From assembly GCF_012932215.1 (NCBI RefSeq), contig NZ_CP048788.1, positions 3,224,001-3,288,000 of the forward strand: 64,000 nt of DNA, given 5' to 3'. The DNA comes from Roseobacter ponti (GTDB lineage Bacteria > Pseudomonadota > Alphaproteobacteria > Rhodobacterales > Rhodobacteraceae). The notes below the pieces were generated by a model. The model worked only from the letters and a program-made list of their open reading frames with translations, was not told the DNA's origin and did no database searches. Below are positions 1 to 64,000 of this stretch, piece after piece. The position numbers and the translations under genes are program-made. Position 1 is the stretch's first letter; each line of letters begins with the position of its first letter.

Positions 1-60
1 CAGTCGTTTGAAATAATGTGCGCCCGTCCAGAGGATCAGGCCGGCAAGGATAAAGATCAT
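1..60 (-). CDS. NnrU-like membrane protein, 5' end only
   Basis: The reverse strand opens an ATG at 60 and reads 20 residues, MIFILAGLILWTGAHYFKRL, before the window ends. A hydrophobic first helix followed by GAHxFKR is what I know from the N-terminus of NnrU proteins, membrane proteins linked in some bacteria to nitric-oxide/nitrite metabolism or carotenoid-related steps. The ATG lies 4 bp after the stop of the malyl-CoA lyase family gene, so the two are probably co-transcribed. The family call rests on 20 residues only. Confidence 0.55.
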   Translation of the reverse strand, partial: MIFILAGLILWTGAHYFKRL

Positions 61-64
61 GTGC

Positions 65-922
65 TCACTCCGCGTTCATCGAGTTTATCGCTTCCACCTT
101 TGCCAGTGTTTCGCGGGCCGTGGCAACATGAAGGTTTTCGACGATCCGTCCGTCAACGACCGCGACCGCCTCACCTTTGGCCACCGCGGCCTCATAGGCG
201 GCGATCTGACGGGTCGCCAGGTCGACATCCTCCGGTGACGGAGAAAAGGCGTCGTTTGTGACAGCGATCTGTGCGGGGTGGATCAGGGTTTTACCGTCAA
301 AACCCATATCGCGACCCTGTTCGCATTCTGCTTTCAGTCCGTCTTCGTCCCTGAAGGCGTTGTAAACACCGTCGAGGATCGCCCTGCCCTGCGCTTTTGC
401 CGCGAGCAGGCACAGACCGAGGCCGCTCATGAGCGGCAGACGGTCCGCCCGGTAGCGCGCACCGATGTCTCTGGCGAGGTCATTGGTGCCCATCACCATG
501 CCCTCAAGCTGCGGATGTGCCGCGATCTCCGCAGCATTCAGCATGCCCTGCGGTGTTTCCATCATAGCCCAGAGTGGTTTGACACGTGATACCCCGGCAA
601 GCCTGTCGAGGTCAGCAGCGCTGTTGACCTTCGGCAGCAGAATGGCATCTGCGTCCGTTTGTGCGGCGGCGCGCGCATCCTGCTCACCCCAGGATGTATC
701 CAGCCCGTTGATGCGCACAATTTTCAGGCGCCGGCCGTATCCACCGGCACCGAGCGCCTCTGCGAGTGTCCTGCGCGCGCCTTCTTTTTCATCAGGGGCG
801 ACGGCATCTTCGAGATCGAAAATGATAGCGTCCGCAGGCAGGTCGCGCGCTTTTTCCAGGGCCCGGGTCCGGGAGGCCGGGATATAGAGAACAGACCTCA
901 GGGGGCGGCTGGCTGATGACAT
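65..922 (-). CDS. mcl2: CoA-ester lyase, (3S)-malyl-CoA thioesterase/lyase type
   Basis: A 285-residue HpcH/HpaI aldolase-citrate lyase beta family protein. Visible hallmarks in order are IPASRTRALEKA, the metal-site motif DLEDAV, VRING, LPKV, ETPQGMLNA, MGTNDLARD and GKTLIHPAQI near the C-terminus. The family cleaves or hydrolyses malyl-CoA-like esters. In Rhodobacter the paralogue encoded next to mdh-sucCD is Mcl2, a (3S)-malyl-CoA thioesterase of the ethylmalonyl-CoA/glyoxylate route, and this location matches. I chose ATG 922 (MSSASRP) over a longer reading frame because the upstream 35 residues are basic and unlike the family. Whether it is lyase or thioesterase cannot be read from the sequence. 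The NnrU-like gene follows 4 bp downstream. Confidence 0.75.
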   Translation of the reverse strand: MSSASRPLRSVLYIPASRTRALEKARDLPADAIIFDLEDAVAPDEKEGARRTLAEALGAGGYGRRLKIVRINGLDTSWGEQDARAAAQTDADAILLPKVNSAADLDRLAGVSRVKPLWAMMETPQGMLNAAEIAAHPQLEGMVMGTNDLARDIGARYRADRLPLMSGLGLCLLAAKAQGRAILDGVYNAFRDEDGLKAECEQGRDMGFDGKTLIHPAQIAVTNDAFSPSPEDVDLATRQIAAYEAAVAKGEAVAVVDGRIVENLHVATARETLAKVEAINSMNAE

Positions 923-1251
923 AATGACGTCTCCGCAAAGATGGCGCAGGCTGCGCGACAGAATATTGCGTGGAAAGACGCATTTTCTTTCCGGAAACGC
1001 AAGCCTTCTTTCGCTGCATTGCAGCAAATATCAAATGCAACCTTTTGCGCCCGGCCGGTTAACCAATATTTCAGGGCTGTCGCTGATAGTCAGGGCATCG
1101 GTATTTTCTGCTGCCGGAAGACCGGCACAGGCGCTGTTCACCATGCGGCAGAAAAATCGCCATTTCTTGAACCGGGGCCGCCCGGTCATCGCCGGGAACC
1201 GGCACAGTGATGACAGCGGGTGACGCCTTTCGAATGAAGGCAGACATAAGT
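923..1251. other. Divergent intergenic region, mcl2 / secreted protein
   Basis: This 329-bp stretch separates the divergently read mcl2 and the small secreted protein. All six frames hold only short frames without family resemblance. It contains one clear palindrome (listed separately at 1010-1028) and moderately AT-rich patches around 960-1080 that could carry the two promoters. I saw no convincing -35/-10 pair. Confidence 0.5.
1010..1028. promoter_or_regulatory. Palindrome with a PhaR-like core, CTGC-ATT-GCAG
   Basis: The sequence TTcGCTGCAtTGCAGCaAA is an inverted repeat with a 13-bp perfect core (1013-1025) and two more matched pairs outside one mismatch. The core CTGC-N3-GCAG equals the site I recall for PhaR, the polyhydroxybutyrate-responsive repressor of Rhodobacter. 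It lies 91-103 bp upstream of the mcl2 start. Binding by PhaR is inference. Confidence 0.4.
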
Positions 1252-1584
1252 ATGACACGCATATCAAAACTTCTGCACCTGGGCGCATTGACGGCAGCGG
1301 CAGCTCTCTGGATCACATCAGTCACGGACGCATCCGCGCAGAACACGCGCAACTGCGGCCCGCGCGAAGCGGTCGTTGATCGTCTGGCACAGGGGTATGG
1401 CGAGAGCCGGCAGTCAATGGGACTGGGCGCAAACAACGCGGTGATCGAGGTGTTCGCCTCCGATGAGACCGGCACATGGACGATTACAGTGACAACGCCG
1501 AACGGCCTGACCTGTCTTGTGGCCTCAGGCCAGTCTTTCGAGACACTTGCAGAAGCGCTCCCGGCCAAAGGCAACGACGCCTGA
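1252..1584 (+). CDS. Small exported protein, unknown function
   Basis: A 110-residue product if started at ATG 1252 (MTRISKLLH). That start gives a normal signal peptide (basic MTR, hydrophobic LLHLGALTAAAALW, cleavage near DASAQ); a longer frame from 1207 would put 15 odd residues in front of it. The mature part is about 80 residues and has two cysteines, one right after the cleavage site (RNCGPRE) and one near the end (GLTCLVASG), which could form a disulfide in the periplasm. I do not recognise a named family. Its neighbours are mcl2 (divergent) and a TauE exporter (convergent), neither of which suggests a role. Confidence 0.7.
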   Translation: MTRISKLLHLGALTAAAALWITSVTDASAQNTRNCGPREAVVDRLAQGYGESRQSMGLGANNAVIEVFASDETGTWTITVTTPNGLTCLVASGQSFETLAEALPAKGNDA

Positions 1585-1600
1585 ACATGCGCGATCTTCC

Positions 1601-1623
1601 GGCCCGGTATGATGTTCCGGGCC
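1601..1623. terminator. GC hairpin between convergent genes
   Basis: GGCCCGG (1601-1607) pairs with CCGGGCC (1617-1623) around a 9-base loop in the 75-bp gap between the secreted protein and the convergent TauE gene. There is no T-run on either side, so intrinsic termination is uncertain. Confidence 0.3.
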
Positions 1624-1659
1624 CGGGCGGTTTCTCAGCAAAGATACCCGTGTCTCCCG

Positions 1660-3521
<1,862 letters not shown>

Positions 3522-3538
3522 GACAGGGTGATGCCTGA

Positions 3539-3569
3539 GGGCTCCGGGCATTTCCGGGGCCCTTTTTTT
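3539..3569 (+). terminator. Intrinsic terminator of mdh
   Basis: GGGCTCCGG (3539-3547) pairs with CCGGGGCCC (3554-3562), including one G-U pair, around a 6-base loop, and seven T follow (3563-3569). It starts 17 bp after the mdh stop. Confidence 0.9.
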
Positions 3570-3996
3570 CAGGCATGGCCCATGATCCCGGGCCGCGGAT
3601 ACCTCCCTGCCTCAGAGCTTCCCGGAGGATGCACAGCGGCGATCTGCTGCCTGTTGTTCCGGGAAGGTCCATCTGGTCTGAAGGGCGTTTTTGTTTCCTG
3701 CAAAAATCCCTCCCGCACGAGGCCAGCGCCCTTCGGAAACGCTCTGGCGGTCAGGCCGGAACGGTCCGCACGGGCGGTGGGCAGAGCGAAACCACCTGAA
3801 AACAGAATGATTCCCCGGCTCTTACCCCGCAGGGGCATTACTTCGGTCACTTGTGATCACAGTTTTTCAGCGTGTGATCACAAAAATCGCTTTTCCCCGA
3901 CATATACCCCGTTTGCTGAGAAAAACTGTTTTCTTCCGGCGTCTGACGGGGTGCAGTGCCCCAAGAGAACCGATCAATCAGTACGGGACCAGAACG
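3570..3996. other. Long untranslated region before sucC
   Basis: These 427 bp lie between the mdh terminator and the sucC start. A reading frame runs through from 3528, but its composition (many Cys, Pro and Arg, no homology I recognise) and its end 61 bp inside sucC argue against coding. The first 280 bp show no feature I can name. The last 145 bp hold the twin TGTGATCACA sites and probably the sucC promoter and 5' leader, including a small GGGG/CCCC hairpin near 3949-3963. Confidence 0.5.
3852..3882. promoter_or_regulatory. Twin TGTGATCACA palindromes upstream of sucC
   Basis: Two identical perfect 10-bp palindromes, at 3852-3861 and 3873-3882, are exactly 21 bp apart, i.e. on the same face of the helix. 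They end 114 bp before the sucC ATG. Such spacing is typical of two dimers binding cooperatively. I could not assign the regulator: the motif is shorter than a CRP or FNR site and only generally resembles GntR-type operators. Confidence 0.55.
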
Positions 3997-5190
3997 ATGA
4001 ATATCCACGAATACCAGGCCAAAGCATTGCTCCGCAGCTACGGTGCACCGGTTTCTGACGGACGCGTCGTGCTTCGCGCCGAAGAAGCCAAAACCGCAGC
4101 CGGCGCCCTGGACGGCCCGCTCTGGGTGGTCAAGGCGCAGATCCACGCGGGCGGCCGGGGTAAGGGGACGTTCAAAGAAGCCGATGCCGGCGAGAAGGGC
4201 GGCGTGCGCCTGACCAAATCGGTTGAGGAAGCCGCCGAGGAAGCAAAAAAGATGCTCGGCCGCACGCTCGTCACACACCAGACCGGCCCGGTCGGCAAAC
4301 AGGTAAACCGGATCTATATCGAAGACGGCTCGGGCATCGAAACCGAGCTCTATCTCGCACTGCTCGTAGATCGCCAGACCAGCCGCGTGAGTTTCGTCTG
4401 CTCCACCGAGGGCGGCATGGATATCGAAGAGGTCGCAGCCTCCACGCCTGAAAAAATCCTCAGCTTCTCTGTTGACCCTGCGACCGGCTATCAGGCCTTC
4501 CACGGGCGCCGTATTGCCTTTTCGCTCGGGCTTGAGGGCAAACAGGTCAAGCAATGCGTCGGCCTGATGGGTCTGCTTTACAAAGCCTTCATGGAAAAAG
4601 ACATGGAGATGCTGGAGATCAACCCGCTGATCGTGACCGACAGCGGTGATCTCAAAGTACTCGACGCCAAAGTCGCCTTTGACGGCAATGCGATCTACCG
4701 CCACGCGGATATCGCCGAGCTGCGCGACACCACGGAGGAAGACAGCAAAGAGCTCGAAGCCTCCAAATACGACCTCAACTACATCGCGCTGGATGGCGAA
4801 ATCGGATGTATGGTGAACGGCGCGGGCCTTGCCATGGCGACCATGGACATCATCAAACTGTATGGCGCGGAGCCTGCAAACTTTCTGGACGTGGGTGGCG
4901 GGGCAACAAAGGAAAAGGTCACCGAGGCTTTCAAAATCATCACCTCTGATCCCAACGTCAAAGGCATCCTGGTGAACATCTTCGGCGGCATCATGCGCTG
5001 TGATGTGATCGCCGAGGGGGTTGTGGCAGCGGTTAAAGAGGTCGGGCTTCAGGTGCCGCTGGTTGTCCGTCTTGAAGGCACCAACGTGCAGCAGGGCAAG
5101 GACATCATCAACAACTCCGACGTTGATGTGATCGCCGCGGACGATCTCAAGGATGGTGCTCAGAAAATCGTGAAAGCCGTAAAGGGCTGA
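3997..5190 (+). CDS. sucC: Succinyl-CoA synthetase beta subunit (ADP-forming)
   Basis: A 397-residue ATP-grasp subunit that, with SucD, converts succinyl-CoA to succinate with formation of ATP or GTP. The start is ATG 3997 ([12 protein letters not shown]), the near-universal N-terminus of the family; a frame extending back to 3853 is rejected. Visible motifs are [12 protein letters not shown] (nucleotide loop), EINPLIV (metal site) and the C-terminal [18 protein letters not shown] and VVRLEGTN. Unusually sucD does not follow directly: four small exported-protein genes lie between, the first starting 3 bp after the sucC stop. No terminator is seen at the junction, so the whole set is probably one transcript. 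Confidence 0.97.
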
Positions 5191-5193
5191 GGC

Positions 5194-5733
5194 GTGACCC
5201 GCTCCGGCCCTCTGCCCGGCGCTGTTGCCAGCGCTGCCGTGCTCCTTGGCGGATGCGCCACGGGGGACCGGTCGGCTGACGTGACGGAGCTCGACAATAC
5301 CTGGCGGGCCAACCTTGTGCCGAAAAGCAGCCCGGCGCTGATGGTCGGCACCTTTGAACGCTTCTGCGTTGAGACCTCGGGACTGGCGGCGCGGGAAACG
5401 GCGCTGCGGCGGGCGGGATATGTTCCTCTGGCGGATCGGGGCACCCCGGGCACCCGGGCCTTCGTCGTCGATGATACCCGGCCGGCGGTAGCGGTGTCTG
5501 AGAACATGTGTCTGGTGCAGGCGCGCGCGCGCACCGGCCAGACCGAGCGGTTCGAACGCTATGTGACGGTGCGGTTTCCTGATGCTGTGGAAACCGACCC
5601 GGCACCGCTGGGCCGCTCGATCAGCCAGGCATGGTCGGTGCCCGGCCCCGCGATCATCGCGACCGAGCGGGTTCAGGACGTTGACTGGAACAACTTCGCC
5701 CTGATCTATTACCGGCCGGAGGGGGCGTCATGA
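5194..5733 (+). CDS. Putative lipoprotein with two-Cys domain, unknown function
   Basis: A 179-residue product starting at GTG 5194, 3 bp after the sucC stop. The N-terminus is hydrophobic (GAVASAAVLLGGC) and its Leu-Gly-Gly-Cys at 18-21 could serve as a lipobox, so an outer-membrane or periplasmic lipoprotein is likely. The rest has Cys58 in FERFCVE and Cys106 in ENMCLVQA, 48 residues apart. The next three genes show the same layout. It ends with ATGA overlap into the next gene. I recognise no named family; the link to sucC may be only transcriptional. Confidence 0.65.
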   Translation: MTRSGPLPGAVASAAVLLGGCATGDRSADVTELDNTWRANLVPKSSPALMVGTFERFCVETSGLAARETALRRAGYVPLADRGTPGTRAFVVDDTRPAVAVSENMCLVQARARTGQTERFERYVTVRFPDAVETDPAPLGRSISQAWSVPGPAIIATERVQDVDWNNFALIYYRPEGAS

Positions 5734-6296
5734 TCCGCGGCCTTCTTTGTCTCATTGTGATCACACTTCACGCAGCACCTGCGGTGGCGGATACACAGAC
5801 CCGCCTGCTCAGCCTCTGGACGAGGTATCTGCAGATGTGCGCGCCGATGCTGAGCGATCCGGCGACGCCTTTTGCCGCGATTGCAAATGACACAGCCGCA
5901 GACCGCCCCGCAGGCTGGAGCACGAAAGACAGCACGTTCCGCATGTATGAATGGGTCGCGGCCACCTTTGATAAAACGGAATATATCGAAGTGATGCGGC
6001 GGCCAGACGGGCTGCATCTGACCTGTCTGGTCACCGATGATGTGCAGCCGGGAGATACCCACACCGAGCTTGCCGGTGCTTTCATTGCGCTGGCCAGTCA
6101 CAGCGACGGGCTTCAGATCGCCGGCGGCGAAATGCAGGCCGAACCGGCGGGCGACGCTCGCGCCGGCGAAGATTTCGGCGCGCCATATGCTTTCGTGATC
6201 GACGGTGCATTCGGCCCGAAACCCATCCGAACGCTGCTGATGATCCGCTCAGGCGGGCTCACGCTGCAGGTACAGCAGGCAACGGGGGCGTCATGA
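5730..6296 (+). CDS. Exported two-Cys protein, unknown function
   Basis: A 188-residue product with a clear signal peptide (MIRGLLCLIVITLHAAPAVA, cut near residue 20). The mature part has Cys37 (RYLQMCAPM) and Cys99 (LHLTCLVTDD), 62 residues apart, the layout shared with its neighbours. The start overlaps the previous stop as ATGA and its own stop overlaps the next start by 4 bp, so translation is coupled. A third copy of TGTGATCACA falls inside the signal-peptide coding region (5756-5765). No known domain recognised. Confidence 0.7.
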   Translation: MIRGLLCLIVITLHAAPAVADTQTRLLSLWTRYLQMCAPMLSDPATPFAAIANDTAADRPAGWSTKDSTFRMYEWVAATFDKTEYIEVMRRPDGLHLTCLVTDDVQPGDTHTELAGAFIALASHSDGLQIAGGEMQAEPAGDARAGEDFGAPYAFVIDGAFGPKPIRTLLMIRSGGLTLQVQQATGAS

Positions 6297-6775
6297 GGCA
6301 CATACTTTGCAGCGCTCTCTTCTGCCTTTGTGCCGGGACTGCGGCCGCCGGTGCCGATCTGGCGATCAGCGCCTTCAACAGCGTCTGTTTCAAAGCCGGG
6401 CAGACCGCGACAGTGGCCCGCGACAGGATGCAGCAGATGGCCGGCACGCCGCTGCCGTTTACACTGACCTTCTGGGATAAAACGCTGGAGCCCGCACCGG
6501 GCACGCCCATGTTGATTGAGCGGCGGTGCGAGGTGCTCTTTGACGGCGCGCATACCCCCGCTGCCATCGAGGCGCTGCGGGTTCAGATGGCCACTCCGCC
6601 CGTGTTCGGCTTTGCGATTGATCTGCCGGAAACGCACGACGCCCTGCCCGGCACTGCCCTGATCGAAGGGCGCGAGCTGCTGCGCGGCCGCGTGGCCGTT
6701 GTGCATGTCGGCATGCGCGGCGATCAGACCTTTATGGCTGTTGACCGGCTGCCCGCCGGATGGGAGGCGATGTGA
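6293..6775 (+). CDS. Exported two-Cys protein, unknown function
   Basis: A 160-residue product with a signal peptide (MRHILCSALFCLCAGTAAAG). Mature Cys32 (FNSVCFKAG) and Cys79 (IERRCEVLF) are 47 residues apart. The central part (PLPFTLTFWDKTLEP) and the acidic, beta-rich remainder do not match a family I know. It overlaps both neighbours (ATGA before, TGATG after). The similar Cys spacing suggests distant common descent with the flanking genes. Confidence 0.7.
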   Translation: MRHILCSALFCLCAGTAAAGADLAISAFNSVCFKAGQTATVARDRMQQMAGTPLPFTLTFWDKTLEPAPGTPMLIERRCEVLFDGAHTPAAIEALRVQMATPPVFGFAIDLPETHDALPGTALIEGRELLRGRVAVVHVGMRGDQTFMAVDRLPAGWEAM

Positions 6776-7290
6776 TGCGGCGCGCCTTCCCTCTTTACGC
6801 AGCGACCGTTGTGCTGGCCCTGGCCGGCCCCGCCGCGGCACAGGATCAGCGGACGATTTCGGCCCACAATATGCAGCTGGCTGTTGAGATATGTCTGCGG
6901 AACTACCGCACCGAGACGGCATTGCCGCAGGCTTTCGGCGCTGCGGGCTTCAGCGTATCTCCCGGACCCGACGCCGGGTATGCCTCTTTCGCCGCAGATG
7001 GTGTCACCGGCGCGTTCAGCACCTCTCAGGCGCAGGGCTTCTGTTCGGTGCAGTCCACACTTGTCGATCTGGCAACCGCCGGAGACCTCGGCAGCCGCAT
7101 GGCACAGTCGCTTTTCCCCGGGCAGGTACACGCAGGCGGCCCGGAACATCCCGTGGGCGCTCCCCTGCCCCCCTGTGCGGGGCTCTCGGTCTTTGCCCCA
7201 CAGCAACTGATCACCATCACCTATGCCGCCGCCGGCAACAGCGGCGAATGCATCACAGACGGCACCAGTGCCGTCGTCATTAATATGTAA
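6775..7290 (+). CDS. Exported multi-Cys protein, unknown function
   Basis: A 171-residue product. I start it at ATG 6775 (MRRAFPLYAA), which overlaps the previous stop as TGATG and gives a proper signal peptide cut near PAAAQ; an in-frame ATG at 6760 would add five residues ahead of it. Mature Cys40 (AVEICLRNY) and Cys90 (QGFCSVQS) are 50 residues apart, and two more cysteines occur in the C-terminal third (PPCAGLS, GECITDG). The stop is 15 bp before sucD. It is the last of four small exported proteins inserted between sucC and sucD. Confidence 0.7.
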   Translation: MRRAFPLYAATVVLALAGPAAAQDQRTISAHNMQLAVEICLRNYRTETALPQAFGAAGFSVSPGPDAGYASFAADGVTGAFSTSQAQGFCSVQSTLVDLATAGDLGSRMAQSLFPGQVHAGGPEHPVGAPLPPCAGLSVFAPQQLITITYAAAGNSGECITDGTSAVVINM

Positions 7291-7305
7291 GTCAAAGGAA
7301 CCACC

Positions 7306-8193
7306 ATGGCCGTACTGATCAATGAAAACACGAAAGTTATCTGCCAGGGTCTGACCGGCAGTCAGGGCACCTTTCACACCGAACAGGCCATCGCATACGG
7401 CACGAAGATGGTCGGCGGTGTGACACCGGGCAAAGGCGGTCAGACGCATCTGGATCTGCCGGTGTTCAATTCCGTGCACGAGGCGAAAGCGAAAACCGAA
7501 GCCAACGCCAGCGTGATCTATGTGCCGCCGCCCTTTGCCGCGGATTCGATCCTCGAGGCCATCGATGCGGAGATGGAGCTGATTGTCTGCATCACCGAAG
7601 GCATTCCGGTTCTCGATATGATGAAGGTGCAGCGCGCGCTTGAAGGTTCGAAATCGCGCCTGATCGGGCCCAACTGCCCGGGGGTCATCACCCCTGACGC
7701 CTGTAAAATCGGCATCATGCCGGGCCATATCCACAAGCGCGGCTCCTGCGGGGTGGTCTCGCGCTCGGGCACGCTGACCTATGAGGCGGTCAAACAGACC
7801 ACCGATCTGGGCTATGGCCAGTCCACCGCCGTCGGCATTGGCGGCGACCCGATCAAAGGCACCGAACATATCGACGTGCTGGAGATGTTCCTCGCGGATG
7901 ACGAGACGAAATCAATCATCATGATCGGCGAGATCGGCGGCTCTGCGGAAGAAGACGCGGCACAGTTCCTTGCCGATGAGAAAAAGAAAGGCCGCTGGAA
8001 GCCAACCGCAGGATTTATCGCAGGCCGCACGGCCCCTCCGGGCCGCCGCATGGGCCACGCCGGTGCAATTGTCGCCGGTGGCAAGGGCGGTGCCGAGGAT
8101 AAGATCGAAGCCATGCGCGCTGCCGGTATCGTGGTCGCTGACAGCCCCGCGACACTGGGCGAAGCGGTCAAGGAAGCGATTGAAAAGGGGTGA
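7306..8193 (+). CDS. sucD: Succinyl-CoA synthetase alpha subunit (ADP-forming)
   Basis: A 295-residue alpha subunit that carries the phosphohistidine intermediate of succinyl-CoA synthetase. Seen are the CoA-binding N-terminus ([17 protein letters not shown]), the hinge [10 protein letters not shown], the acidic loop [14 protein letters not shown], and the active-site histidine in [10 protein letters not shown]. Length is as expected. An AAGGAA lies before ATG 7306. It pairs with SucC encoded 2.1 kb upstream; the intervening genes make this a split sucC...sucD arrangement. Confidence 0.97.
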
Positions 8194-8395
8194 GCCGCGG
8201 TCCGGGCATAAGTGAAGCAAGCGCTCCGGTGGCGCGTTTGAGGTCCGAATGGGCGGCGCCCCTAGGTAGCCTTATGCAGGTGCGCGCGACACATCCAATG
8301 AGGACAGCGCCTTACCCCGGGGAGGTGCAAAGCGCCTTCCCGACGGGAAGGTCAGGCGCTGCCCGGCGAGGCCGCCCGGCGGGAGGTCTGTTCAT
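8194..8395 (+). other. Structured leader between sucD and the DUF805-sucA genes
   Basis: This 202-bp gap has no credible ORF but several GC-rich self-complementary stretches. The clearest is CCTTCCCG-A-CGGGAAGG at 8335-8351. AGGCGCT at 8354-8360 can pair with AGCGCCT at either 8306-8312 or 8331-8337, and the latter choice competes with the CCTTCC stem. Mutually exclusive stems close to the SD (GGGAGG, 8381-8386) are what an attenuator or a processed leader would show, but no T-run follows, so it is not an intrinsic terminator. Confidence 0.4.
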
Positions 8396-8905
8396 ATGAC
8401 CTTCTCAGAAGCGGTCAGAAGTTCATTCCGGCAATATGCCACATTTTCCGGCCGGGCATCCCGGGCAGAGTACTGGTTTTTCTTTCTGTTCTGCCTGCTC
8501 GGCGGCCTGATCAGCGGGCTTTTCGAGAACACACTCAACCGCGCGTTCGGCGAGGATCAGGGGCCGACGATCCTGTCGGGTACTTTTAACCTGATCACAT
8601 TCCTGCCCGGACTTGCCGTCGCCTGGCGCCGGATGCATGACAGCGGGCGTTCCGGACTGCTGTTTCTGTATCCGCTGCTCGTGCTGATCGGTCTTGGCAC
8701 CATCGCCACGCTCACCGGCAGTTTTGGTGAACTCTTGCCCGGCAGCGACGGCACACCACCTTTTGAGGGGCCCGCTGCCATCATTGTCTCGCTGATGATG
8801 ATCGTAATGGCTCTGACGCCCCTGGTTTTTCTGTGGTGGCTCACGCGTCCCTCCCAACCCGGCCCCAACACCTATGGTCCTAACCCACATGAGGTAACCC
8901 CATGA
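8396..8905 (+). CDS. DUF805 family inner-membrane protein
   Basis: A 169-residue membrane protein with four hydrophobic segments. The opening FRQYATFSGRASRAEYWFFFLFCLL and the later WRRMHDSGRSG are the signature of DUF805 proteins, small inner-membrane proteins of unknown function. The gene overlaps sucA by ATGA, so its translation is coupled to the 2-oxoglutarate dehydrogenase E1. The C-terminus (PSQPGPNTYGPNP) is the typical family tail. The conserved overlap may reflect operon packing and not shared function. Confidence 0.88.
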   Translation: MTFSEAVRSSFRQYATFSGRASRAEYWFFFLFCLLGGLISGLFENTLNRAFGEDQGPTILSGTFNLITFLPGLAVAWRRMHDSGRSGLLFLYPLLVLIGLGTIATLTGSFGELLPGSDGTPPFEGPAAIIVSLMMIVMALTPLVFLWWLTRPSQPGPNTYGPNPHEVTP

Positions 8906-11865
8906 CCGACCACCCCGCCAACGACCAGTTTCACGCCTCGAGTTTCATGCAGGGGCATAACGCCGAGTATCTTGAACAGATGTACGCGCGCTATGCCGCC
9001 GACCCCGGTGCCGTCGATGAGGCATGGCAGGCGTTTTTCAAAGCCATGGGAGACGATGAGGTCTCGGTCAGAAAAGAAGCCGCCGGCCCGTCCTGGGCGC
9101 GCAGTGACTGGCCACCGCAACCGGGCGATGATCTGACCGCGGCACTGACCGGCGAATGGGCGCCGGAGCCCGAAGTGAAAGCGGTGACAAAGGCCATCAA
9201 AGGCAAAGCCGGTGAGCAGCAGGTCGAGGTCTCAGAAGAAGCGATCAAACGCGCCGTGCTCGACAGTATCCGGGCGCTGATGATCATCCGCGCCTACCGG
9301 ATCCGCGGCCATCTGGTGGCCGATCTCGACCCGCTGGGCATGCGCAACCAGACGCCACACCCCGAGCTTGATCCGAAATCCTATGGCTTCACCGAGGCCG
9401 ATATGGACCGGCCGATCTTTATCGACAACGTGCTGGGGCTCGAGCTTGCCTCGATGCGCGAAATCCTGTCGATCGTGAAACGCACGTACTGTGGCACCTT
9501 TGCGCTGCAGTACATGCATATCTCCAACCCCGAAGAAGCCGGCTGGCTGAAAGAACGCATCGAAGGCTTCGGCAAAGAAGTGTCTTTCACCCGCGAGGGG
9601 CGCAAAGCGATCCTGAGCAAGCTGGTGGAGGCCGAGGGCTTCGAGAAATTCCTGCATGTGAAATACATGGGCACGAAACGCTTTGGTCTCGACGGTGGCG
9701 AAAGCCTCGTGCCGGCGATGGAGCAGATCATCAAACGCGGCGGCGCCCTGGGCGTCCGGGACATCGTGATCGGTATGCCGCACCGCGGACGCCTGTCGGT
9801 GCTCGCCAATGTGATGGCCAAGCCCTACAAGGCGATCTTCAACGAATTCCAGGGCGGCAGCTTCAAGCCCGAGGATGTGGACGGCTCGGGCGACGTGAAA
9901 TATCACCTCGGCGCGTCATCCGACCGGGAGTTCGACGGCAATACCGTGCACCTGAGCCTCACGGCGAATCCCAGCCACCTCGAAGCCGTGAACCCGGTGG
10001 TGCTGGGCAAGGCGCGCGCCAAACAGGACCAGAACAACGATCCGGACCGCACCTCCTGCATGCCGATCCTGCTGCACGGGGACGCGGCTTTTGCAGGCCA
10101 GGGCGTGGTGGCGGAATGCTTCGCGCTCTCCGGCCTGCGCGGACACAAAACCGGCGGCACGATGCATCTCGTGGTCAACAACCAGATCGGGTTTACAACC
10201 GCGCCGCACTTTTCACGTTCCTCACCCTATCCCACCGACAACGCGCTGGTGGTTGAGGCGCCGATTTTCCACGTCAACGGAGATGACCCCGAAGCGGTCG
10301 TGCACGCGGCCAAAGTGGCCACGGAATTCCGCCAGAAGTTCCGCAAAGACGTGGTCATCGACATCATCTGCTACCGTCGGTTCGGGCATAACGAAGGCGA
10401 TGAGCCGATGTTTACCAACCCGATCATGTATAAAAAGATCAAGGGCCACAAAACCACGCTGAGCCTTTATACCGAGCGTCTGGTGCGCGACGGGCTGATC
10501 CCCGAAGGCGAGATCGAAGACATGAAAGCCGCCTTTCAGGCGCACCTCAGCGAGGAGTTTGAGGCCGGCAAGGAGTACCGCCCGAACAAGGCCGACTGGC
10601 TTGATGGCAAGTGGTCCCACATCGATAAGATGAAGGAAAAACGCTATCAGCGCGGCAAGACCGCCATTGCCAAAGGCACGATGGCCGAGGTGGGCAAAGC
10701 GCTCTCCACCGCCCCCGACGGCTTTCCGATCCACAAGACAGTGGGCCGCCTGCTCGAAGCCAAAGAGCAGATGTTTGAAAAGGGCGAGGGCATTGACTGG
10801 GCCACAGCCGAGGCGCTGGCTTTCGGTTCATTGCTGACCGAAGGCTATCCGGTGCGACTTGCAGGCCAGGACAGCGCGCGCGGGACCTTTTCGCAGCGTC
10901 ACTCCGCCCTCATCAACCAGGACACCGAAGAGCGATACTATCCGCTCAACAACATCAAAAAGGGCCAGGCGCAGTATGAGGTGATCGATTCCATGCTGTC
11001 GGAATACGCGGTGCTCGGGTTTGAGTACGGGTATTCGATGGCCGAGCCCAATGCGCTCACCCTCTGGGAGGCGCAGTTCGGGGATTTCGCCAATGGCGCT
11101 CAGATCATGTTTGATCAGTTCATCAGCTCCGGCGAGAGCAAATGGCTGCGCATGTCGGGCCTTGTGTGTCTGCTGCCGCACGGGTTTGAGGGTCAGGGGC
11201 CCGAGCACTCCTCGGCCCGCCTTGAGCGGTTTTTGCAGATGTGCGGCCAGGACAACTGGATCGTCGCCAACTGCACCACACCGGCCAACTATTTCCACAT
11301 CCTGCGTCGCCAGATCCACCGCAGCTTCCGTAAGCCGCTCATTCTGATGACGCCGAAATCGCTGCTCCGCCACAAACTGGCGATCAGCAGGGCGGAAGAA
11401 TTCACCACCGGCTCATCTTTCCACCGGCTGATGTGGGATGACGCGCAGCAGGGCAATTCGGACACGAAACTGGTCGCGGACGGCAAGATCAAACGCGTGG
11501 TGATGTGCGCGGGCAAGGTCTATTACGATCTGCTGGAAGAACGCGACGCGCGCGGTATCGATGATGTCTATCTGCTGCGGGTGGAGCAGTTCTATCCGTT
11601 CCCGGCGCAGTCTGCCGTTAAAGAGCTGGAACGCTTCAAACAGGCAGAGGTGATCTGGTGCCAGGAGGAGCCCAAAAATCAGGGGGCCTGGACCTTTATC
11701 GAGCCCAATATCGAATGGGTTCTCGGACGGATCAAAGCGAAACACACCCGGCCACGCTATGTCGGCCGCGCCACATCGGCTTCGCCTGCCACAGGCCTCG
11801 CCAGCCAGCACAAAGCACAACAGGCAGCGCTCGTGAACGAAGCGCTGACCATTGAAGGGAAATAA
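8902..11865 (+). CDS. sucA: 2-oxoglutarate dehydrogenase E1 component
   Basis: A 987-residue thiamine-diphosphate enzyme that decarboxylates 2-oxoglutarate and passes the succinyl group to the E2 lipoyl arm. Visible are the N-terminal helix HNAEYLEQMYARYAADP that binds E2, IRGHLVADLDPLG, FGLDGGESLVPAMEQII, GMPHRGRLSVLANV, the ThDP/Mg region with HGDAAFAGQGVVAE, YRRFGHNEGDEP, and the transketolase-like C-terminal half (AQFGDFANGAQIMFDQFIS, LLPHGFEGQGPEHSS). Length is normal for the family. It starts inside the DUF805 stop (ATGA) and ends 3 bp before sucB. Confidence 0.97.
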   Translation: MTDHPANDQFHASSFMQGHNAEYLEQMYARYAADPGAVDEAWQAFFKAMGDDEVSVRKEAAGPSWARSDWPPQPGDDLTAALTGEWAPEPEVKAVTKAIKGKAGEQQVEVSEEAIKRAVLDSIRALMIIRAYRIRGHLVADLDPLGMRNQTPHPELDPKSYGFTEADMDRPIFIDNVLGLELASMREILSIVKRTYCGTFALQYMHISNPEEAGWLKERIEGFGKEVSFTREGRKAILSKLVEAEGFEKFLHVKYMGTKRFGLDGGESLVPAMEQIIKRGGALGVRDIVIGMPHRGRLSVLANVMAKPYKAIFNEFQGGSFKPEDVDGSGDVKYHLGASSDREFDGNTVHLSLTANPSHLEAVNPVVLGKARAKQDQNNDPDRTSCMPILLHGDAAFAGQGVVAECFALSGLRGHKTGGTMHLVVNNQIGFTTAPHFSRSSPYPTDNALVVEAPIFHVNGDDPEAVVHAAKVATEFRQKFRKDVVIDIICYRRFGHNEGDEPMFTNPIMYKKIKGHKTTLSLYTERLVRDGLIPEGEIEDMKAAFQAHLSEEFEAGKEYRPNKADWLDGKWSHIDKMKEKRYQRGKTAIAKGTMAEVGKALSTAPDGFPIHKTVGRLLEAKEQMFEKGEGIDWATAEALAFGSLLTEGYPVRLAGQDSARGTFSQRHSALINQDTEERYYPLNNIKKGQAQYEVIDSMLSEYAVLGFEYGYSMAEPNALTLWEAQFGDFANGAQIMFDQFISSGESKWLRMSGLVCLLPHGFEGQGPEHSSARLERFLQMCGQDNWIVANCTTPANYFHILRRQIHRSFRKPLILMTPKSLLRHKLAISRAEEFTTGSSFHRLMWDDAQQGNSDTKLVADGKIKRVVMCAGKVYYDLLEERDARGIDDVYLLRVEQFYPFPAQSAVKELERFKQAEVIWCQEEPKNQGAWTFIEPNIEWVLGRIKAKHTRPRYVGRATSASPATGLASQHKAQQAALVNEALTIEGK

Positions 11866-11868
11866 CTC

Positions 11869-13434
11869 ATGACCACCGAAGTACGCGTGCCCACGCTGGG
11901 CGAATCTGTGACAGAGGCCACCGTCGCCACCTGGTTCAAGAAGCCGGGCGAAACCGTTGCCGTCGATGAGATGCTCTGTGAGCTGGAGACGGATAAGGTC
12001 ACCGTCGAAGTGCCGTCACCCGTCGCCGGTACACTTGACGAAATCGTCGCTGCCGAAGGCGATACCGTGGGCGTCGATGCCCTGCTGGCAAATATCTCCG
12101 AGGGCGATGCGGGCTCTGATGCCGCGCCGAAAGGCAAAGAATCCGCCAAAGAGGAAGAAGCGCCTGCGTCCTCTGCGCGCACCGCGGCCCCTGCTCCTGC
12201 ATCAGAGGCCGGTGGATCGGTTGATGTGATGGTGCCCACGCTGGGCGAATCCGTCAGCGAAGCCACGGTCAGCACCTGGTTCAAAAAGGTCGGTGACAGC
12301 GTTGCGGCTGACGAAATGCTCTGCGAGCTTGAGACCGACAAAGTCAGCGTCGAAGTGCCTGCCCCTGCTGCCGGTACTCTCACCGATATCCTTGCTCAGG
12401 AGGGCGAAACCGTCAGCGCCGGCGGCAAACTGGCCGTGATGAGCCCCGGCGAAGGCAGTGCCGCGGCAGCCCCCCCGGAAAGCTCTGAAGCCTCCGAGCC
12501 CGCCGCCCCCGCGGCATCCTCTGGCGGCAAAGACACCGAAGACGCCCCCTCGGCGAAAAAGGCCATGGCAGAGGCCGGAATTTCCCGCGATCAGGTCACA
12601 GGATCGGGCCGGGACGGCCGGGTGATGAAAGAAGATGTGGAGGCCGCCATTGCCGCTGCCGGGTCAGCCGCAAAAGGCGGCGGTGCGCCCGCAGCGCCTG
12701 CCGCACCGCGTGCGCCGGTCGCGGCCCCGGATGCGGAACGCGAGGAACGGGTCAAGATGACCCGTCTGCGCCAGACCATCGCGCGCCGCCTCAAGGACAG
12801 CCAGAACACCGCCGCGATGCTGACCACCTACAACGAGGTGGACATGACCGAGGTGATGGCCCTGCGCAACGAATACAAAGACCTCTTTCTCAAAAAGCAC
12901 GGCGTGAAACTGGGCTTTATGTCCTTTTTCACCAAGGCCTGCTGTCACGCGCTGCGCGAGGTGCCCGAGGTCAATGCCGAGATCGACGGCACGGACATCG
13001 TCTACAAAAACTTCGTGCATATGGGCATTGCTGCCGGTACGCCGACGGGCCTCGTGGTGCCGGTGATCCGGGATGCGGATGCGATGTCTTTTGCTGCCAT
13101 TGAAAAGGCAATTGCCGAAAAAGGCGCGCGTGCGCGCGACGGCAAGCTCAGCATGGCGGAAATGCAGGGCGGCACCTTCACCATCTCCAACGGTGGCGTC
13201 TACGGCTCGCTGATGTCCTCGCCCATTCTGAACCCGCCGCAGTCCGGCATCCTCGGCATGCACAAAATCCAGGACCGCCCGATGGCAATCGCCGGGAAGG
13301 TGGAAATCCGCCCGATGATGTATCTCGCCCTCAGCTATGACCACCGCATTGTCGACGGCAAGGGTGCCGTGACCTTCCTTGTGCGCATCAAAGAAGCGCT
13401 CGAGGATCCGCGCCGGCTGCTGATGGATCTGTAG
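11869..13434 (+). CDS. sucB: Dihydrolipoyllysine succinyltransferase (E2), two lipoyl domains
   Basis: A 521-residue E2 of the 2-oxoglutarate dehydrogenase complex. Two lipoyl domains are present: residues 1-80 with lipoyl-lysine K43 and about 118-195 with K158, both in the motif ELETDKV. An Ala/Pro/Glu-rich linker joins them. The peripheral-subunit binding domain follows ([17 protein letters not shown]), then the catalytic domain ending with [11 protein letters not shown], which holds the catalytic His and Asp. Many E2o enzymes have one lipoyl domain (about 400 residues), so the second accounts for the extra length. It lies 3 bp after sucA. Confidence 0.96.
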
Positions 13435-13436
13435 AT

Positions 13437-14012
13437 GTGCCCGCCCTTCTCGACCATATCCCGAAGGAATGGCCACGGGTTTTCTCCGTGGTCTCCATCG
13501 GGTTCGTCGGGATTTATGCGGCCATCGAGGTCCACGGCGACCTGAATGCCCGGGCCAGCTTTTCCGTCACTGACTGGGCGCAGAACAGCGTGGAACCACT
13601 GGGCAGTATCGGGGCCGCGATGGTCCTCTTTCTGTCAGTGTTTGCGGCCTATGCAGTGGGAGAGCTGATCACGACCATGGCGCCTGTTTATGTCACCACA
13701 GAACAGAAAAAGCGCCGCATCCGGATGCTCATGGCCGCACGCGATGACGACAGTGGATTTGTGCGCGAGGTGCTGCGCAGAACGGATACCAAAGTTGAGT
13801 TCTTCTGCGGTCTTTTCATGATCATGCTGCTGTCCTGGCTGGCGAAACTTGTCGTCATGGCCTGGATCGGAGACTATGGTACCGCGCTCTTTCAGGTCCC
13901 CGGCATCGTCCTGAGCATGGTCTTTTTTCACTTTGCCCGGGTCATGGCTGTCCGGGACATGCGCATGCTGATCCGTCTGCAGGACGAAACCGAAACGCCA
14001 GGCCCGGCCTGA
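13437..14012 (+). CDS. Four-helix membrane protein, unknown function
   Basis: A 191-residue product starting at GTG 13437, 2 bp after the sucB stop. Hydrophobic segments lie near residues 15-30, 55-85, 120-145 and 150-170; a charged cytoplasmic loop (TTEQKKRRIRMLMAARDDD) separates the pairs and a charged tail ends the protein. I recognise no family. An overlapping ATG at 13435 would be out of frame and gives no sensible protein. It sits between sucB and two MAPEG genes, within the run of genes leading to lpd. Confidence 0.7.
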   Translation: MPALLDHIPKEWPRVFSVVSIGFVGIYAAIEVHGDLNARASFSVTDWAQNSVEPLGSIGAAMVLFLSVFAAYAVGELITTMAPVYVTTEQKKRRIRMLMAARDDDSGFVREVLRRTDTKVEFFCGLFMIMLLSWLAKLVVMAWIGDYGTALFQVPGIVLSMVFFHFARVMAVRDMRMLIRLQDETETPGPA

Positions 14013-14037
14013 CACCGAAAACAAAGGAGACACCCCC

Positions 14038-14421
14038 ATGACCGAAATCACAATGCTCGTTCTTTATGGCCTGCTGGTCATCGTCACCCTGCTTTTGCAG
14101 GCCACCGGCGCGCTCACACAGCTTGGCATGGGGTACCTGCTGGGAAGCCGCGACGAGGCGCGGACCGTCTCGGGCATCGCCGGCCGGCTTGAGCGTGCGC
14201 TCAACAACTCGGTCACGGCGATGGTTCTCTTTGCCCCTGCCGTGCTGCTGATTGTGGTCACGGAAAGCTCCACCAGTGCCTCGGTTCTCGCCGCACAGGT
14301 CTTTCTGATTGCCCGGCTTGTGTATCTGCCGAGCTACGCCTTCGGCATCACAGGCCTGCGCAGCCTTGCCTGGACTGCCGGCCTTTTTGCGACGGCCGCT
14401 CTTTACCTGCTGGCTCTCTGA
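14038..14421 (+). CDS. MAPEG family membrane protein
   Basis: A 127-residue protein with four hydrophobic segments and the MAPEG pattern: a first helix (LVLYGLLVIVTLLLQ), a charged loop ending in RLERALNNSVTAMVLF, and ARLVYLPSYAFGITGLRSL before the last helix. MAPEG proteins include glutathione-dependent membrane transferases; in bacteria most have no known substrate. It has a strong SD (AAAGGAGA) before ATG 14038 and is followed after 15 bp by a diverged second copy. Confidence 0.85.
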   Translation: MTEITMLVLYGLLVIVTLLLQATGALTQLGMGYLLGSRDEARTVSGIAGRLERALNNSVTAMVLFAPAVLLIVVTESSTSASVLAAQVFLIARLVYLPSYAFGITGLRSLAWTAGLFATAALYLLAL

Positions 14422-14436
14422 CCGGACGCCCTGTCT

Positions 14437-14850
14437 ATGACCCCTGAACTGACCGTTCTCTGCCTCGCGGCCCTGTTGCAGGTGGGGCAGTATGTGCTGA
14501 TGGCCGTGCCCGCCAATCTTGAGCTCGGGCCTGGCAAAACGCTGTCGCCGCGTGATCCGCAGCGCATGGGCGGCAGGACCCTGCAGGACCAGGTCAGCCC
14601 GCGCACCGGGCGGCTTTTTCGTGCGCTGAACAACCACTTCGAAGGGCTGATCCTCTTTTCCATCGCGGTGATGATTATCACGCTCAGCGGCCAGTCCGGC
14701 CCGTTTACCACCGCCTGCGCGTGGATTTATCTCGCCGCCCGTGTGGCCTACGTGCCGGCCTATGCCTTTGGGCTTACCCCCTGGCGCTCGCTGATATGGA
14801 TGGCCGGATTCGGGGCCACCGTCCTGATGTTGCTTGCAGCGCTGATCTGA
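14437..14850 (+). CDS. MAPEG family membrane protein, second copy
   Basis: A 137-residue paralogue of the preceding gene, sharing the RLFRALNNHFEGLILF loop and the AARVAYVPAYAFGLTPWRSL motif before the last helix, but with a longer loop between the first two helices (GPGKTLSPRDPQRMGGRT). It resembles the proteobacterial inner-membrane MAPEG subgroup. Tandem divergent copies could form a heteromer, since MAPEG enzymes are trimers; that is inference. The lpd leader with the 11-bp repeat array follows. Confidence 0.85.
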   Translation: MTPELTVLCLAALLQVGQYVLMAVPANLELGPGKTLSPRDPQRMGGRTLQDQVSPRTGRLFRALNNHFEGLILFSIAVMIITLSGQSGPFTTACAWIYLAARVAYVPAYAFGLTPWRSLIWMAGFGATVLMLLAALI

Positions 14851-14879
14851 GTGGGTGAGTATGCGGCACAATACGACCT

Positions 14880-14929
14880 GTGCAATTCTGGTGCACACCC
14901 GGTGCACGTTCGGTGCACAGGTTGTGCAC
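14880..14929. repeat. Five GTGCA(C) motifs at an exact 11-bp period
   Basis: GTGCA begins at 14880, 14891, 14902, 14913 and 14924, each 11 bp after the last; the last four are the palindrome GTGCAC. The spacer bases (ATTCTG, ACCCG, GTTCG, AGGTT) are not conserved, so this is a phased array of short binding sites, not a simple tandem duplication. It lies in the 116-bp gap between the second MAPEG gene and lpd, ending 37 bp before the lpd ATG. A regulatory array for a cooperative DNA-binding protein is the most likely reading. Confidence 0.75.
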
Positions 14930-14966
14930 AGCCCGCAGACCCTGAATTCTGTCCAAGGAGAGACCC

Positions 14967-16355
14967 ATGGCAAGTTATGACGTGATCATCATCGGCTCCG
15001 GCCCCGGCGGCTATGTCTGCGCGATCCGCTGTGCACAGCTGGGCCTGAAAACAGCCTGTGTGGAGGGCCGTGATACGCTGGGCGGCACCTGTCTCAATGT
15101 GGGTTGCATCCCCTCCAAAGCGCTTCTGCATGCAAGCCACATGCTGCACGAGGCCGAGCACAATTTCGCGGCCATGGGCCTCAAAGGCAAAAGCCCGTCG
15201 GTCGACTGGAAACAGATGCTTTCCTACAAGGAGACCACCATCGAGCAGAATACAAAGGGCATCGAATTTCTTTTCAAAAAGAATAAGATAGACTGGCTCA
15301 AAGGCTGGGGCTCCGTGCCTGAAGCCGGCAAGGTGAAGGTGGGCGATGAGGCGCATGAGGCCAAAAACATCATCATCGCCTCAGGATCCGAGCCTGCCTC
15401 CCTGCCCGGTGTCGACGTGGACGAAAAGGTCGTCGTGACCTCCACCGGCGCGCTGGAGCTTGGCAGGGTTCCCAAAAAGCTGGTGGTCATCGGGGCGGGT
15501 GTTATCGGGCTTGAGCTGGGCTCGGTCTATGCGCGTCTGGGCTCGGAAGTCACTGTGGTGGAGTTTCTCGACGTGATCACGCCCGGCATGGACGGCGAGG
15601 TGCAGAAAACCTTCCAGAAACTGCTGAAAAAGCAGGGGCTTGAGTTTATCATGGGCGCGGCCGTTCAGAAGACAGAAGCCACAAAAACAAAGGCAAAAGT
15701 CATCTATAAACTGCGCAAAGACGACAGCGAACACGTGATCGATGCGGACACAGTGCTGGTGGCGACGGGCCGCAAACCCTTTACCGAAGGGCTTGGTCTT
15801 GACGGGCTCGGAATTGAGATGACCAAACGCGGCCAGATCGCTGTGAATAAAGAATGGCAGACAAATGTGTCCGGCATCTACGCCATAGGCGATGTGATCG
15901 AAGGCCCGATGCTCGCGCACAAGGCCGAAGACGAAGGTATGGCAGTGGCTGAGGTGATCGCCGGCAAGCACGGGCACGTCAACTACGGCGTGATCCCGGG
16001 TGTGATCTATACCCATCCGGAGGTCGCCAATGTGGGGGTCACCGAGGAAGAACTTAAAGAAACCGGGCGCGATTATAAGGTCGGCAAGTTCAGCTTTATG
16101 GGCAACGGCCGGGCCAAAGCGAACTTTGCCGGCGACGGGTTTGTCAAAATCCTCGCAGACAAATCAACCGACCGTATTCTGGGCGCACATATTGTCGGGC
16201 CGGCGGCGGGCGATCTCATTCACGAGATCTGCGTTGCGATGGAATTCGGTGCCTCGGCGCAGGATCTCGCGCTGACATGTCACGCGCATCCGACCTATTC
16301 TGAGGCGGTCCGCGAGGCGGCGCTGGCCTGTGGCGACGGCCCGATCCATATGTAA
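14967..16355 (+). CDS. lpd: Dihydrolipoyl dehydrogenase (E3)
   Basis: A 462-residue FAD disulfide reductase that reoxidises the E2 lipoyl groups with NAD. Visible are the FAD motif [14 protein letters not shown], the redox pair in [13 protein letters not shown], the NAD-binding [20 protein letters not shown], the second FAD motif [20 protein letters not shown], and the C-terminal dimer motif with the catalytic [11 protein letters not shown] 14967 has an AAGGAGAG SD. An array of GTGCAC sites immediately upstream suggests that lpd has its own regulated promoter although it follows the sucAB genes. It could also serve other 2-oxoacid dehydrogenases. Confidence 0.97.
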
Positions 16356-16397
16356 CAGAGGGTCGTTTGCGATCCTTGCTGCATGTTGTTCCGCCCG

Positions 16398-17462
16398 TTA
16401 TTCGGCGGGGTGCACCTCATGCGTACGGGGCAGTTTTTCGGGTGCTGCAGGCTTGGACATGCTGAACGGCTCACCCTTTGCCTGGGCGCGGATAACGCGC
16501 CACGCGTCCCGGAATGGCACCCAGTAAAGCCTGAGACAGCTGGTCAGGTCCTCGGCATTGCCCTCGCCGATGCCGAACTTCACATCCCGGTTGTCCTCGG
16601 GCATGTGATAGGTGCGGAAAACCACATCCCAGATCGGAAACATGAATGCGAAATTCTTATCCAGATGATCCGGGTGCGAGGAATGGTGCACATGGTGATG
16701 GGCAGGCGATGGGAAAATCATTGACAGCTTGCCCGGCCAGCGCAGCCAGACATGGCTGTGACGCAAATTATAGCCGGCAAGGTTGAAAAGCAGCATCAGC
16801 ACCGGCATGCCCAGAAGCATCGGCATCCCCGGCAGATAGCCCAGCGTGCGCACAACGAGCGCCATCATGACCCCGTAACCCGCACCGATCACTGACATGT
16901 AAAGCAGATTGTCGACCGGGTGTTCGCGGTAATTCGACACCGGATGCATGACCTCGGCGCTGTGATGGACTTTGTGGAACTGCCAGAGCAACGGCGATTT
17001 GTGCTGCAACCAGTGACAGAACCACGCCAGAAAATCCGACACCAACATCGCAAAAAACATGAAAGACACGGAAATGGCGAACTCCGCCCAGAGGGACAGA
17101 TCCCCCTGCCCCACGACCGAGGTAAATGCGACCCCGCCTGCGAAGAGCCTGTAGCCAAAGGCGGTGGACGCAGCCGTAATGCCGATCAGCAGAAATTTTC
17201 CAAAGATGCTGTTGAAGACAAAGTATCGCAGATCAAGCCATGCCGACGGATGGCTCCAGACGCGTCCGGGAAAGAGGAAGCGCAAAAAGGTGCGGTCTTC
17301 AGCGTGCCGTGTGCCCTTCACACTACGATAAACAAACCATGCAATCAGGCCCGAGCTCAGCAGCCAGAGCGCAAAAAGCCGGTCTTTCGGCACGAGAAAG
17401 CCGAGCAGATGACGCTCCATATTGTCCAGCATGCTGCCCGCGAGCTCTGCAAAGAATTCCAT
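16398..17462 (-). CDS. Sterol desaturase / fatty-acid hydroxylase family protein
   Basis: A 354-residue membrane di-iron enzyme of the fatty acid hydroxylase superfamily. All histidine clusters are present: HWLQH, HKVHH and HHVHHSSHPDH, with further His and Asn residues downstream (FRTYHMPEDN). Several hydrophobic segments precede them. The start chosen is ATG 17462 (MEFFAELAGSM); the frame runs 12 codons further but those residues look unrelated. Such enzymes hydroxylate or desaturate lipids, hopanoids or carotenoids; the substrate is unknown. It is convergent with lpd and 105 bp downstream of the flavin-nucleotide oxidase-like gene on the same strand. Confidence 0.85.
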   Translation of the reverse strand: MEFFAELAGSMLDNMERHLLGFLVPKDRLFALWLLSSGLIAWFVYRSVKGTRHAEDRTFLRFLFPGRVWSHPSAWLDLRYFVFNSIFGKFLLIGITAASTAFGYRLFAGGVAFTSVVGQGDLSLWAEFAISVSFMFFAMLVSDFLAWFCHWLQHKSPLLWQFHKVHHSAEVMHPVSNYREHPVDNLLYMSVIGAGYGVMMALVVRTLGYLPGMPMLLGMPVLMLLFNLAGYNLRHSHVWLRWPGKLSMIFPSPAHHHVHHSSHPDHLDKNFAFMFPIWDVVFRTYHMPEDNRDVKFGIGEGNAEDLTSCLRLYWVPFRDAWRVIRAQAKGEPFSMSKPAAPEKLPRTHEVHPAE

Positions 17463-17567
17463 GTACCACTGCCCCGACTGTTGACCGTTGCGCGACAATC
17501 GCTGTCAAACCGGGCACGCCCTGGGCAATTTCAGGCCGAAATATGGATTTTTACAGTTGGTTTTGCG

Positions 17568-18176
17568 CTACCACATTGTTCTGGCGGCGCGTGCCCCCCA
17601 GGCTTCGTCATAGGGGGCGCCACCCTCTTCGCCGTTGGTCTGTTCCGCAAGGATTTCACCGGCGGTCGGCAGAGCGGTGCTCTGATCCTCATCCGACCAA
17701 AGACCTGCGCGCATCAGCGCCCGGGCACACTGCGTATAAATCTCACCAATCTCAATGACGATCACGGTGGCGGGCAGGGTTTTTCCCCGTGCAAACCGCG
17801 CCCGCAGATCGCCGTCAGCTGTGAGCCAGGCGCGCCCGTTGACCCGAACCACGGTGTTTGATCCCGGGACAAAAAACATCAGCGAAACGCGTCCGTCCGA
17901 GACGATATTACGCAGAGAATCCATCCTGTTATTCCCACGCCAGTCGGGCATGGCGAGGGTGCCGGGGTCAAGCTCATGCACAACGGGGCCTTCATCGCCA
18001 CGCGGGCTGCCGTCGGTGCCCTCAGGACCCACCGTGCTGAGCACACAGAACTTTGACTGTATGATCCAGTCGCGGTAGAGCGGTGTCATCCGGCGGGCGA
18101 CCTTGCGGATGGAGGCTACGCCTGGCGTGCCGTAATACGACTCCAGCGCCGCGATCGTGTCGATCCTGTCAGGCAT
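17568..18176 (-). CDS. Pyridoxamine 5'-phosphate oxidase-like FMN protein
   Basis: A 202-residue protein with the split-barrel flavin fold of the PPOX family, MSMEG_1061-like subgroup: IQSKFCVLSTVGPEGTDGSPRGD, then DWRGNNRMDSLRNIVSDGRVSLMFF and VRVNGRAWLT. These proteins bind FMN or related cofactors and are annotated as oxidoreductases of unknown substrate. The gene start overlaps the plsC stop by 8 bp, so the two are translationally coupled. The C-terminal tail (AEQTNGEEGGAPYDEAW) matches the usual end of the subgroup. Confidence 0.82.
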   Translation of the reverse strand: MPDRIDTIAALESYYGTPGVASIRKVARRMTPLYRDWIIQSKFCVLSTVGPEGTDGSPRGDEGPVVHELDPGTLAMPDWRGNNRMDSLRNIVSDGRVSLMFFVPGSNTVVRVNGRAWLTADGDLRARFARGKTLPATVIVIEIGEIYTQCARALMRAGLWSDEDQSTALPTAGEILAEQTNGEEGGAPYDEAWGARAARTMW

Positions 18177-18900
18177 TCGGCAAACCTTTGAAGCCGGCCT
18201 CTGCCATCAGAGCATCAGAGCGCTCTTCCACAGATGTCTCCAGCAGTTCCATAAAATCGTCGCGCGCCATTCCGGGCTCAATCACCGGCAGGAATTCAAC
18301 GACCGCCACGCCGGGTTTGCGCAGCATCCCGCGTTTCGGCCAGAGCACTCCGACGTTGGTTGCAACCGGCACGCAGGGCTGTGAAAGCTGCTCATAGAGC
18401 ACAAAACTGCCGACTTTGTAAGGCATCCTACGGCCCGGCGCCACGCGCGTGCCCTGGGAATAAATAATCAGCTGGCCCGGCTCCGCCCGGCCTGCATGCA
18501 CATCTGCCACCATCTTTTCGATCGCTTTGCCCCGTTTGCCACGATCAACCGCAACACAGCCGAGACGCCGCGCATAAAGCCCGATCACCGGCGTTCTGAG
18601 AATCTCGCGTTTCATGATGAATTTTGCAGATGGAAGTGCTGTGAAAATCATCATGATATCAAGGAACGACTGGTGTTTCGCCGCGACCAGCGCCTCGCCG
18701 TCGGGAGGGGTACCGCGCACCTCGCACCGCATGCCGACCATCCATCCGGCGGTCCAGAAGACATAGCGTGAATAGGATTTACAGGCGGCATAGGCGCCTT
18801 TGCGGCTGAAATACGCCCAGGGTGCGAACGCCAGCCCGAAAAGGGGCATTGCGATATACATCTGGGTGATGAAAATCACCGAACGGACGTATTGAAACAC
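18169..18900 (-). CDS. plsC: 1-acyl-sn-glycerol-3-phosphate acyltransferase
   Basis: A 243-residue lysophosphatidic acid acyltransferase of the inner membrane. Motif I is HQSFLD (HX4D). The usual FPEGTR motif III is present as YSQGTR, so the conserved Pro-Glu pair is replaced by Ser-Gln. A membrane segment precedes motif I. I start at GTG 18900 (VFQYVRSVIF), which overlaps the ftsX stop by one base (TAGTG); the frame extends further upstream but would then lie within ftsX. Product: phosphatidic acid for phospholipid synthesis. It belongs to the ftsE-ftsX-plsC-PPOX run. Confidence 0.87.
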   Translation of the reverse strand: MFQYVRSVIFITQMYIAMPLFGLAFAPWAYFSRKGAYAACKSYSRYVFWTAGWMVGMRCEVRGTPPDGEALVAAKHQSFLDIMMIFTALPSAKFIMKREILRTPVIGLYARRLGCVAVDRGKRGKAIEKMVADVHAGRAEPGQLIIYSQGTRVAPGRRMPYKVGSFVLYEQLSQPCVPVATNVGVLWPKRGMLRKPGVAVVEFLPVIEPGMARDDFMELLETSVEERSDALMAEAGFKGLPNA

Positions 18901-19802
18901 TATGCGAGCTCCCTCAGTTTCCGCTGTGCAGCCAGCCTTGTCGCGACAAATGCGGCGGCAGCAGCCAGCAGCGGCACAGTGAGCGGCAACAGCCATTCGC
19001 CGCCCTGAAAGCCAAGCCCGGTCAGAAAACCCGCCCGGTCCGTGGCTGCCGGCAGCATCCGGACAACGAACATGCCCAGCACTGTTCCGCCCGCCGCGCC
19101 GCCAAGCGCGCGCAGGGTAAAACGCCGGATGAAGGCCTGGGCGATATACCGGTCGGTGGCGCCAACAAGGCGCAGCACGGCGATCACGCGCGCGTTTGCT
19201 GCAAGCGACGCATTGGCCGCCAGCGTGACCATGGCGGCCACACTGAGCCCGAGCAGCACTGCCGACACCCAGCCGACGGTGCGCAGGCGGTTAGCCGCCG
19301 CCACCAGAGGCGCGCGCCACTGGCGGTGATCATCAAGCACCGCGCCCGGCACTTCGGCCTCAAGACGCAGCCGCAGGCCTGCACTGTCAAAACCACTGTC
19401 GGCTTCGATGACTTCGATAAGCTGCGGCACCGGCAGATTGCTGAGATCAAGTCCGGTACCGAACCAGGGGGCCAGCAGCGCCTGTTGTTCCGCGGCATCG
19501 AGCGGCCGGGCCGAGGCAACACCGGCGGTGCTTTCAAGGATGCGCATTGCCGTCGCAGTCAGCGCGGGCAGTTCGGCCTGTGGTGCGGTGATGCGCAGTG
19601 TGGAGCTGCGCGCGAGTTCGTCACCCCAGGTCGTGGCAAGCCGCCCGGAGGCCATCGACAGCGCCAGCGCGAACACAGCCAGAAAGGCCATTGCCGCAGC
19701 CGTGAAAATCGTCAGCTGCGCGGTAAAGCCCGACGGTGGCACCACCTGGTCGGCCTGAGCGTCACTGCGCAGGAGGCTGGTCAGATCTTTGAAAACACTC
19801 AC
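18900..19802 (-). CDS. ftsX: Cell-division ABC permease FtsX
   Basis: A 300-residue membrane protein with the FtsX layout: a short cytoplasmic N-terminus, a first membrane helix (LTIFTAAAMAFLAVFALALS), a periplasmic domain of about 110 residues, and three C-terminal helices around residues 175-290 including AVLRLVGATDRYIAQAF, the motif next to the coupling helix of FtsX/MacB permeases. FtsEX couples ATP hydrolysis to peptidoglycan hydrolase activation at the septum. The start overlaps the ftsE stop (ATGA). Some alphaproteobacterial FtsX proteins are annotated only as cell-division proteins; function is inferred from family and partner. Confidence 0.9.
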   Translation of the reverse strand: MSVFKDLTSLLRSDAQADQVVPPSGFTAQLTIFTAAAMAFLAVFALALSMASGRLATTWGDELARSSTLRITAPQAELPALTATAMRILESTAGVASARPLDAAEQQALLAPWFGTGLDLSNLPVPQLIEVIEADSGFDSAGLRLRLEAEVPGAVLDDHRQWRAPLVAAANRLRTVGWVSAVLLGLSVAAMVTLAANASLAANARVIAVLRLVGATDRYIAQAFIRRFTLRALGGAAGGTVLGMFVVRMLPAATDRAGFLTGLGFQGGEWLLPLTVPLLAAAAAFVATRLAAQRKLRELA

Positions 19803-20476
19803 AGATCGGCCCCCGCAAGCTGAACGCCACGGTTGGCGATCCGAAGGACACGCGCCTGAACCTGCGCCTTTGCAGCTCGGATCAGGCTGAGATCGTGGGT
19901 GGCGATCAGCACGGTTTTGCCCATCCGGTTCAGCTCCACAAGCAGCTTAAGAAGGCGCTGGGACATTTCCCAGTCAACATTGCCCGTGGGCTCATCCGCT
20001 ATCACGACATCGGGCGACATGATGACGGCCCGTGCCAGAGCCGCGCGCTGGCGTTCGCCACCTGAAAGCTCCGGCGGATGCGCATCACGACGGTGGGTCA
20101 GCCCGACCCAGGCCAGAAGCTCGGTCAGATCGTCCTGTGTTCCGGAAGAAACTTTTCCAGCGACCCCGAGGGGCAGCGCGATATTGTCGGCGACACTCAG
20201 ATGGTCCAGAAAATCGCAGTCCTGGTGGACCACACCGACACGGCGGCGCAGCAGGGCCACATCGTCACGTCCGAGCGCGCTGATATCTTCCTCAAAGACC
20301 CTGACCTGACCTTCGGTCGGCTGCAGCGCGCCATAACAGAGCTTCAGCAGCGTGGTCTTGCCCGCCCCCGACGGGCCGGTCAGGAAATGAAACGATCCAG
20401 GCGTCAGATTAAGAGAAATATCCGCAAACAGTGCGTCACCGCCATAGCTGTATGCGGCCCGGTCCAGCTCGATCAC
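19799..20476 (-). CDS. ftsE: Cell-division ABC ATPase FtsE
   Basis: A 225-residue ABC ATPase with Walker A GPSGAGKTTLL, Q-loop VHQDCDFLDHLS, signature LSGGERQRAALARA, Walker B VVIADEPTG and the FtsE-typical NVDWEMSQRLLKLL. It energises FtsX, with which it overlaps by 4 bp. The gene is divergent from the zinc-ribbon membrane protein gene, a neighbourhood I recognise from other Rhodobacterales. Confidence 0.94.
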   Translation of the reverse strand: MIELDRAAYSYGGDALFADISLNLTPGSFHFLTGPSGAGKTTLLKLCYGALQPTEGQVRVFEEDISALGRDDVALLRRRVGVVHQDCDFLDHLSVADNIALPLGVAGKVSSGTQDDLTELLAWVGLTHRRDAHPPELSGGERQRAALARAVIMSPDVVIADEPTGNVDWEMSQRLLKLLVELNRMGKTVLIATHDLSLIRAAKAQVQARVLRIANRGVQLAGADL

Positions 20477-20644
20477 AGCGCCCCCGAAATTAGTGTTGTG
20501 CCGTTTTGCCCTACCGCCGGTCTGGTTTCAATGCATCACTTGCCGGCTTATCGCACAGATAGCACTTTTCGCAGAGAGATGAACGCCATAGAGTAGCGCA
20601 AAAAAGTATAATACTTCTGAGGAAGCAAGGCAGCAGGTTTCCAC
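20477..20644. promoter_or_regulatory. Divergent region ftsE / zinc-ribbon gene
   Basis: 168 bp without ORFs of interest. A perfect TATAAT occurs at 20607-20612, 32 bp before the zinc-ribbon ATG, in an A-rich stretch; a matching -35 box at a 17-bp spacing is not evident, so the promoter call is tentative. GAGGAAG at 20620-20626 may be part of the leader. Confidence 0.3.
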
Positions 20645-21541
20645 ATGCGACTGATTTGTCCGAACTGCGATGCGCAGTATGAAGTGCCCGATGAGGTGAT
20701 CCCTTCCGAGGGGCGTGATGTGCAGTGTTCCAACTGCGGGCAGACCTGGTTTCAGGATCATCCCGACACACTGTCGCGCGCGCAGCAGGAGCAGGCCGCC
20801 GCACCCGGTCCGGATGAGGAAATCATCCACCCCGAGGATGCCATCCCGGATCCTGTTGCGCAGGAATTGCCCGCAGAAGAACCGGAACCCGATACAGCGG
20901 CGCCTGTCTTTGAGCCCGGGCCGGCGCCCCGCCCCGATGAAAACAGCCCCGCACGGCGCAGGGTCGATCCGGGCGTGGCCAGCGTGCTGCGCGAAGAGGC
21001 CGAACTCGAGACGACCGCCCGCCGGCGCGACGCACCCGGCAGTCTCGAAAGCCAGCCTGATCTGGGTCTCGGTGGATTTGATGCGCCCGATGAAGCGGGA
21101 AAACGCGCAGGAGAAGCGCGCGACCGCATGGCGCGCATGCGGGGCGAGACAGATCTGAGCGGTGAGGAGCAGATGGAGCAGTTCCGCGCCGAGAGTGCAG
21201 CGGCCGCTTCCCGCCGTGATCTGCTGCCCGACATCGAAGAGATTAATTCCACCCTGCGGTCAAATCAGGACCGCGGACCGGGTGACGCCGGTCAGACCGG
21301 CCAGTCTGAGGTGCGCGAAAAACGCAGCTCCCGGCGCGGGTTTGTGCTGACCGTCGCGCTCTTTGCGGTGCTGGCGCTGATCTATGTCTATGCGCCGGAT
21401 CTGTCGCAGATGGTGCCGGCACTGGAACCCGCGCTTACCAGCTACACCGGTATTGTCGACACCTGGCGCGCCTGGCTGAACGGCCAGGTTGAAGGTCTGC
21501 TGAGCTGGCTGGATGCTGCCGCTGTTTCCAGCAATCAGTAA
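20645..21541 (+). CDS. Zinc-ribbon (MJ0042-type) single-pass membrane protein
   Basis: A 298-residue protein. Residues 1-35 form an MJ0042-type zinc ribbon with two CxxC pairs (CPNC at 5-8, CSNC at 28-31). A long acidic, proline-rich, probably disordered region follows, and one transmembrane helix (GFVLTVALFAVLALIYVYA) lies near residue 230, leaving about 50 residues outside. Proteins of this design are frequent near ftsEX in alphaproteobacteria, but their role is unknown. The topology suggests a cytoplasmic zinc-ribbon sensor or scaffold anchored in the membrane. Confidence 0.85.
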   Translation: MRLICPNCDAQYEVPDEVIPSEGRDVQCSNCGQTWFQDHPDTLSRAQQEQAAAPGPDEEIIHPEDAIPDPVAQELPAEEPEPDTAAPVFEPGPAPRPDENSPARRRVDPGVASVLREEAELETTARRRDAPGSLESQPDLGLGGFDAPDEAGKRAGEARDRMARMRGETDLSGEEQMEQFRAESAAAASRRDLLPDIEEINSTLRSNQDRGPGDAGQTGQSEVREKRSSRRGFVLTVALFAVLALIYVYAPDLSQMVPALEPALTSYTGIVDTWRAWLNGQVEGLLSWLDAAAVSSNQ

Positions 21542-21562
21542 ATTACCCCGCGCCCCGCGCTG

Positions 21563-24166
21563 TCAGAACCGGTCAAGCAGGCGTCTGAGATAATCGCGTT
21601 CGACTTCCGGCCGGGCGACTTCACCGGACCGTCTGCGGATCTCATCTAGCAGATCGCGCGCACGCCCGTAGGCGTCATCGTTCAGCGCCAGCGGTCCGTC
21701 ATCGCCGTCCGCACCCGAATTACCGGCCTCGCGGCCGAGCGGATCCCGGTTATCGGCGCGTCGGTCGGAATCCTGTGCGCCCTGGCCCGGTTGCTGCTGC
21801 TGATCTTCATTCATCATCTCGGCCAGCGACCGCATCCCCTCGCGCAGCGCTTCCATTGCGCGGCCCTGCTCGTCGATCGCTCCGGCGAGATCATCTTCCC
21901 TCAGGGCATCCTCAGCGCCTTCCATTGCGCGGCCGGCGCGGTCCAGCGCGTCACGCGCCGCGTCTCCTTCGGGCGTTCCGGCCCCTGGCAGGCTGCCCTG
22001 CTGGCGGCGCAGCTCATCGCGCAGTGCCTGCTGGCGGTCAGCAATACTGCCACCGGGATCCGATCCGTCACCGGGCTGTGACGGGTCGCCCTGCTGCGCA
22101 TTCTGATCGCCGTCGCCCTGCCCCTGGCCGTTCTGACCTTCATGGCTCTGACCCTCGCCCTGTCCCCCGTTGCGGCCTTCGTTGCCCTGGCTTTCGCCGG
22201 CCTGCGCATTCGGGTTGAACTGTTCCTGCAGATCGCGGAATGCCTGATCGCTCAGTCCCTGCTGGTCGCGCAACGTCTCGGAGAGACCTTCCATGGCCTG
22301 CTCGCCCGGGCTTTGTCCGCCCTGACCCTGCTGGCCCTGGGTGACGCGCATGTTCTCCATCATCTGCTGGAGTTCCTGAAGCGCCTGCTGAGCTTCGGCC
22401 ATGCGGCCCTGTTCCATCAGCTCCTGGATGCGGTCCATCATCTGCTGCAGGTCATCCTGCGTCATGGTCATGGAGTTTTCAGGATTGCCCTGCTGGCCGG
22501 TTTCGCCGTTTTCTTCCTGCTGTCGCTGCGCCTGGCGCGAGAGTTGCTGCAGATAGTCTTCTGTGGCGCGGCGCAGTTCGCGCATCAGCTCAGCGATCTC
22601 CTCGTCCGACGCCCCGTTGCGGATCGCTTCTTCGAGCCGTTCCTGCGCACGGCGCATCCGTTCGGCAGCATCAGCAAGATCGCCCTCTTCAAGCAACAGC
22701 GCAAGATCCCACAGATCGTCTGCCAGGCGGTCACGTTTTTCGTCGCTCATGCCGTGTTTTGCATGCACATCCAGCTGTCCGATCACCCGGCGCAGCCGCA
22801 GCAGATCCGTCTCGGAGCGGAAAACATCATCCGGTTGCCATGTAATCGCGCGCAGAACCTGAGCTGTCCGGGTGATGTTCCCGCGTGACCAGAGCAGGTC
22901 TCTGCGGGCCTCAATCACGGCCGCGGCAAGCGGGTCAAAAAACCTCCGTCCCGGCAGCACAATCGCGCGCGGCGACGTCTGAGCGGTTTGTTCCGCGCCG
23001 TCAAATGCGGTCAGGCTGACCTCGACCGGCAGATTGGCCCAAGGGTGCTCGGAGAAATCCTCAATCAGGTTTTCCTCAAATGCACTGCGGTCCCCGGCAA
23101 TGGGTGTGGGCAGTGGTACGATGAGTTCAGGGCGCGGTTCGGGATCGATGGTGAGGCCGTAGCGGCGGTCAACCGCAACCAGATCAAGCGTGAAACGCGC
23201 CTCGCCGGCTTCGACACCGTAGTCATCGCTGGCTTCAAACGGCAGGGTTGTCTCGCCCAGAGCAGATGCTTCGGGCGGGCCCAGAACGGCTATTTCGGGC
23301 GGCATGTCTTCGATGACATCAACCTGCCACGTGCGTCCGCCGGGGCCATTGATGGCAATCTCGCCGCTGCGCGAAACGATGAAGTCCTGAGCGGGTTCGG
23401 AGGCGGGCGGCACTTCGGTACGGCCCGAAACCGTCTCTGAGAGGGTCAGCGCGCCAACCTCGCCATAAAGACGCAGGGTGATCAGGCTGCCTTCGGGAAC
23501 TTCCAGCACACCGCTGTCGATGTCATTGAGATAAATCGTCGGACGGCCGGTGTACCGCGGGCTTTCGGCCCAGCCTTCCCAGACAGGGCCGCTTGCCAGA
23601 CCGCCGGCACCCGGCGCCATTTCGGTGACAGATCCCACACGCCAGATCGAGCCGAATATCAGAGCCACAGCAAAAGCGATCACAGCGATATAGCGCAGGG
23701 CATAAGGATCACGCGCAGAAATACGCAGATCAGCGGGCACGGGCTGTGCTTTGGCGGCGCGTTCGGCCATGCGTGCCTGGTGGGCGCGCCAGACGGCAGA
23801 GGAGGCCGCATCTTCAGCACCGATCGTCTGTGTGTCTGCCAGCGCCTGCAGCGGACGGTCCGGCAGGCTGCTGTCGAGCCGGGTCATCGCCTCGGCCCCC
23901 GATGGGACGCGGAAACGTTGCAGCCCGTAAAACAGAGCGGCAGCCCCCGCGAGCAGAGACAGTACCGCAATGCTCCAGACGACCTCGACGACCAGACTGT
24001 CCTGCAGACCCAGCATCAGAGACGCCAGCACCAGCAGCACAACAGTTGTCAGCGGCCAGAAGCTCTGTACCACCCGTTCGGCCAGCATGCCGGACCAGGT
24101 CAGGCGCAGCGGCCAGCGCAACCCTTTCAGGCTGCGTGCGACGTCATGCCGGGAAAATGATGCCAT
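21563..24166 (-). CDS. TIGR02302 family large membrane protein
   Basis: An 867-residue protein of the TIGR02302/DUF4175 family, typical of alphaproteobacteria and of unknown function. Two membrane segments lie near residues 30-75 and a third near 165-180. The middle is an Ig-like periplasmic stretch. From about residue 540 to 760 the chain is rich in Gln, Gly, Glu and Met (for example QGQQGQGGQSPGEQ), a low-complexity coiled-coil region, before a conserved basic C-terminus (EVERDYLRRLLDRF). The gene follows lysA by 40 bp on the same strand and is convergent with the zinc-ribbon gene. Confidence 0.88.
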   Translation of the reverse strand: MASFSRHDVARSLKGLRWPLRLTWSGMLAERVVQSFWPLTTVVLLVLASLMLGLQDSLVVEVVWSIAVLSLLAGAAALFYGLQRFRVPSGAEAMTRLDSSLPDRPLQALADTQTIGAEDAASSAVWRAHQARMAERAAKAQPVPADLRISARDPYALRYIAVIAFAVALIFGSIWRVGSVTEMAPGAGGLASGPVWEGWAESPRYTGRPTIYLNDIDSGVLEVPEGSLITLRLYGEVGALTLSETVSGRTEVPPASEPAQDFIVSRSGEIAINGPGGRTWQVDVIEDMPPEIAVLGPPEASALGETTLPFEASDDYGVEAGEARFTLDLVAVDRRYGLTIDPEPRPELIVPLPTPIAGDRSAFEENLIEDFSEHPWANLPVEVSLTAFDGAEQTAQTSPRAIVLPGRRFFDPLAAAVIEARRDLLWSRGNITRTAQVLRAITWQPDDVFRSETDLLRLRRVIGQLDVHAKHGMSDEKRDRLADDLWDLALLLEEGDLADAAERMRRAQERLEEAIRNGASDEEIAELMRELRRATEDYLQQLSRQAQRQQEENGETGQQGNPENSMTMTQDDLQQMMDRIQELMEQGRMAEAQQALQELQQMMENMRVTQGQQGQGGQSPGEQAMEGLSETLRDQQGLSDQAFRDLQEQFNPNAQAGESQGNEGRNGGQGEGQSHEGQNGQGQGDGDQNAQQGDPSQPGDGSDPGGSIADRQQALRDELRRQQGSLPGAGTPEGDAARDALDRAGRAMEGAEDALREDDLAGAIDEQGRAMEALREGMRSLAEMMNEDQQQQPGQGAQDSDRRADNRDPLGREAGNSGADGDDGPLALNDDAYGRARDLLDEIRRRSGEVARPEVERDYLRRLLDRF

Positions 24167-24206
24167 CGATACTTCTCCACTGGTCCCGTCGGGCGGGTAT
24201 ACGCCC

Positions 24207-25472
24207 TCAGAGCCACTCCGGAATGGTATCCCGATTTATCATTTCGTCAAAGGTCGGTCGTGGGCGGATAACCGCGAATTGATCCCCACGGACCAGAACT
24301 TCGGGAATAAGTGGTCGGGAATTATACTCACTGCTCATTACTGCGCCATATGCACCAGCCGACCGGAAGGCCACGAGGTCGCCTGAGGCCACCGGCGGCA
24401 TCATCCGTTCGCGCGCAAAAGTGTCGCCGCTTTCACAAACGGGGCCGACGATATCGTATTTTGCCTGCTCTGCACCCGGCTCGGGTTCGACGACAGGGAT
24501 AATATCATGCCATGCCTCATACATTGCCGGCCGGATGAGATCGTTCATCGCCCCGTCGATGATCAGGAAATCGCGGCCTTCGCCGGATTTAACATAAATC
24601 ACTTCAGAAACCATTAAGCCCGCATTGCCGGCGATCAACCGCCCGGGTTCAATCTCGATCTCACAGCCAAGATGCCCCAGGGTGCGACGTACCATCGCAC
24701 CGTAGTCCGACGGCAGCGGCGGCGCCTGATTATCGCGCGCATAGGGTATGCCCAGCCCGCCCCCCAGATCGAGCCGCATGATTTCATGCCCTTCCGCGCG
24801 CAGCATCTCCGTGAGGTCCGCAACCTTCTGATAGGCCTGTTCAAACGGGGCCAGATCGGTCAGCTGGCTGCCGATATGCACATCGATCCCGATGACCTTC
24901 AGACCGGGCATTTTCGCGGCCAGGCGGTACACGTCCCGGGCGCGCGATATGGGGATCCCGAATTTGTTTTCCGATTTGCCGGTGGCGATCTTCGCATGTG
25001 TTTTTGCATCAACGTCCGGATTGACCCGGATGGTAATGGGGGCAACCGTGTTCATTGCGCGCGCCGTGGCATCGAGCAGCACCATCTCAGGCTCCGATTC
25101 CACATTGAACTGACGGATCCCGCCTTCGAGTGCGAGGCGGATCTCAGCTGCCGTTTTGCCAACGCCGGAAAAGACGATTTTATCTGCCGGGACGCCGGCA
25201 GCCTTCGCACGCCTGTATTCGCCGCCAGACACAACATCCATGCCCGCACCTGCCTGCGCCAGTGTTTTCAGGATGGCCTGATTGCTGGCAGCCTTCATGG
25301 CATAGCACACAAGGTGATCGATCCCCTCAAGCGCCTCATCAAAAAGGGTAAAATGCCGCAGCAGAGTCGCCGTCGAGTACACATAAAAAGGTGTGCCCAC
25401 TGCCGCCGCAATCTCAGCTACGGGCACATCCTCGGCGCAGAGCACGCCGTCCTTATAGAGAAAATGATCCAT
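24207..25472 (-). CDS. lysA: Diaminopimelate decarboxylase
   Basis: A 421-residue PLP enzyme of the alanine racemase-like fold III that makes lysine from meso-diaminopimelate. The Schiff-base lysine is in CYAMKAASN, followed by HIGSQ, the glycine-rich phosphate loop LDLGGGLGIPY, EPGRLIAGNAG and the active-site VCESGDTFA. Length is normal. It lies 65 bp downstream of the ATP-grasp gene and 40 bp upstream of TIGR02302 on the same strand, and may belong to a transcript starting at argH. Confidence 0.96.
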   Translation of the reverse strand: MDHFLYKDGVLCAEDVPVAEIAAAVGTPFYVYSTATLLRHFTLFDEALEGIDHLVCYAMKAASNQAILKTLAQAGAGMDVVSGGEYRRAKAAGVPADKIVFSGVGKTAAEIRLALEGGIRQFNVESEPEMVLLDATARAMNTVAPITIRVNPDVDAKTHAKIATGKSENKFGIPISRARDVYRLAAKMPGLKVIGIDVHIGSQLTDLAPFEQAYQKVADLTEMLRAEGHEIMRLDLGGGLGIPYARDNQAPPLPSDYGAMVRRTLGHLGCEIEIEPGRLIAGNAGLMVSEVIYVKSGEGRDFLIIDGAMNDLIRPAMYEAWHDIIPVVEPEPGAEQAKYDIVGPVCESGDTFARERMMPPVASGDLVAFRSAGAYGAVMSSEYNSRPLIPEVLVRGDQFAVIRPRPTFDEMINRDTIPEWL

Positions 25473-25537
25473 CCCCGCGCATTAGCCATGAATCGCAGGC
25501 CAGTTCAATCAGGATCAGACGGGTAACTCTCGCGCCG

Positions 25538-26719
25538 TCAGCGCTTCTTTTTCTTTCTGGCTGCGCGGATGAAGGTCAGACGTTCCTTCTGTCGGGCGGC
25601 GGTGGCCTCCCATACCGGCATCAGATCGGGGTTCATCACCCCGCGTCTGTGCGCAAGCTGATAGAGGGTGTGAAAGGGGCTGTTGTTACATTCTATGATC
25701 ACCGGACCGTCGACAGTCAGGCCGATATCCCAGCCGCAGACCCCCAGATCAGGCATCAGCGCATGAGCACGGCGCGCAAGATCGCAGGCATCCTCAAAGC
25801 CGGGCAGTTTCAGCCCCACAATCGCAGCACCGGTTTCGGGGTGGTTTTCGACGTCGATGGTGTCGGGCCCCGTGCCCTGACGACAGGCCAGAACTTCGCC
25901 GGTCTGCATATCCACGCGGGCGATCATGCTGCCGCCCTGCCAGAAATTATCCGACATCGCGCGGGGTGCCGGAATCTTCCACAGGCCGTAAGCCACCGAG
26001 GGTGTGCTGGTATTCATGGCCGTGACAATGCGCACGGAGCCGGTCATGTCGCCGGTCACAGGTACCAGATCAGGGTGCGGTCTGAGCGCTTTTTGCAAAA
26101 GGTAGCCTGTGCCGTATTTGGCGAGGACCTCATCACAGAAAGCCCGCAGCGGCCTGTGGTCGCCACTGGCCAGTTCCAGCGTTTCGCCGGCACTGTCCAG
26201 CCCGCTGAGCATCACCGAACCTACTGACAATGAGCCGTCAACCGGTTTGCCGAACACCGGATAAACCGACCGGTCCGAGAGAAACGCAAAGAGCGCATCC
26301 GCGTCCTGCAGCGCAGGCAATGCCCCGTATTCACCGGTTTTCGCGACAACGGCAAGCGTCTCTGTCGCGGCAAAGCCAAGTTGGCGCAGCAGTGCGCCGT
26401 GCAACAGCTTGTTGCAGACAAAGGCACCATATCGTTTGGTTTCTTCGGGTGAGAGGCGGTCGTTGAGCGCCTCGCTGGCGGCCAGCCCCAGAAACTCGCG
26501 CTTTTCCGTCATGGATAAGGCCGGATCATACAGGCCGTTGTCATAGTAATCGCGGGTCGTCAGCCTGCTCCGGCCCGAGCGCAGGGAAAAGATCTCGCGC
26601 AGCTGCCGCAACGGGCTCGCACCATACTGCCGGGCGACCCGGATGATCTCAGGTGATTTTACGTCTTTCTTTGCATCGCCCTTTTCAAGCAGTGCATCTG
26701 TTGCAACAGCAGTGTTCAT
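25538..26719 (-). CDS. Sugar-transfer associated ATP-grasp protein
   Basis: A 393-residue protein of the ATPgrasp_ST type. The N-terminal third is helical and basic (REIFSLRSGRSRLTTRDYYDNGLYD). The ATP-grasp core holds YPVFGKPVDGSLSVGS, the loop GSVRIVTAMN and the metal-binding end GWDIGLTVDGPVIIECNNSP. These enzymes form amide or ester bonds using ATP and are usually near capsule or glycan genes; here it lies between amino-acid genes, so its substrate is unclear. The C-terminus is strikingly basic (RAARKKKKR). Its 5' leader (26720-26812) has an imperfect hairpin of GCCCTTTCCCGAT with ATCGGGGAAAAAGGGC. Confidence 0.82.
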   Translation of the reverse strand: MNTAVATDALLEKGDAKKDVKSPEIIRVARQYGASPLRQLREIFSLRSGRSRLTTRDYYDNGLYDPALSMTEKREFLGLAASEALNDRLSPEETKRYGAFVCNKLLHGALLRQLGFAATETLAVVAKTGEYGALPALQDADALFAFLSDRSVYPVFGKPVDGSLSVGSVMLSGLDSAGETLELASGDHRPLRAFCDEVLAKYGTGYLLQKALRPHPDLVPVTGDMTGSVRIVTAMNTSTPSVAYGLWKIPAPRAMSDNFWQGGSMIARVDMQTGEVLACRQGTGPDTIDVENHPETGAAIVGLKLPGFEDACDLARRAHALMPDLGVCGWDIGLTVDGPVIIECNNSPFHTLYQLAHRRGVMNPDLMPVWEATAARQKERLTFIRAARKKKKR

Positions 26720-26812
26720 TGATTTTGCCCTTTCCCGATTGCGTCTGTCTGATGCGATATCGGGGAAAAAGGGCAGGAATTTGACAGTGTTGTTTCTCGT
26801 GCCGCGATAATT

Positions 26813-27121
26813 TTAGGTATCTGCTCTGCTGCGCAGGAAAAGATAGAGCGGCAAACCACAGCTGACGCCGATGCCAAAGGTCGCAGGGATCGCAATCAGG
26901 CCGGCCCAGTTGCGCGTTCTGACGCTTTCGGCAATCACCCAGACGGTCAGCGCGACGGCTGCGATCGTCAGGTCCCAGACCAGGCCGCTTGTTGCCTGGT
27001 TTGCATGCCAGGCGTCGACCATCGCCATCACATCCCAGCTGTTGGCGTTAAACCAGCCGATAAACCAGCTCATAGGATGAATGGTGCCCCAGACAGCCAG
27101 AGCCAGGTAAAGATAGCGCAT
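26813..27121 (-). CDS. DUF2834 family membrane protein
   Basis: A 102-residue protein with three hydrophobic segments. The N-terminal helix, WFxxWFNANSWD-like loop and the C-terminal helix ending in LFLRSR match DUF2834, a family of small membrane proteins of unknown function. It starts 3 bp after the stop of a small lipoprotein gene and probably shares the argH transcript. No functional clue is visible beyond membrane location. Confidence 0.75.
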   Translation of the reverse strand: MRYLYLALAVWGTIHPMSWFIGWFNANSWDVMAMVDAWHANQATSGLVWDLTIAAVALTVWVIAESVRTRNWAGLIAIPATFGIGVSCGLPLYLFLRSRADT

Positions 27122-27124
27122 CGC

Positions 27125-27283
27125 TCAGCCCTGGGTCGACACGCCGACAACGGCCTCACCGCTGACGCTGACGCCTGTCGCGGGTGATGGTGCCGCTTCG
27201 CGCCCCATGCTCTGGTTGCCGCCGGTGCAGCCGGCGAGGAATGTGGCGACCAGCGCCACGGCGATTAAGTTCTGTGATGTCAT
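27125..27283 (-). CDS. Small lipoprotein, 52 residues
   Basis: An ORF too short for most gene finders: ATG at 27283, stop at 27125, 52 codons. The product begins MTSQNLIAVALVATFLAGC, with a lipobox L-A-G-C at 16-19, so it should be lipid-modified at Cys19 by Lgt/LspA. The mature 34 residues are Gly, Ser and Ala rich (ATGVSVSGEAVVG) and probably lie at the outer membrane. Its codon use resembles that of its neighbours and it sits 3-4 bp from genes on both sides, which supports it as real. Confidence 0.7.
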   Translation of the reverse strand: MTSQNLIAVALVATFLAGCTGGNQSMGREAAPSPATGVSVSGEAVVGVSTQG

Positions 27284-27286
27284 GAT

Positions 27287-27463
27287 TTAAAGTCCTACGC
27301 CGATCCATACCGGCCAGCGGCTGAGAGAAATGGTTGCACTTGGATAGACGCCGCTGTTGGAGATGGTGACGCCACCGTTTACGGTTGGCCGTACCGGCTC
27401 GCCATCGACACCGCAGGCTGCAAGCAGCGCAGTCAGTGCAAAAGCGGCAGTCAGGCGTGTCAT
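27287..27463 (-). CDS. Small lipoprotein, 58 residues, coupled to argH
   Basis: ATG at 27463 overlaps the argH stop as ATGA. The 58-residue product begins [18 protein letters not shown] with lipobox L-A-A-C at 14-17. The mature chain is short ([13 protein letters not shown], then [13 protein letters not shown]). Small lipoproteins at this place between argH and lysA are frequent in Rhodobacterales, and some proteobacteria have LptM here; LptM is a small lipoprotein that assists LPS translocon maturation. A LptM-like role is possible but not shown by the sequence. Confidence 0.75.
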
Positions 27464-28872
27464 CCGGTTATCTCCTTCCAGCGGGCAATCTGATGGCGGA
27501 CCTGATCCGGCGCCGTGCCCCCGTAAGATGTACGTGAGTTTACCGAATTTTCCACCCCGAGTACATCAAAGACGTCCCTTGTGATGCCGGTATGCGCTGA
27601 CTGCATGTCTTCGAGCGAGAGGTCCGGCAGGTCGCAGCCCTTCTTTTCCGCCAGTGCCACAAGGCTGCCGGTGATGTGATGGGCGTCGCGGAACGGCAGG
27701 CCGGCGACCCGCACCAGCCAGTCCGCCAGATCGGTGGCCGTGGAAAAACCCGCACCGGCGGCGGCGGCAAGGCTCTCGCGGTTGGCCGTCATATCGCTGA
27801 CCATGCCCTGCATCGCGGCAAGTGCCAGCATCAGATTGTCGGCCGCGTCAAATACCTGTTCTTTATCTTCCTGCATGTCCTTGGAATAGGCCAGCGGCAG
27901 GCCTTTCATTACCATCATCAGAGCCGTGTTCGCTCCGAAAATCCGGCCCACTTTGGCGCGGATCAGCTCTGCGGCGTCGGGATTTTTCTTTTGCGGCATG
28001 ATTGAGGACCCGGTGGAGAACCTGTCACTCAACGTCACGAACCGGAACTGGGCCGAGGACCAGATCACCAGCTCTTCGGCAAAGCGGCTGAGGTGCATGG
28101 CGCAGATCGAGGCAGTGCCCAGGAACTCCAGGGCGAAATCCCGGTCACTGACGGCATCGAGCGAATTGGCCGCGGGCGCGTCGAACCCAAGCGCCTCAGC
28201 CGTCATATGCCGGTCTATGGGAAAGGAGGTTCCGGCAAGAGCCGCAGCCCCCAGAGGAGAGGTGTTCATGCGCGCCCGCGCGTCACGTACCCGGCTCAGA
28301 TCACGCCCGAACATCTCGACATAGGCCATCATGTGATGCCCCCAGGTGACCGGTTGTGCGGTCTGCAGGTGGGTAAAGCCGGGCATCACCCAGTCCGCAC
28401 CGGCCTCCGCCTGGGCCAGCAGCGCTCGGATCAGTGCCAGCAGCCCCGTCTCGCAGGCATCCAGCTGGTCGCGCACCCAGAGTTTGAAATCGGTGGCGAC
28501 CTGATCATTGCGGCTGCGCCCGGTGTGCAGACGTCCAGCCGGCTCGCCGATGATTTCTTTCAGGCGCGCTTCGACGTTCATGTGAATGTCTTCCAGGGCG
28601 GTAGAAAACTGAAAGCTGCCCGTTTCAATCTCTGACAAGACCGTGAGCAGCCCTTCCCGAATGGCCTTAACATCGCTAGCTTCCAGAATGCCTGTCGCTT
28701 CCAGCATTGCGGCATGCGCGCGCGAACCTGCGATGTCCTGAGCTGCCATCCGCTGGTCGAACCCGATCGAGGCATTGATTGCCTCCATGATCGCGTCCGG
28801 GCCATCGGCAAAGCGGCCACCCCACATCGCATTTGATGTTGCGGATTTTCCCGTGTCGCTGGAATCTGTCAT
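27460..28872 (-). CDS. argH: Argininosuccinate lyase
   Basis: A 470-residue member of the fumarase/aspartase superfamily that splits argininosuccinate into arginine and fumarate. Seen are the N-terminal [38 protein letters not shown], the catalytic [12 protein letters not shown] loop and [13 protein letters not shown]-like C-terminal helix. The start is ATG 28872 (MTDSSDTG); the open frame continues upstream over the divergent thioredoxin gene and is discarded. The stop overlaps the start of a small lipoprotein. Only 24 bp separate its ATG from the divergent TlpA gene. Confidence 0.96.
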
Positions 28873-28882
28873 CTGCCTGAAT

Positions 28883-28892
28883 CCTCCGGAGG
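28883..28892. promoter_or_regulatory. Palindromic CCTCCGGAGG serving as SD on both strands
   Basis: The 24-bp gap between the divergent argH and TlpA genes contains CCTCCGGAGG. Read on either strand it gives GGAGG: 10 bases before the argH ATG, and, with two extra G, 4-5 bases before the TlpA ATG. There is no room for promoters in the gap, so each promoter must lie inside the opposite gene. Confidence 0.75.
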
Positions 28893-28896
28893 GGAT

Positions 28897-29472
28897 ATGA
28901 AAAATCTTTTTGCAGCGTTCGTTTATACGGCCCTTACCGCGGGCGCAATCATGGTGCCGGGCAGCGCTGCGGCCGATCTTGCCGCCGCAGAGCTGATGCG
29001 CGAAGGGGATATGAAAAAGCTGATTTTCCACGACGCTCCCCAGGCCACCTCTTCGGCGAACTTTGAGCTTGCGGATGATGCCGGCAAAACCAACCTGCAG
29101 GCCTATGAAGGCAAATACATACTGCTGAACTTCTGGGCCACCTGGTGTGCCCCCTGCCGCAAAGAAATGCCGATGCTGGCCGCCCTGCAAACCGAGTTCG
29201 GCGGGGAAGACTTTGAGGTCGTTACAATTGCCGTGGGCCGCAATTCGCCCGAAGGCATAAAGCAGTTCTTTAAGGAAACCGGCATCGACAACCTGCCCCG
29301 CCATCAGGATCCTCAGCAGTCACTGGCCAGCCAGATGGGCATTTTCGGCCTGCCGATTACCGTACTCATTGATCCGGACGGGCGCGAGATTGCCCGGCTG
29401 CGCGGTGATGCGGACTGGTCTTCGGAAAATGCCAGAGCGATCATTGCGACGGTTCTGGGCCGTGAAAGCTGA
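28897..29472 (+). CDS. TlpA/ResA family thioredoxin-like protein
   Basis: A 191-residue periplasmic thiol-disulfide oxidoreductase. A signal sequence or anchor covers residues 1-26 ([23 protein letters not shown]). The thioredoxin fold holds the redox motif WCAPC in [15 protein letters not shown] and the cis-proline loop [12 protein letters not shown]. TlpA-type proteins keep cytochrome c or CcO assembly cysteines reduced. It is divergent from argH with a shared palindromic SD and convergent with the LMW phosphatase-like gene, with a 5-bp gap. The arrangement beside argH is common in Rhodobacterales. Confidence 0.92.
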
Positions 29473-29477
29473 TCCCG

Positions 29478-29813
29478 TCAGGAGCGTCGGTTCAGCAACC
29501 GCCTGAGCGCAGGCTCCAGCCGCGCGACCAGCTCCGGCTGCATATAATTGTAGCGGTCCGGAATCCCCAGGACCACGACCCTGCGGTCTTTGAGACGGGT
29601 GCCAAACGCCGCGGTCAGCCGGGTTTTGTGGCGCTTTTCCATCACCACGATGAGATCAGCCCAGGCGATCTGCTCAACCGACAGCTGCTCGTCAGCATCC
29701 CGGCTGAGACCGGCGAAATCCGTTTCAAAGCCGTCCCATGCCGCAACCAGATCAGCAGCTGTCGGGCTGCGCATCCGCGCCTTGCCGCACAGAAAGAGGA
29801 TCTTTGTACTCAG
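29478..29813 (-). CDS. Low-molecular-weight phosphatase-like protein, apparent CTG start
   Basis: The first ATG in frame (29774) would begin at MRSPTAAD and cut through the phosphatase P-loop. Reading back in frame gives STKILFLCGKARMRSPT, which restores the C(X)5R(S) active-site loop and the first beta strand. The codon before it is CTG at 29813-29811, and it overlaps the upstream TGA stop as CTGA, just like the ATGA junctions elsewhere in the window. No ATG, GTG or TTG was found in the codons just upstream. With CTG the product is 111 residues, shorter than the usual 150 for LMW-PTP. VMEKRH may carry part of the acid region. Function: protein or arsenate phosphatase-like, unproven. Confidence 0.65.
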   Translation of the reverse strand: MSTKILFLCGKARMRSPTAADLVAAWDGFETDFAGLSRDADEQLSVEQIAWADLIVVMEKRHKTRLTAAFGTRLKDRRVVVLGIPDRYNYMQPELVARLEPALRRLLNRRS

Positions 29814-30880
29814 GCCGCCCGCAGCAGAATGGCCGCCTCGGATGACGAAAGGTTGCGCCGCGCATAGCCACCATAAGTATGCGGATCAAAAGAAAGGTCA
29901 GGGTATCGAGCCAGCAGGCGCGCGCGGTCCTGCGGCTCAAGCGAGGTCAGCGCAGAGCTTGCCGGGTGGAAGCTTTCGGTCATCACGCCATTCGCCCAGA
30001 GCACATTATGCCGCCCGAGCAGCAGGTGGATATAGGTCACATTGCGCACGCTGAGATCCGTGGTGATGTGCTGGCCGTCGATCAGATCGCGTGCCGCCAC
30101 CAGCACCTCGGGTGTGTTGAAGAGATCCTCAGCAACCGGGCCGGAGACCAGCATCCGGTGCTCGGGCGAAACAAGCAGTTCCTGATCCGGCCGCTCCACG
30201 CCGAGCGCGCCTGCTCTGATCCGCACCGGCCGCAGCCGCGGCATCGCAAAAAGCCGCGCACCAGTCATATGGCGGCTGCCGATCCATTCGATGCGCTGTG
30301 CACCGTTGTCGCGGGTCTGGACAAGATCGCCGACCTGCAGGGTCTCCACGGGTCGCTGACCGTGCGGCGTGCTGATGCGGGTGCCCGGTGTGAAACAGAT
30401 CACGCCTGTGCTGTCGGGTTCGTTTGGTGCGGTGTGAGGTCGTGCGCCCATGGTGTGGTGTACCACCCAGAGATCCGTGCCGCGCGGCGGCAGTTCGTCC
30501 AGAAACATCAGCAGCGGCTGCGCGCCGGCGCCGACGCTGATCATGGTGACGGTGTAACTTTGCGCGCCGTCAGTGACGACGAAACTGCTGTCTGACATTG
30601 AGGCTTCGGCTCTGTCCGCGCCATGAAGGTCGGTTTGCGCAGGGTCGAGTGCTGCGCCGACGAGCCGGTGCACCATCTTCGCTGCGCGCCTGCGCAGGTT
30701 CTCCGACCCGTCTGCCCGGTCCAGTCGCAGAACACCGGCAGTGCCGTCCACCTGAACAGCATCACCGCGCCAGGACCACGCCGCCCCTGTTGTCAGGGCC
30801 TGTACGGGCGCAGCTTCAAGGCCATCTACTTCTGTTTGCGACCAGGAAATGACGAACGTGCCACGAAAGCCCGTTTTCAT
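29810..30880 (-). CDS. Hint-domain protein
   Basis: A 356-residue protein with a Hedgehog/intein (Hint) domain from about residue 165: CFTPGTRISTPHGQRPVETLQVGDLVQTRD, then RPVRIRAGALG, LLVSPEHRMLV and IHLLLGRHNVLWANGVMTESFHP. The conserved N-terminal Cys and the HRM histidine are present. Roseobacters encode many such proteins, often with surface or secretion-linked N-terminal parts; no signal peptide is obvious here. Whether it self-cleaves is unknown. Its TGA overlaps the CTG of the phosphatase-like gene. A CtrA-type box lies 29-43 bp upstream of its ATG. Confidence 0.85.
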   Translation of the reverse strand: MKTGFRGTFVISWSQTEVDGLEAAPVQALTTGAAWSWRGDAVQVDGTAGVLRLDRADGSENLRRRAAKMVHRLVGAALDPAQTDLHGADRAEASMSDSSFVVTDGAQSYTVTMISVGAGAQPLLMFLDELPPRGTDLWVVHHTMGARPHTAPNEPDSTGVICFTPGTRISTPHGQRPVETLQVGDLVQTRDNGAQRIEWIGSRHMTGARLFAMPRLRPVRIRAGALGVERPDQELLVSPEHRMLVSGPVAEDLFNTPEVLVAARDLIDGQHITTDLSVRNVTYIHLLLGRHNVLWANGVMTESFHPASSALTSLEPQDRARLLARYPDLSFDPHTYGGYARRNLSSSEAAILLRAA

Positions 30881-30908
30881 ATACCTGTTTGCCTGCCTCA
30901 GTTTTTTA

Positions 30909-30923
30909 TTAACTCTTTGTTAA
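30909..30923. promoter_or_regulatory. CtrA-type box TTAA-N7-TTAA
   Basis: TTAACTCTTTGTTAA matches the CtrA full-site consensus TTAA-N7-TTAA, reading as TTAACAAAGAGTTAA on the gene strand, 29-43 bp upstream of the Hint-domain ATG. In Rhodobacterales CtrA controls motility, gene-transfer agents and surface functions. Binding is inferred from the motif only. Confidence 0.5.
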
Positions 30924-30983
30924 TCAATCGCATCGCACCTGAAAAGCCCGAAAACGCGCGGGATTCTATGGTGTTGCAAAAGA

Positions 30984-31000
30984 TCCCTCAACCTGAGGGA
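30984..31000 (-). terminator. Probable terminator of nrdJ
   Basis: TCCCTCA (30984-30990) and TGAGGGA (30994-31000) form a perfect 7-bp stem with a 3-base loop. On the reverse strand it is followed by TCTTTTGC, a modest U-rich tail. It lies 73 bp past the nrdJ stop. The same inverted repeat could instead be an operator for the Hint gene. Confidence 0.45.
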
Positions 31001-31072
31001 GAGCATAATCAGTGCTTTTAGCCGGAATTCCGGGCGTCGAAGCGCGCAAAAGTTAACAAAGGCGGCGTGCGG

Positions 31073-33367
31073 TCAGCCGCATTTTGAGTAGCCGCAGGAG
31101 CCGCAGGTCATGCAGCCCTCGACCATGCGGAGATCGTATTGTCCGCAGCTGCTACAGGCCTGTCCGCGCTGGTTCTCCAGCCCCACGACCTGTGCCTGCG
31201 GATCGGTCTTGAGCCCCATGCCTTCGCCCGCGATGAAACCGGTGGCGATCATATGCTGCTCGATCACGCCGCCAATGGCTGCGAGAATGGACGGGATATA
31301 TTTGCCCTGCATCCAGGCTCCGCCGCGCGGGTCAAAGACCGCCTTGAGCTCTTCCACGACAAAGGACACGTCCCCGCCGCGCCGGAACACTGCCGAAATC
31401 ATCCGCGTCAGCGCCACGGTCCAGGCGAAATGCTCCATGTTCTTGGAGTTGATAAAGACCTCGAAGGGCCTGCGGTGCCCGTTCAGCACGATGTCGTTGA
31501 TGGTGATGTAAAGCGCGTGCTCGCTGTCAGGCCATTTGACTTTGTAGGTGTTGCCTTCCAGCTCCGAGGGCCGGTCGAGCGGTTCGGACATATAGATGAC
31601 GTCCCCGTGGGGACGCTGCGGTTCGGCGGCATCGGTGGTGATGACCTCGGGAGCCTGCTCTTTTGGCTTATCCTCCGACACACTCAGCACCGACCCCGTC
31701 ACTGCATTGGGCCGGTAGGTCGTGCAGCCCTTGCAGCCCGTGTCCCAGGCCTGCATGTAAACATCCTTGAAGGCGTCGAAACTGATGTCTTCAGGGCAGT
31801 TGATTGTCTTGGAGATCGACGAATCCACCCACTTCTGAGCGGCTGCCTGCATTTTGACGTGATCCGAGGGCGCAAGCGTCTGCGCGTTCACGAAATAATC
31901 GGGCAATGCCGCGTCGCCGAATTTCTCACGCCAGAGCCGAACCGCATAATCAACGACTTCTTCTTCGGTGCGCGAGCCGTCCTTCTGCAGCACCTTGCGG
32001 GTATAGGCGTAGGCAAAGACCGGCTCGATCCCGGAGCTGACATTGCCTGCATAGAGCGAGATCGTCCCCGTCGGCGCAATCGAGGTCAGCAGCGCGTTGC
32101 GGATACCGTGGGTGCGCACCGCCTCGCGTACATCCTCATCCATCGCCTGCATCGTGCCTGACGCCAGATAGCCGTCCGCATCAAAAAGCGGAAAGGCACC
32201 TTTCTCCTTCGCAAGATCCACCGACGCCAGGTATGCGGCGCGGGCGATCCGGCGCAGCCAGTCCGAGGTCTGACGCGCCGCCTCGTCTGAGCCATAGCGC
32301 AATCCGACCATCAGAAGCGCATCAGCCAGTCCTGTCACGCCAAGCCCGATCCGGCGCTTGGCCTGTGCTTCGCGCGCCTGCGCCTCCAGCGGAAATTTCG
32401 AGGCATCCACCACATTGTCCATCATCCGCACCGCAACGGCGACCAGGTCGTCAAGGGCGGCCTCATCAAGTGCTGCATCCTCTTCAAAGGCATCCGTTAC
32501 CAGACGCGACAGGTTCACAGAGCCCAGAAGGCAGGCACCATAGGGCGGCAACGGCTGCTCGCCACAGGGGTTCGTCGCAGCGATGGTCTCGCAGTACTGC
32601 AGGTTATTGGCCGCGTTTATCCGGTCGATGAAAATCACGCCCGGCTCGGCATAATCATAGGTGCCCTGCATGATCCGGTTCCACAGATCCTGAGCCTGCA
32701 CCGTGCGATAGACCTTGCCGTCAAAGACCAGATCCCATGGTCCGTCCGCCTTGACCGCCGCCATGAAATCATCCGTGATCAGCACCGACATGTTGAACAT
32801 GCGAAGTCGCGCCGGGTCGGATTTGGCCGCGATGAAATCCTCAACGTCCGGGTGATCACAGCGCATTGTGGCCATCATCGCCCCCCGGCGCGAGCCCGCC
32901 GACATGATTGTGCGACACATCGCATCCCAGACATCCATAAACGACAGCGGTCCCGAGGCGTCTGCAGCCACCCCGTGCACGTCAGCACCCCGCGGCCGGA
33001 TCGTCGAAAAGTCGTATCCGATGCCGCCGCCCTGCTGCATGGTGAGGGCGGCCTCTTTCAACATATCGAAAATACCGCCCATGCTGTCGGGCACGGTGCC
33101 CATGACAAAGCAGTTAAAGAGCGTCACGGATCGCGCCGTGCCGGCGCCCGCGGTGATCCGCCCCGCAGGCAGGTACCTGAAATCCTCCAGCGCTGCATAG
33201 AAGCGGTCTTCCCACTTCGCCGGATCTTTCTCCACGCGCGCGAGGTCCCGCGCAATGCGGCGCCAGGTGTCTTCCACCGTCTGGTCTTTCGGGGTGCCGT
33301 CCGCCTCTTTGAAGCGGTACTTCATATCCCAGATCTGTTCGGCAATGGGGGCAGCAAAGCGTGTCAT
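31073..33367 (-). CDS. nrdJ: Adenosylcobalamin-dependent ribonucleotide reductase
   Basis: A 764-residue class II reductase that makes deoxyribonucleotides using coenzyme B12. Seen are the N-terminal ATP-cone-less start, the substrate-site region GGGIGYDFSTIRPRGADV, the active-site loop NPCGEQPLPPYGACLLGSVNL with the catalytic Cys and Glu, TLAPSDHVKMQAA and a C-terminal zinc-like cluster (CSSCGQYD, then CMTCGSCGYSKCG) that regenerates the active-site disulfide. Length matches the alphaproteobacterial type. Requires cobalamin; no cobalamin riboswitch is seen in the 125-bp upstream gap. A perfect DnaA box lies 143 bp upstream. Confidence 0.95.
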   Translation of the reverse strand: MTRFAAPIAEQIWDMKYRFKEADGTPKDQTVEDTWRRIARDLARVEKDPAKWEDRFYAALEDFRYLPAGRITAGAGTARSVTLFNCFVMGTVPDSMGGIFDMLKEAALTMQQGGGIGYDFSTIRPRGADVHGVAADASGPLSFMDVWDAMCRTIMSAGSRRGAMMATMRCDHPDVEDFIAAKSDPARLRMFNMSVLITDDFMAAVKADGPWDLVFDGKVYRTVQAQDLWNRIMQGTYDYAEPGVIFIDRINAANNLQYCETIAATNPCGEQPLPPYGACLLGSVNLSRLVTDAFEEDAALDEAALDDLVAVAVRMMDNVVDASKFPLEAQAREAQAKRRIGLGVTGLADALLMVGLRYGSDEAARQTSDWLRRIARAAYLASVDLAKEKGAFPLFDADGYLASGTMQAMDEDVREAVRTHGIRNALLTSIAPTGTISLYAGNVSSGIEPVFAYAYTRKVLQKDGSRTEEEVVDYAVRLWREKFGDAALPDYFVNAQTLAPSDHVKMQAAAQKWVDSSISKTINCPEDISFDAFKDVYMQAWDTGCKGCTTYRPNAVTGSVLSVSEDKPKEQAPEVITTDAAEPQRPHGDVIYMSEPLDRPSELEGNTYKVKWPDSEHALYITINDIVLNGHRRPFEVFINSKNMEHFAWTVALTRMISAVFRRGGDVSFVVEELKAVFDPRGGAWMQGKYIPSILAAIGGVIEQHMIATGFIAGEGMGLKTDPQAQVVGLENQRGQACSSCGQYDLRMVEGCMTCGSCGYSKCG

Positions 33368-33492
33368 GGCGTGATTCTCTGGTTGCTGAGGCAGGCATTC
33401 AACCTACACGATCCCAGCGCGTCTTTCTACCACAGTTTGCTCCCGGCGGACTTTCATCTACATTATGTGGCGGTGGTACAGATTCTGGGGGC

Positions 33493-33942
33493 ATGTCAGT
33501 GGGAAAAGCTGTGGATAAAGCGGTCAACCTGATCAAACTGTCCGTCGGGACGGAAAACGTCGATGATCTGGCCGCCTGGCAGGCGACAAAACGCGCCCAG
33601 GCACCCGATGGTCTGCCCCGTCATGTCACGCGGATGTGGCCGAAACGCGCCGATGAAATCCTGAGCGGCGGGTCGATCTACTGGGTGATTAAAGGGGTGA
33701 TCCAGTGCCGGCAAACGGTGACGCGCCTTGATGAATACATCGGGCAGGACGGCATCCGCCGCTGTGCGATTGTGCTCGACCCGAAAATCGTGCGCACACA
33801 GACATCCCTCAAACGCCCGTTCCAGGGCTGGCGCTATCTGCCGTTGGGCGATGCCCCGCCCGATCTGCCCGAAGGACGTGCCAGCGAAGAACCTTTGCCC
33901 GTTGAACTCAACCGCGCGCTTGCTGAAATCGGGGTGCTCTGA
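33493..33942 (+). CDS. DUF1489 family protein
   Basis: A 149-residue cytoplasmic protein. NLIKLSVGTENVDDLAAWQ and the middle HVTRMWPKRADEILSGGSIYWVIKG, with QCRQ following, are the DUF1489 signature, a family confined mainly to alphaproteobacteria and of unknown function. I start at ATG 33493 (MSVGKAVDKAV); many relatives start near VNLIKL, so the true start may be about 10 codons later. It is divergent from nrdJ and convergent with hisG with a 3-bp gap. Confidence 0.85.
   Translation: MSVGKAVDKAVNLIKLSVGTENVDDLAAWQATKRAQAPDGLPRHVTRMWPKRADEILSGGSIYWVIKGVIQCRQTVTRLDEYIGQDGIRRCAIVLDPKIVRTQTSLKRPFQGWRYLPLGDAPPDLPEGRASEEPLPVELNRALAEIGVL
33510..33518. promoter_or_regulatory. Perfect DnaA box TGTGGATAA
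   Basis: TGTGGATAA (TTATCCACA on the other strand) lies inside the first codons of the DUF1489 gene and 143 bp upstream of nrdJ. DnaA controls nrd genes in some bacteria. One such 9-mer is expected about every two windows of this size by chance, so the call is weak. Confidence 0.3.
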
Positions 33943-33945
33943 CGC

Positions 33946-34638
33946 TCAGACGGCAAGGCGGTCCAGAAATCCGGCCACCACCGCACGGTCATCATCATCT
34001 GTTTCTGCAATGCGGCTGCGCCACAGCGTCGCCTGCGAACGCAACACCGGGCCGTCACTCAGCACCTTGAGGTGATTGGCGCGCAGGGTCTCGCCGCTCG
34101 ATGTAATGTCGGCTATGGCCTCGGCGGTTTCATTGGCCACCGTGCCTTCGGTCGCGCCCTGGCTGTCGACCAGCGCATAATCCGCCACCCCGCTCTGGCG
34201 CAGGTATTCGCGCACCAGCCTGTGGTATTTCGTAGCGATCCGCAGACGCATGCCGTGGGTCTGCCGAAAGGCCGCCGCCACCGCGTCCAGATCATCGACC
34301 GTTTCAACATCGATCCAGGCGCGGGGCACAGCGAGCACCAGGTCAGCAAAGCCAAAGCCAAGCTCTGCGACCGGCTCAACCTGCTGCTCCCAGCGGGGCA
34401 GTTTTTCGTGCACCAGGTCGGTGCCTGTGACACCGAAATGGATGCGGCCTGTCGCAAGCTCTCGCGGAATTTCGCCCGCGGAGAGCAGCACCAGAGATAC
34501 GCCCCCGATGCCCTCAACCGCGCCGGCGTATTCGCGATCCGACCCGCTGCGCGACAGGGTCACGCCCCGACCTGCAAACCAGTCGCAGGTTTTTTCCATC
34601 AGACGCCCTTTGGACGGCACGCCAAGCCGGATCGTCAT
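33946..34638 (-). CDS. hisG: ATP phosphoribosyltransferase, short form
   Basis: A 230-residue HisG of the short type that catalyses the first step of histidine synthesis, joining ATP and PRPP. Motifs seen are LGVPSKGRLMEKT at the N-terminus, FGVTGTDLVHEK, and the PRPP loop region VDSQGATEGTVANETAEAI. Short HisG lacks the C-terminal allosteric domain and needs HisZ, whose gene precedes it with a 4-bp overlap. It is the last gene of hisS-hisZ-hisG and ends 3 bp from the convergent DUF1489 gene. Confidence 0.94.
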   Translation of the reverse strand: MTIRLGVPSKGRLMEKTCDWFAGRGVTLSRSGSDREYAGAVEGIGGVSLVLLSAGEIPRELATGRIHFGVTGTDLVHEKLPRWEQQVEPVAELGFGFADLVLAVPRAWIDVETVDDLDAVAAAFRQTHGMRLRIATKYHRLVREYLRQSGVADYALVDSQGATEGTVANETAEAIADITSSGETLRANHLKVLSDGPVLRSQATLWRSRIAETDDDDRAVVAGFLDRLAV

Positions 34639-35717
34639 TGCGCGGCCTCCAGCTCAAGCATCAGACCGGGACGCAGAACACCGCCCACCGCCGGAATTTC
34701 GCGGCCCTGTCCCAGCCGCCGGGTCAGCGCGTCATAGCGCCCCCCGGTTGCCACTGCCGGCAGGTCGGCGCGGTCAGGACTGAAAAATCCGAAAACAAAA
34801 CCATCGTAGTATTCCATCGAGGTGCGGCCGAAGTTCGTCTCAAAGGGCAGGCTCCGGACATCGATGCCCCGCGCCTCCAGTGCTTCGGCGCGGGCCGCGA
34901 CACGTGCCACGGCAGGTGCAATCTGCGGCAGATCGACGGACAGGTCGCGCAATTGCTCAAGCGCAAAGGGCATCGTTTCACGCACGCCCAGAAGCGCATC
35001 AAGCAAACGAACCTCTTCGGTGCTGAGCGGGTCTGTTGCCGCATCTTCGCGCAGGGTTCTGATCCGCGCCTTTATTTCCGACGCACTGCGCCGACCGGAA
35101 AGCGGTGCGTCGGCGTCGGGCAGATCGCCGGCCAGCAGCGCTTCGCGGGTGCGGCTCATTGACGTGCGGCCCGAGAACCGGTCAAGCAACGCGCGAAACC
35201 GGCGCGGACGCCAGATGTGGCGCATCAGAGCCGCTTTGCGCGGGGCCGTGGTTTTCAGCCCCTCAACCGCGGCCATCAGAACTCCGATATCGCCCGTAGC
35301 CGCGCGCAGCCGCAAAGGCGAAAGTGCGCCGGCGATCAGCGCAAAAACCTCAGCGTCCGCGGCCGCAGGGTCGGTGCGGTCGAAGACCTCAAAACCCACC
35401 TGAATGAATTCGTTGGCGCGGTCCGGGTCCTGCTCCTGACGGCGGAAAACCTCACCGGAATAGGTATAGCGCGCAGGTTCGGCACCGTGCGCCATATGCA
35501 TCTGAACGACGGGCACGGTGAAATCCGGGCGCAGCATCTGCTCGCCGCGCAGCGCGTCCGAGGTCACATAGGCCCGCGCGCGGATTTCCTCGCCGTAAAG
35601 ATCAAGCAGCGTATGTGCGGGCTGCAGAACCGGTGTCTCGACACTGATGGCACCGGCGGCCTCAAAGACGGCCCGCAATCCGGCGGCCCGCGCCAGGGTC
35701 TGCGCGCGGTCTGTCAT
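34635..35717 (-). CDS. hisZ: ATP phosphoribosyltransferase regulatory subunit
   Basis: A 360-residue HisRS paralogue that activates short HisG and gives it feedback control by histidine. It retains class II synthetase-like motifs: [11 protein letters not shown]-type motif 2 ([28 protein letters not shown]) and [12 protein letters not shown] near the end, but lacks the tRNA-binding domain. The 4-bp overlaps with hisS upstream and hisG downstream imply one transcript. Its placement directly behind hisS reflects their shared origin. Confidence 0.92.
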
Positions 35718-37408
35718 TTTGCGCCGCCGTCGGGACTGTGCGCGGCAAGGATTTCGCGCACTTTTGCCACCAGTTGATCGCGCGGCACCTCAAACTGGCT
35801 GGGCCGGTCTTTCCATTCCTCCAGGGTCGCACTTTCGGCGATTTTCGCCCCAAGGATCAGGTCCTTGATCTGGATAACGCCGCGCTCCTGCTCGTCACTG
35901 CCCGCAATCACCGCCGCGGGGCTGCCTCGTTTGTCGGCGTATTTCAACTGGTTGCCAAAGTTTTTTGGGTTGCCCAGATAAACCTCTGCCCGAATTTTCC
36001 CTTTTGACGGATCGTCCGGGTCAATGTCCGCGTTTCGCAGATCCGCGACCAATTCCTGGTAATAGGACATGCGGGCACGGTCCATGACTGTGACGACCAC
36101 GGGGCCCTGAGCCTCGCTCTCCAGCCTGCCTTTGGCCTGCAAAGCGGCCAGCAGACGGTCGACGCCGATGGAGACCCCTGTGGCGGGTACTTCCTGCCCG
36201 GTGAAGCGTTTAACGAGATCATCGTATCGCCCGCCACCTGCGACAGAGCCGAAATTCCGGGTGCGGCCTTTTTCGTCCTGAATGTCGAAGGTGAGTTCTG
36301 CCTCATAGACCGGGCCAGTGTAATAGCCGAGGCCGCGGACCACCGAGGGGTCGATCAGAAAACGCTGATCGGAATATCCTGCGGAAGTCATCAAATCGTG
36401 GATTTCCTGCAAGTCGGATATGCCCGAAAACCCGACACCTGTTCCGCCGATCAACTCCTTCAAATGATCAATGACTCTCTGGTTCCAGATCTTTCTTTGT
36501 TTCCCATAAAGCTCTTTTTCGTCACGATCTCTAAACTGCGGTTCGACAGAGTAACGGGCGTGATGCAATTGCCTCGCGCGTTCGTCATTGCCCTCGTTCT
36601 CCGCACGTGCCGCTTCCTGCGCAAGCTTATTACCGACCTCAAAATGTGAGTTCACAAAACTCATTATTTTGTCAGTCTGTAGTGCGGAAAGGCCCGCACC
36701 TTCAGTGAAATCGCCGCTCTCGTCTTTGCGCCCCTGACCGAGAAGAGCGCGCACCCCGTCTGGCCCGAGCCGGTCCAGCTTATCAATTGCGCGCAGCACG
36801 ATGCCGCGTTCGGCTGCTTTGTCGTCGCCGGCGAGGCCCGCTACTTCCATCACGCCATTCAGCACCTTGCGGTTGTTTACCCGGATCACATAATCGCCGC
36901 GTTCGATGCCGACGGCTTCGAGACAATCGGCCAGCATCGCGCAGATCTCTGCATCAGCAGCAACCGAAGGCGCACCAACCGTATCTGCATCACACTGATA
37001 AAACTGCCGAAACCGCCCCGGGCCGGGCTTTTCGTTGCGCCAGACGGGGCCCATGGCATAGCGCCGGTATGGTTTGGGCAGATCATTCTGGTGCTGGGCA
37101 TAGACGCGCGCCAGCGGGGCAGTCAGGTCATAGCGCAGCGCCAGCCAGTCGCCGGGTTTGTCGGCGTCCGCGTCTTCCTGCCAGGCGAAAACACCCTCGT
37201 TGGGGCGGTCCACGTCGGGCAGGAACTTGCCCAGAGCCTCAACCGTCTCCACACCCGCGCTTTCGAGCGCGTCAAAGCCATAGCGATGATAGACCCCGGC
37301 GATTTTGCGCAGCATTTCAGTGCGCTGAGTGACCTCGGCACCGAAATAATCGCGAAAGCCTTTGGGCGTCTCGGCCTTCGGGCGGGGGGTCTTCTTTGGC
37401 TTGCCCAT
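35714..37408 (-). CDS. hisS: Histidyl-tRNA synthetase with an internal insertion
   Basis: A 564-residue class II synthetase. Motif 1 region [11 protein letters not shown], motif 2 [21 protein letters not shown], the histidine loop [12 protein letters not shown], motif 3 [13 protein letters not shown] and the C-terminal anticodon domain are all present, so it should be active. Relatives that I recall are about 500 residues; here about 50-60 extra residues lie near positions 250-315 ([20 protein letters not shown] and on), between motif 2 and the histidine loop. The DNA for that insertion is clearly richer in AT than the rest. Overlaps hisZ by 4 bp. Confidence 0.93.
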
Positions 37409-37537
37409 GGGATTCCCTTTGCGGCAGGTTTCGCGCGCGGTCTATCGGATGGGGCTGCGTGAGACAAGCGCGGCGCGCACCGCTCTTTTCCAATCTGCGG
37501 TCCCGTGCTAGGGGCCCGTGCAGACCGGAGGATGCCC

Positions 37538-37735
37538 ATGACCCGAAAGATGGAAGAACAGATTGCCCACCTGACCCGCACGGTCGAGGAGCTTTCTGAT
37601 GTGATCGCCCGCCAGGAAAAGGACATCACCACCCTGAACCGGCGCGTGCATATGCTGATGCAGCGCGAAGGGCAGCGTGACGCCGAGCAGACCGGCGGCG
37701 TGGTCATGGGCGATGAACGCCCGCCGCATTACTGA
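37538..37735 (+). CDS. slyX: SlyX family protein
   Basis: A 65-residue coiled-coil protein: MEEQIAHLTRTVEELSDVIA followed by a heptad run through RQEKDITTLNRRVHMLM, and the typical PPHY end. SlyX is conserved in proteobacteria with no established biochemical function. I use ATG 37538, which has CCGGAGG at a 7-base spacing; the in-frame ATG at 37532 would be too close to it. The stop abuts that of dnaE (convergent, no gap). Confidence 0.9.
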   Translation: MTRKMEEQIAHLTRTVEELSDVIARQEKDITTLNRRVHMLMQREGQRDAEQTGGVVMGDERPPHY

Positions 37736-41236
<3,501 letters not shown>

Positions 41237-41270
41237 GTCAGGACCGTAAATGACCCGCCCGGCCCCCGCC

Positions 41271-41299
41271 AGAGCGTTCCGCATCACGCTCTGTTTTTT
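41271..41299 (+). terminator. Terminator-like hairpin upstream of xdhA
   Basis: AGAGCGT (41271-41277) pairs with ACGCTCT (41286-41292) around an 8-base loop, followed by GTTTTTT (41293-41299). The orientation is that of xdhA, whose ATG is 160 bp downstream, but no gene on the + strand lies just upstream. It may block antisense transcription out of dnaE or be the end of a leader that attenuates xdhABC. Confidence 0.5.
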
Positions 41300-41458
41300 C
41301 AGCACCGGAGACCGCGGCGGGGCGGCGCGTTCCCCTTTTCCCTTGCCAAGGGCGGCGTGGCCCGCATAGCCTCGGTCCCGGAATTGCCCGTCCTGTGTTC
41401 TACGCCGCATCGAACACCGGACGTGAAGGGGGCATGGTACCGCGGCGGATCTGACGAA

Positions 41459-42862
41459 ATGAACATTACGTTTCGCCTGAACGGAGAAACACTGGCGCTG
41501 ACCGATGTGGCGCCGACCACAACCCTGCTGGACTGGCTTCGTGAAACCCGTGGCCTGACCGGCACCAAGGAAGGCTGCAACGAAGGTGACTGCGGTGCCT
41601 GCACCGTCATGGTCACGGATGCCGCCGGCGCGCGGGCGCTGAATGCCTGCATTCTTTTCCTGCCACAGCTGCATGGCAAATCCGTGCGCACCATCGAGGG
41701 CATTTCCGGACCCGACGGCACCCTGCACCCGGTGCAGGAGGCGATGGTCGGCCATCACGGATCGCAGTGCGGTTTCTGCACACCGGGGTTCATCGTCACC
41801 ATGGCCACGGCGCATCTGAACGGCCGCACGGATCATGATGTGCAGCTGGCCGGCAATCTCTGCCGCTGCACGGGATATGCGCCGATCATCCGCGCCGCCG
41901 AAGCTGCAGCCGGCGCGCCCGTACCGGAGCACATGCACGACCTCGTGCCGCCTTCCGCGGAAGATACGCCCGGGGCTGAGGTGACGGGCAGCGGCGGAAA
42001 ATCTCCTGCAGCGTTTCAGCCGGCTGACAGTGATGCTCTGGCGCAATGGTATGCCCAAAACCCCGATGCCACGCTGGTTGCAGGTGCTACGGATGTCGGT
42101 CTGTGGGTCACAAAGAATTTCCACGACCCGGATCAGATCGCCTTTCTGAACGGCTGCGCGGATCTGCAGGGCGTGACCGTGACTGCGGATGAGCTCACGA
42201 TCGGTGCGATGACGACGCTGACAGACCTTGAACCTGTCATGGAAGAGCTGCACCCGTCGTTTGCCGCGATGATCCGGCGATACGGCTCCGTACAGGTGCG
42301 CAACGCGGCAACCATCGGCGGTAATATCGCCAATGGCTCTCCCATCGGGGACGGGCCGCCGGCTCTCATCGCCCTCGGGGCGACCCTGCATCTGCGTCAC
42401 GGCGACAGCCGGCGCAGTATGCCGCTGGAAGATTTCTTTCTCGCTTACGGCAAACAGGATCGTCGTGCGGGCGAATTTGTGGAGAAAATCACCGTTCCCC
42501 GGCAGCCTGACCGGCTGCGCTGTTATAAGCTCTCCAAACGCTTTGACCAGGATATCTCGGCGGTCTGCGGATGTTTCTCGGTTGAAGTTGCAGACGGCAC
42601 AGTCAGCCGTGCCCGTATCGCCTTCGGCGGCATGTCCGGCATCCCGCAGCGCGCCACCGCGACGGAAGACGCGCTGACCGGGCAGCCATGGACGCAGAAG
42701 ACTGCGCGCAGTGCAATGGCCGCAATGGGCACGGATTTCACGCCTATGTCCGACATGCGGGCCTCGGCTGAATACAGGATGCAGTCCGCACAGAATATGC
42801 TGCTGCGCTGCTGGCACGAAGACGCAGGCACGCCGGTCAGCGTCCTTGAGGTGCGGCCATGA
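41459..42862 (+). CDS. xdhA: Xanthine dehydrogenase small subunit
   Basis: A 467-residue subunit carrying two 2Fe-2S clusters and FAD. First cluster: GCNEGDCGACTVMV; second: QCGFCTPGFIVTM with LCRCTGYAPI. The FAD domain starts near residue 190 (TLVAGATDVGLWVTKN) and includes ATIGGNIANGSPIGDGPP. The start ATG 41459 gives MNITFRLNGE, the usual N-terminus; the frame is open further upstream. The stop overlaps xdhB as ATGA. Electrons go from the molybdenum centre in XdhB through these clusters to NAD. Confidence 0.95.
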   Translation: MNITFRLNGETLALTDVAPTTTLLDWLRETRGLTGTKEGCNEGDCGACTVMVTDAAGARALNACILFLPQLHGKSVRTIEGISGPDGTLHPVQEAMVGHHGSQCGFCTPGFIVTMATAHLNGRTDHDVQLAGNLCRCTGYAPIIRAAEAAAGAPVPEHMHDLVPPSAEDTPGAEVTGSGGKSPAAFQPADSDALAQWYAQNPDATLVAGATDVGLWVTKNFHDPDQIAFLNGCADLQGVTVTADELTIGAMTTLTDLEPVMEELHPSFAAMIRRYGSVQVRNAATIGGNIANGSPIGDGPPALIALGATLHLRHGDSRRSMPLEDFFLAYGKQDRRAGEFVEKITVPRQPDRLRCYKLSKRFDQDISAVCGCFSVEVADGTVSRARIAFGGMSGIPQRATATEDALTGQPWTQKTARSAMAAMGTDFTPMSDMRASAEYRMQSAQNMLLRCWHEDAGTPVSVLEVRP

Positions 42863-45156
42863 GTGTCGCAAAGCCGCTGCCGCACGATTCCGCTCCGCTG
42901 CATGTGACAGGGGCCGCGCGCTATGTGGATGACATCCCGATGCCGGTCGGAACACTGCATCTGGCCTTCGGGATCAGCGATATCGCCGCCGGACGGCTAC
43001 TGTCGCTCGACACCGGGCCCGTGCGCGCGGCCCCGGGGGTCGTCGCGGTCATCACGGCCGCTGATCTGCCCTTTGACAACGATGTTTCCCCGTCCAATCA
43101 CGATGAACCGCTGCTTGCAGAGGAAGTGATCAGCTATCTGGGGCAGCCGCTCTTTATCGTTGTCGCCACCTCGCACCTTTCAGCCCGGCGCGCAGCACGC
43201 CTCGCACGGGTCGAAACAGAGGCGGGTGATCCGATCCTGACGGTGGATGAGGCTCTGGCCCGGAACAGCCGTTTCGAGGAGGGCCCGCGGGTCTATGGTC
43301 GCGGTGACGTGGCCGGCGCGATCGCAGGTGCTGCACACCGGCTCACCGGCAGACTGGAGATCGGCGGGCAGGAACACTTCTATCTGGAGGGTCAGGCGGC
43401 CGCCGCGCTGCCTCAGGATAACGGCGATATGGTGGTGATGAGCAGTACCCAGCACCCCACCGAAATTCAGCATAAAGTCGCCGAGGCCATCGGCGTGCAC
43501 ATGCATGGCGTGCGTGTAGAGACACGCCGGATGGGCGGTGGATTCGGCGGCAAGGAAAGCCAGGGGAATGCGCTTGCAGTGGCCTGCGCTGTTGCTGCGC
43601 GCGCCACCGGGCGTCCGTGCAAAATGCGATATGACCGCGACGACGACATGGTCATCACCGGCAAGCGTCACGATTTTCGCATTGAGTATGAGGTCGGCTT
43701 TGACGACAGCGGACGCATCGAAGGCATTGATTTCACGCATTACACGCGCTGCGGCTGGGCACAGGATCTGTCCCTGCCGGTGGCAGACCGGGCGATGCTG
43801 CATGCTGACAACGCCTATTTCCTGCCAGCGGTGCGGATCACCAGCCACCGGCTGAAAACCAGTACACAAAGTGCCACGGCCTTTCGCGGGTTCGGCGGGC
43901 CACAGGGCATGCTCGGTATCGAGCGGGTCATGGACCACATCGCCACCCGCCTGGGCAAGGATCCTGTCGCTGTGCGGCGCTGCAATTTTTACGGAGGCAG
44001 CGGAACGGAGCCTCGGGATCTCACGCCCTATGGTCAGCAGGTCACGGATTTCATCCTGCCCGATCTGATGAGCCGACTTGAAGAGACTGCCTGTTACACC
44101 GCACGCCGGGCCGCGGTTGAAAGCTGGAATGCGGAAAACGCGATCCTGAAGAAAGGCATCGCCCTTACGCCGGTAAAGTTCGGGATCTCCTTTACGCTGA
44201 CCCATCTCAATCAGGCCGGCGCGCTGGTGCATGTCTATCAGGACGGGTCCATCCACCTCAATCACGGTGGCACCGAGATGGGACAGGGGCTTTTCCAGAA
44301 AGTGGCCCAGGTGGCCGCAGCCCGTTTCGGCGTAGATGTATCGGCGGTTCGGATCACCGCGACAGACACCGGCAAAGTGCCGAACACCTCCGCGACAGCG
44401 GCCTCATCCGGCAGTGATCTGAACGGTATGGCAGTTCAGAACGCCTGTGACACCATCCGGATGCGTCTGGCAGAACTGATGGCCGGACGGCACCAGACGC
44501 TGCCGTCCGAGGTTATCTTCAAAGACGGCAAGGTACATGTTGGTAGTGCCACCTACAGTTTTGCCGAGGTCGTTGCCGACGCTTATGTCGCACGCATCAG
44601 TCTCTCGGCCACCGGGTTTTACAAAACGCCCGATCTCGCCTGGGACAGGATCAGAGGCGAAGGCCGTCCGTTTTTCTATTTTGCCTACGGGGCTGCTGTG
44701 ACCGAGGTGGTGATTGACACGCTGACCGGGGAAAACCGCATCCTGCGCACGGATATTCTGCACGACGCCGGCGCGTCGCTGAACCCTGAGATCGACATCG
44801 GCCAGATCGAAGGAGGCTATGTGCAGGGCGCGGGCTGGCTGACCACCGAAGAACTTGTCTGGGACGACAAAGGCCGGTTGCGCACCCATGCGCCCTCTAC
44901 CTACAAAATTCCCGGCTGCAGTGACCGGCCGGACATCTTCAACGTCGCACTCTGGGACGCCCCCAATAATGAAGCGACGGTGTACCGGTCCAAAGCTGTG
45001 GGCGAGCCACCTCTGATGCTGGGTATCTCCGCCTGGTCCGCACTGTGTGATGCCGTCCAGTCCTGCGGGGATACCTATGCCGATCTGCAGGCTCCGGCCA
45101 CAGCGGAAGAAATCCTGGCCGCCGTTGGTCGCGCAACCAGCGGAGGTGCTGTCTGA
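42859..45156 (+). CDS. xdhB: Xanthine dehydrogenase molybdopterin-binding subunit
   Basis: A 765-residue catalytic subunit that oxidises hypoxanthine and xanthine to urate at the molybdenum cofactor. Characteristic stretches include GAARYVDDIPMP, the Moco loop MGGGFGGKESQ, AFRGFGGPQGM, GGTEMGQGLFQKV and, towards the end, the glutamate base in SKAVGEPPLMLG. Length is standard for the bacterial enzyme. It needs Moco whose sulphur-carrier and synthase genes (moaD, moaE) are 14 kb downstream, and insertion by XdhC, encoded next with a 1-bp overlap. Confidence 0.96.
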   Translation: MSVAKPLPHDSAPLHVTGAARYVDDIPMPVGTLHLAFGISDIAAGRLLSLDTGPVRAAPGVVAVITAADLPFDNDVSPSNHDEPLLAEEVISYLGQPLFIVVATSHLSARRAARLARVETEAGDPILTVDEALARNSRFEEGPRVYGRGDVAGAIAGAAHRLTGRLEIGGQEHFYLEGQAAAALPQDNGDMVVMSSTQHPTEIQHKVAEAIGVHMHGVRVETRRMGGGFGGKESQGNALAVACAVAARATGRPCKMRYDRDDDMVITGKRHDFRIEYEVGFDDSGRIEGIDFTHYTRCGWAQDLSLPVADRAMLHADNAYFLPAVRITSHRLKTSTQSATAFRGFGGPQGMLGIERVMDHIATRLGKDPVAVRRCNFYGGSGTEPRDLTPYGQQVTDFILPDLMSRLEETACYTARRAAVESWNAENAILKKGIALTPVKFGISFTLTHLNQAGALVHVYQDGSIHLNHGGTEMGQGLFQKVAQVAAARFGVDVSAVRITATDTGKVPNTSATAASSGSDLNGMAVQNACDTIRMRLAELMAGRHQTLPSEVIFKDGKVHVGSATYSFAEVVADAYVARISLSATGFYKTPDLAWDRIRGEGRPFFYFAYGAAVTEVVIDTLTGENRILRTDILHDAGASLNPEIDIGQIEGGYVQGAGWLTTEELVWDDKGRLRTHAPSTYKIPGCSDRPDIFNVALWDAPNNEATVYRSKAVGEPPLMLGISAWSALCDAVQSCGDTYADLQAPATAEEILAAVGRATSGGAV

Positions 45157-46088
45157 TGTCCTTTGACCGCGAAGCCCTGATTGCCGCCTGTGCCGCCCGG
45201 GGTGTCGTGGCGCGGATCGTGGTGGCCTCCGTCGCCGGGTCTGCCCCGCGCGAAACCGGGGCGTCGATGCTGGTCTGGCGGGACGGGCAGTCCGGCACAA
45301 TCGGCGGCGGCGCGCTGGAGCATTCGGCGACCCTCGCGGCGCGGGACGCTCTGACGCCAGGGCACCGTGATCTGAGCCGTCACGCGCTGGGTCCCGATCT
45401 GGGCCAGTGTTGCGGCGGGGCGGTACAGGTGCTGACCGAAGTTTATGACGAAGCATCCGCCCGGGCCCTGCCCGAGGATGTGATCATGCGCGGTCCGGGC
45501 GCGGCGCCGCTGGCGGTCACGCGCCTGCGCGCCCGGATCCGCACGGGCCAGCCGGTTCAGACAATGCTGACCGGCAGCTGGTTCATTGAGCCGGTATCAC
45601 GGCCGGATCGCGCGGTGTGGATCTGGGGCGCGGGCCATGTCGGGCGCGCGCTTGTGCAGGTGCTGGCACCCCTGCCCGGCACTGATGTTACCTGGGTAGA
45701 TACCGCAGCAGATCGTTTTCCCGAACACGTTCCCAACGGTGTTACGGCCGTCCCCGCCGCCGAACCGGCGCTGATGGTCGCGCACGCGCCGCCGCACGCG
45801 GAACATCTGATCGTGACCTTTTCTCACTCGCTGGATCTTGAGCTTTGCCACCGGCTGCTCGCGCATGGCTTTGACTTTGCAGGGCTGATCGGATCGGCCA
45901 CTAAAAGGACGCGGTTTCACAAACGTCTGGCAGCCCTGGGGCACGGCCCGCAAAGCATTGCGCGCATCACCTGCCCGATCGGCCAGCCGGGCCTCGGTCG
46001 CGACCCGCAGGCGATTGCAATCGGGGTGGCAGCACAGATGCTGCAGACTGCCGGATCCGACACAAGACCACTGAAAGACAGCGCATGA
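45156..46088 (+). CDS. xdhC: Xanthine dehydrogenase accessory protein
   Basis: A 310-residue XdhC/CoxI protein that binds Moco, sulfurates it and inserts it into XdhB. An N-terminal XdhC domain with ASVAGSAPRETGASMLVW and GTIGGGALE and a C-terminal Rossmann domain with VWIWGAGHVGRALVQVL and DLIGSATKRTRFHKRL-like end are visible. The start overlaps the xdhB stop (TGATG) and the end overlaps the ABC ATPase start (ATGA), linking the enzyme to the importer. Confidence 0.93.
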   Translation: MSFDREALIAACAARGVVARIVVASVAGSAPRETGASMLVWRDGQSGTIGGGALEHSATLAARDALTPGHRDLSRHALGPDLGQCCGGAVQVLTEVYDEASARALPEDVIMRGPGAAPLAVTRLRARIRTGQPVQTMLTGSWFIEPVSRPDRAVWIWGAGHVGRALVQVLAPLPGTDVTWVDTAADRFPEHVPNGVTAVPAAEPALMVAHAPPHAEHLIVTFSHSLDLELCHRLLAHGFDFAGLIGSATKRTRFHKRLAALGHGPQSIARITCPIGQPGLGRDPQAIAIGVAAQMLQTAGSDTRPLKDSA

Positions 46089-47599
46089 CACCACTTCTGG
46101 CCCTCAGCGGGTTGACCAAGGCCTATCCCGGCGTCGTTGCTAACGACGATGTGTCCCTGAGCATCGCGCCCGGCGAGGTACATGCACTGCTGGGCGAGAA
46201 CGGCGCAGGCAAATCCACACTCGTCAAGATGATCTACGGGCTGGTGAAGCCGGATCAGGGCGGGATGCAGATGAACGGCGCGCCCTTTGCCCCGCCGGAG
46301 CCGCGCGCTGCACGGGCCTCGGGCGTCGGTATGGTCTTTCAGCACTTTTCGCTTTTTGACGCACTGTCGGTGGCCGAAAACATCGCGCTTGGCATGGAGA
46401 ATGCGCCCGGTATGCGGACCCTCTCGCAACGGATCCGCGAGGTGTCAGACACCTACGGGCTGCCGCTGTCACCTGACCGGATTGTCGGGGATCTTTCCGC
46501 AGGAGAACGTCAGCGGGTGGAGATCATCCGCTGTCTGCTGCAGGAGCCGAAACTGCTGATCATGGACGAGCCGACCTCAGTTCTGACCCCGCAGGAGGTT
46601 GAGATCCTCTTTGAGACTTTGCGTAAACTCAGCGCCGAGGGAACCGCAATTCTCTATATATCTCACAAGCTTGAGGAGATCCGCGCGCTCTGCGATGCCG
46701 CAACGATCCTGCGTCTGGGCAAGGTTGTCGGCACCTGCATACCGCGCGAGACGACCGCACGGGACATGGCCGAAATGATGGTCGGCAAGGTGCTGAGCAC
46801 CCCCACTCGGTCGGGTGCGGCCCTGGGCGAGCCCGTTCTGAAGCTTGAGGGGCTCTCGCGGCCCTCGCCCTCGGCCTTCGGAATGCCGCTGCGCGAGGTG
46901 ACCGTGACGCTGCGCAAAGGCGAAGTCCTGGGGATCGGAGGTGTCGCCGGCAACGGGCAGGATGAGCTTTTGAGCGCTCTTTCCGGCGAAATGCTGTCAC
47001 CGCCGGGGATGATCACCTTCAAAGGACAGGATATCGGCACGCTGACGCCCAATGCCCGGCGCCGTCTGGGCGTGCTCGCCGCCCCTGAGGAACGTCTGGG
47101 ACACGCTGCCGCCCCCGATATGTCGCTCACTGAGAATGCGATGCTGACCGGCGCCGACCGGGAAGGTCTGGTGCGCGGTGGATTTCTGGACTGGCCTGCG
47201 GCCCGCGCCTTTGCAGTGAAAATCATCGAGGCTTTCGATGTGCGCACACCCGGACCCGGCAATGCGGCACGTGCGCTGTCCGGCGGCAACCTGCAGAAAT
47301 TCGTGATTGGCCGCGAGGTGATGCAGCGCCCGGAAGTGCTGGTGGTCAACCAGCCGACATGGGGTGTCGATGCCTCGGCCGCGGCGGCGATCCGTCAGGC
47401 ATTACTTGATCTTGCCGAAGGCGGCGCATCCGTCATCGTGATCAGTCAGGATCTGGATGAGCTGATGGAGATTTCCGACCGGTTTGCCGCTCTGAACGAG
47501 GGACGTCTGTCCGATCCGCGCCCGACGGACGGGCTGACGGTGGAACAGATCGGCCTGATGATGGGCGGCGCGCATGGCATGGAGGTGGCTCATGTCTGA
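46085..47599 (+). CDS. Nucleoside/purine ABC importer, ATP-binding protein
   Basis: A 504-residue protein with two fused ABC domains, as in BmpA-linked nucleoside importers (NupA/YufO type). Domain 1: Walker A GENGAGKSTLVK, signature LSAGERQRVEIIRC, Walker B LIMDEPTSVL. Domain 2: altered Walker A GVAGNGQDELLSAL, signature LSGGNLQKFVIGRE, Walker B VLVVNQPTWGVDA, with Asn-Gln replacing the usual Asp-Glu. It is coupled to xdhC by ATGA and is followed by two permeases and a BMP binding protein, so the set probably imports the purines that Xdh oxidises. Confidence 0.93.
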   Translation: MTPLLALSGLTKAYPGVVANDDVSLSIAPGEVHALLGENGAGKSTLVKMIYGLVKPDQGGMQMNGAPFAPPEPRAARASGVGMVFQHFSLFDALSVAENIALGMENAPGMRTLSQRIREVSDTYGLPLSPDRIVGDLSAGERQRVEIIRCLLQEPKLLIMDEPTSVLTPQEVEILFETLRKLSAEGTAILYISHKLEEIRALCDAATILRLGKVVGTCIPRETTARDMAEMMVGKVLSTPTRSGAALGEPVLKLEGLSRPSPSAFGMPLREVTVTLRKGEVLGIGGVAGNGQDELLSALSGEMLSPPGMITFKGQDIGTLTPNARRRLGVLAAPEERLGHAAAPDMSLTENAMLTGADREGLVRGGFLDWPAARAFAVKIIEAFDVRTPGPGNAARALSGGNLQKFVIGREVMQRPEVLVVNQPTWGVDASAAAAIRQALLDLAEGGASVIVISQDLDELMEISDRFAALNEGRLSDPRPTDGLTVEQIGLMMGGAHGMEVAHV

Positions 47600-47672
47600 G
47601 ACCTCGGGTGACACAGGATTTTATACCGCCGGGCGTGGATCCGGCCTACAGACAAGGGGCGCTTACAGATGA
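47592..47672 (+). CDS. Possible 26-residue coupling ORF
   Basis: ATG 47592 opens inside the end of the ATPase gene, has GGAGG 5 bases upstream, and after 26 codons stops with a TGA that overlaps the permease ATG (ATGA at 47669). The peptide MSETSGDTGFYTAGRGSG and on has no known domain. Both junctions look like the coupled starts seen elsewhere here, so it may be a translated linker that carries ribosomes to the permease start; it may also be coincidental. Confidence 0.35.
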   Translation: MSETSGDTGFYTAGRGSGLQTRGAYR

Positions 47673-48751
47673 TCCGGCTTGAAAAACGCCCCCGGCCAAG
47701 TCGCACGTTCGCCTGGGCCACACCGCTGCTGGCGGTGCTTGCCACCTTCTTTTTCGGCGGCGTGCTTTTTGCGCTGCTCGGCAAAGATCCGGTACAGTCC
47801 ATTCTGACGATCTTCTGGCAGCCGCTCTTTGGTGAATTTTCGTTTTTTTACAGGCCACAGCTGCTGATCAAGGGGGCGCCGCTGGTGCTGATCGCCATCG
47901 GGCTCAGCCTCGGGTTCCGGGCAGGCATCTGGAACATCGGAGCCGAGGGGCAGTACATCATGGGCGCGCTCTTCGGAGCCGGTGTCGGGCTCGCGTTCTA
48001 TCCTGCTGAAAGCGTTTTCATCTTCCCGCTGATGGTGATTGCCGGGGCTTTCGGAGGCTGGGCCTGGGCGATGATCCCGGCGGTTCTCAAAGTGCGATTC
48101 GGTACAAATGAAATCCTGGTATCGCTGATGCTGGTCTATGTGGCCGAGCAGTTCCTGGCTTCTATGTCACTGGGACTGATGAAAAATCCTGAAGGTTTCG
48201 GCTTTCCCGGCAGTCGCAACCTTCAACAGTACGATTCAGCGCATAACGCCGAGATCATCACGAACAGCGGCATGCACTGGGGCGTTGTTGCGGCGATGAT
48301 CGCTGTGATCTTTGCCTATGTGCTGCTGGCGCGGCACCGGCTTGGGTTTGCAGTGCGGGTCACCGGCGAAGCTCCACGGGCCGCGCGGTTTTCGGGCGTC
48401 AATCCGGGGCGGCTTATCCTTTTCTGCCTTGGCACATCGGGCATGCTTGCCGGGCTTGCAGGGCTTTTCGAAGTCTCCGGTCCCGCAGGGCAGGTCAGCA
48501 TCGATTTCAATGTGGGCTACGGCTTTACCGCGATCATCGTGGCCTTTCTGGGCCGGCTGCATCCGGTGGGGATTGTGCTGGCGGGCCTGCTGATGGCGCT
48601 GACCTATATCGGTGGCGACATCGCGCAAAGCCAGCTTGGCCTGCCCGCTGCTGCGATCCAGGTTTTCCAGGGGATGTTACTTTTCTTCCTGCTGGCCTTT
48701 GATCTCTTTACCAATTACCGGCTGCGCTTTGGCCGGACGGAGGCTGCGTAA
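47669..48751 (+). CDS. Nucleoside/purine ABC importer, permease 1
   Basis: A 360-residue permease of the branched-chain amino acid/nucleoside (BPD_transp_2) type, with about eight to ten hydrophobic segments. Motifs: FRAGIWNIGAEGQYIMGALFGA, FGTNEILVSLMLVYVAEQ and the C-terminal GYGFTAIIVAFLGRLHPVG. The pattern NIGAEGQ is typical of NupP/YufP-like subunits. The start ATG 47669 overlaps a short upstream ORF. It ends as TAATG over permease 2. Confidence 0.93.
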   Translation: MIRLEKRPRPSRTFAWATPLLAVLATFFFGGVLFALLGKDPVQSILTIFWQPLFGEFSFFYRPQLLIKGAPLVLIAIGLSLGFRAGIWNIGAEGQYIMGALFGAGVGLAFYPAESVFIFPLMVIAGAFGGWAWAMIPAVLKVRFGTNEILVSLMLVYVAEQFLASMSLGLMKNPEGFGFPGSRNLQQYDSAHNAEIITNSGMHWGVVAAMIAVIFAYVLLARHRLGFAVRVTGEAPRAARFSGVNPGRLILFCLGTSGMLAGLAGLFEVSGPAGQVSIDFNVGYGFTAIIVAFLGRLHPVGIVLAGLLMALTYIGGDIAQSQLGLPAAAIQVFQGMLLFFLLAFDLFTNYRLRFGRTEAA

Positions 48752-49671
48752 TGGACCTGTCCGCCATCAACCCGATTCTGCTGATTGCTGCGCTGATGAG
48801 TGCGGCGACGCCCATTCTGCTGGCCGCCACCGGAGAGCTTGTCGTTGAGCGCGCAGGCGTGCTGAACCTCGGCGTGGAAGGCATGATGATTACCGGTGCG
48901 ATCTGCGGCTTTGCCATAGCAGTGGAGACCGGATCACCCACCACGGGCTTTATTGCCGCTGCTGTCGGGGGGGCTGTGCTCAGCCTGCTTTTCGCGCTGC
49001 TGACCCAGGTGACCCTGGCCAATCAGGTGGCCTCCGGTCTGGCACTCACCCTTTTTGGCCTGGGGATCTCCTCCCTGCTGGGGCAGGGCTATGTCGGGGT
49101 GAAGCCGCCGCGCATGCCGGATGTGAACTTCGGGCCCCTCAGCGATATTCCGGTGATCGGGCAGATCTTCTTTTCGCATGACCCGCTTCTCTATGTCGGC
49201 CTGCTTCTGGTGGCCGGTGTCTGGGCGGTGCTGCGCTTCACGCGCGCGGGTCTCGTGCTGCGCGCCGTGGGGGAAAACCACGATGCCGCTCATGCGCTGG
49301 GGTACAAGGTCGTGCGCATCCGGACGCTGGCGATTATGTTCGGCGGGGCGCTTGCCGGCATGGGCGGCGCCTATATCAGCCTGATCCGCGTGCCGCAGTG
49401 GACCGAAGGCATGACCGCAGGTGTCGGCTGGATCGCGCTCGCCCTGGTTGTCTTTGCCAGCTGGAAGCCCTGGCGGGTTCTGCTTGGTGCTTATCTTTTT
49501 GGCGGGATCACGCAATTGCAGCTTAATCTGCAGGGTGCAGGCGTTGCCATTCCTGTCGAATATCTGGCAATGTCGCCTTATGTAATCACCATCGTCGTGC
49601 TTGTTATGCTTTCTGCGGATAAGAGCGCGGCGCCCGGCTCACTGGGCCGGTCATTCCATGCCTCAAGCTAG
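48751..49671 (+). CDS. Nucleoside/purine ABC importer, permease 2
   Basis: A 306-residue membrane protein of the same family as its neighbour, NupQ/YufQ type. Motifs: TPILLAATGELVVERAGVLNLGVEGMM, ALFGLGISSLLGQGYVGV-like middle, and LRAVGENHDAAHALGY, the EAA-like loop that docks to the ATPase. The start overlaps the permease 1 stop (TAATG). The two permeases form a heterodimeric channel by family knowledge. Confidence 0.93.
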   Translation: MDLSAINPILLIAALMSAATPILLAATGELVVERAGVLNLGVEGMMITGAICGFAIAVETGSPTTGFIAAAVGGAVLSLLFALLTQVTLANQVASGLALTLFGLGISSLLGQGYVGVKPPRMPDVNFGPLSDIPVIGQIFFSHDPLLYVGLLLVAGVWAVLRFTRAGLVLRAVGENHDAAHALGYKVVRIRTLAIMFGGALAGMGGAYISLIRVPQWTEGMTAGVGWIALALVVFASWKPWRVLLGAYLFGGITQLQLNLQGAGVAIPVEYLAMSPYVITIVVLVMLSADKSAAPGSLGRSFHASS

Positions 49672-49725
49672 AGGCCATTCAACGTCCGGGCAAAACGGGC
49701 GCATTAAAACGGGGAAGACCTGAAC

Positions 49726-50805
49726 ATGAAACTCACCACCCTTTTTGCCGGTGCGGCTGTCGCACTTGGCCTTGCCACCGTGGCTGTCGCGGACGGGCAT
49801 GAGAAAACCAAAGTCGGCTTTGTCTATGTTGGCCCGATCGGCGACGGCGGCTGGACCTACGAGCACGACAAAGGCCGTCTGATGGTCGAGAAAGAGCTCG
49901 GCGATGCGGTCGAGACCGTCTATGTCGAGAACGTGGCCGAGGGCCCGGACAGTGAGCGTGTGATGACCCAGATGGCGCTGGATGGTGCCGATCTGATTTT
50001 CACAACATCTTTCGGCTACATGGATCCGACGATCAACATCGCGGCCAAATTCCCGGATGTGAAATTTGAACACGCCACGGGCTACAAGCGCGCCGACAAC
50101 GTCTCCACCTATTCCGCACGGTTTTACGAAGGCCGGGCGATCCAGGGGCATATCGCGGGCAAGATGACCAAATCCAACATTGTGGGCTATATCGGATCTT
50201 TCCCGATCCCCGAGGTGATCCGGGGCATCAACTCCGCCTATATTCACGCCAGCAAAGTAAACCCGGATGTCGAGTTCAAAATCATCTGGGTCTACACGTG
50301 GTTTGACCCCGCAAAAGAAGCCGACGCTGCAAAAACGCTGATCGAACAGGGCGCCGATGTGGTGCTGCAGCACACGGATTCCACAGCACCTCAGGCCGCC
50401 GCGCAGGAAGCCGGCGATGTGGTCACCTTCGGCCAGGCCTCTGACATGGCTCAGTACGCGCCCTTCCCGCGTGTCTCCTCCATCATCGATGAGTGGGGCC
50501 CCTACTACGTCGCGCGCACCAAAGCCGTTATGGATGGCACGTGGGAGAGCACAGACACATGGGACGGCATCGGCGCCGGCATGGTCGGAATCGGTGAGAT
50601 CTCTGACGCCGTTCCTGCTGATGTGAAAGAAGAAGCACTGGCTCTGAAAGCAGCAATTGCGGACGGCTCTTATCACGCCTTTACCGGGCCTATCAACAAA
50701 CAGGACGGATCCGCTTGGCTTGCAGACGGCGAAACAGCGGATGACGGCACGCTTGCCGGCATGAATTTCTATGTCGAAGGCATCGAAGGCGACATTCCGC
50801 AATAA
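49726..50805 (+). CDS. BMP family purine/nucleoside-binding protein
   Basis: A 359-residue periplasmic binding protein of the BMP/PnrA family. A signal peptide (LTTLFAGAAVALGLATVAVA) is cut near ADG. Motifs: KVGFVYVGPIGDGGWTYEHD, GADLIFTTSFGYMDPTINIA, and QGADVVLQHTDSTAPQAAA. Such proteins bind nucleosides or purines. It follows the two permeases by 54 bp and the xdhABC-ABC run ends with a strong terminator 28 bp after it, marking this as a single purine import and oxidation operon. Confidence 0.93.
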   Translation: MKLTTLFAGAAVALGLATVAVADGHEKTKVGFVYVGPIGDGGWTYEHDKGRLMVEKELGDAVETVYVENVAEGPDSERVMTQMALDGADLIFTTSFGYMDPTINIAAKFPDVKFEHATGYKRADNVSTYSARFYEGRAIQGHIAGKMTKSNIVGYIGSFPIPEVIRGINSAYIHASKVNPDVEFKIIWVYTWFDPAKEADAAKTLIEQGADVVLQHTDSTAPQAAAQEAGDVVTFGQASDMAQYAPFPRVSSIIDEWGPYYVARTKAVMDGTWESTDTWDGIGAGMVGIGEISDAVPADVKEEALALKAAIADGSYHAFTGPINKQDGSAWLADGETADDGTLAGMNFYVEGIEGDIPQ

Positions 50806-50833
50806 ATCGTACTGCGCTGCAGATTTTCCGGTG

Positions 50834-50858
50834 AAAGGCCCCGTTCGCGGGGCCTTTT
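50834..50858 (+). terminator. Intrinsic terminator of the xdh-ABC operon
   Basis: AAAGGCCCCG (50834-50843) pairs perfectly with CGGGGCCTTT (50848-50857) closing a TTCG tetraloop; the T-run is part of the stem end. A UUCG-capped 10-bp stem is very stable. Confidence 0.9.
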
Positions 50859-50971
50859 GCATCTTATGTATCTTGCGGGCAGACTGCGTTCGTGCTTGAT
50901 GGTACCTGAGGTTGAAACACTACCTCATCCGATGGCAGTTATCTTCCACGATGTTGGTTTACGAGGGCACA

Positions 50972-51622
50972 ATGACCAGACTTATCACAGCCGCTGTTAC
51001 AGCACTTCTTTTCGGCGTTTCTGCAGCATCCGCCGCAACATTCACAGACAGATCGCTTTTCGACGCAGCCGCAGGCCCCGGCCTTGCGCTTGAGTCGTTT
51101 GAAAGCGTTCCTCTGTCCGGCAACACCGCAAGTGGCGGTCTCCCCTCTGCCGATTTCGGCGACTTTTTCGTCAGCGCAACGCGCCCGGCCGTCAAGGTGA
51201 TCGATACGCCGTTTTTCTTTGCCCAGAACACCACAGCAGGCGGCAAGAACTTCCTCTATCTTGATTCGGATATCGGCTTCACCGGGTTCATCATGACGCT
51301 GGCCTTTGACGCGCCGGTGCTGTCTTTCGGGTTTGACTACTCCGGTCTGGGCCGCAACGGAGATGAAAGCACGATTTTCATCAACGGTGAGACAATGATC
51401 CTGCCCAAAGCAACTGACGCGCCTGCCTTCTTTGGTTTTACCAGCGAAAACGGTGTGTCCGCATTCTCCATCAACACCAACAATAACAGCGCCTTCAGCA
51501 TTGATGAGCTGGCCTATGGCGGCGGCGAAACAGCAACGCCTGTGCCGCTGCCTGCCGCCCTGCCGATGCTGCTGGTGGCAGTAGCGGGCTTCGGACTGAT
51601 GAAACGCCGCAAAGCAGCCTGA
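50972..51622 (+). CDS. VPLPA-CTERM sorted exoprotein
   Basis: A 216-residue secreted protein. Signal peptide at residues 1-20 (LITAAVTALLFGVSAASA). The body is beta-rich with a short DFGDFFVSATR and a Ca-free lectin-like look (FIMTLAFDAPVLSFGFDYSG). The C-terminus has the VPLPAALPMLL motif, one transmembrane helix and a basic end (MKRRKAA): a VPLPA-CTERM sorting signal, processed by a dedicated exosortase encoded elsewhere. I start at ATG 50972; a frame from 50912 is longer but spoils the signal peptide. Its function is unknown, perhaps surface or matrix. Confidence 0.85.
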   Translation: MTRLITAAVTALLFGVSAASAATFTDRSLFDAAAGPGLALESFESVPLSGNTASGGLPSADFGDFFVSATRPAVKVIDTPFFFAQNTTAGGKNFLYLDSDIGFTGFIMTLAFDAPVLSFGFDYSGLGRNGDESTIFINGETMILPKATDAPAFFGFTSENGVSAFSINTNNNSAFSIDELAYGGGETATPVPLPAALPMLLVAVAGFGLMKRRKAA

Positions 51623-51647
51623 TCAGGCCCTCACCTAACTGAGACGG

Positions 51648-51676
51648 AAAAGGCGCCCTCAGCGGCGCCTTTTTTT
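51648..51676. terminator. Bidirectional terminator, VPLPA gene / gshA
   Basis: AAAAGGCGCC (51648-51657) pairs with GGCGCCTTTT (51664-51673), loop of six bases, with T to 51676 on the + strand and a T-run on the other strand from the complementary A-run. It serves the VPLPA gene and, reversed, gshA. Confidence 0.88.
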
Positions 51677-51716
51677 GTTGCGAAATCCGCGCCGCGCGCG
51701 ATGAACACGCATCGGG

Positions 51717-53087
51717 TCAGTAGGAATATTCGGCGTAGATCCGGCTCAGATCACCATCCCAGTCACCGTGATAATGCGCCAGCAGTTCATCCGCCGGGAC
51801 CTGGCCGGTTTCAATGCTTTCATGCAGTGCGTTCAGGAAATGTGTCTCGTCGGGCACCATGCCACCAGCTCCTGTGCGGGCGCGTGCCTTCAGACCGGCG
51901 GTGCTGATTGCAACGGCCTCTCGGGCGATCTCATGCATTTTCACGCCGTTCACTTCAGCCTGCAGCGCGTCGACCGAGGCGGCAACGCGAAGCCCGTCGC
52001 GGGTCTCGGCGTCCCAGTTTTTTGCCAGATCCCAGGCCGCATCGAGCGCCGTCTGGTCATACATCAGCCCGACCCAGAAAGCCGGCAGGGCACAGAGCCG
52101 CCGCCAGGGTCCCCCGTCGGCGCCGCGCATCTCGATAAAGCGCTTCATGCGGGCTTCGGGAAAGGCGGTGGTCAGATGGTCCGCCCAGTCCGAAAGCGTC
52201 GGGATCTCACCCGGCAGCGCAGGCAGCTCACCCTTCATGAAATCACGAAACGACATGCCAAGCGCGTCGATGTATCTGCCGTCGCGGTATACAAAATACA
52301 TCGGCACATCGAGAGCATAGTCGACCCATGCATCAAACCCGAAACCGTCCTCGAAAACAAAGGGCAGCATGCCGGTGCGCGCGGCATCCAGATCGCGCCA
52401 GACACGGCTGCGCCAGGATTTATGCCCGTTGGGTCTGCCCTCAAAAAAGGGCGAGTTGGCAAAGAGCGCTGTGGCCACCGGTTGCAGCGCCAGTGCGACG
52501 CGCATTTTCTGAACCATGTCCGGCTCGGAACCGAAATCAAGGTTCACCTGCACTGTGCAGGTGCGGCGCATCATGACCCGGCCCATGGTGCCGACCTTGG
52601 TCATGTATTCGTTCATCAGTTTATAGCGGCCCTTGGGCATCAGATCCATATCTTCATGGGTCCAGACCGGTGCGGCCCCCAGCCCGATAAAGCCGGCGCC
52701 GATGCGGTCCGCCACGTCACGCACTTCACGCAGGTGGGTATTCACCTCATCACAGGTCTCGTGGATGGTTTCCAGCGGTGCACCGGAAAGCTCCAGCTGT
52801 CCGCCAGGCTCAAGGCTGATGTTCGCGCCGTCTTTTTCGAGGCCGATCAGATGACCGCCTTCGGTAACGGGCGACCAGCCGTGATCATCGCGCAGCCCCT
52901 CCAGCATGACCCGGATCGAACGCGGACCATCATAGGGCAGCGGTTTCAGCGTGTCTTTGCAATAGCCGAATTTTTCGTGCTCAGTGCCAATGCGCCAGTC
53001 TTCTTTTGGCTTGCAGCCGTCTGCGAGATACTGCGCAAGCTGATCACGGGACGTGACCGGCCCTCCGCCGGACTGTGGAATAGACAT
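51717..53087 (-). CDS. gshA: Glutamate-cysteine ligase (plant-type)
   Basis: A 456-residue ligase of the GCS2/plant type that makes gamma-glutamylcysteine, first step of glutathione synthesis. Motifs: DWRIGTEHEKFGY at the N-terminus, LEPGGQLELSGAPLETIHE, a Cys-containing CTVQVNLDFGSE and the loop EMRGADGGPWRRLCALPAFWVGL. Alphaproteobacteria commonly use this form. It is the last gene of rsmE - membrane protein - gshA on the reverse strand and terminates at the shared hairpin. Confidence 0.94.
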   Translation of the reverse strand: MSIPQSGGGPVTSRDQLAQYLADGCKPKEDWRIGTEHEKFGYCKDTLKPLPYDGPRSIRVMLEGLRDDHGWSPVTEGGHLIGLEKDGANISLEPGGQLELSGAPLETIHETCDEVNTHLREVRDVADRIGAGFIGLGAAPVWTHEDMDLMPKGRYKLMNEYMTKVGTMGRVMMRRTCTVQVNLDFGSEPDMVQKMRVALALQPVATALFANSPFFEGRPNGHKSWRSRVWRDLDAARTGMLPFVFEDGFGFDAWVDYALDVPMYFVYRDGRYIDALGMSFRDFMKGELPALPGEIPTLSDWADHLTTAFPEARMKRFIEMRGADGGPWRRLCALPAFWVGLMYDQTALDAAWDLAKNWDAETRDGLRVAASVDALQAEVNGVKMHEIAREAVAISTAGLKARARTGAGGMVPDETHFLNALHESIETGQVPADELLAHYHGDWDGDLSRIYAEYSY

Positions 53088-53153
53088 GTGGGAGGCTCCG
53101 TTTCGACAGACTGTAGGCTCAGGTTTCCGGAATGGGACGATTTGCCGGGTGTG

Positions 53154-53687
53154 TCAATGCACGGTCAGTTGTGCGTGAGCGGACAGGTCGCGCTGCCAGA
53201 TCATCACCTGCTGATCTCCGCCGGGGCCCGCCCGCCCGTTCAGGGCGTCGAGCATCCGCGCGGTTTTCAGACCCGGCAGCGTGGCAAAGGCGTCAAAAAG
53301 CGCCTCGGCGCCTTCGGCATTGACCGGTATCATCAGCTCATTCTGACCGGGTTGTTTCAGCCGCCAGTGCGCGGGATGCTGGCGCCGGTCGAGGGTCAGC
53401 GCCTGCAGTTCACCGAGGGCAATCACGCCCCCCGTCAGGGGCCCGAAATAGATCACCTGTCCTTCGTCGACACGCACCGAGCCGGGCCCCGCGCCCGCAC
53501 TGCGAAAACGCGCCCGCTGAAAGCCGATGCGAATGAGAGCAAGGCCCGCGATAATCATCACGATAGCAGGGATCGTCAGCAACTGTCCGGGCCCGGCCAG
53601 CCACCACAGACCCAGCAGCAGCAGCGCGCCGCCGGTCAGCGCCTCGCGCCAGCGCATCAGCTGGTCTTTTGCCTCAGGCCGGATCAT
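53154..53687 (-). CDS. Two-helix membrane protein between rsmE and gshA
   Basis: A 177-residue protein with two close hydrophobic segments (LTGGALLLLGLWWLAG and LLTIPAIVMIIAGLALIRIG) followed by a cytoplasmic domain rich in beta strands (VDEGQVIYFGPLTGGVIALGELQALTL) and ending DLSAHAQLTVH. No family that I can name with certainty, though similar proteins occur beside rsmE in roseobacters. It lies 40 bp after rsmE and 66 bp before gshA. Confidence 0.7.
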   Translation of the reverse strand: MIRPEAKDQLMRWREALTGGALLLLGLWWLAGPGQLLTIPAIVMIIAGLALIRIGFQRARFRSAGAGPGSVRVDEGQVIYFGPLTGGVIALGELQALTLDRRQHPAHWRLKQPGQNELMIPVNAEGAEALFDAFATLPGLKTARMLDALNGRAGPGGDQQVMIWQRDLSAHAQLTVH

Positions 53688-53727
53688 GCGCGCGCCCTTT
53701 GGGATGCTTTGCCGGGTTGAGCATGAC

Positions 53728-54459
53728 TCATGTCCAGTCTCCCAGTGCCTGCTGCCAGAGGGTCAGCGCCGCAACAGCAGCGGTATCGGCCCTCAGAATG
53801 CGGGGCCCGAGCGATACCGGATGCGCATGTGACAGCCCGCGCAACCGCTGACGCTCGGCGTCGGAGAAACCGCCTTCCGGTCCGATCAGAACGGCCCAGG
53901 GGCCCGGCGCGTCCGGCAGAACCGGTGCGCCCGAAGGGGCCGCCTCGTCACAAAACATGATGCGGCGGTCTGCGTTCCAGCCGTCAAGTAACGCCGGCAG
54001 TTTCTGCAGATCAGTGACCTCGGGCACAAAGGTGCCGCCGCATTGCTCGGCGGCCTCCACTGCATGGGCCTGCAGCCTGTCACGCTGAATGCGGCCGGCA
54101 TTGGTAAAGGCCGTCTGCACCGGAATGATCCTCGCCGCGCCCAGTTCGGCGGCTTTTTCCACGATGAAATCCGTGCGGGCCTTTTTGATCGGCGCAAACA
54201 TCAGCCACAGATCAGGCGGCATCCGCAAAGGCCGCGTCTGTTCCAGAACCCGCAGCGTACCGCCGCGTTTGCCCGCCTGCTCGAGCTGCGCAAGCCATTC
54301 ACCGCATTTGCCATCAAAGACCAGCAGGTGATCGCCCGCGCCCTGACGCATCACACCAAAAAGGTAGTGAGCCTGCTCACGCGACAGAGGAAGCGTTTGC
54401 GCCTCCCCCAAAGGGTGCTCTACATAAAGCCGGATTTTAGCTGATACATCACGCTCCAT
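53728..54459 (-). CDS. rsmE: 16S rRNA (uracil-1498-N3) methyltransferase
   Basis: A 243-residue SPOUT methyltransferase. The N-terminal PUA-like domain (HYLFGVMRQGAGDHLLVFDGKCGEW) is followed by the knot with LIGPEGGFSDAERQR and SLGPRILRADTAAVAAL, hallmarks of RsmE. I start at ATG 54459 (MERDVSAKIRLY). Only 11 bp separate it from the divergent ubiA start, and no clear SD is seen on its side, so the transcript may be nearly leaderless or start inside ubiA. Confidence 0.93.
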   Translation of the reverse strand: MERDVSAKIRLYVEHPLGEAQTLPLSREQAHYLFGVMRQGAGDHLLVFDGKCGEWLAQLEQAGKRGGTLRVLEQTRPLRMPPDLWLMFAPIKKARTDFIVEKAAELGAARIIPVQTAFTNAGRIQRDRLQAHAVEAAEQCGGTFVPEVTDLQKLPALLDGWNADRRIMFCDEAAPSGAPVLPDAPGPWAVLIGPEGGFSDAERQRLRGLSHAHPVSLGPRILRADTAAVAALTLWQQALGDWT

Positions 54460-54470
54460 GAGGGGAACAT

Positions 54471-55433
54471 ATGCAAGAGCCCAAGCCAGCACCAGATGGT
54501 CAGGTCGCGGATGCGGTAAAAGACAACTGGGTGGACCTTTATGCACCCGGCCCTGCGCGCCCCTATCTGCGTCTGAGCCGGGCGGACCGGCCGATCGGTA
54601 CCTGGCTCTTGCTGATCCCCTGCTGGTGGGGGCTGGCTCTGGCCATTCATTTCGACGGGCAGATGCGGCTTTACGACCTGTGGATCGCTCTGGGCTGTGG
54701 AATCGGTGCCTGGCTGATGCGCGGTGCAGGCTGTACCTGGAACGATATCTCGGACCGCGACTATGACGGCGCGGTCGAACGCACCCGCTCGCGGCCCATT
54801 CCCGCAGGGCAGGTCAGCGTCACCGGTGCGGTAATCTGGATGTGTCTGCAGGCGCTTGTGGCTTTTGGCATACTGCTCACGTTTAACACGGCAGCCATTC
54901 TGCTCGGGGTTCTGGCGTTGCTGCCTGTGGCGATCTATCCCTTTGCCAAACGCTTCACCTGGTGGCCGCAGGTCTTTCTGGGGCTTGCGTTTAACTGGGG
55001 CGCATTGCTCGCCTGGACTGCACATACGGGCGAGCTTGGCGCGCCGGCCGTGGTGCTTTACTTCAGCGGCATTGCATGGACGCTGTTTTACGACACCATC
55101 TATGCGCATCAGGATACCGAGGACGACGCGCTGATCGGTATCAAATCGACCGCGAGGCTCTTTGGAGACAAGACCGGTCCATGGCTGCGACGGTTTCTGG
55201 TGGTGACTGTGGGTCTGATGGGGCTTGCCGTGATATTTGCCCTGCAGCCCGGCGGTAACATTCTGGCGATGGTGGTGGGCCTTGCCGGGCCCTGGGCCAT
55301 GGGCTGGCACATGGCCTGGCAGCTGCGCGGGCTGGATATTGAAAACAATGACAAGCTCTTACAGCTTTTCCGCTGCAACCGGGATACCGGCTTTATCCCG
55401 CTGATTTTCTTTGTGGCAGCTTTGCTGGTGTGA
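54471..55433 (+). CDS. ubiA: 4-hydroxybenzoate polyprenyltransferase
   Basis: A 320-residue membrane prenyltransferase for ubiquinone synthesis, attaching a polyprenyl chain to 4-hydroxybenzoate. The two Asp-rich motifs are CTWNDISDRDYDGAVERTRSRP and YDTIYAHQDTEDDALIG. About eight hydrophobic segments are visible. The start ATG 54471 has AGGGGAA just before it. It is divergent from rsmE (11 bp). Confidence 0.95.
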   Translation: MQEPKPAPDGQVADAVKDNWVDLYAPGPARPYLRLSRADRPIGTWLLLIPCWWGLALAIHFDGQMRLYDLWIALGCGIGAWLMRGAGCTWNDISDRDYDGAVERTRSRPIPAGQVSVTGAVIWMCLQALVAFGILLTFNTAAILLGVLALLPVAIYPFAKRFTWWPQVFLGLAFNWGALLAWTAHTGELGAPAVVLYFSGIAWTLFYDTIYAHQDTEDDALIGIKSTARLFGDKTGPWLRRFLVVTVGLMGLAVIFALQPGGNILAMVVGLAGPWAMGWHMAWQLRGLDIENNDKLLQLFRCNRDTGFIPLIFFVAALLV

Positions 55434-55494
55434 TTGATAACCCGGGCGCTGAGGCGTATCAGTGCCCCTGTGATGTACAAGGCTTTGCACTGAT

Positions 55495-57399
55495 ATGCGC
55501 GTATCCCGGCTGACCATGATTGCAGCGGCATTCCTGACCGCAGCAGGATTTGCGCTGATCGCGGCCAACTCCTCTGTGACAATCGTCGAGGAAAGCTCAG
55601 AGACCGGGGTCCGCCAGCAGCTCGACCTGAACGGCCTGACCTGGGCCGAAGTCGAAGCAAACGGGTTGCAGGTTGTTCTGGCCGGTACGGCACCCAATGA
55701 GGCGCTGCGATTTCGTGCACTGAGCATTGCAGGTTCCGTCGTAGATGCCGCCCGGATCATAGACGAGATGCAGATCGCGGCGACAGAGGCCGTCGCCCCG
55801 CCGCGATTTTCGGCAGAAGTGCTGCGCAACACCGCCGGAATATCGGTGATCGGGCTGATCCCGCTAAGCACTGACCGCGACGCTCTGATAGGGGCGTTCA
55901 CCGAGATGAGTGATCTGCCTGTCACGGACCTGCTGGAAACGGCGGATTACCCGGCACCATCCGGGTGGGAAGATGCCCTCGCCTATGCCATCTCCGCGAT
56001 GGATGAGCTGCCGCGTGCAAAGGTTTCGGTCGCTGCGGGGCGGGTCGAAATCACTGCGATCGCCGACAGCACCGGTGACAGGACCCGCATGGAAACAGAG
56101 CTGCGGCGGGCCGCACCGCCCGCACTTAACGTGGCCCTCAACATCTCCGCACCACGGCCTGTGATCACCCCCTTTACGCTGCGTTTCGTCATTGATGACG
56201 CGGGTGCGCGTTTCGATGCCTGCTCGGCCGACACAGAAGCCGCGCGGACAAGCATTCTGACGGCGGCCATGGAGGCCGGGCTGACCGGCCCCGGGCGCTG
56301 CACGATCGGGATGGGCGTGCCCAGCCCCAGCTGGTCAGAAGCTGTGCAGACCGCCATCGCAGCTCTGGCCGAGATTGGCGGCGGTTCAGTAACCTTTTCG
56401 GACGCAGATGTCACGATTGTCGCTGCCGAGGGCACCGAATTCGGCCTCTTTGAGCAGGTAATCGGCGAGCTGGAAAACGCGCTGCCTGAGGTCTTCGCGC
56501 TCTATGCGGTCCGACCGGAAACCACAGATCCTGCCGACGGACCTGCAGAGTTTCTCGCCACGCTCAGCCCCGAAGGTCAGGTGCAGCTGCGTGGCCGGAT
56601 CTCCGGCGAGAAAATGCGCGATGTGGCCGACAGTTTTGCACGTGCCAGATTCGGATCTGAAAACGTTTACACTGCCGCACGCGTTGTGCCGGACCTGCCG
56701 GCTGACTGGCCGGCGCGTGTGCTGACCGGGATCGAAGCGCTCGGATATCTCAACAACGGCGTTGTCGTTGTCACGCCTGACACGGTGCGTCTTTCGGGGG
56801 CTTCGGGCAATGCGGGAGCAAGTGACATGATAGCCCGCCTCATGGCCGACAAGCTGGGCGAAGAGGCACAGTTCGAGATCAACGTAACCTATGTCGAGGA
56901 GCTGGATCCCGTGGCCGCTCTGCCGACGCCGGAGGAGTGCGAAGTAAGGATCGCGGAGGTGGTTGCCGGCAGCAAGATCAACTTTGAACCAGGTTCGGCG
57001 ACAATCGATGCCGGCGCCCTGCCCGTCATGGACGAGATCGCAGAGATCCTGTCCGAGTGCGGCGATCTGCGGCTTGAGGTTCAGGGTCACACCGACAGCC
57101 AGGGCCGCGAGGAGATGAATCTTGCGCTGAGCCAGGCGCGGGCGGAATCAGTGCTCAACGAACTCCGGGCGCGACGGGTGCTGACCGGAAACTTCCTCGC
57201 TGTGGGGTACGGCGAGGAAAATCCGGTTGCAGATAACGACAGCGAAGAAGGCCGGGAGGACAACCGGCGGATCGAGTTCCGGCTTGTTGAGCCCGATTCC
57301 GGTGTACCCGAGGGCGACTCCGCACTGGAAAGCCTCGCGGAAAAGACGGATACAGAAGGTGAAGCGCCGGCGGAGGACCCCACGAATGAGCAGAACTGA
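55495..57399 (+). CDS. OmpA family protein with BON-like repeats
   Basis: A 634-residue envelope protein. An uncleaved or cleaved hydrophobic N-terminus (MIAAAFLTAAGFALIA), then a stretch with BON-like repeats (LQVVLAGTAPNEALRFRALSIAGSVVDAARI), and a C-terminal OmpA domain from about residue 495 with INFEPGSATIDAG, VQGHTDSQGREEMNLALSQARAESV, and GYGEENPVADNDSEEGREDNRRIEF, the peptidoglycan-binding signature. An acidic tail follows. It overlaps the next gene by 14 bp. Likely anchors the outer envelope to peptidoglycan or the inner membrane. Confidence 0.87.
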   Translation: MRVSRLTMIAAAFLTAAGFALIAANSSVTIVEESSETGVRQQLDLNGLTWAEVEANGLQVVLAGTAPNEALRFRALSIAGSVVDAARIIDEMQIAATEAVAPPRFSAEVLRNTAGISVIGLIPLSTDRDALIGAFTEMSDLPVTDLLETADYPAPSGWEDALAYAISAMDELPRAKVSVAAGRVEITAIADSTGDRTRMETELRRAAPPALNVALNISAPRPVITPFTLRFVIDDAGARFDACSADTEAARTSILTAAMEAGLTGPGRCTIGMGVPSPSWSEAVQTAIAALAEIGGGSVTFSDADVTIVAAEGTEFGLFEQVIGELENALPEVFALYAVRPETTDPADGPAEFLATLSPEGQVQLRGRISGEKMRDVADSFARARFGSENVYTAARVVPDLPADWPARVLTGIEALGYLNNGVVVVTPDTVRLSGASGNAGASDMIARLMADKLGEEAQFEINVTYVEELDPVAALPTPEECEVRIAEVVAGSKINFEPGSATIDAGALPVMDEIAEILSECGDLRLEVQGHTDSQGREEMNLALSQARAESVLNELRARRVLTGNFLAVGYGEENPVADNDSEEGREDNRRIEFRLVEPDSGVPEGDSALESLAEKTDTEGEAPAEDPTNEQN

Positions 57400-57715
57400 A
57401 TTTGTCATCGCAACGGCGATCATTCTGTTTGTGGCATTCTGTCTGGGATGGTTTGCCAGTTGGCTGGTCAACCGTTTCACCCGGGTCGCGGCAGACGACG
57501 TGGCGCAGCTGGACAGGATGAGCCAGGAGCTGCACGAGGCAGAAGAAACCCGCGATCAGGCCATCACCTATCTGCAACAGCGTGAAGCGGAGCTGACAAA
57601 TCAGCTGGCGCAGACCGAAGCAGAACTCCGGGCTGCGATGGACGGGCTGCGCGATGCCCGCCATGAAACAGAAGACATGCGCGCCCATCTGGCCAGTGCA
57701 CGCCCGGCCAGCTGA
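57386..57715 (+). CDS. Coiled-coil inner-membrane protein
   Basis: A 109-residue protein: one N-terminal transmembrane helix (FVIATAIILFVAFCLGWFAS), then a long heptad coiled coil (LDRMSQELHEAEETRD and on through QLAQTEAELRAAMDG). ATG 57386 lies 14 bp before the end of the OmpA gene; the longer frame upstream is antisense-like and rejected. The gene probably acts with the OmpA protein, but function is unknown. Confidence 0.78.
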   Translation: MSRTEFVIATAIILFVAFCLGWFASWLVNRFTRVAADDVAQLDRMSQELHEAEETRDQAITYLQQREAELTNQLAQTEAELRAAMDGLRDARHETEDMRAHLASARPAS

Positions 57716-57739
57716 AACCCGCCCCCGTGACGCAGCCGG

Positions 57740-58183
57740 TCAGGCGACGGTCATATGTGCGCAATCCGCATCATGGCTGATTTTCTGAGACGTACTGCCA
57801 AGAAAAGCGCCCGCGACATTGCCCAGACCGCGCCGCCCTGTCACGATCAGATCTGCACCGCATTCTTTGGCACAGGCGACGACATCATCTGCCGGATCGC
57901 TGGAACCGATATGCGTCTTCACGCCGACTTTATGGGCTTCGGCCACGGCTTTTGCTTCGGTGAGAACTTTCTCCGCGGCTTCCTTCACCTTTTCAGGCTC
58001 CGGCATCGTCGTTGCAACATGGTACCCGGCCACAGCCCCCAGCGCAAAGGCCACGGTTTCGGCTTTGGGCGTGTGAACGAGATGGACTTCGGAATTATAT
58101 TTGCCGGCCATGTCACAGGCCAGTTCAAGCGCTTTACCGGCCTGACCGGAGCCGTCGATTCCTACTACGATCTTTGAAAACAT
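57740..58183 (-). CDS. uspA: Universal stress protein family
   Basis: A 147-residue UspA-type protein of the ATP-binding class: N-terminal IVVGIDGSGQAGKALELA and the nucleotide motif TGRRGLGNVAGAFLGSTSQK (G-2X-G-9X-G-S). The start is ATG 58183 (MFSKIVVG); the frame opens 12 codons earlier but lacks an SD there. Its SD is inside a perfect hairpin (58192-58216) and an FnrL-like site lies further upstream, so both low oxygen and translation-level control are plausible. In Rhodobacterales uspA is often in the FnrL regulon. Confidence 0.92.
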   Translation of the reverse strand: MFSKIVVGIDGSGQAGKALELACDMAGKYNSEVHLVHTPKAETVAFALGAVAGYHVATTMPEPEKVKEAAEKVLTEAKAVAEAHKVGVKTHIGSSDPADDVVACAKECGADLIVTGRRGLGNVAGAFLGSTSQKISHDADCAHMTVA

Positions 58184-58191
58184 TGTCTGAT

Positions 58192-58216
58192 CTCCTCTCT
58201 TATGGGTTGAGAGGAG
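58192..58216 (-). promoter_or_regulatory. Hairpin that sequesters the uspA Shine-Dalgarno
   Basis: On the uspA mRNA CUCCUCUC (58216-58209) is followed by a 9-base loop and GAGAGGAG (58199-58192), a perfect 8-bp stem. The second arm is the SD, 8 bases before AUG 58183. Translation would need the stem to open. It could be a thermosensor, riboswitch-like or trans-regulated element; that is inference. Confidence 0.65.
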
Positions 58217-58242
58217 CATGACGATAAGGTGACAGGCGCACC

Positions 58243-58256
58243 ATGATCCAGGTCAA
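58243..58256 (-). promoter_or_regulatory. FnrL-like site upstream of uspA
   Basis: On the uspA strand TTGACCTGGATCAT matches the FnrL/FNR consensus TTGAT-N4-ATCAA at 8 of 10 fixed positions and lies 60-73 bp upstream of the ATG. Position and the known link of usp genes to FNR support it; two mismatches make it uncertain. Confidence 0.45.
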
Positions 58257-58274
58257 GTGCCCGCCGGATGATTT

Positions 58275-58718
58275 TTACCAGCGGTCGAGGGCTTTTTCAT
58301 CCTCATCGCGCGCCGCGACCCAGCCTGCCCCCTCTGCCGTGATCTCACGTTTCCAGAAAGGGGCACGGGATTTGAGGTAGTCCATCAGGTATTCAGCGGC
58401 CTCGAATGCATCCCGTCGATGCCGCGCCGCCGTTGCGACCATCATAATCATTTCGCCGGGCACCAGCCGTCCGTAGCGATGGATTACCAGCACATCCCCC
58501 AGCGACCAGCGGGCTGTGGCGCGCTCTGCAATGTCGGACAGAGCTGTTTCGGTCATGCCGGGGTAATGCTCTATCTCCATTGCCTCAAGCGCATCCGCGC
58601 CGGTGTCCCGCACCACGCCTGTGAAGGTGACGATGGCGCCTGTATCGGTTCGTCCTGCGGCAAAGGCTGCCGCCTCTGCACCGACATCAAACGCGGCTTC
58701 CGAGACAACGATCCTCAC
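58275..58718 (-). CDS. moaE: Molybdopterin synthase catalytic subunit
   Basis: A 147-residue MoaE that with MoaD converts precursor Z (cPMP) to molybdopterin. Motifs: GAIVTFTGVVRD at the N-terminus, YRHRDAFEAAEYLMDYLK-like helix (ARHRRDAFEAAEYLMDYLKS) and PFWKREITAEG with the catalytic lysines. The start is 4 bp after moaD. The enzyme serves Xdh and other molybdoenzymes. Confidence 0.95.
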   Translation of the reverse strand: MRIVVSEAAFDVGAEAAAFAAGRTDTGAIVTFTGVVRDTGADALEAMEIEHYPGMTETALSDIAERATARWSLGDVLVIHRYGRLVPGEMIMMVATAARHRRDAFEAAEYLMDYLKSRAPFWKREITAEGAGWVAARDEDEKALDRW

Positions 58719-58722
58719 GGGG

Positions 58723-58968
58723 TCATCCGCCGGTCATGGGCGGGAAAAACGCTACTTCGCGTACCCCGTCGAGCGATGCATCAAAGTCGCTGAGTTCCTG
58801 ATCCACCGCCACACGCAGCGCTGAGATATCTGCAAAGGCAGCCGCATAGCGATCTTCACGCGCGCGCAGCTCATCGACCAGTCCCGCCACTGTGCCCGCG
58901 TCTGTTTCAACAGTTTCGCGGGGCAGGCCGATGCGCTCGCGGACCCATGCAAAATACAAAACATCCAT
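58723..58968 (-). CDS. moaD: Molybdopterin synthase sulphur carrier
   Basis: An 81-residue ubiquitin-like protein ending in the double glycine (FFPPMTGG) that is thiocarboxylated to carry sulphur. The N-terminus reads MDVLYFAWVRERIGLPRE. ATG 58968 overlaps the pgsA stop as TGATG; an in-frame TTG lies one codon before. It feeds MoaE, whose gene follows after 4 bp. Confidence 0.94.
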   Translation of the reverse strand: MDVLYFAWVRERIGLPRETVETDAGTVAGLVDELRAREDRYAAAFADISALRVAVDQELSDFDASLDGVREVAFFPPMTGG

Positions 58969-59633
58969 CAAGTGTCATCCTTCAGATAAGGCATCGCCTT
59001 TTTCAGGTAATCTGCACCGGTCACAAAGGTCAGACCCGCCGCGACCCACAACAAAATGAGACCCGTCTGCCCTGCCCACTCCATAGCCGTATGTTTCCAG
59101 CGCAGCCCCTGCAGATCCTCGACGCGTCCGGCAAAAACATCCGCGATCATCTGCTCGTCCATTCCCCATGCCGACATGCCCAGATAATGCTCAAAGACAC
59201 CGTGCGAGAAAAGAACGGCGATCGAGATCATCTGGCAGGTAGTCTTCCATTTAGCGAGTTTTGTGACTTTCAGCGTGCCGGCCGTATCGCCCAGAAATTC
59301 CCGCAGCCCCGAGACAAAAACCTCGCGGAAAAGGATCACTGTCGCCGGCAGCACCAGCCAGGGCGACCAGCTGGAAAACCCGATGATCACCATCAGCGCG
59401 ATCACCACCATGGCCTTGTCGGCAATCGGGTCAAGCATCGCGCCGAGCTTGGTTTCCTGCTTCCAGGCGCGCGCCAGATAGCCGTCAAACCAGTCCGTTA
59501 CTGCGGCAGAGACAAAAAGCACAAGCGCGAACCAGTCCGCCCAGGGCCGGGTGAAATAAAGAAACATCACCGCGACCAGCGGCGCGGCAATCAACCTGAT
59601 TATGGTCAGCACGTTGGGCAGTGTGAGCGTCAT
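58968..59633 (-). CDS. pgsA: Phosphatidylglycerophosphate synthase
   Basis: A 221-residue membrane CDP-alcohol phosphatidyltransferase that makes phosphatidylglycerophosphate from CDP-diacylglycerol. The CDP-OH-P motif is complete: DWFDGYLARAWKQ then GAMLDPIADK. Four to six hydrophobic segments. The start is ATG 59633 (MTLTLPNVLTIIRL); a longer frame from 59702 adds residues unlike the family. It overlaps moaD by 1 bp and lies 131 bp after uvrC. Confidence 0.94.
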   Translation of the reverse strand: MTLTLPNVLTIIRLIAAPLVAVMFLYFTRPWADWFALVLFVSAAVTDWFDGYLARAWKQETKLGAMLDPIADKAMVVIALMVIIGFSSWSPWLVLPATVILFREVFVSGLREFLGDTAGTLKVTKLAKWKTTCQMISIAVLFSHGVFEHYLGMSAWGMDEQMIADVFAGRVEDLQGLRWKHTAMEWAGQTGLILLWVAAGLTFVTGADYLKKAMPYLKDDT

Positions 59634-59735
59634 ACGTTCACCATACATCGCCGTAATTCCGGACGAAAGCGGCATTGATACTGACCGGCCGGGCACGCGC
59701 ATCCGCTTTTCGCAAGAAAAGCCAGGACATGTCGT

Positions 59736-59755
59736 CGCCCCCCGCCCGGGGGGCG
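59736..59755. other. Eight-pair GC hairpin between uvrC and pgsA
   Basis: CGCCCCCC and GGGGGGCG flank a 4-base loop (GCCC). There is no T-run. It lies 10 bp before the end of uvrC and could limit readthrough into pgsA or protect the uvrC 3' end. The same 131-bp gap also holds a 30-codon ORF (59730-59638) of doubtful reality. Confidence 0.4.
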
Positions 59756-59764
59756 TCCGCCGGA

Positions 59765-61642
59765 TCAGCCTTTTTCGTGAAAGTAATCATAGATCTTCTC
59801 AGCCAGTCGGGCTGACACGCCCTCAACTGCTTTCAGATCGCTCAGATTGGCGCGGGCGACAGCCTTGGCAGACCCGAAATGCGCCAGCAAAGCCCGTTTG
59901 CGCGCGGCCCCCACGCCCGGCACATCGTCAAGCGGGGTCGCGCCGACGGATTTCGCCCGCTTTGCGCGGTGGGTCCCGATCGCAAAGCGGTGAGCTTCGT
60001 CTCGCATGCGCTGTACATAGTACAGCACCGGGTCATTGTGGCGCAGGGCAAAGACCTGCCGCCCGGGCCGGTAAAATTCCTCCTTGCCCGCGTCGCGGTC
60101 GATGCCCTTCGCGACGCCGACCATCGGAATATCCTCAACGCCGTATTCGCGCATGATCGAGGCAACAGCGCTCACCTGCCCTGCGCCGCCATCAATCAGC
60201 AGAAGGTCGGGCCAGTGGCCCTCTTTCCGCTCCGGGTCTTCTTTGATCAGCCGTTTGAACCTGCGTGACAGCACTTCTTTCATCATCCCGAAATCATCCC
60301 CCGGGGTCAGGGCATCCCCGCGGATGTTGAATTTGCGGTACTGATTCTTCATAAACCCGTCGGGCCCCGCCACGATCATCGCACCGACGGCAAATGCGCC
60401 CTGAATGTGCGAGTTGTCGTAAACCTCGATCCGCTCGGGAGCCGCCCTGAGGTCAAAGGCCTCCGCCAGCCCTTTCATCAGCCGCGCCTGGGTTGCGCTC
60501 TCCGCCATTTTACGCGCCAGCGACTCGCGTGCGTTTCGCAGCGCGCCGTCGATCAGTTCGGCCTTTTCACCGCGCTGCGGGACCAGCAGTTCGACACGGC
60601 GTCCCAGTTTGCCTGAGAGCGCTTCAGTCATAAGGTCGGGGTTTTCGATCTCATTGCTGAGCAGGATCTGGCGCGGTGGTTCGCGGGTGTCGTAAAACTG
60701 GCCGAGAAACGCTTCCAGCACCTCGGCTGCATCCACATCCTGCCCCACCCGCGGGTAATAGTCTCGGTTACCCCAGTTCTGGTTGGCGCGGATAAAGAAC
60801 ACCTGAACACAGGCCTGCCCGTTCTCAAGATGCAGCGCCACAATATCGGCCTCCGCAACACCTTTTGGGTTGATCCCCTGCGCGGTCTGCACCTGGGTCA
60901 GCGCCCTGATCCGGTCGCGCAGGGCAGCCGCGCGCTCAAACTCCATCGCTTCTGATGCGGTTGTCATCTCGCGTGCCAGACGCGCCTGAATATCGGTGGT
61001 TTTACCGGTCAAAAATTTCTCGGCGTCCCGCACGGTCTGGCGGTAGTCATCTGGCGTAATGCGCCCGACGCAGGGCGCCGAACACCGCTTGATCTGGTAC
61101 TGCAGGCAGGGGCGTGTACGCCCTTCAAACTCCGCATTTGAGCAGTTGCGCAGCAGAAAGACCCGCTGCAGCTGGTTCAGGGTCCGGTTTACAGCACCTG
61201 CCGAGGCAAAGGGGCCATGATAGCTGCCCTTTTCTTTTTTCGCGCCACGGTGCTTTTTGATCTGCGGAAAATCATGGTCCGCTGTCACCAGAATGTTCGG
61301 GAAACTTTTGTCGTCGCGTAAAAGCACGTTAAAACGCGGTTTGAGCTGTTTGATGAGGTTCTGCTCGAGCAGCAGCGCTTCGGTTTCGGTCTTTGTCGTC
61401 AGAAACATCATGGAGGCGGTCATCGAAATCATCCGGCTGATCCGCCCCGAATGCCCGCCCGGTCGGGCATAATTCGATACCCGCGCCCGCAGATTGCGCG
61501 CCTTGCCCACATAAAGAACCCGGCTTTCGCTATCGAGCATCCGGTAAACGCCGGGCGAAGTGTCCAGAGTTTTCAGGTACCCCTGGATTACATCGTATCC
61601 GGTGGGTTCCTCTTTGGGATGAGTGTCGGGTGATTCTGCCAT
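59765..61642 (-). CDS. uvrC: Excinuclease ABC subunit C
   Basis: A 625-residue nuclease of nucleotide excision repair. GIY-YIG domain at the N-terminus (GVYRMLDSESRVLYVGKARNLRARV), the UVR motif (LAREMTTASEAMEFERAAALRDRI), the RNase H-like second nuclease (IEVYDNSHIQGAFAVGAMIV, LLLIDGGAGQVSA) and tandem HhH at the C-terminus (VGAARKRALLAHFG). Complete and standard. It is the first gene of uvrC-pgsA-moaD-moaE on the reverse strand; the 292-bp gap upstream carries its promoter. Confidence 0.96.
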   Translation of the reverse strand: MAESPDTHPKEEPTGYDVIQGYLKTLDTSPGVYRMLDSESRVLYVGKARNLRARVSNYARPGGHSGRISRMISMTASMMFLTTKTETEALLLEQNLIKQLKPRFNVLLRDDKSFPNILVTADHDFPQIKKHRGAKKEKGSYHGPFASAGAVNRTLNQLQRVFLLRNCSNAEFEGRTRPCLQYQIKRCSAPCVGRITPDDYRQTVRDAEKFLTGKTTDIQARLAREMTTASEAMEFERAAALRDRIRALTQVQTAQGINPKGVAEADIVALHLENGQACVQVFFIRANQNWGNRDYYPRVGQDVDAAEVLEAFLGQFYDTREPPRQILLSNEIENPDLMTEALSGKLGRRVELLVPQRGEKAELIDGALRNARESLARKMAESATQARLMKGLAEAFDLRAAPERIEVYDNSHIQGAFAVGAMIVAGPDGFMKNQYRKFNIRGDALTPGDDFGMMKEVLSRRFKRLIKEDPERKEGHWPDLLLIDGGAGQVSAVASIMREYGVEDIPMVGVAKGIDRDAGKEEFYRPGRQVFALRHNDPVLYYVQRMRDEAHRFAIGTHRAKRAKSVGATPLDDVPGVGAARKRALLAHFGSAKAVARANLSDLKAVEGVSARLAEKIYDYFHEKG

Positions 61643-61934
61643 GTCAGCTCTGTTTGATTCCCTGCCTGGTGCTGCACCGTGGCCGCTTCCTCCGCAAGGG
61701 AGAACCTTTCCACGGTTCCTGTGGACAACTCTGCAGATAACTTATCAGCACAGCCGATTTTTCGTTGCATTCAGGGCATTTCAGAGAATTGCCCAAAAAA
61801 CAGGCGGTATTTTAACCGCCTGAATTCATTGTATATTTTCTTAGGTGTGGGCCAAGGTTTTGAAAACAAAGGCCTTTTATTAACGCTTTTGTAACAATCC
61901 TCCTCACGGTGCAAAACTACGGTCAGGTCTGCCG
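61643..61934. other. AT-rich gap upstream of uvrC and downstream of the SDR
   Basis: This 292-bp stretch is visibly AT-rich over 61740-61900. It has a terminator for the SDR (listed separately), TGTGGACAA at 61719-61727 (one base off a DnaA box) and TTAA-N7-GTAA near 61877, one base off a CtrA site. No ORF is credible. The uvrC promoter must be here; I did not find a clear -35/-10 pair. Confidence 0.4.
61795..61822 (-). terminator. Intrinsic terminator of the SDR transcript
   Basis: CAGGCGGT (61801-61808) and ACCGCCTG (61815-61822) form a perfect 8-bp stem around ATTTTA. On the reverse strand it is followed by TTTTTT (61800-61795). It lies 113 bp past the SDR stop. Confidence 0.82.
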
Positions 61935-62714
61935 CTATTCCACGTCAGTCACGTCCGGTGTCTGCCACGCAAGATGCTGCCCGCCATCCACGCAAAGCAA
62001 CTGACCGGTCACCGCAGGGGCATCCAGAAAATAGCCGACAGCGGCTGTGATGTCCTGAGGGTCAGAGCCGCGCCCCAGCACCGTGGCCGCACGTTGCTGT
62101 GCGAACTGCTCCGCTTCCTGGCGTCCGCCCTGTAGTGTCGGGCCGGGTCCGATGGCATTAACGCGGATGGCCGGCGCCATCGCGCGGGCCATCGTTTGTG
62201 TCAGCGTCCAGAGCGCGGCTTTGGCCAGGGTATAAGTCATAAAATCCGGCGTGAGCTTGCGCACGCGCTGATCGACCATGTTCACAATCAGCCCGGTTGC
62301 GACGGGCTCACCATTGCTGTCGCGCGCAGGCCCCAGTCCCTGTGCCGCCATCGCCTGGCTCAGCAGAAAGGGCGCGCGCAGATTGCTCTGCATATGCCGG
62401 TCCCAGCTTTCGCGCGTGGCCGTGCCGATCGTGTCATGCTCAAAGATTGACGCATTGTTGATGAGACAGGTTACCGGGCCGTCCAGGGCATCCCGGGCAT
62501 CCACAAAAAGCTGTTCTGTGGCATCATCATCAAGCAGGTCCGCCCGGAGTGCGTGGGCACGCCCGCCCTGCTCTGCGATGCGCCTGACGGTTTCCCGCGC
62601 ACCGGCATCCGAGGACGCATAGTGCACAACGACCTCATAGCCCCTTGCCGCGAGATAAACGGCGATCTCCCGCCCGATACGATGCCCGGCGCCGGTCACA
62701 AGTGCCTTTTTCAT
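61935..62714 (-). CDS. Pteridine-reductase-like SDR
   Basis: A 259-residue short-chain dehydrogenase. TGAGHRIGREIAVYLAARGYEVVVHY, with the RIG instead of the usual GIG in the cofactor loop, and LINNASIFEHD, then catalytic YTLAK, resemble pteridine reductases (PTR1/FolM), which act on dihydromonapterin or biopterin. NAD(P)-dependent. I chose ATG 62714 (MKKALVTGA); an extended frame from 62864 lies over the antiporter end. It is 23 bp after the antiporter stop. Confidence 0.85.
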   Translation of the reverse strand: MKKALVTGAGHRIGREIAVYLAARGYEVVVHYASSDAGARETVRRIAEQGGRAHALRADLLDDDATEQLFVDARDALDGPVTCLINNASIFEHDTIGTATRESWDRHMQSNLRAPFLLSQAMAAQGLGPARDSNGEPVATGLIVNMVDQRVRKLTPDFMTYTLAKAALWTLTQTMARAMAPAIRVNAIGPGPTLQGGRQEAEQFAQQRAATVLGRGSDPQDITAAVGYFLDAPAVTGQLLCVDGGQHLAWQTPDVTDVE

Positions 62715-62737
62715 AATCTTTCTCCCGGGTTGGCCTT

Positions 62738-63688
62738 TCAGCCGAGAAGCACGAACATATATCCGCCGTAAAGAACCGTCAGCACGATGCCCCAGACGCG
62801 GTTTATATCCTGTCTGGTGTAGACAAAGACTGCAAGAATCAGGGACGCCGCAAGCATCACCCACAGATCAAATGTCAGGAATTCCGGATCGACCGGAATC
62901 GGCCCGATAAAGCTGGCGATGCCGATAATCGCAAGCAGGTTGAACATGTTCGATCCGATGACATTGCCAAGCGCCACATCCGCCTGACGCCGCAGCGCGG
63001 CCATAACGGTGGTCGCAAGTTCCGGCAGGGATGTGCCAATGGCGACAAGCGTAAGTCCGATCACAGTATCCGACACACCGTATTCCTGCGCGATCACGGT
63101 CGCATTATCCACGAGCAGATCCGCACCCAGTGGCAGCCCGACGAGGCCCAGCACCAGAAAGACGGCGATGCGCCAGCCGGGCATATCCGGGTCCGCGCCT
63201 TCGGGCTCGTCATCGGGGTCTTCTTTGCAGGCGGCGCGATGCTTTTGCGTGTCGCGAAAGGCGTCGGTCAGCACAAAGGCCAGCGCCGCAAGCAGGATCG
63301 CACCCGAAATCCAGTCAAAGACACCGCGGAACGCGAGCCCGATAAAGAGCAGCGTGGCGAGGATCATGAAATTGTAGGTTTTACGGGTATTGCACTCGGA
63401 GGTGTGCATGGTCGCAAGGATCGCGGGAATGCCGAGCACCAGCAGAATGTTTGCCGTGTTAGAGCCCACCACATTGCCCAGCGCCAGCCCCGGCACGTTT
63501 TCCAGCACCGCCTGAACCGAGATTAGCAGCTCGGGCGCTGACGTGCCGAAAGCAACGATTGTCAGGCTCACGATCAGGGCCGGTATGCCGAGCCGCAGGC
63601 TGAGATTGACCGCCCCTTTCACGAGGGCGTCACCGGCCAGGAGCAGGATCACCAGGCCCAGTCCGCTGAGCACCCAGGCCAGAGTCAT
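62738..63688 (-). CDS. Calcium/sodium:cation antiporter (CaCA, YrbG-like)
   Basis: A 316-residue membrane antiporter of the CaCA type with two inverted repeats: repeat 1 has GTSAPELLISVQA and GNVVGSNTANILLVLG, repeat 2 GTSLPELATTVMAA and GNVIGSNMFNLLAIIG, the alpha-repeat motifs. A central acidic loop (CKEDPDDEPEGADPD) separates them. Start ATG 63688 (MTLAWVLSG); the frame is open further but would overlap the small upstream gene. That gene ends with a 4-bp overlap over this start. Confidence 0.93.
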   Translation of the reverse strand: MTLAWVLSGLGLVILLLAGDALVKGAVNLSLRLGIPALIVSLTIVAFGTSAPELLISVQAVLENVPGLALGNVVGSNTANILLVLGIPAILATMHTSECNTRKTYNFMILATLLFIGLAFRGVFDWISGAILLAALAFVLTDAFRDTQKHRAACKEDPDDEPEGADPDMPGWRIAVFLVLGLVGLPLGADLLVDNATVIAQEYGVSDTVIGLTLVAIGTSLPELATTVMAALRRQADVALGNVIGSNMFNLLAIIGIASFIGPIPVDPEFLTFDLWVMLAASLILAVFVYTRQDINRVWGIVLTVLYGGYMFVLLG

Positions 63689-63855
63689 CCGCGCCCACCG
63701 TGGCCGCACCCGCAGGGACCGCGACCTATGCGATAGCGTCCGCAGCCGGGGCATTTGGCAGATGCCAGCCGTTTACCACCCAGCCAGTGCATTTTCCCGA
63801 ACATCGCCAGAACAGCAATCACGACGAGAAACAGAGTAACGATTTTAAAAATCAT
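63685..63855 (-). CDS. Small single-pass protein with a Cys-rich tail
   Basis: A 56-residue product from ATG 63855 (MIFKIVTLFLVVIAVLAMFG) with one transmembrane helix at the N-terminus and a C-terminal Cys cluster (KCPGCGRYRIGRGPCGCG) that could bind zinc. The stop overlaps the antiporter start (ATGA), so the two are coupled. I have seen similar small proteins next to CaCA antiporters in Rhodobacterales but know no function. Confidence 0.75.
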   Translation of the reverse strand: MIFKIVTLFLVVIAVLAMFGKMHWLGGKRLASAKCPGCGRYRIGRGPCGCGHGGRG

Positions 63856-63859
63856 CCGG

Positions 63860-64000
63860 TTACAACCCGAACTGCGCAAAGGCGCTGCGCTCTTCAACGG
63901 TGCTCAGCGCGTCATCCATCACGCGGGCACCGAAGCGGGAGAGAAACGGTCTTTTGATGCCGTAACGCCGGAATTTTACCTTTTCACCGAAACGTTCCTG
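63860..64000 (-). CDS. 3' end of an unidentified gene
   Basis: 46 codons reading off the window edge and ending with TAA at 63862-63860. The visible tail (KFRRYGIKRPFLSRFGARVM and on to EERSAFAQFGL) is basic then acidic and has no recognisable motif. It ends 4 bp before the small Cys-tail gene on the same strand. Identity cannot be told from this part. Confidence 0.6.
   Translation of the reverse strand, partial: QERFGEKVKFRRYGIKRPFLSRFGARVMDDALSTVEERSAFAQFGL

Follow-up and report, generated by a model that had tools for sequence, protein, structure and literature searches.

Ribbon-helix-helix (RHH) regulators such as MetJ and Arc bind tandem operators. Another RHH protein, MatP, recognizes chromosomal palindromes, the matS sites, which are single, non-polar and confined to the terminus, and polar chromosome signals oriented to replication are familiar from Ter sites, KOPS and Chi. 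The omega regulator of plasmid pSM19035, an RHH ParB protein, is described as binding palindromic and non-palindromic heptads (PMC4803016); its complex becomes stable, and its activity complete, only on four or more contiguous repeats (PMC9499535). For the BrnAT complex, binding to its own promoter and repression from there have been reported (PMC5086665).

Here, we describe an array of five GTGCA units at 11-bp steps upstream of a putative lpd gene, which lies in a 64-kb window (the whole stretch of DNA that was analyzed). Comparison with related genomes suggests that this is very probably an operator array of an orphan RHH protein of the BrnA_antitoxin family. Like the operators of MetJ, Arc and omega, it would place RHH dimers on tandem short repeats; unlike omega operators, the arrays described here have an 11-bp step and 5-bp spacers, are dispersed over the chromosome, use lineage-specific hexamers and are mostly oriented to replication. 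They share with MatP and matS an RHH protein as predicted binder and palindromes on the chromosome, but differ from matS in being multi-site and mostly polar. As with Ter, KOPS and Chi, orientation follows replication; unlike those signals, the arrays are phased, most likely RHH-bound, number about ten to several tens per genome, change their motif between lineages and also occur near the origin. In the titles and opening lines of abstracts of the open-licence papers listed, we found no account of dispersed, replication-oriented, position-stable, motif-swapping arrays for an orphan BrnA-type protein. The features of the locus, and the candidate binder gene outside the window, are the following.

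8902..13434, plus strand: sucA and sucB, upstream of lpd and in the same direction (Pfam E1_dh, 2-oxoacid_dh)
14437..14850, plus strand: MAPEG-family gene (Pfam MAPEG), ending 30 bp before the first unit
14810-14827: terminator-like site from a consensus scan, outside the array
14880..14929, minus strand (orientation score -4 from neighboring bases): 11-bp-phased array of five GTGCA units, GTGCAA at 14880 and GTGCAC at 14891, 14902, 14913 and 14924
14891..14929, no strand: four exact GTGCAC palindromes with unrelated 5-bp spacers ACCCG, GTTCG and AGGTT
14973-14946, minus strand: promoter-like site from a consensus scan, outside the array
14957..14962, plus strand: GGAGAG, probable ribosome-binding site of lpd, 3' of the array, as read from the sequence
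14967..16355, plus strand: dihydrolipoamide dehydrogenase (Pfam Pyr_redox_2, Pyr_redox_dim), which we take to be lpd from gene context and the original prediction
G000:C1:3584638-3584991: own RHH gene, outside the window, 346 kb from lpd

Both the five starts at exact 11-bp steps and the four full palindromes, which are the last four units, were as originally predicted. The pattern GTGCA-N6-GTGCA-N6-GTGCA gave five overlapping matches in the window versus none in 100 dinucleotide shuffles, with ~1.5e-4 triples expected from base composition, and the lpd array is the sole GTGCA triple array in the window. Because lone GTGCAC sites occur there at their expected frequency (20 observed versus 22 expected, no enrichment), it is the spacing that is exceptional and not the word. 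Arrays of ACCGAC, GTATGG or GTGCAT and their complements were absent from the window at up to two mismatches over three units, and a consensus scan placed no terminator or promoter inside the array.

The prediction had asked whether close relatives keep the period, and this held in part: GTGYAC arrays that align with the own array precede lpd in G005, G007 and G016, while the array is decayed in G004 and absent from G001 and G003. Across the four units of G000, G005, G007 and G016 (the decayed G004 left out), 130 of 144 hexamer positions (90%) versus 55 of 120 spacer positions (46%) agree at lpd. Spacers are thus not conserved as strongly as motifs, which supports the idea of a phased, probably protein-bound array with a kept motif and drifting spacers. 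In another clade, the same place holds ACCGAC arrays (G010, G011 and G012). G018 has a degenerate array there, and G002, G014 and G015 have remnants; G009 was not part of this comparison. These swaps bear on an RNA element, that is, GUGCAC-N5-GUGCAC hairpins in the messenger before lpd. Although GTGCAC is self-complementary and the array ends 38 bp before the start codon, the ACCGAC arrays of relatives cannot form a GUGCAC hairpin, arrays lie in both orientations to genes, and there was no Rfam match at the gathering threshold. Owing to the motif swap at lpd, we reject a hairpin or riboswitch as hardly credible. As a separate observation, the N-terminus of lpd in G001 is 99% identical to that of the own genome, yet its upstream region (L269 versus L268) is array-free and resembles G018 and G012, which suggests exchange of the region between species.

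A genome scan for runs of at least three sites, which had been proposed with the original prediction, uncovered 11 such places in the own genome (G000; 19 forward and 19 reverse matches, none for the reversed control pattern), and one further array, at 3460880, contains a GTGTAC unit. By Pfam, the neighbors of these arrays include genes for a RadA-like ATPase, a melibiase followed by a short-chain dehydrogenase, a carbamoyltransferase (presumably pyrB), a uracil-DNA glycosylase, a GltD-like enzyme, an ABC permease and a photolyase-related protein. The lpd array is therefore one of about a dozen with unrelated neighbors, and its candidate binder is encoded elsewhere; the proposal of an lpd-specific regulator is not borne out. 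Among the matches listed from several genera, 12 of 113 oriented GTGCAC arrays (at least two units each, genes called on both sides) lie inside a called gene, so most arrays look intergenic; gene positions came from a crude, purpose-made caller. This multi-genus GTGCAC set was drawn from at least 120 listed stretches, and identical array cores were counted once. Twelve rows titled outside Rhodobacterales and the untitled L172 were left out, while six rows titled Flavobacteriia AQU-04 and 39 rows of unread title were retained. In the pair L133 and L143, a contig binned as Flavobacteriia (AQU-04) and one from Roseobacter (AQU-03) agree in array and flanks, and the AQU-04 bin is therefore probably contaminated or misnamed.

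The change of hexamer at a constant 11-bp step is not peculiar to lpd. Lineages use GTGCAC, GTGTAC, GTGCAT, ACCGAC or GTATGG. GTGCA triples occur in 7 of 59 related genomes: at 11 places each in the own genome and G007, at 9 in G005 and at a single place in each of G001, G011, G029 and G042; G016 has no exact GTGCA triple and solely one-mismatch arrays with GTGTAC. CCGAC triples across the same 59 gave 101 matches in G011, 80 in G009, 18 in G012, 17 in G010, at most 10 in eight other genomes and none in the own genome, with one control match overall. Individual positions are shared between these lineages. One own array lies inside valS, in frame within a variable protein linker, where G000, G005 and G007 have GTGCAC units and G009, G010, G011 and G012 have CCGAC at 11-bp steps in the same place. 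Different hexamers in different genera were also found at the gltD 3' flank, leuC-leuD, livG-livH, the propionyl-CoA carboxylase locus and prfC (these names, like valS, are our reading of the proteins). Single arrays of the other type occur as well: G007, a GTGCAC genome, holds one ACCGAC array (L247) at a position common to G010 and G012, and G011, an ACCGAC genome, holds one GTGCAC array (L051). Some ACCGAC arrays of G011 (L256 and L265) are preceded by an inverted copy, GTCGGTG-N5-CACCGAC.

We identified a candidate binder among the neighbors of the arrays. Small RHH-like proteins are encoded beside arrays of both motif types at seven loci (L107, L109, L201, L123 and L137; L231 and L244). 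The own RHH protein matches Pfam PF14384 BrnA_antitoxin (E 3.6e-12, above the curated cut-off), as do three further array-adjoining RHH-like proteins, and we take BrnA to be an RHH family. These proteins thus belong to the same Pfam family as the antitoxin BrnA; unlike BrnTA, their loci have no adjoining BrnT-like open reading frame (0 of 43 loci, ORFs of at least 60 aa within 700 bp, by a BrnT motif), while the same motif was positive for 11 of the 13 ordinary BrnA loci that we examined on viral contigs. They therefore appear to form an orphan group within the antitoxin family. AlphaFold models were poor (mean pLDDT 54.5 and 62.3), and a low-confidence model has helices at 59-67 and 72-88 after an uncoiled segment, with no strand called. 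Foldseek returned no RHH match, and the search for a sequence relative in the PDB gave none that convinced (best E 0.069), so the predicted RHH fold rests on Pfam and the residue pattern. PADLOC (two proteins) and NCBIfam (four proteins) returned no family. The idea that plasmids or phages carry the RHH gene was considered and set aside, with just two distant plasmid matches and no phage match. ZapT, a Caulobacter terminus binder, was likewise dropped as a candidate; passages of PMC7188993 report no consensus motif for it.

The presence of the RHH protein tracks that of the arrays. In the genus, 8 of 19 genomes have an RHH match at E < 1e-7 and ten have none; matches reach E 1e-26 or better in the GTGYAC lineage (G000, G005, G007 and G016) and about 1e-8 in the ACCGAC lineage (G009, G010, G011 and G012), with G018 at 3.6e-5. 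All seven genus genomes with at least 15 array matches are among the eight with RHH (Fisher 1.6e-4). Genus genomes without a close RHH gene have 10 (G006), 7 (G018), 4 (G015), 3 (G014) and 1 (G008) CCGAC matches, and G001, also without one, has a single GTGCAC array. Across 248 genera, an RHH match was found in 84 and a GTGCA triple in 25, and RHH was present in 20 of these 25 versus 64 of the 223 others (p = 8e-7; overlap tallied by hand from tables). GTGCA-array genomes without a detected RHH protein are G181, G189 (73% complete), G208, G232 and G281. The arrays of the last three look like chance, and the single-match genomes, several of which are among the 25, could be chance too. According to these sequence comparisons, protein type and hexamer vary jointly from one lineage to another, while the 11-bp step and many of the positions are retained.

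The arrangement upstream of the RHH genes points the same way. The own RHH gene has an 11-bp array upstream, and a blind search over steps of 7-18 bp upstream of 43 RHH genes (five found beside GTGCAC arrays, nine from the genus and 29 by family protein homology) returned 11 bp as the best step in 34, including 22 of the 29 homology-selected loci. In these 29, a strong 11-bp array (score at least 15) was found upstream in 20, downstream in none and in shuffled sequence in none; fixed-spacing repeats upstream of the regulator's own gene are thus a further likeness to MetJ and omega. RHH loci below this score are those of G080, G138, G112, G027, G094, G123, G188, G282 and G105. For comparison, of the 13 ordinary BrnA loci from viral contigs, L368 alone exceeds a score of 15 for an upstream array with 11-bp steps, and its best period is 15. 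In G109, G116, G147 and G158, the array upstream of the RHH gene reads GTATGG. GTATG triples were predicted in these genomes and then found, with 126 matches in G109, 18 in G147, 10 in G116 and 4 in G158; in 56 other genomes, which served as the control (GTATG is the same backwards and the reversed pattern is uninformative), G188 had 49 and the remainder 0 to 2. G188 (L325) has an RHH gene and 49 GTATGA-type matches, yet no array upstream of that gene; the genome may have a second binder, or the gene may have moved.

PhoB/OmpR-type regulators recognize direct repeats whose period is 10 or 11 bp. A member of another DNA-binding family, such as a response regulator of this type or an MraZ-like ring, could thus make the array, and the RHH gene, which does sit downstream of an array, would be merely one target. 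However, in both genus and family, the occurrence and type of the RHH protein follow the occurrence of arrays and their hexamer, and we consider another family quite improbable as the binder, although some other protein might follow the arrays more closely.

If the RHH protein is the binder, residues of its predicted DNA-reading strand may relate to the hexamer. Strand positions 1, 3 and 5 tend to be R-T-R with GTGCAC, K-T-Y with ACCGAC, R-T-A with GTGCAT (G172, G074 and G089) and K-T-R or K-T-N with GTATGG. GTGCA arrays occur in 11 of 18 genomes with R at position 1 versus 1 of 11 with K or Q (p = 0.008); the R genomes without a GTGCA triple (7 of 18) are G235, G138, G188, G250, G273, G119 and G239. 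Owing to exceptions (K-T-R with GTATGG, GTCGG and GGCTGC; R-M-S with GTGCAT in G105; R-T-R with GTATGA in G188), the relation is a tendency and not a strict code. Ordinary BrnA proteins have R-T-R as well, in a search whose pattern itself favors this combination.

Although the GTGCAC hexamer is a palindrome, the arrays have a direction. In oriented GTGCAC arrays, a common head, GGGGGGTGATATGC, immediately precedes the first unit (59 arrays, selected for their TGA, among the matches listed); head, hexamers and neighboring bases are conserved, and no conserved far end was found. In GTATGG and GTCGG lineages, units begin with CGT on the G-rich strand, where C precedes GT in 90% of 86 GTATGG and 82% of 156 GTCGG units, a feature not imposed by selection of the units. 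G274 departs from this rule, with G preceding ATGCAC in 72% of 46 units.

In four motif lineages, the orientation of most arrays follows replication. Local GC skew is positive in the head orientation for 105 of 126 GTGCAC arrays (108 of 129 in a second count) among the matches listed, and agrees for 37 of 40 CCGAC arrays, 19 of 20 and 4 of 4 GTATGG arrays in G109 and G147, and 14 of 15 GTGCAT arrays in G274. The G109 and G274 samples are 20 and 15 loci from longer lists, and for G147 five loci were fetched and one lacking an exact GTATGG triple was left out. For GTATGG and GTCGGT, whose G-rich strand coincides with that of the chromosome, motif composition could contribute to the skew; for GTGCAC, a palindrome, it could not. 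The bias is seen both where flanking genes share the direction of the array and where they oppose it. Genes on both sides are antisense versus sense to the array in 43 versus 26 and 21 versus 8 cases, 9 versus 4 in G109 and 0 versus 3 in G147. On replichore maps (parS taken as the origin region and the terminus as its opposite), agreement was seen for 8 of the 10 own arrays that could be oriented (p = 0.055 for these alone). The two that disagree lie at 3059 and 3369 kb, and the array at 1418 kb is not orientable. The window array is among those that agree, lying on the left replichore and pointing along the minus strand. Hand tallies gave agreement for 9 of 11 arrays in G010 and 9 of 10 in G012, two genomes that share many positions.

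Strand bias would also be expected of a proliferating REP/MITE-like element with replication-strand-biased insertion, in which case the RHH protein would serve the element and not host control. Unequal copy number within the genus (17 matches in G010 versus 101 in G011), the longer conserved head of oriented GTGCAC arrays (a G-run and TGATATGC) and the in-frame valS array in a variable linker would fit such an element. However, hexamers are kept while spacers drift, homology over a whole element with defined ends was not found, and one inserted element does not explain the same positions across genera with different hexamers. We therefore regard a mobile element as unlikely and favor operator arrays of the RHH protein.

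In the mechanism that we propose for these operators, one RHH dimer would bind each hexamer, and dimers would stack every 11 bp on one helix face. Several sites would be needed, giving a cooperative, directional nucleoprotein rod that may repress the RHH gene itself through its upstream array. Elsewhere, the rod could locally block or repress transcription that runs through it or into the gene that follows, here lpd, which might thereby be separated from upstream read-through; we propose roadblock or repression at the targets tentatively, at somewhat less than even likelihood. The cell would tolerate the rod chiefly in the orientation in which the replication fork can pass. Most simply, polarity would then be a by-product, because rods have a direction and only those that the fork is able to displace would be tolerated. 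A rather doubtful alternative is that orientation is itself the function, and that RHH arrays are chromosome-wide direction markers, stable in position over long evolutionary spans, whose spelling is rewritten lineage by lineage. It is conceivable, if again doubtful, that such markers act as a polar fork barrier or as an address for a replication- or segregation-linked machine. What is rewritten under this less probable reading would be the DNA-reading strand of the protein together with all of its sites.

If the operator reading is true, an orphan antitoxin-type protein gains a genome-wide role, one that annotation by family match alone, as a BrnA antitoxin, would hide. The lineages would also offer a natural series of protein and operator pairs (GTGCAC, GTGTAC, GTGCAT, ACCGAC and GTATGG), a basis for deducing a recognition code of RHH proteins. 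They also pose a puzzle, namely why replication-oriented operators stay put while their sequence is replaced.

Further observations concern the surroundings of GTGCAC arrays and their occurrence in viruses. In viral contigs, 25 GTGCAC stretches were listed, several with near-identical spacers like simple tandem repeats. At L205, L210, L211, L214, L220, L222, L224 and L225, viral contigs have three GTGCAC units in 11-bp steps within or next to genes of a single family common to them, and these are possibly unrelated coding repeats. Among L122, L140, L145, L151, L179, L187, L196, L201 and others, GANTC and a G run precede the head in one array group, which includes several from AQU-03/04, and many arrays are flanked by GTTAAC/TTAA.
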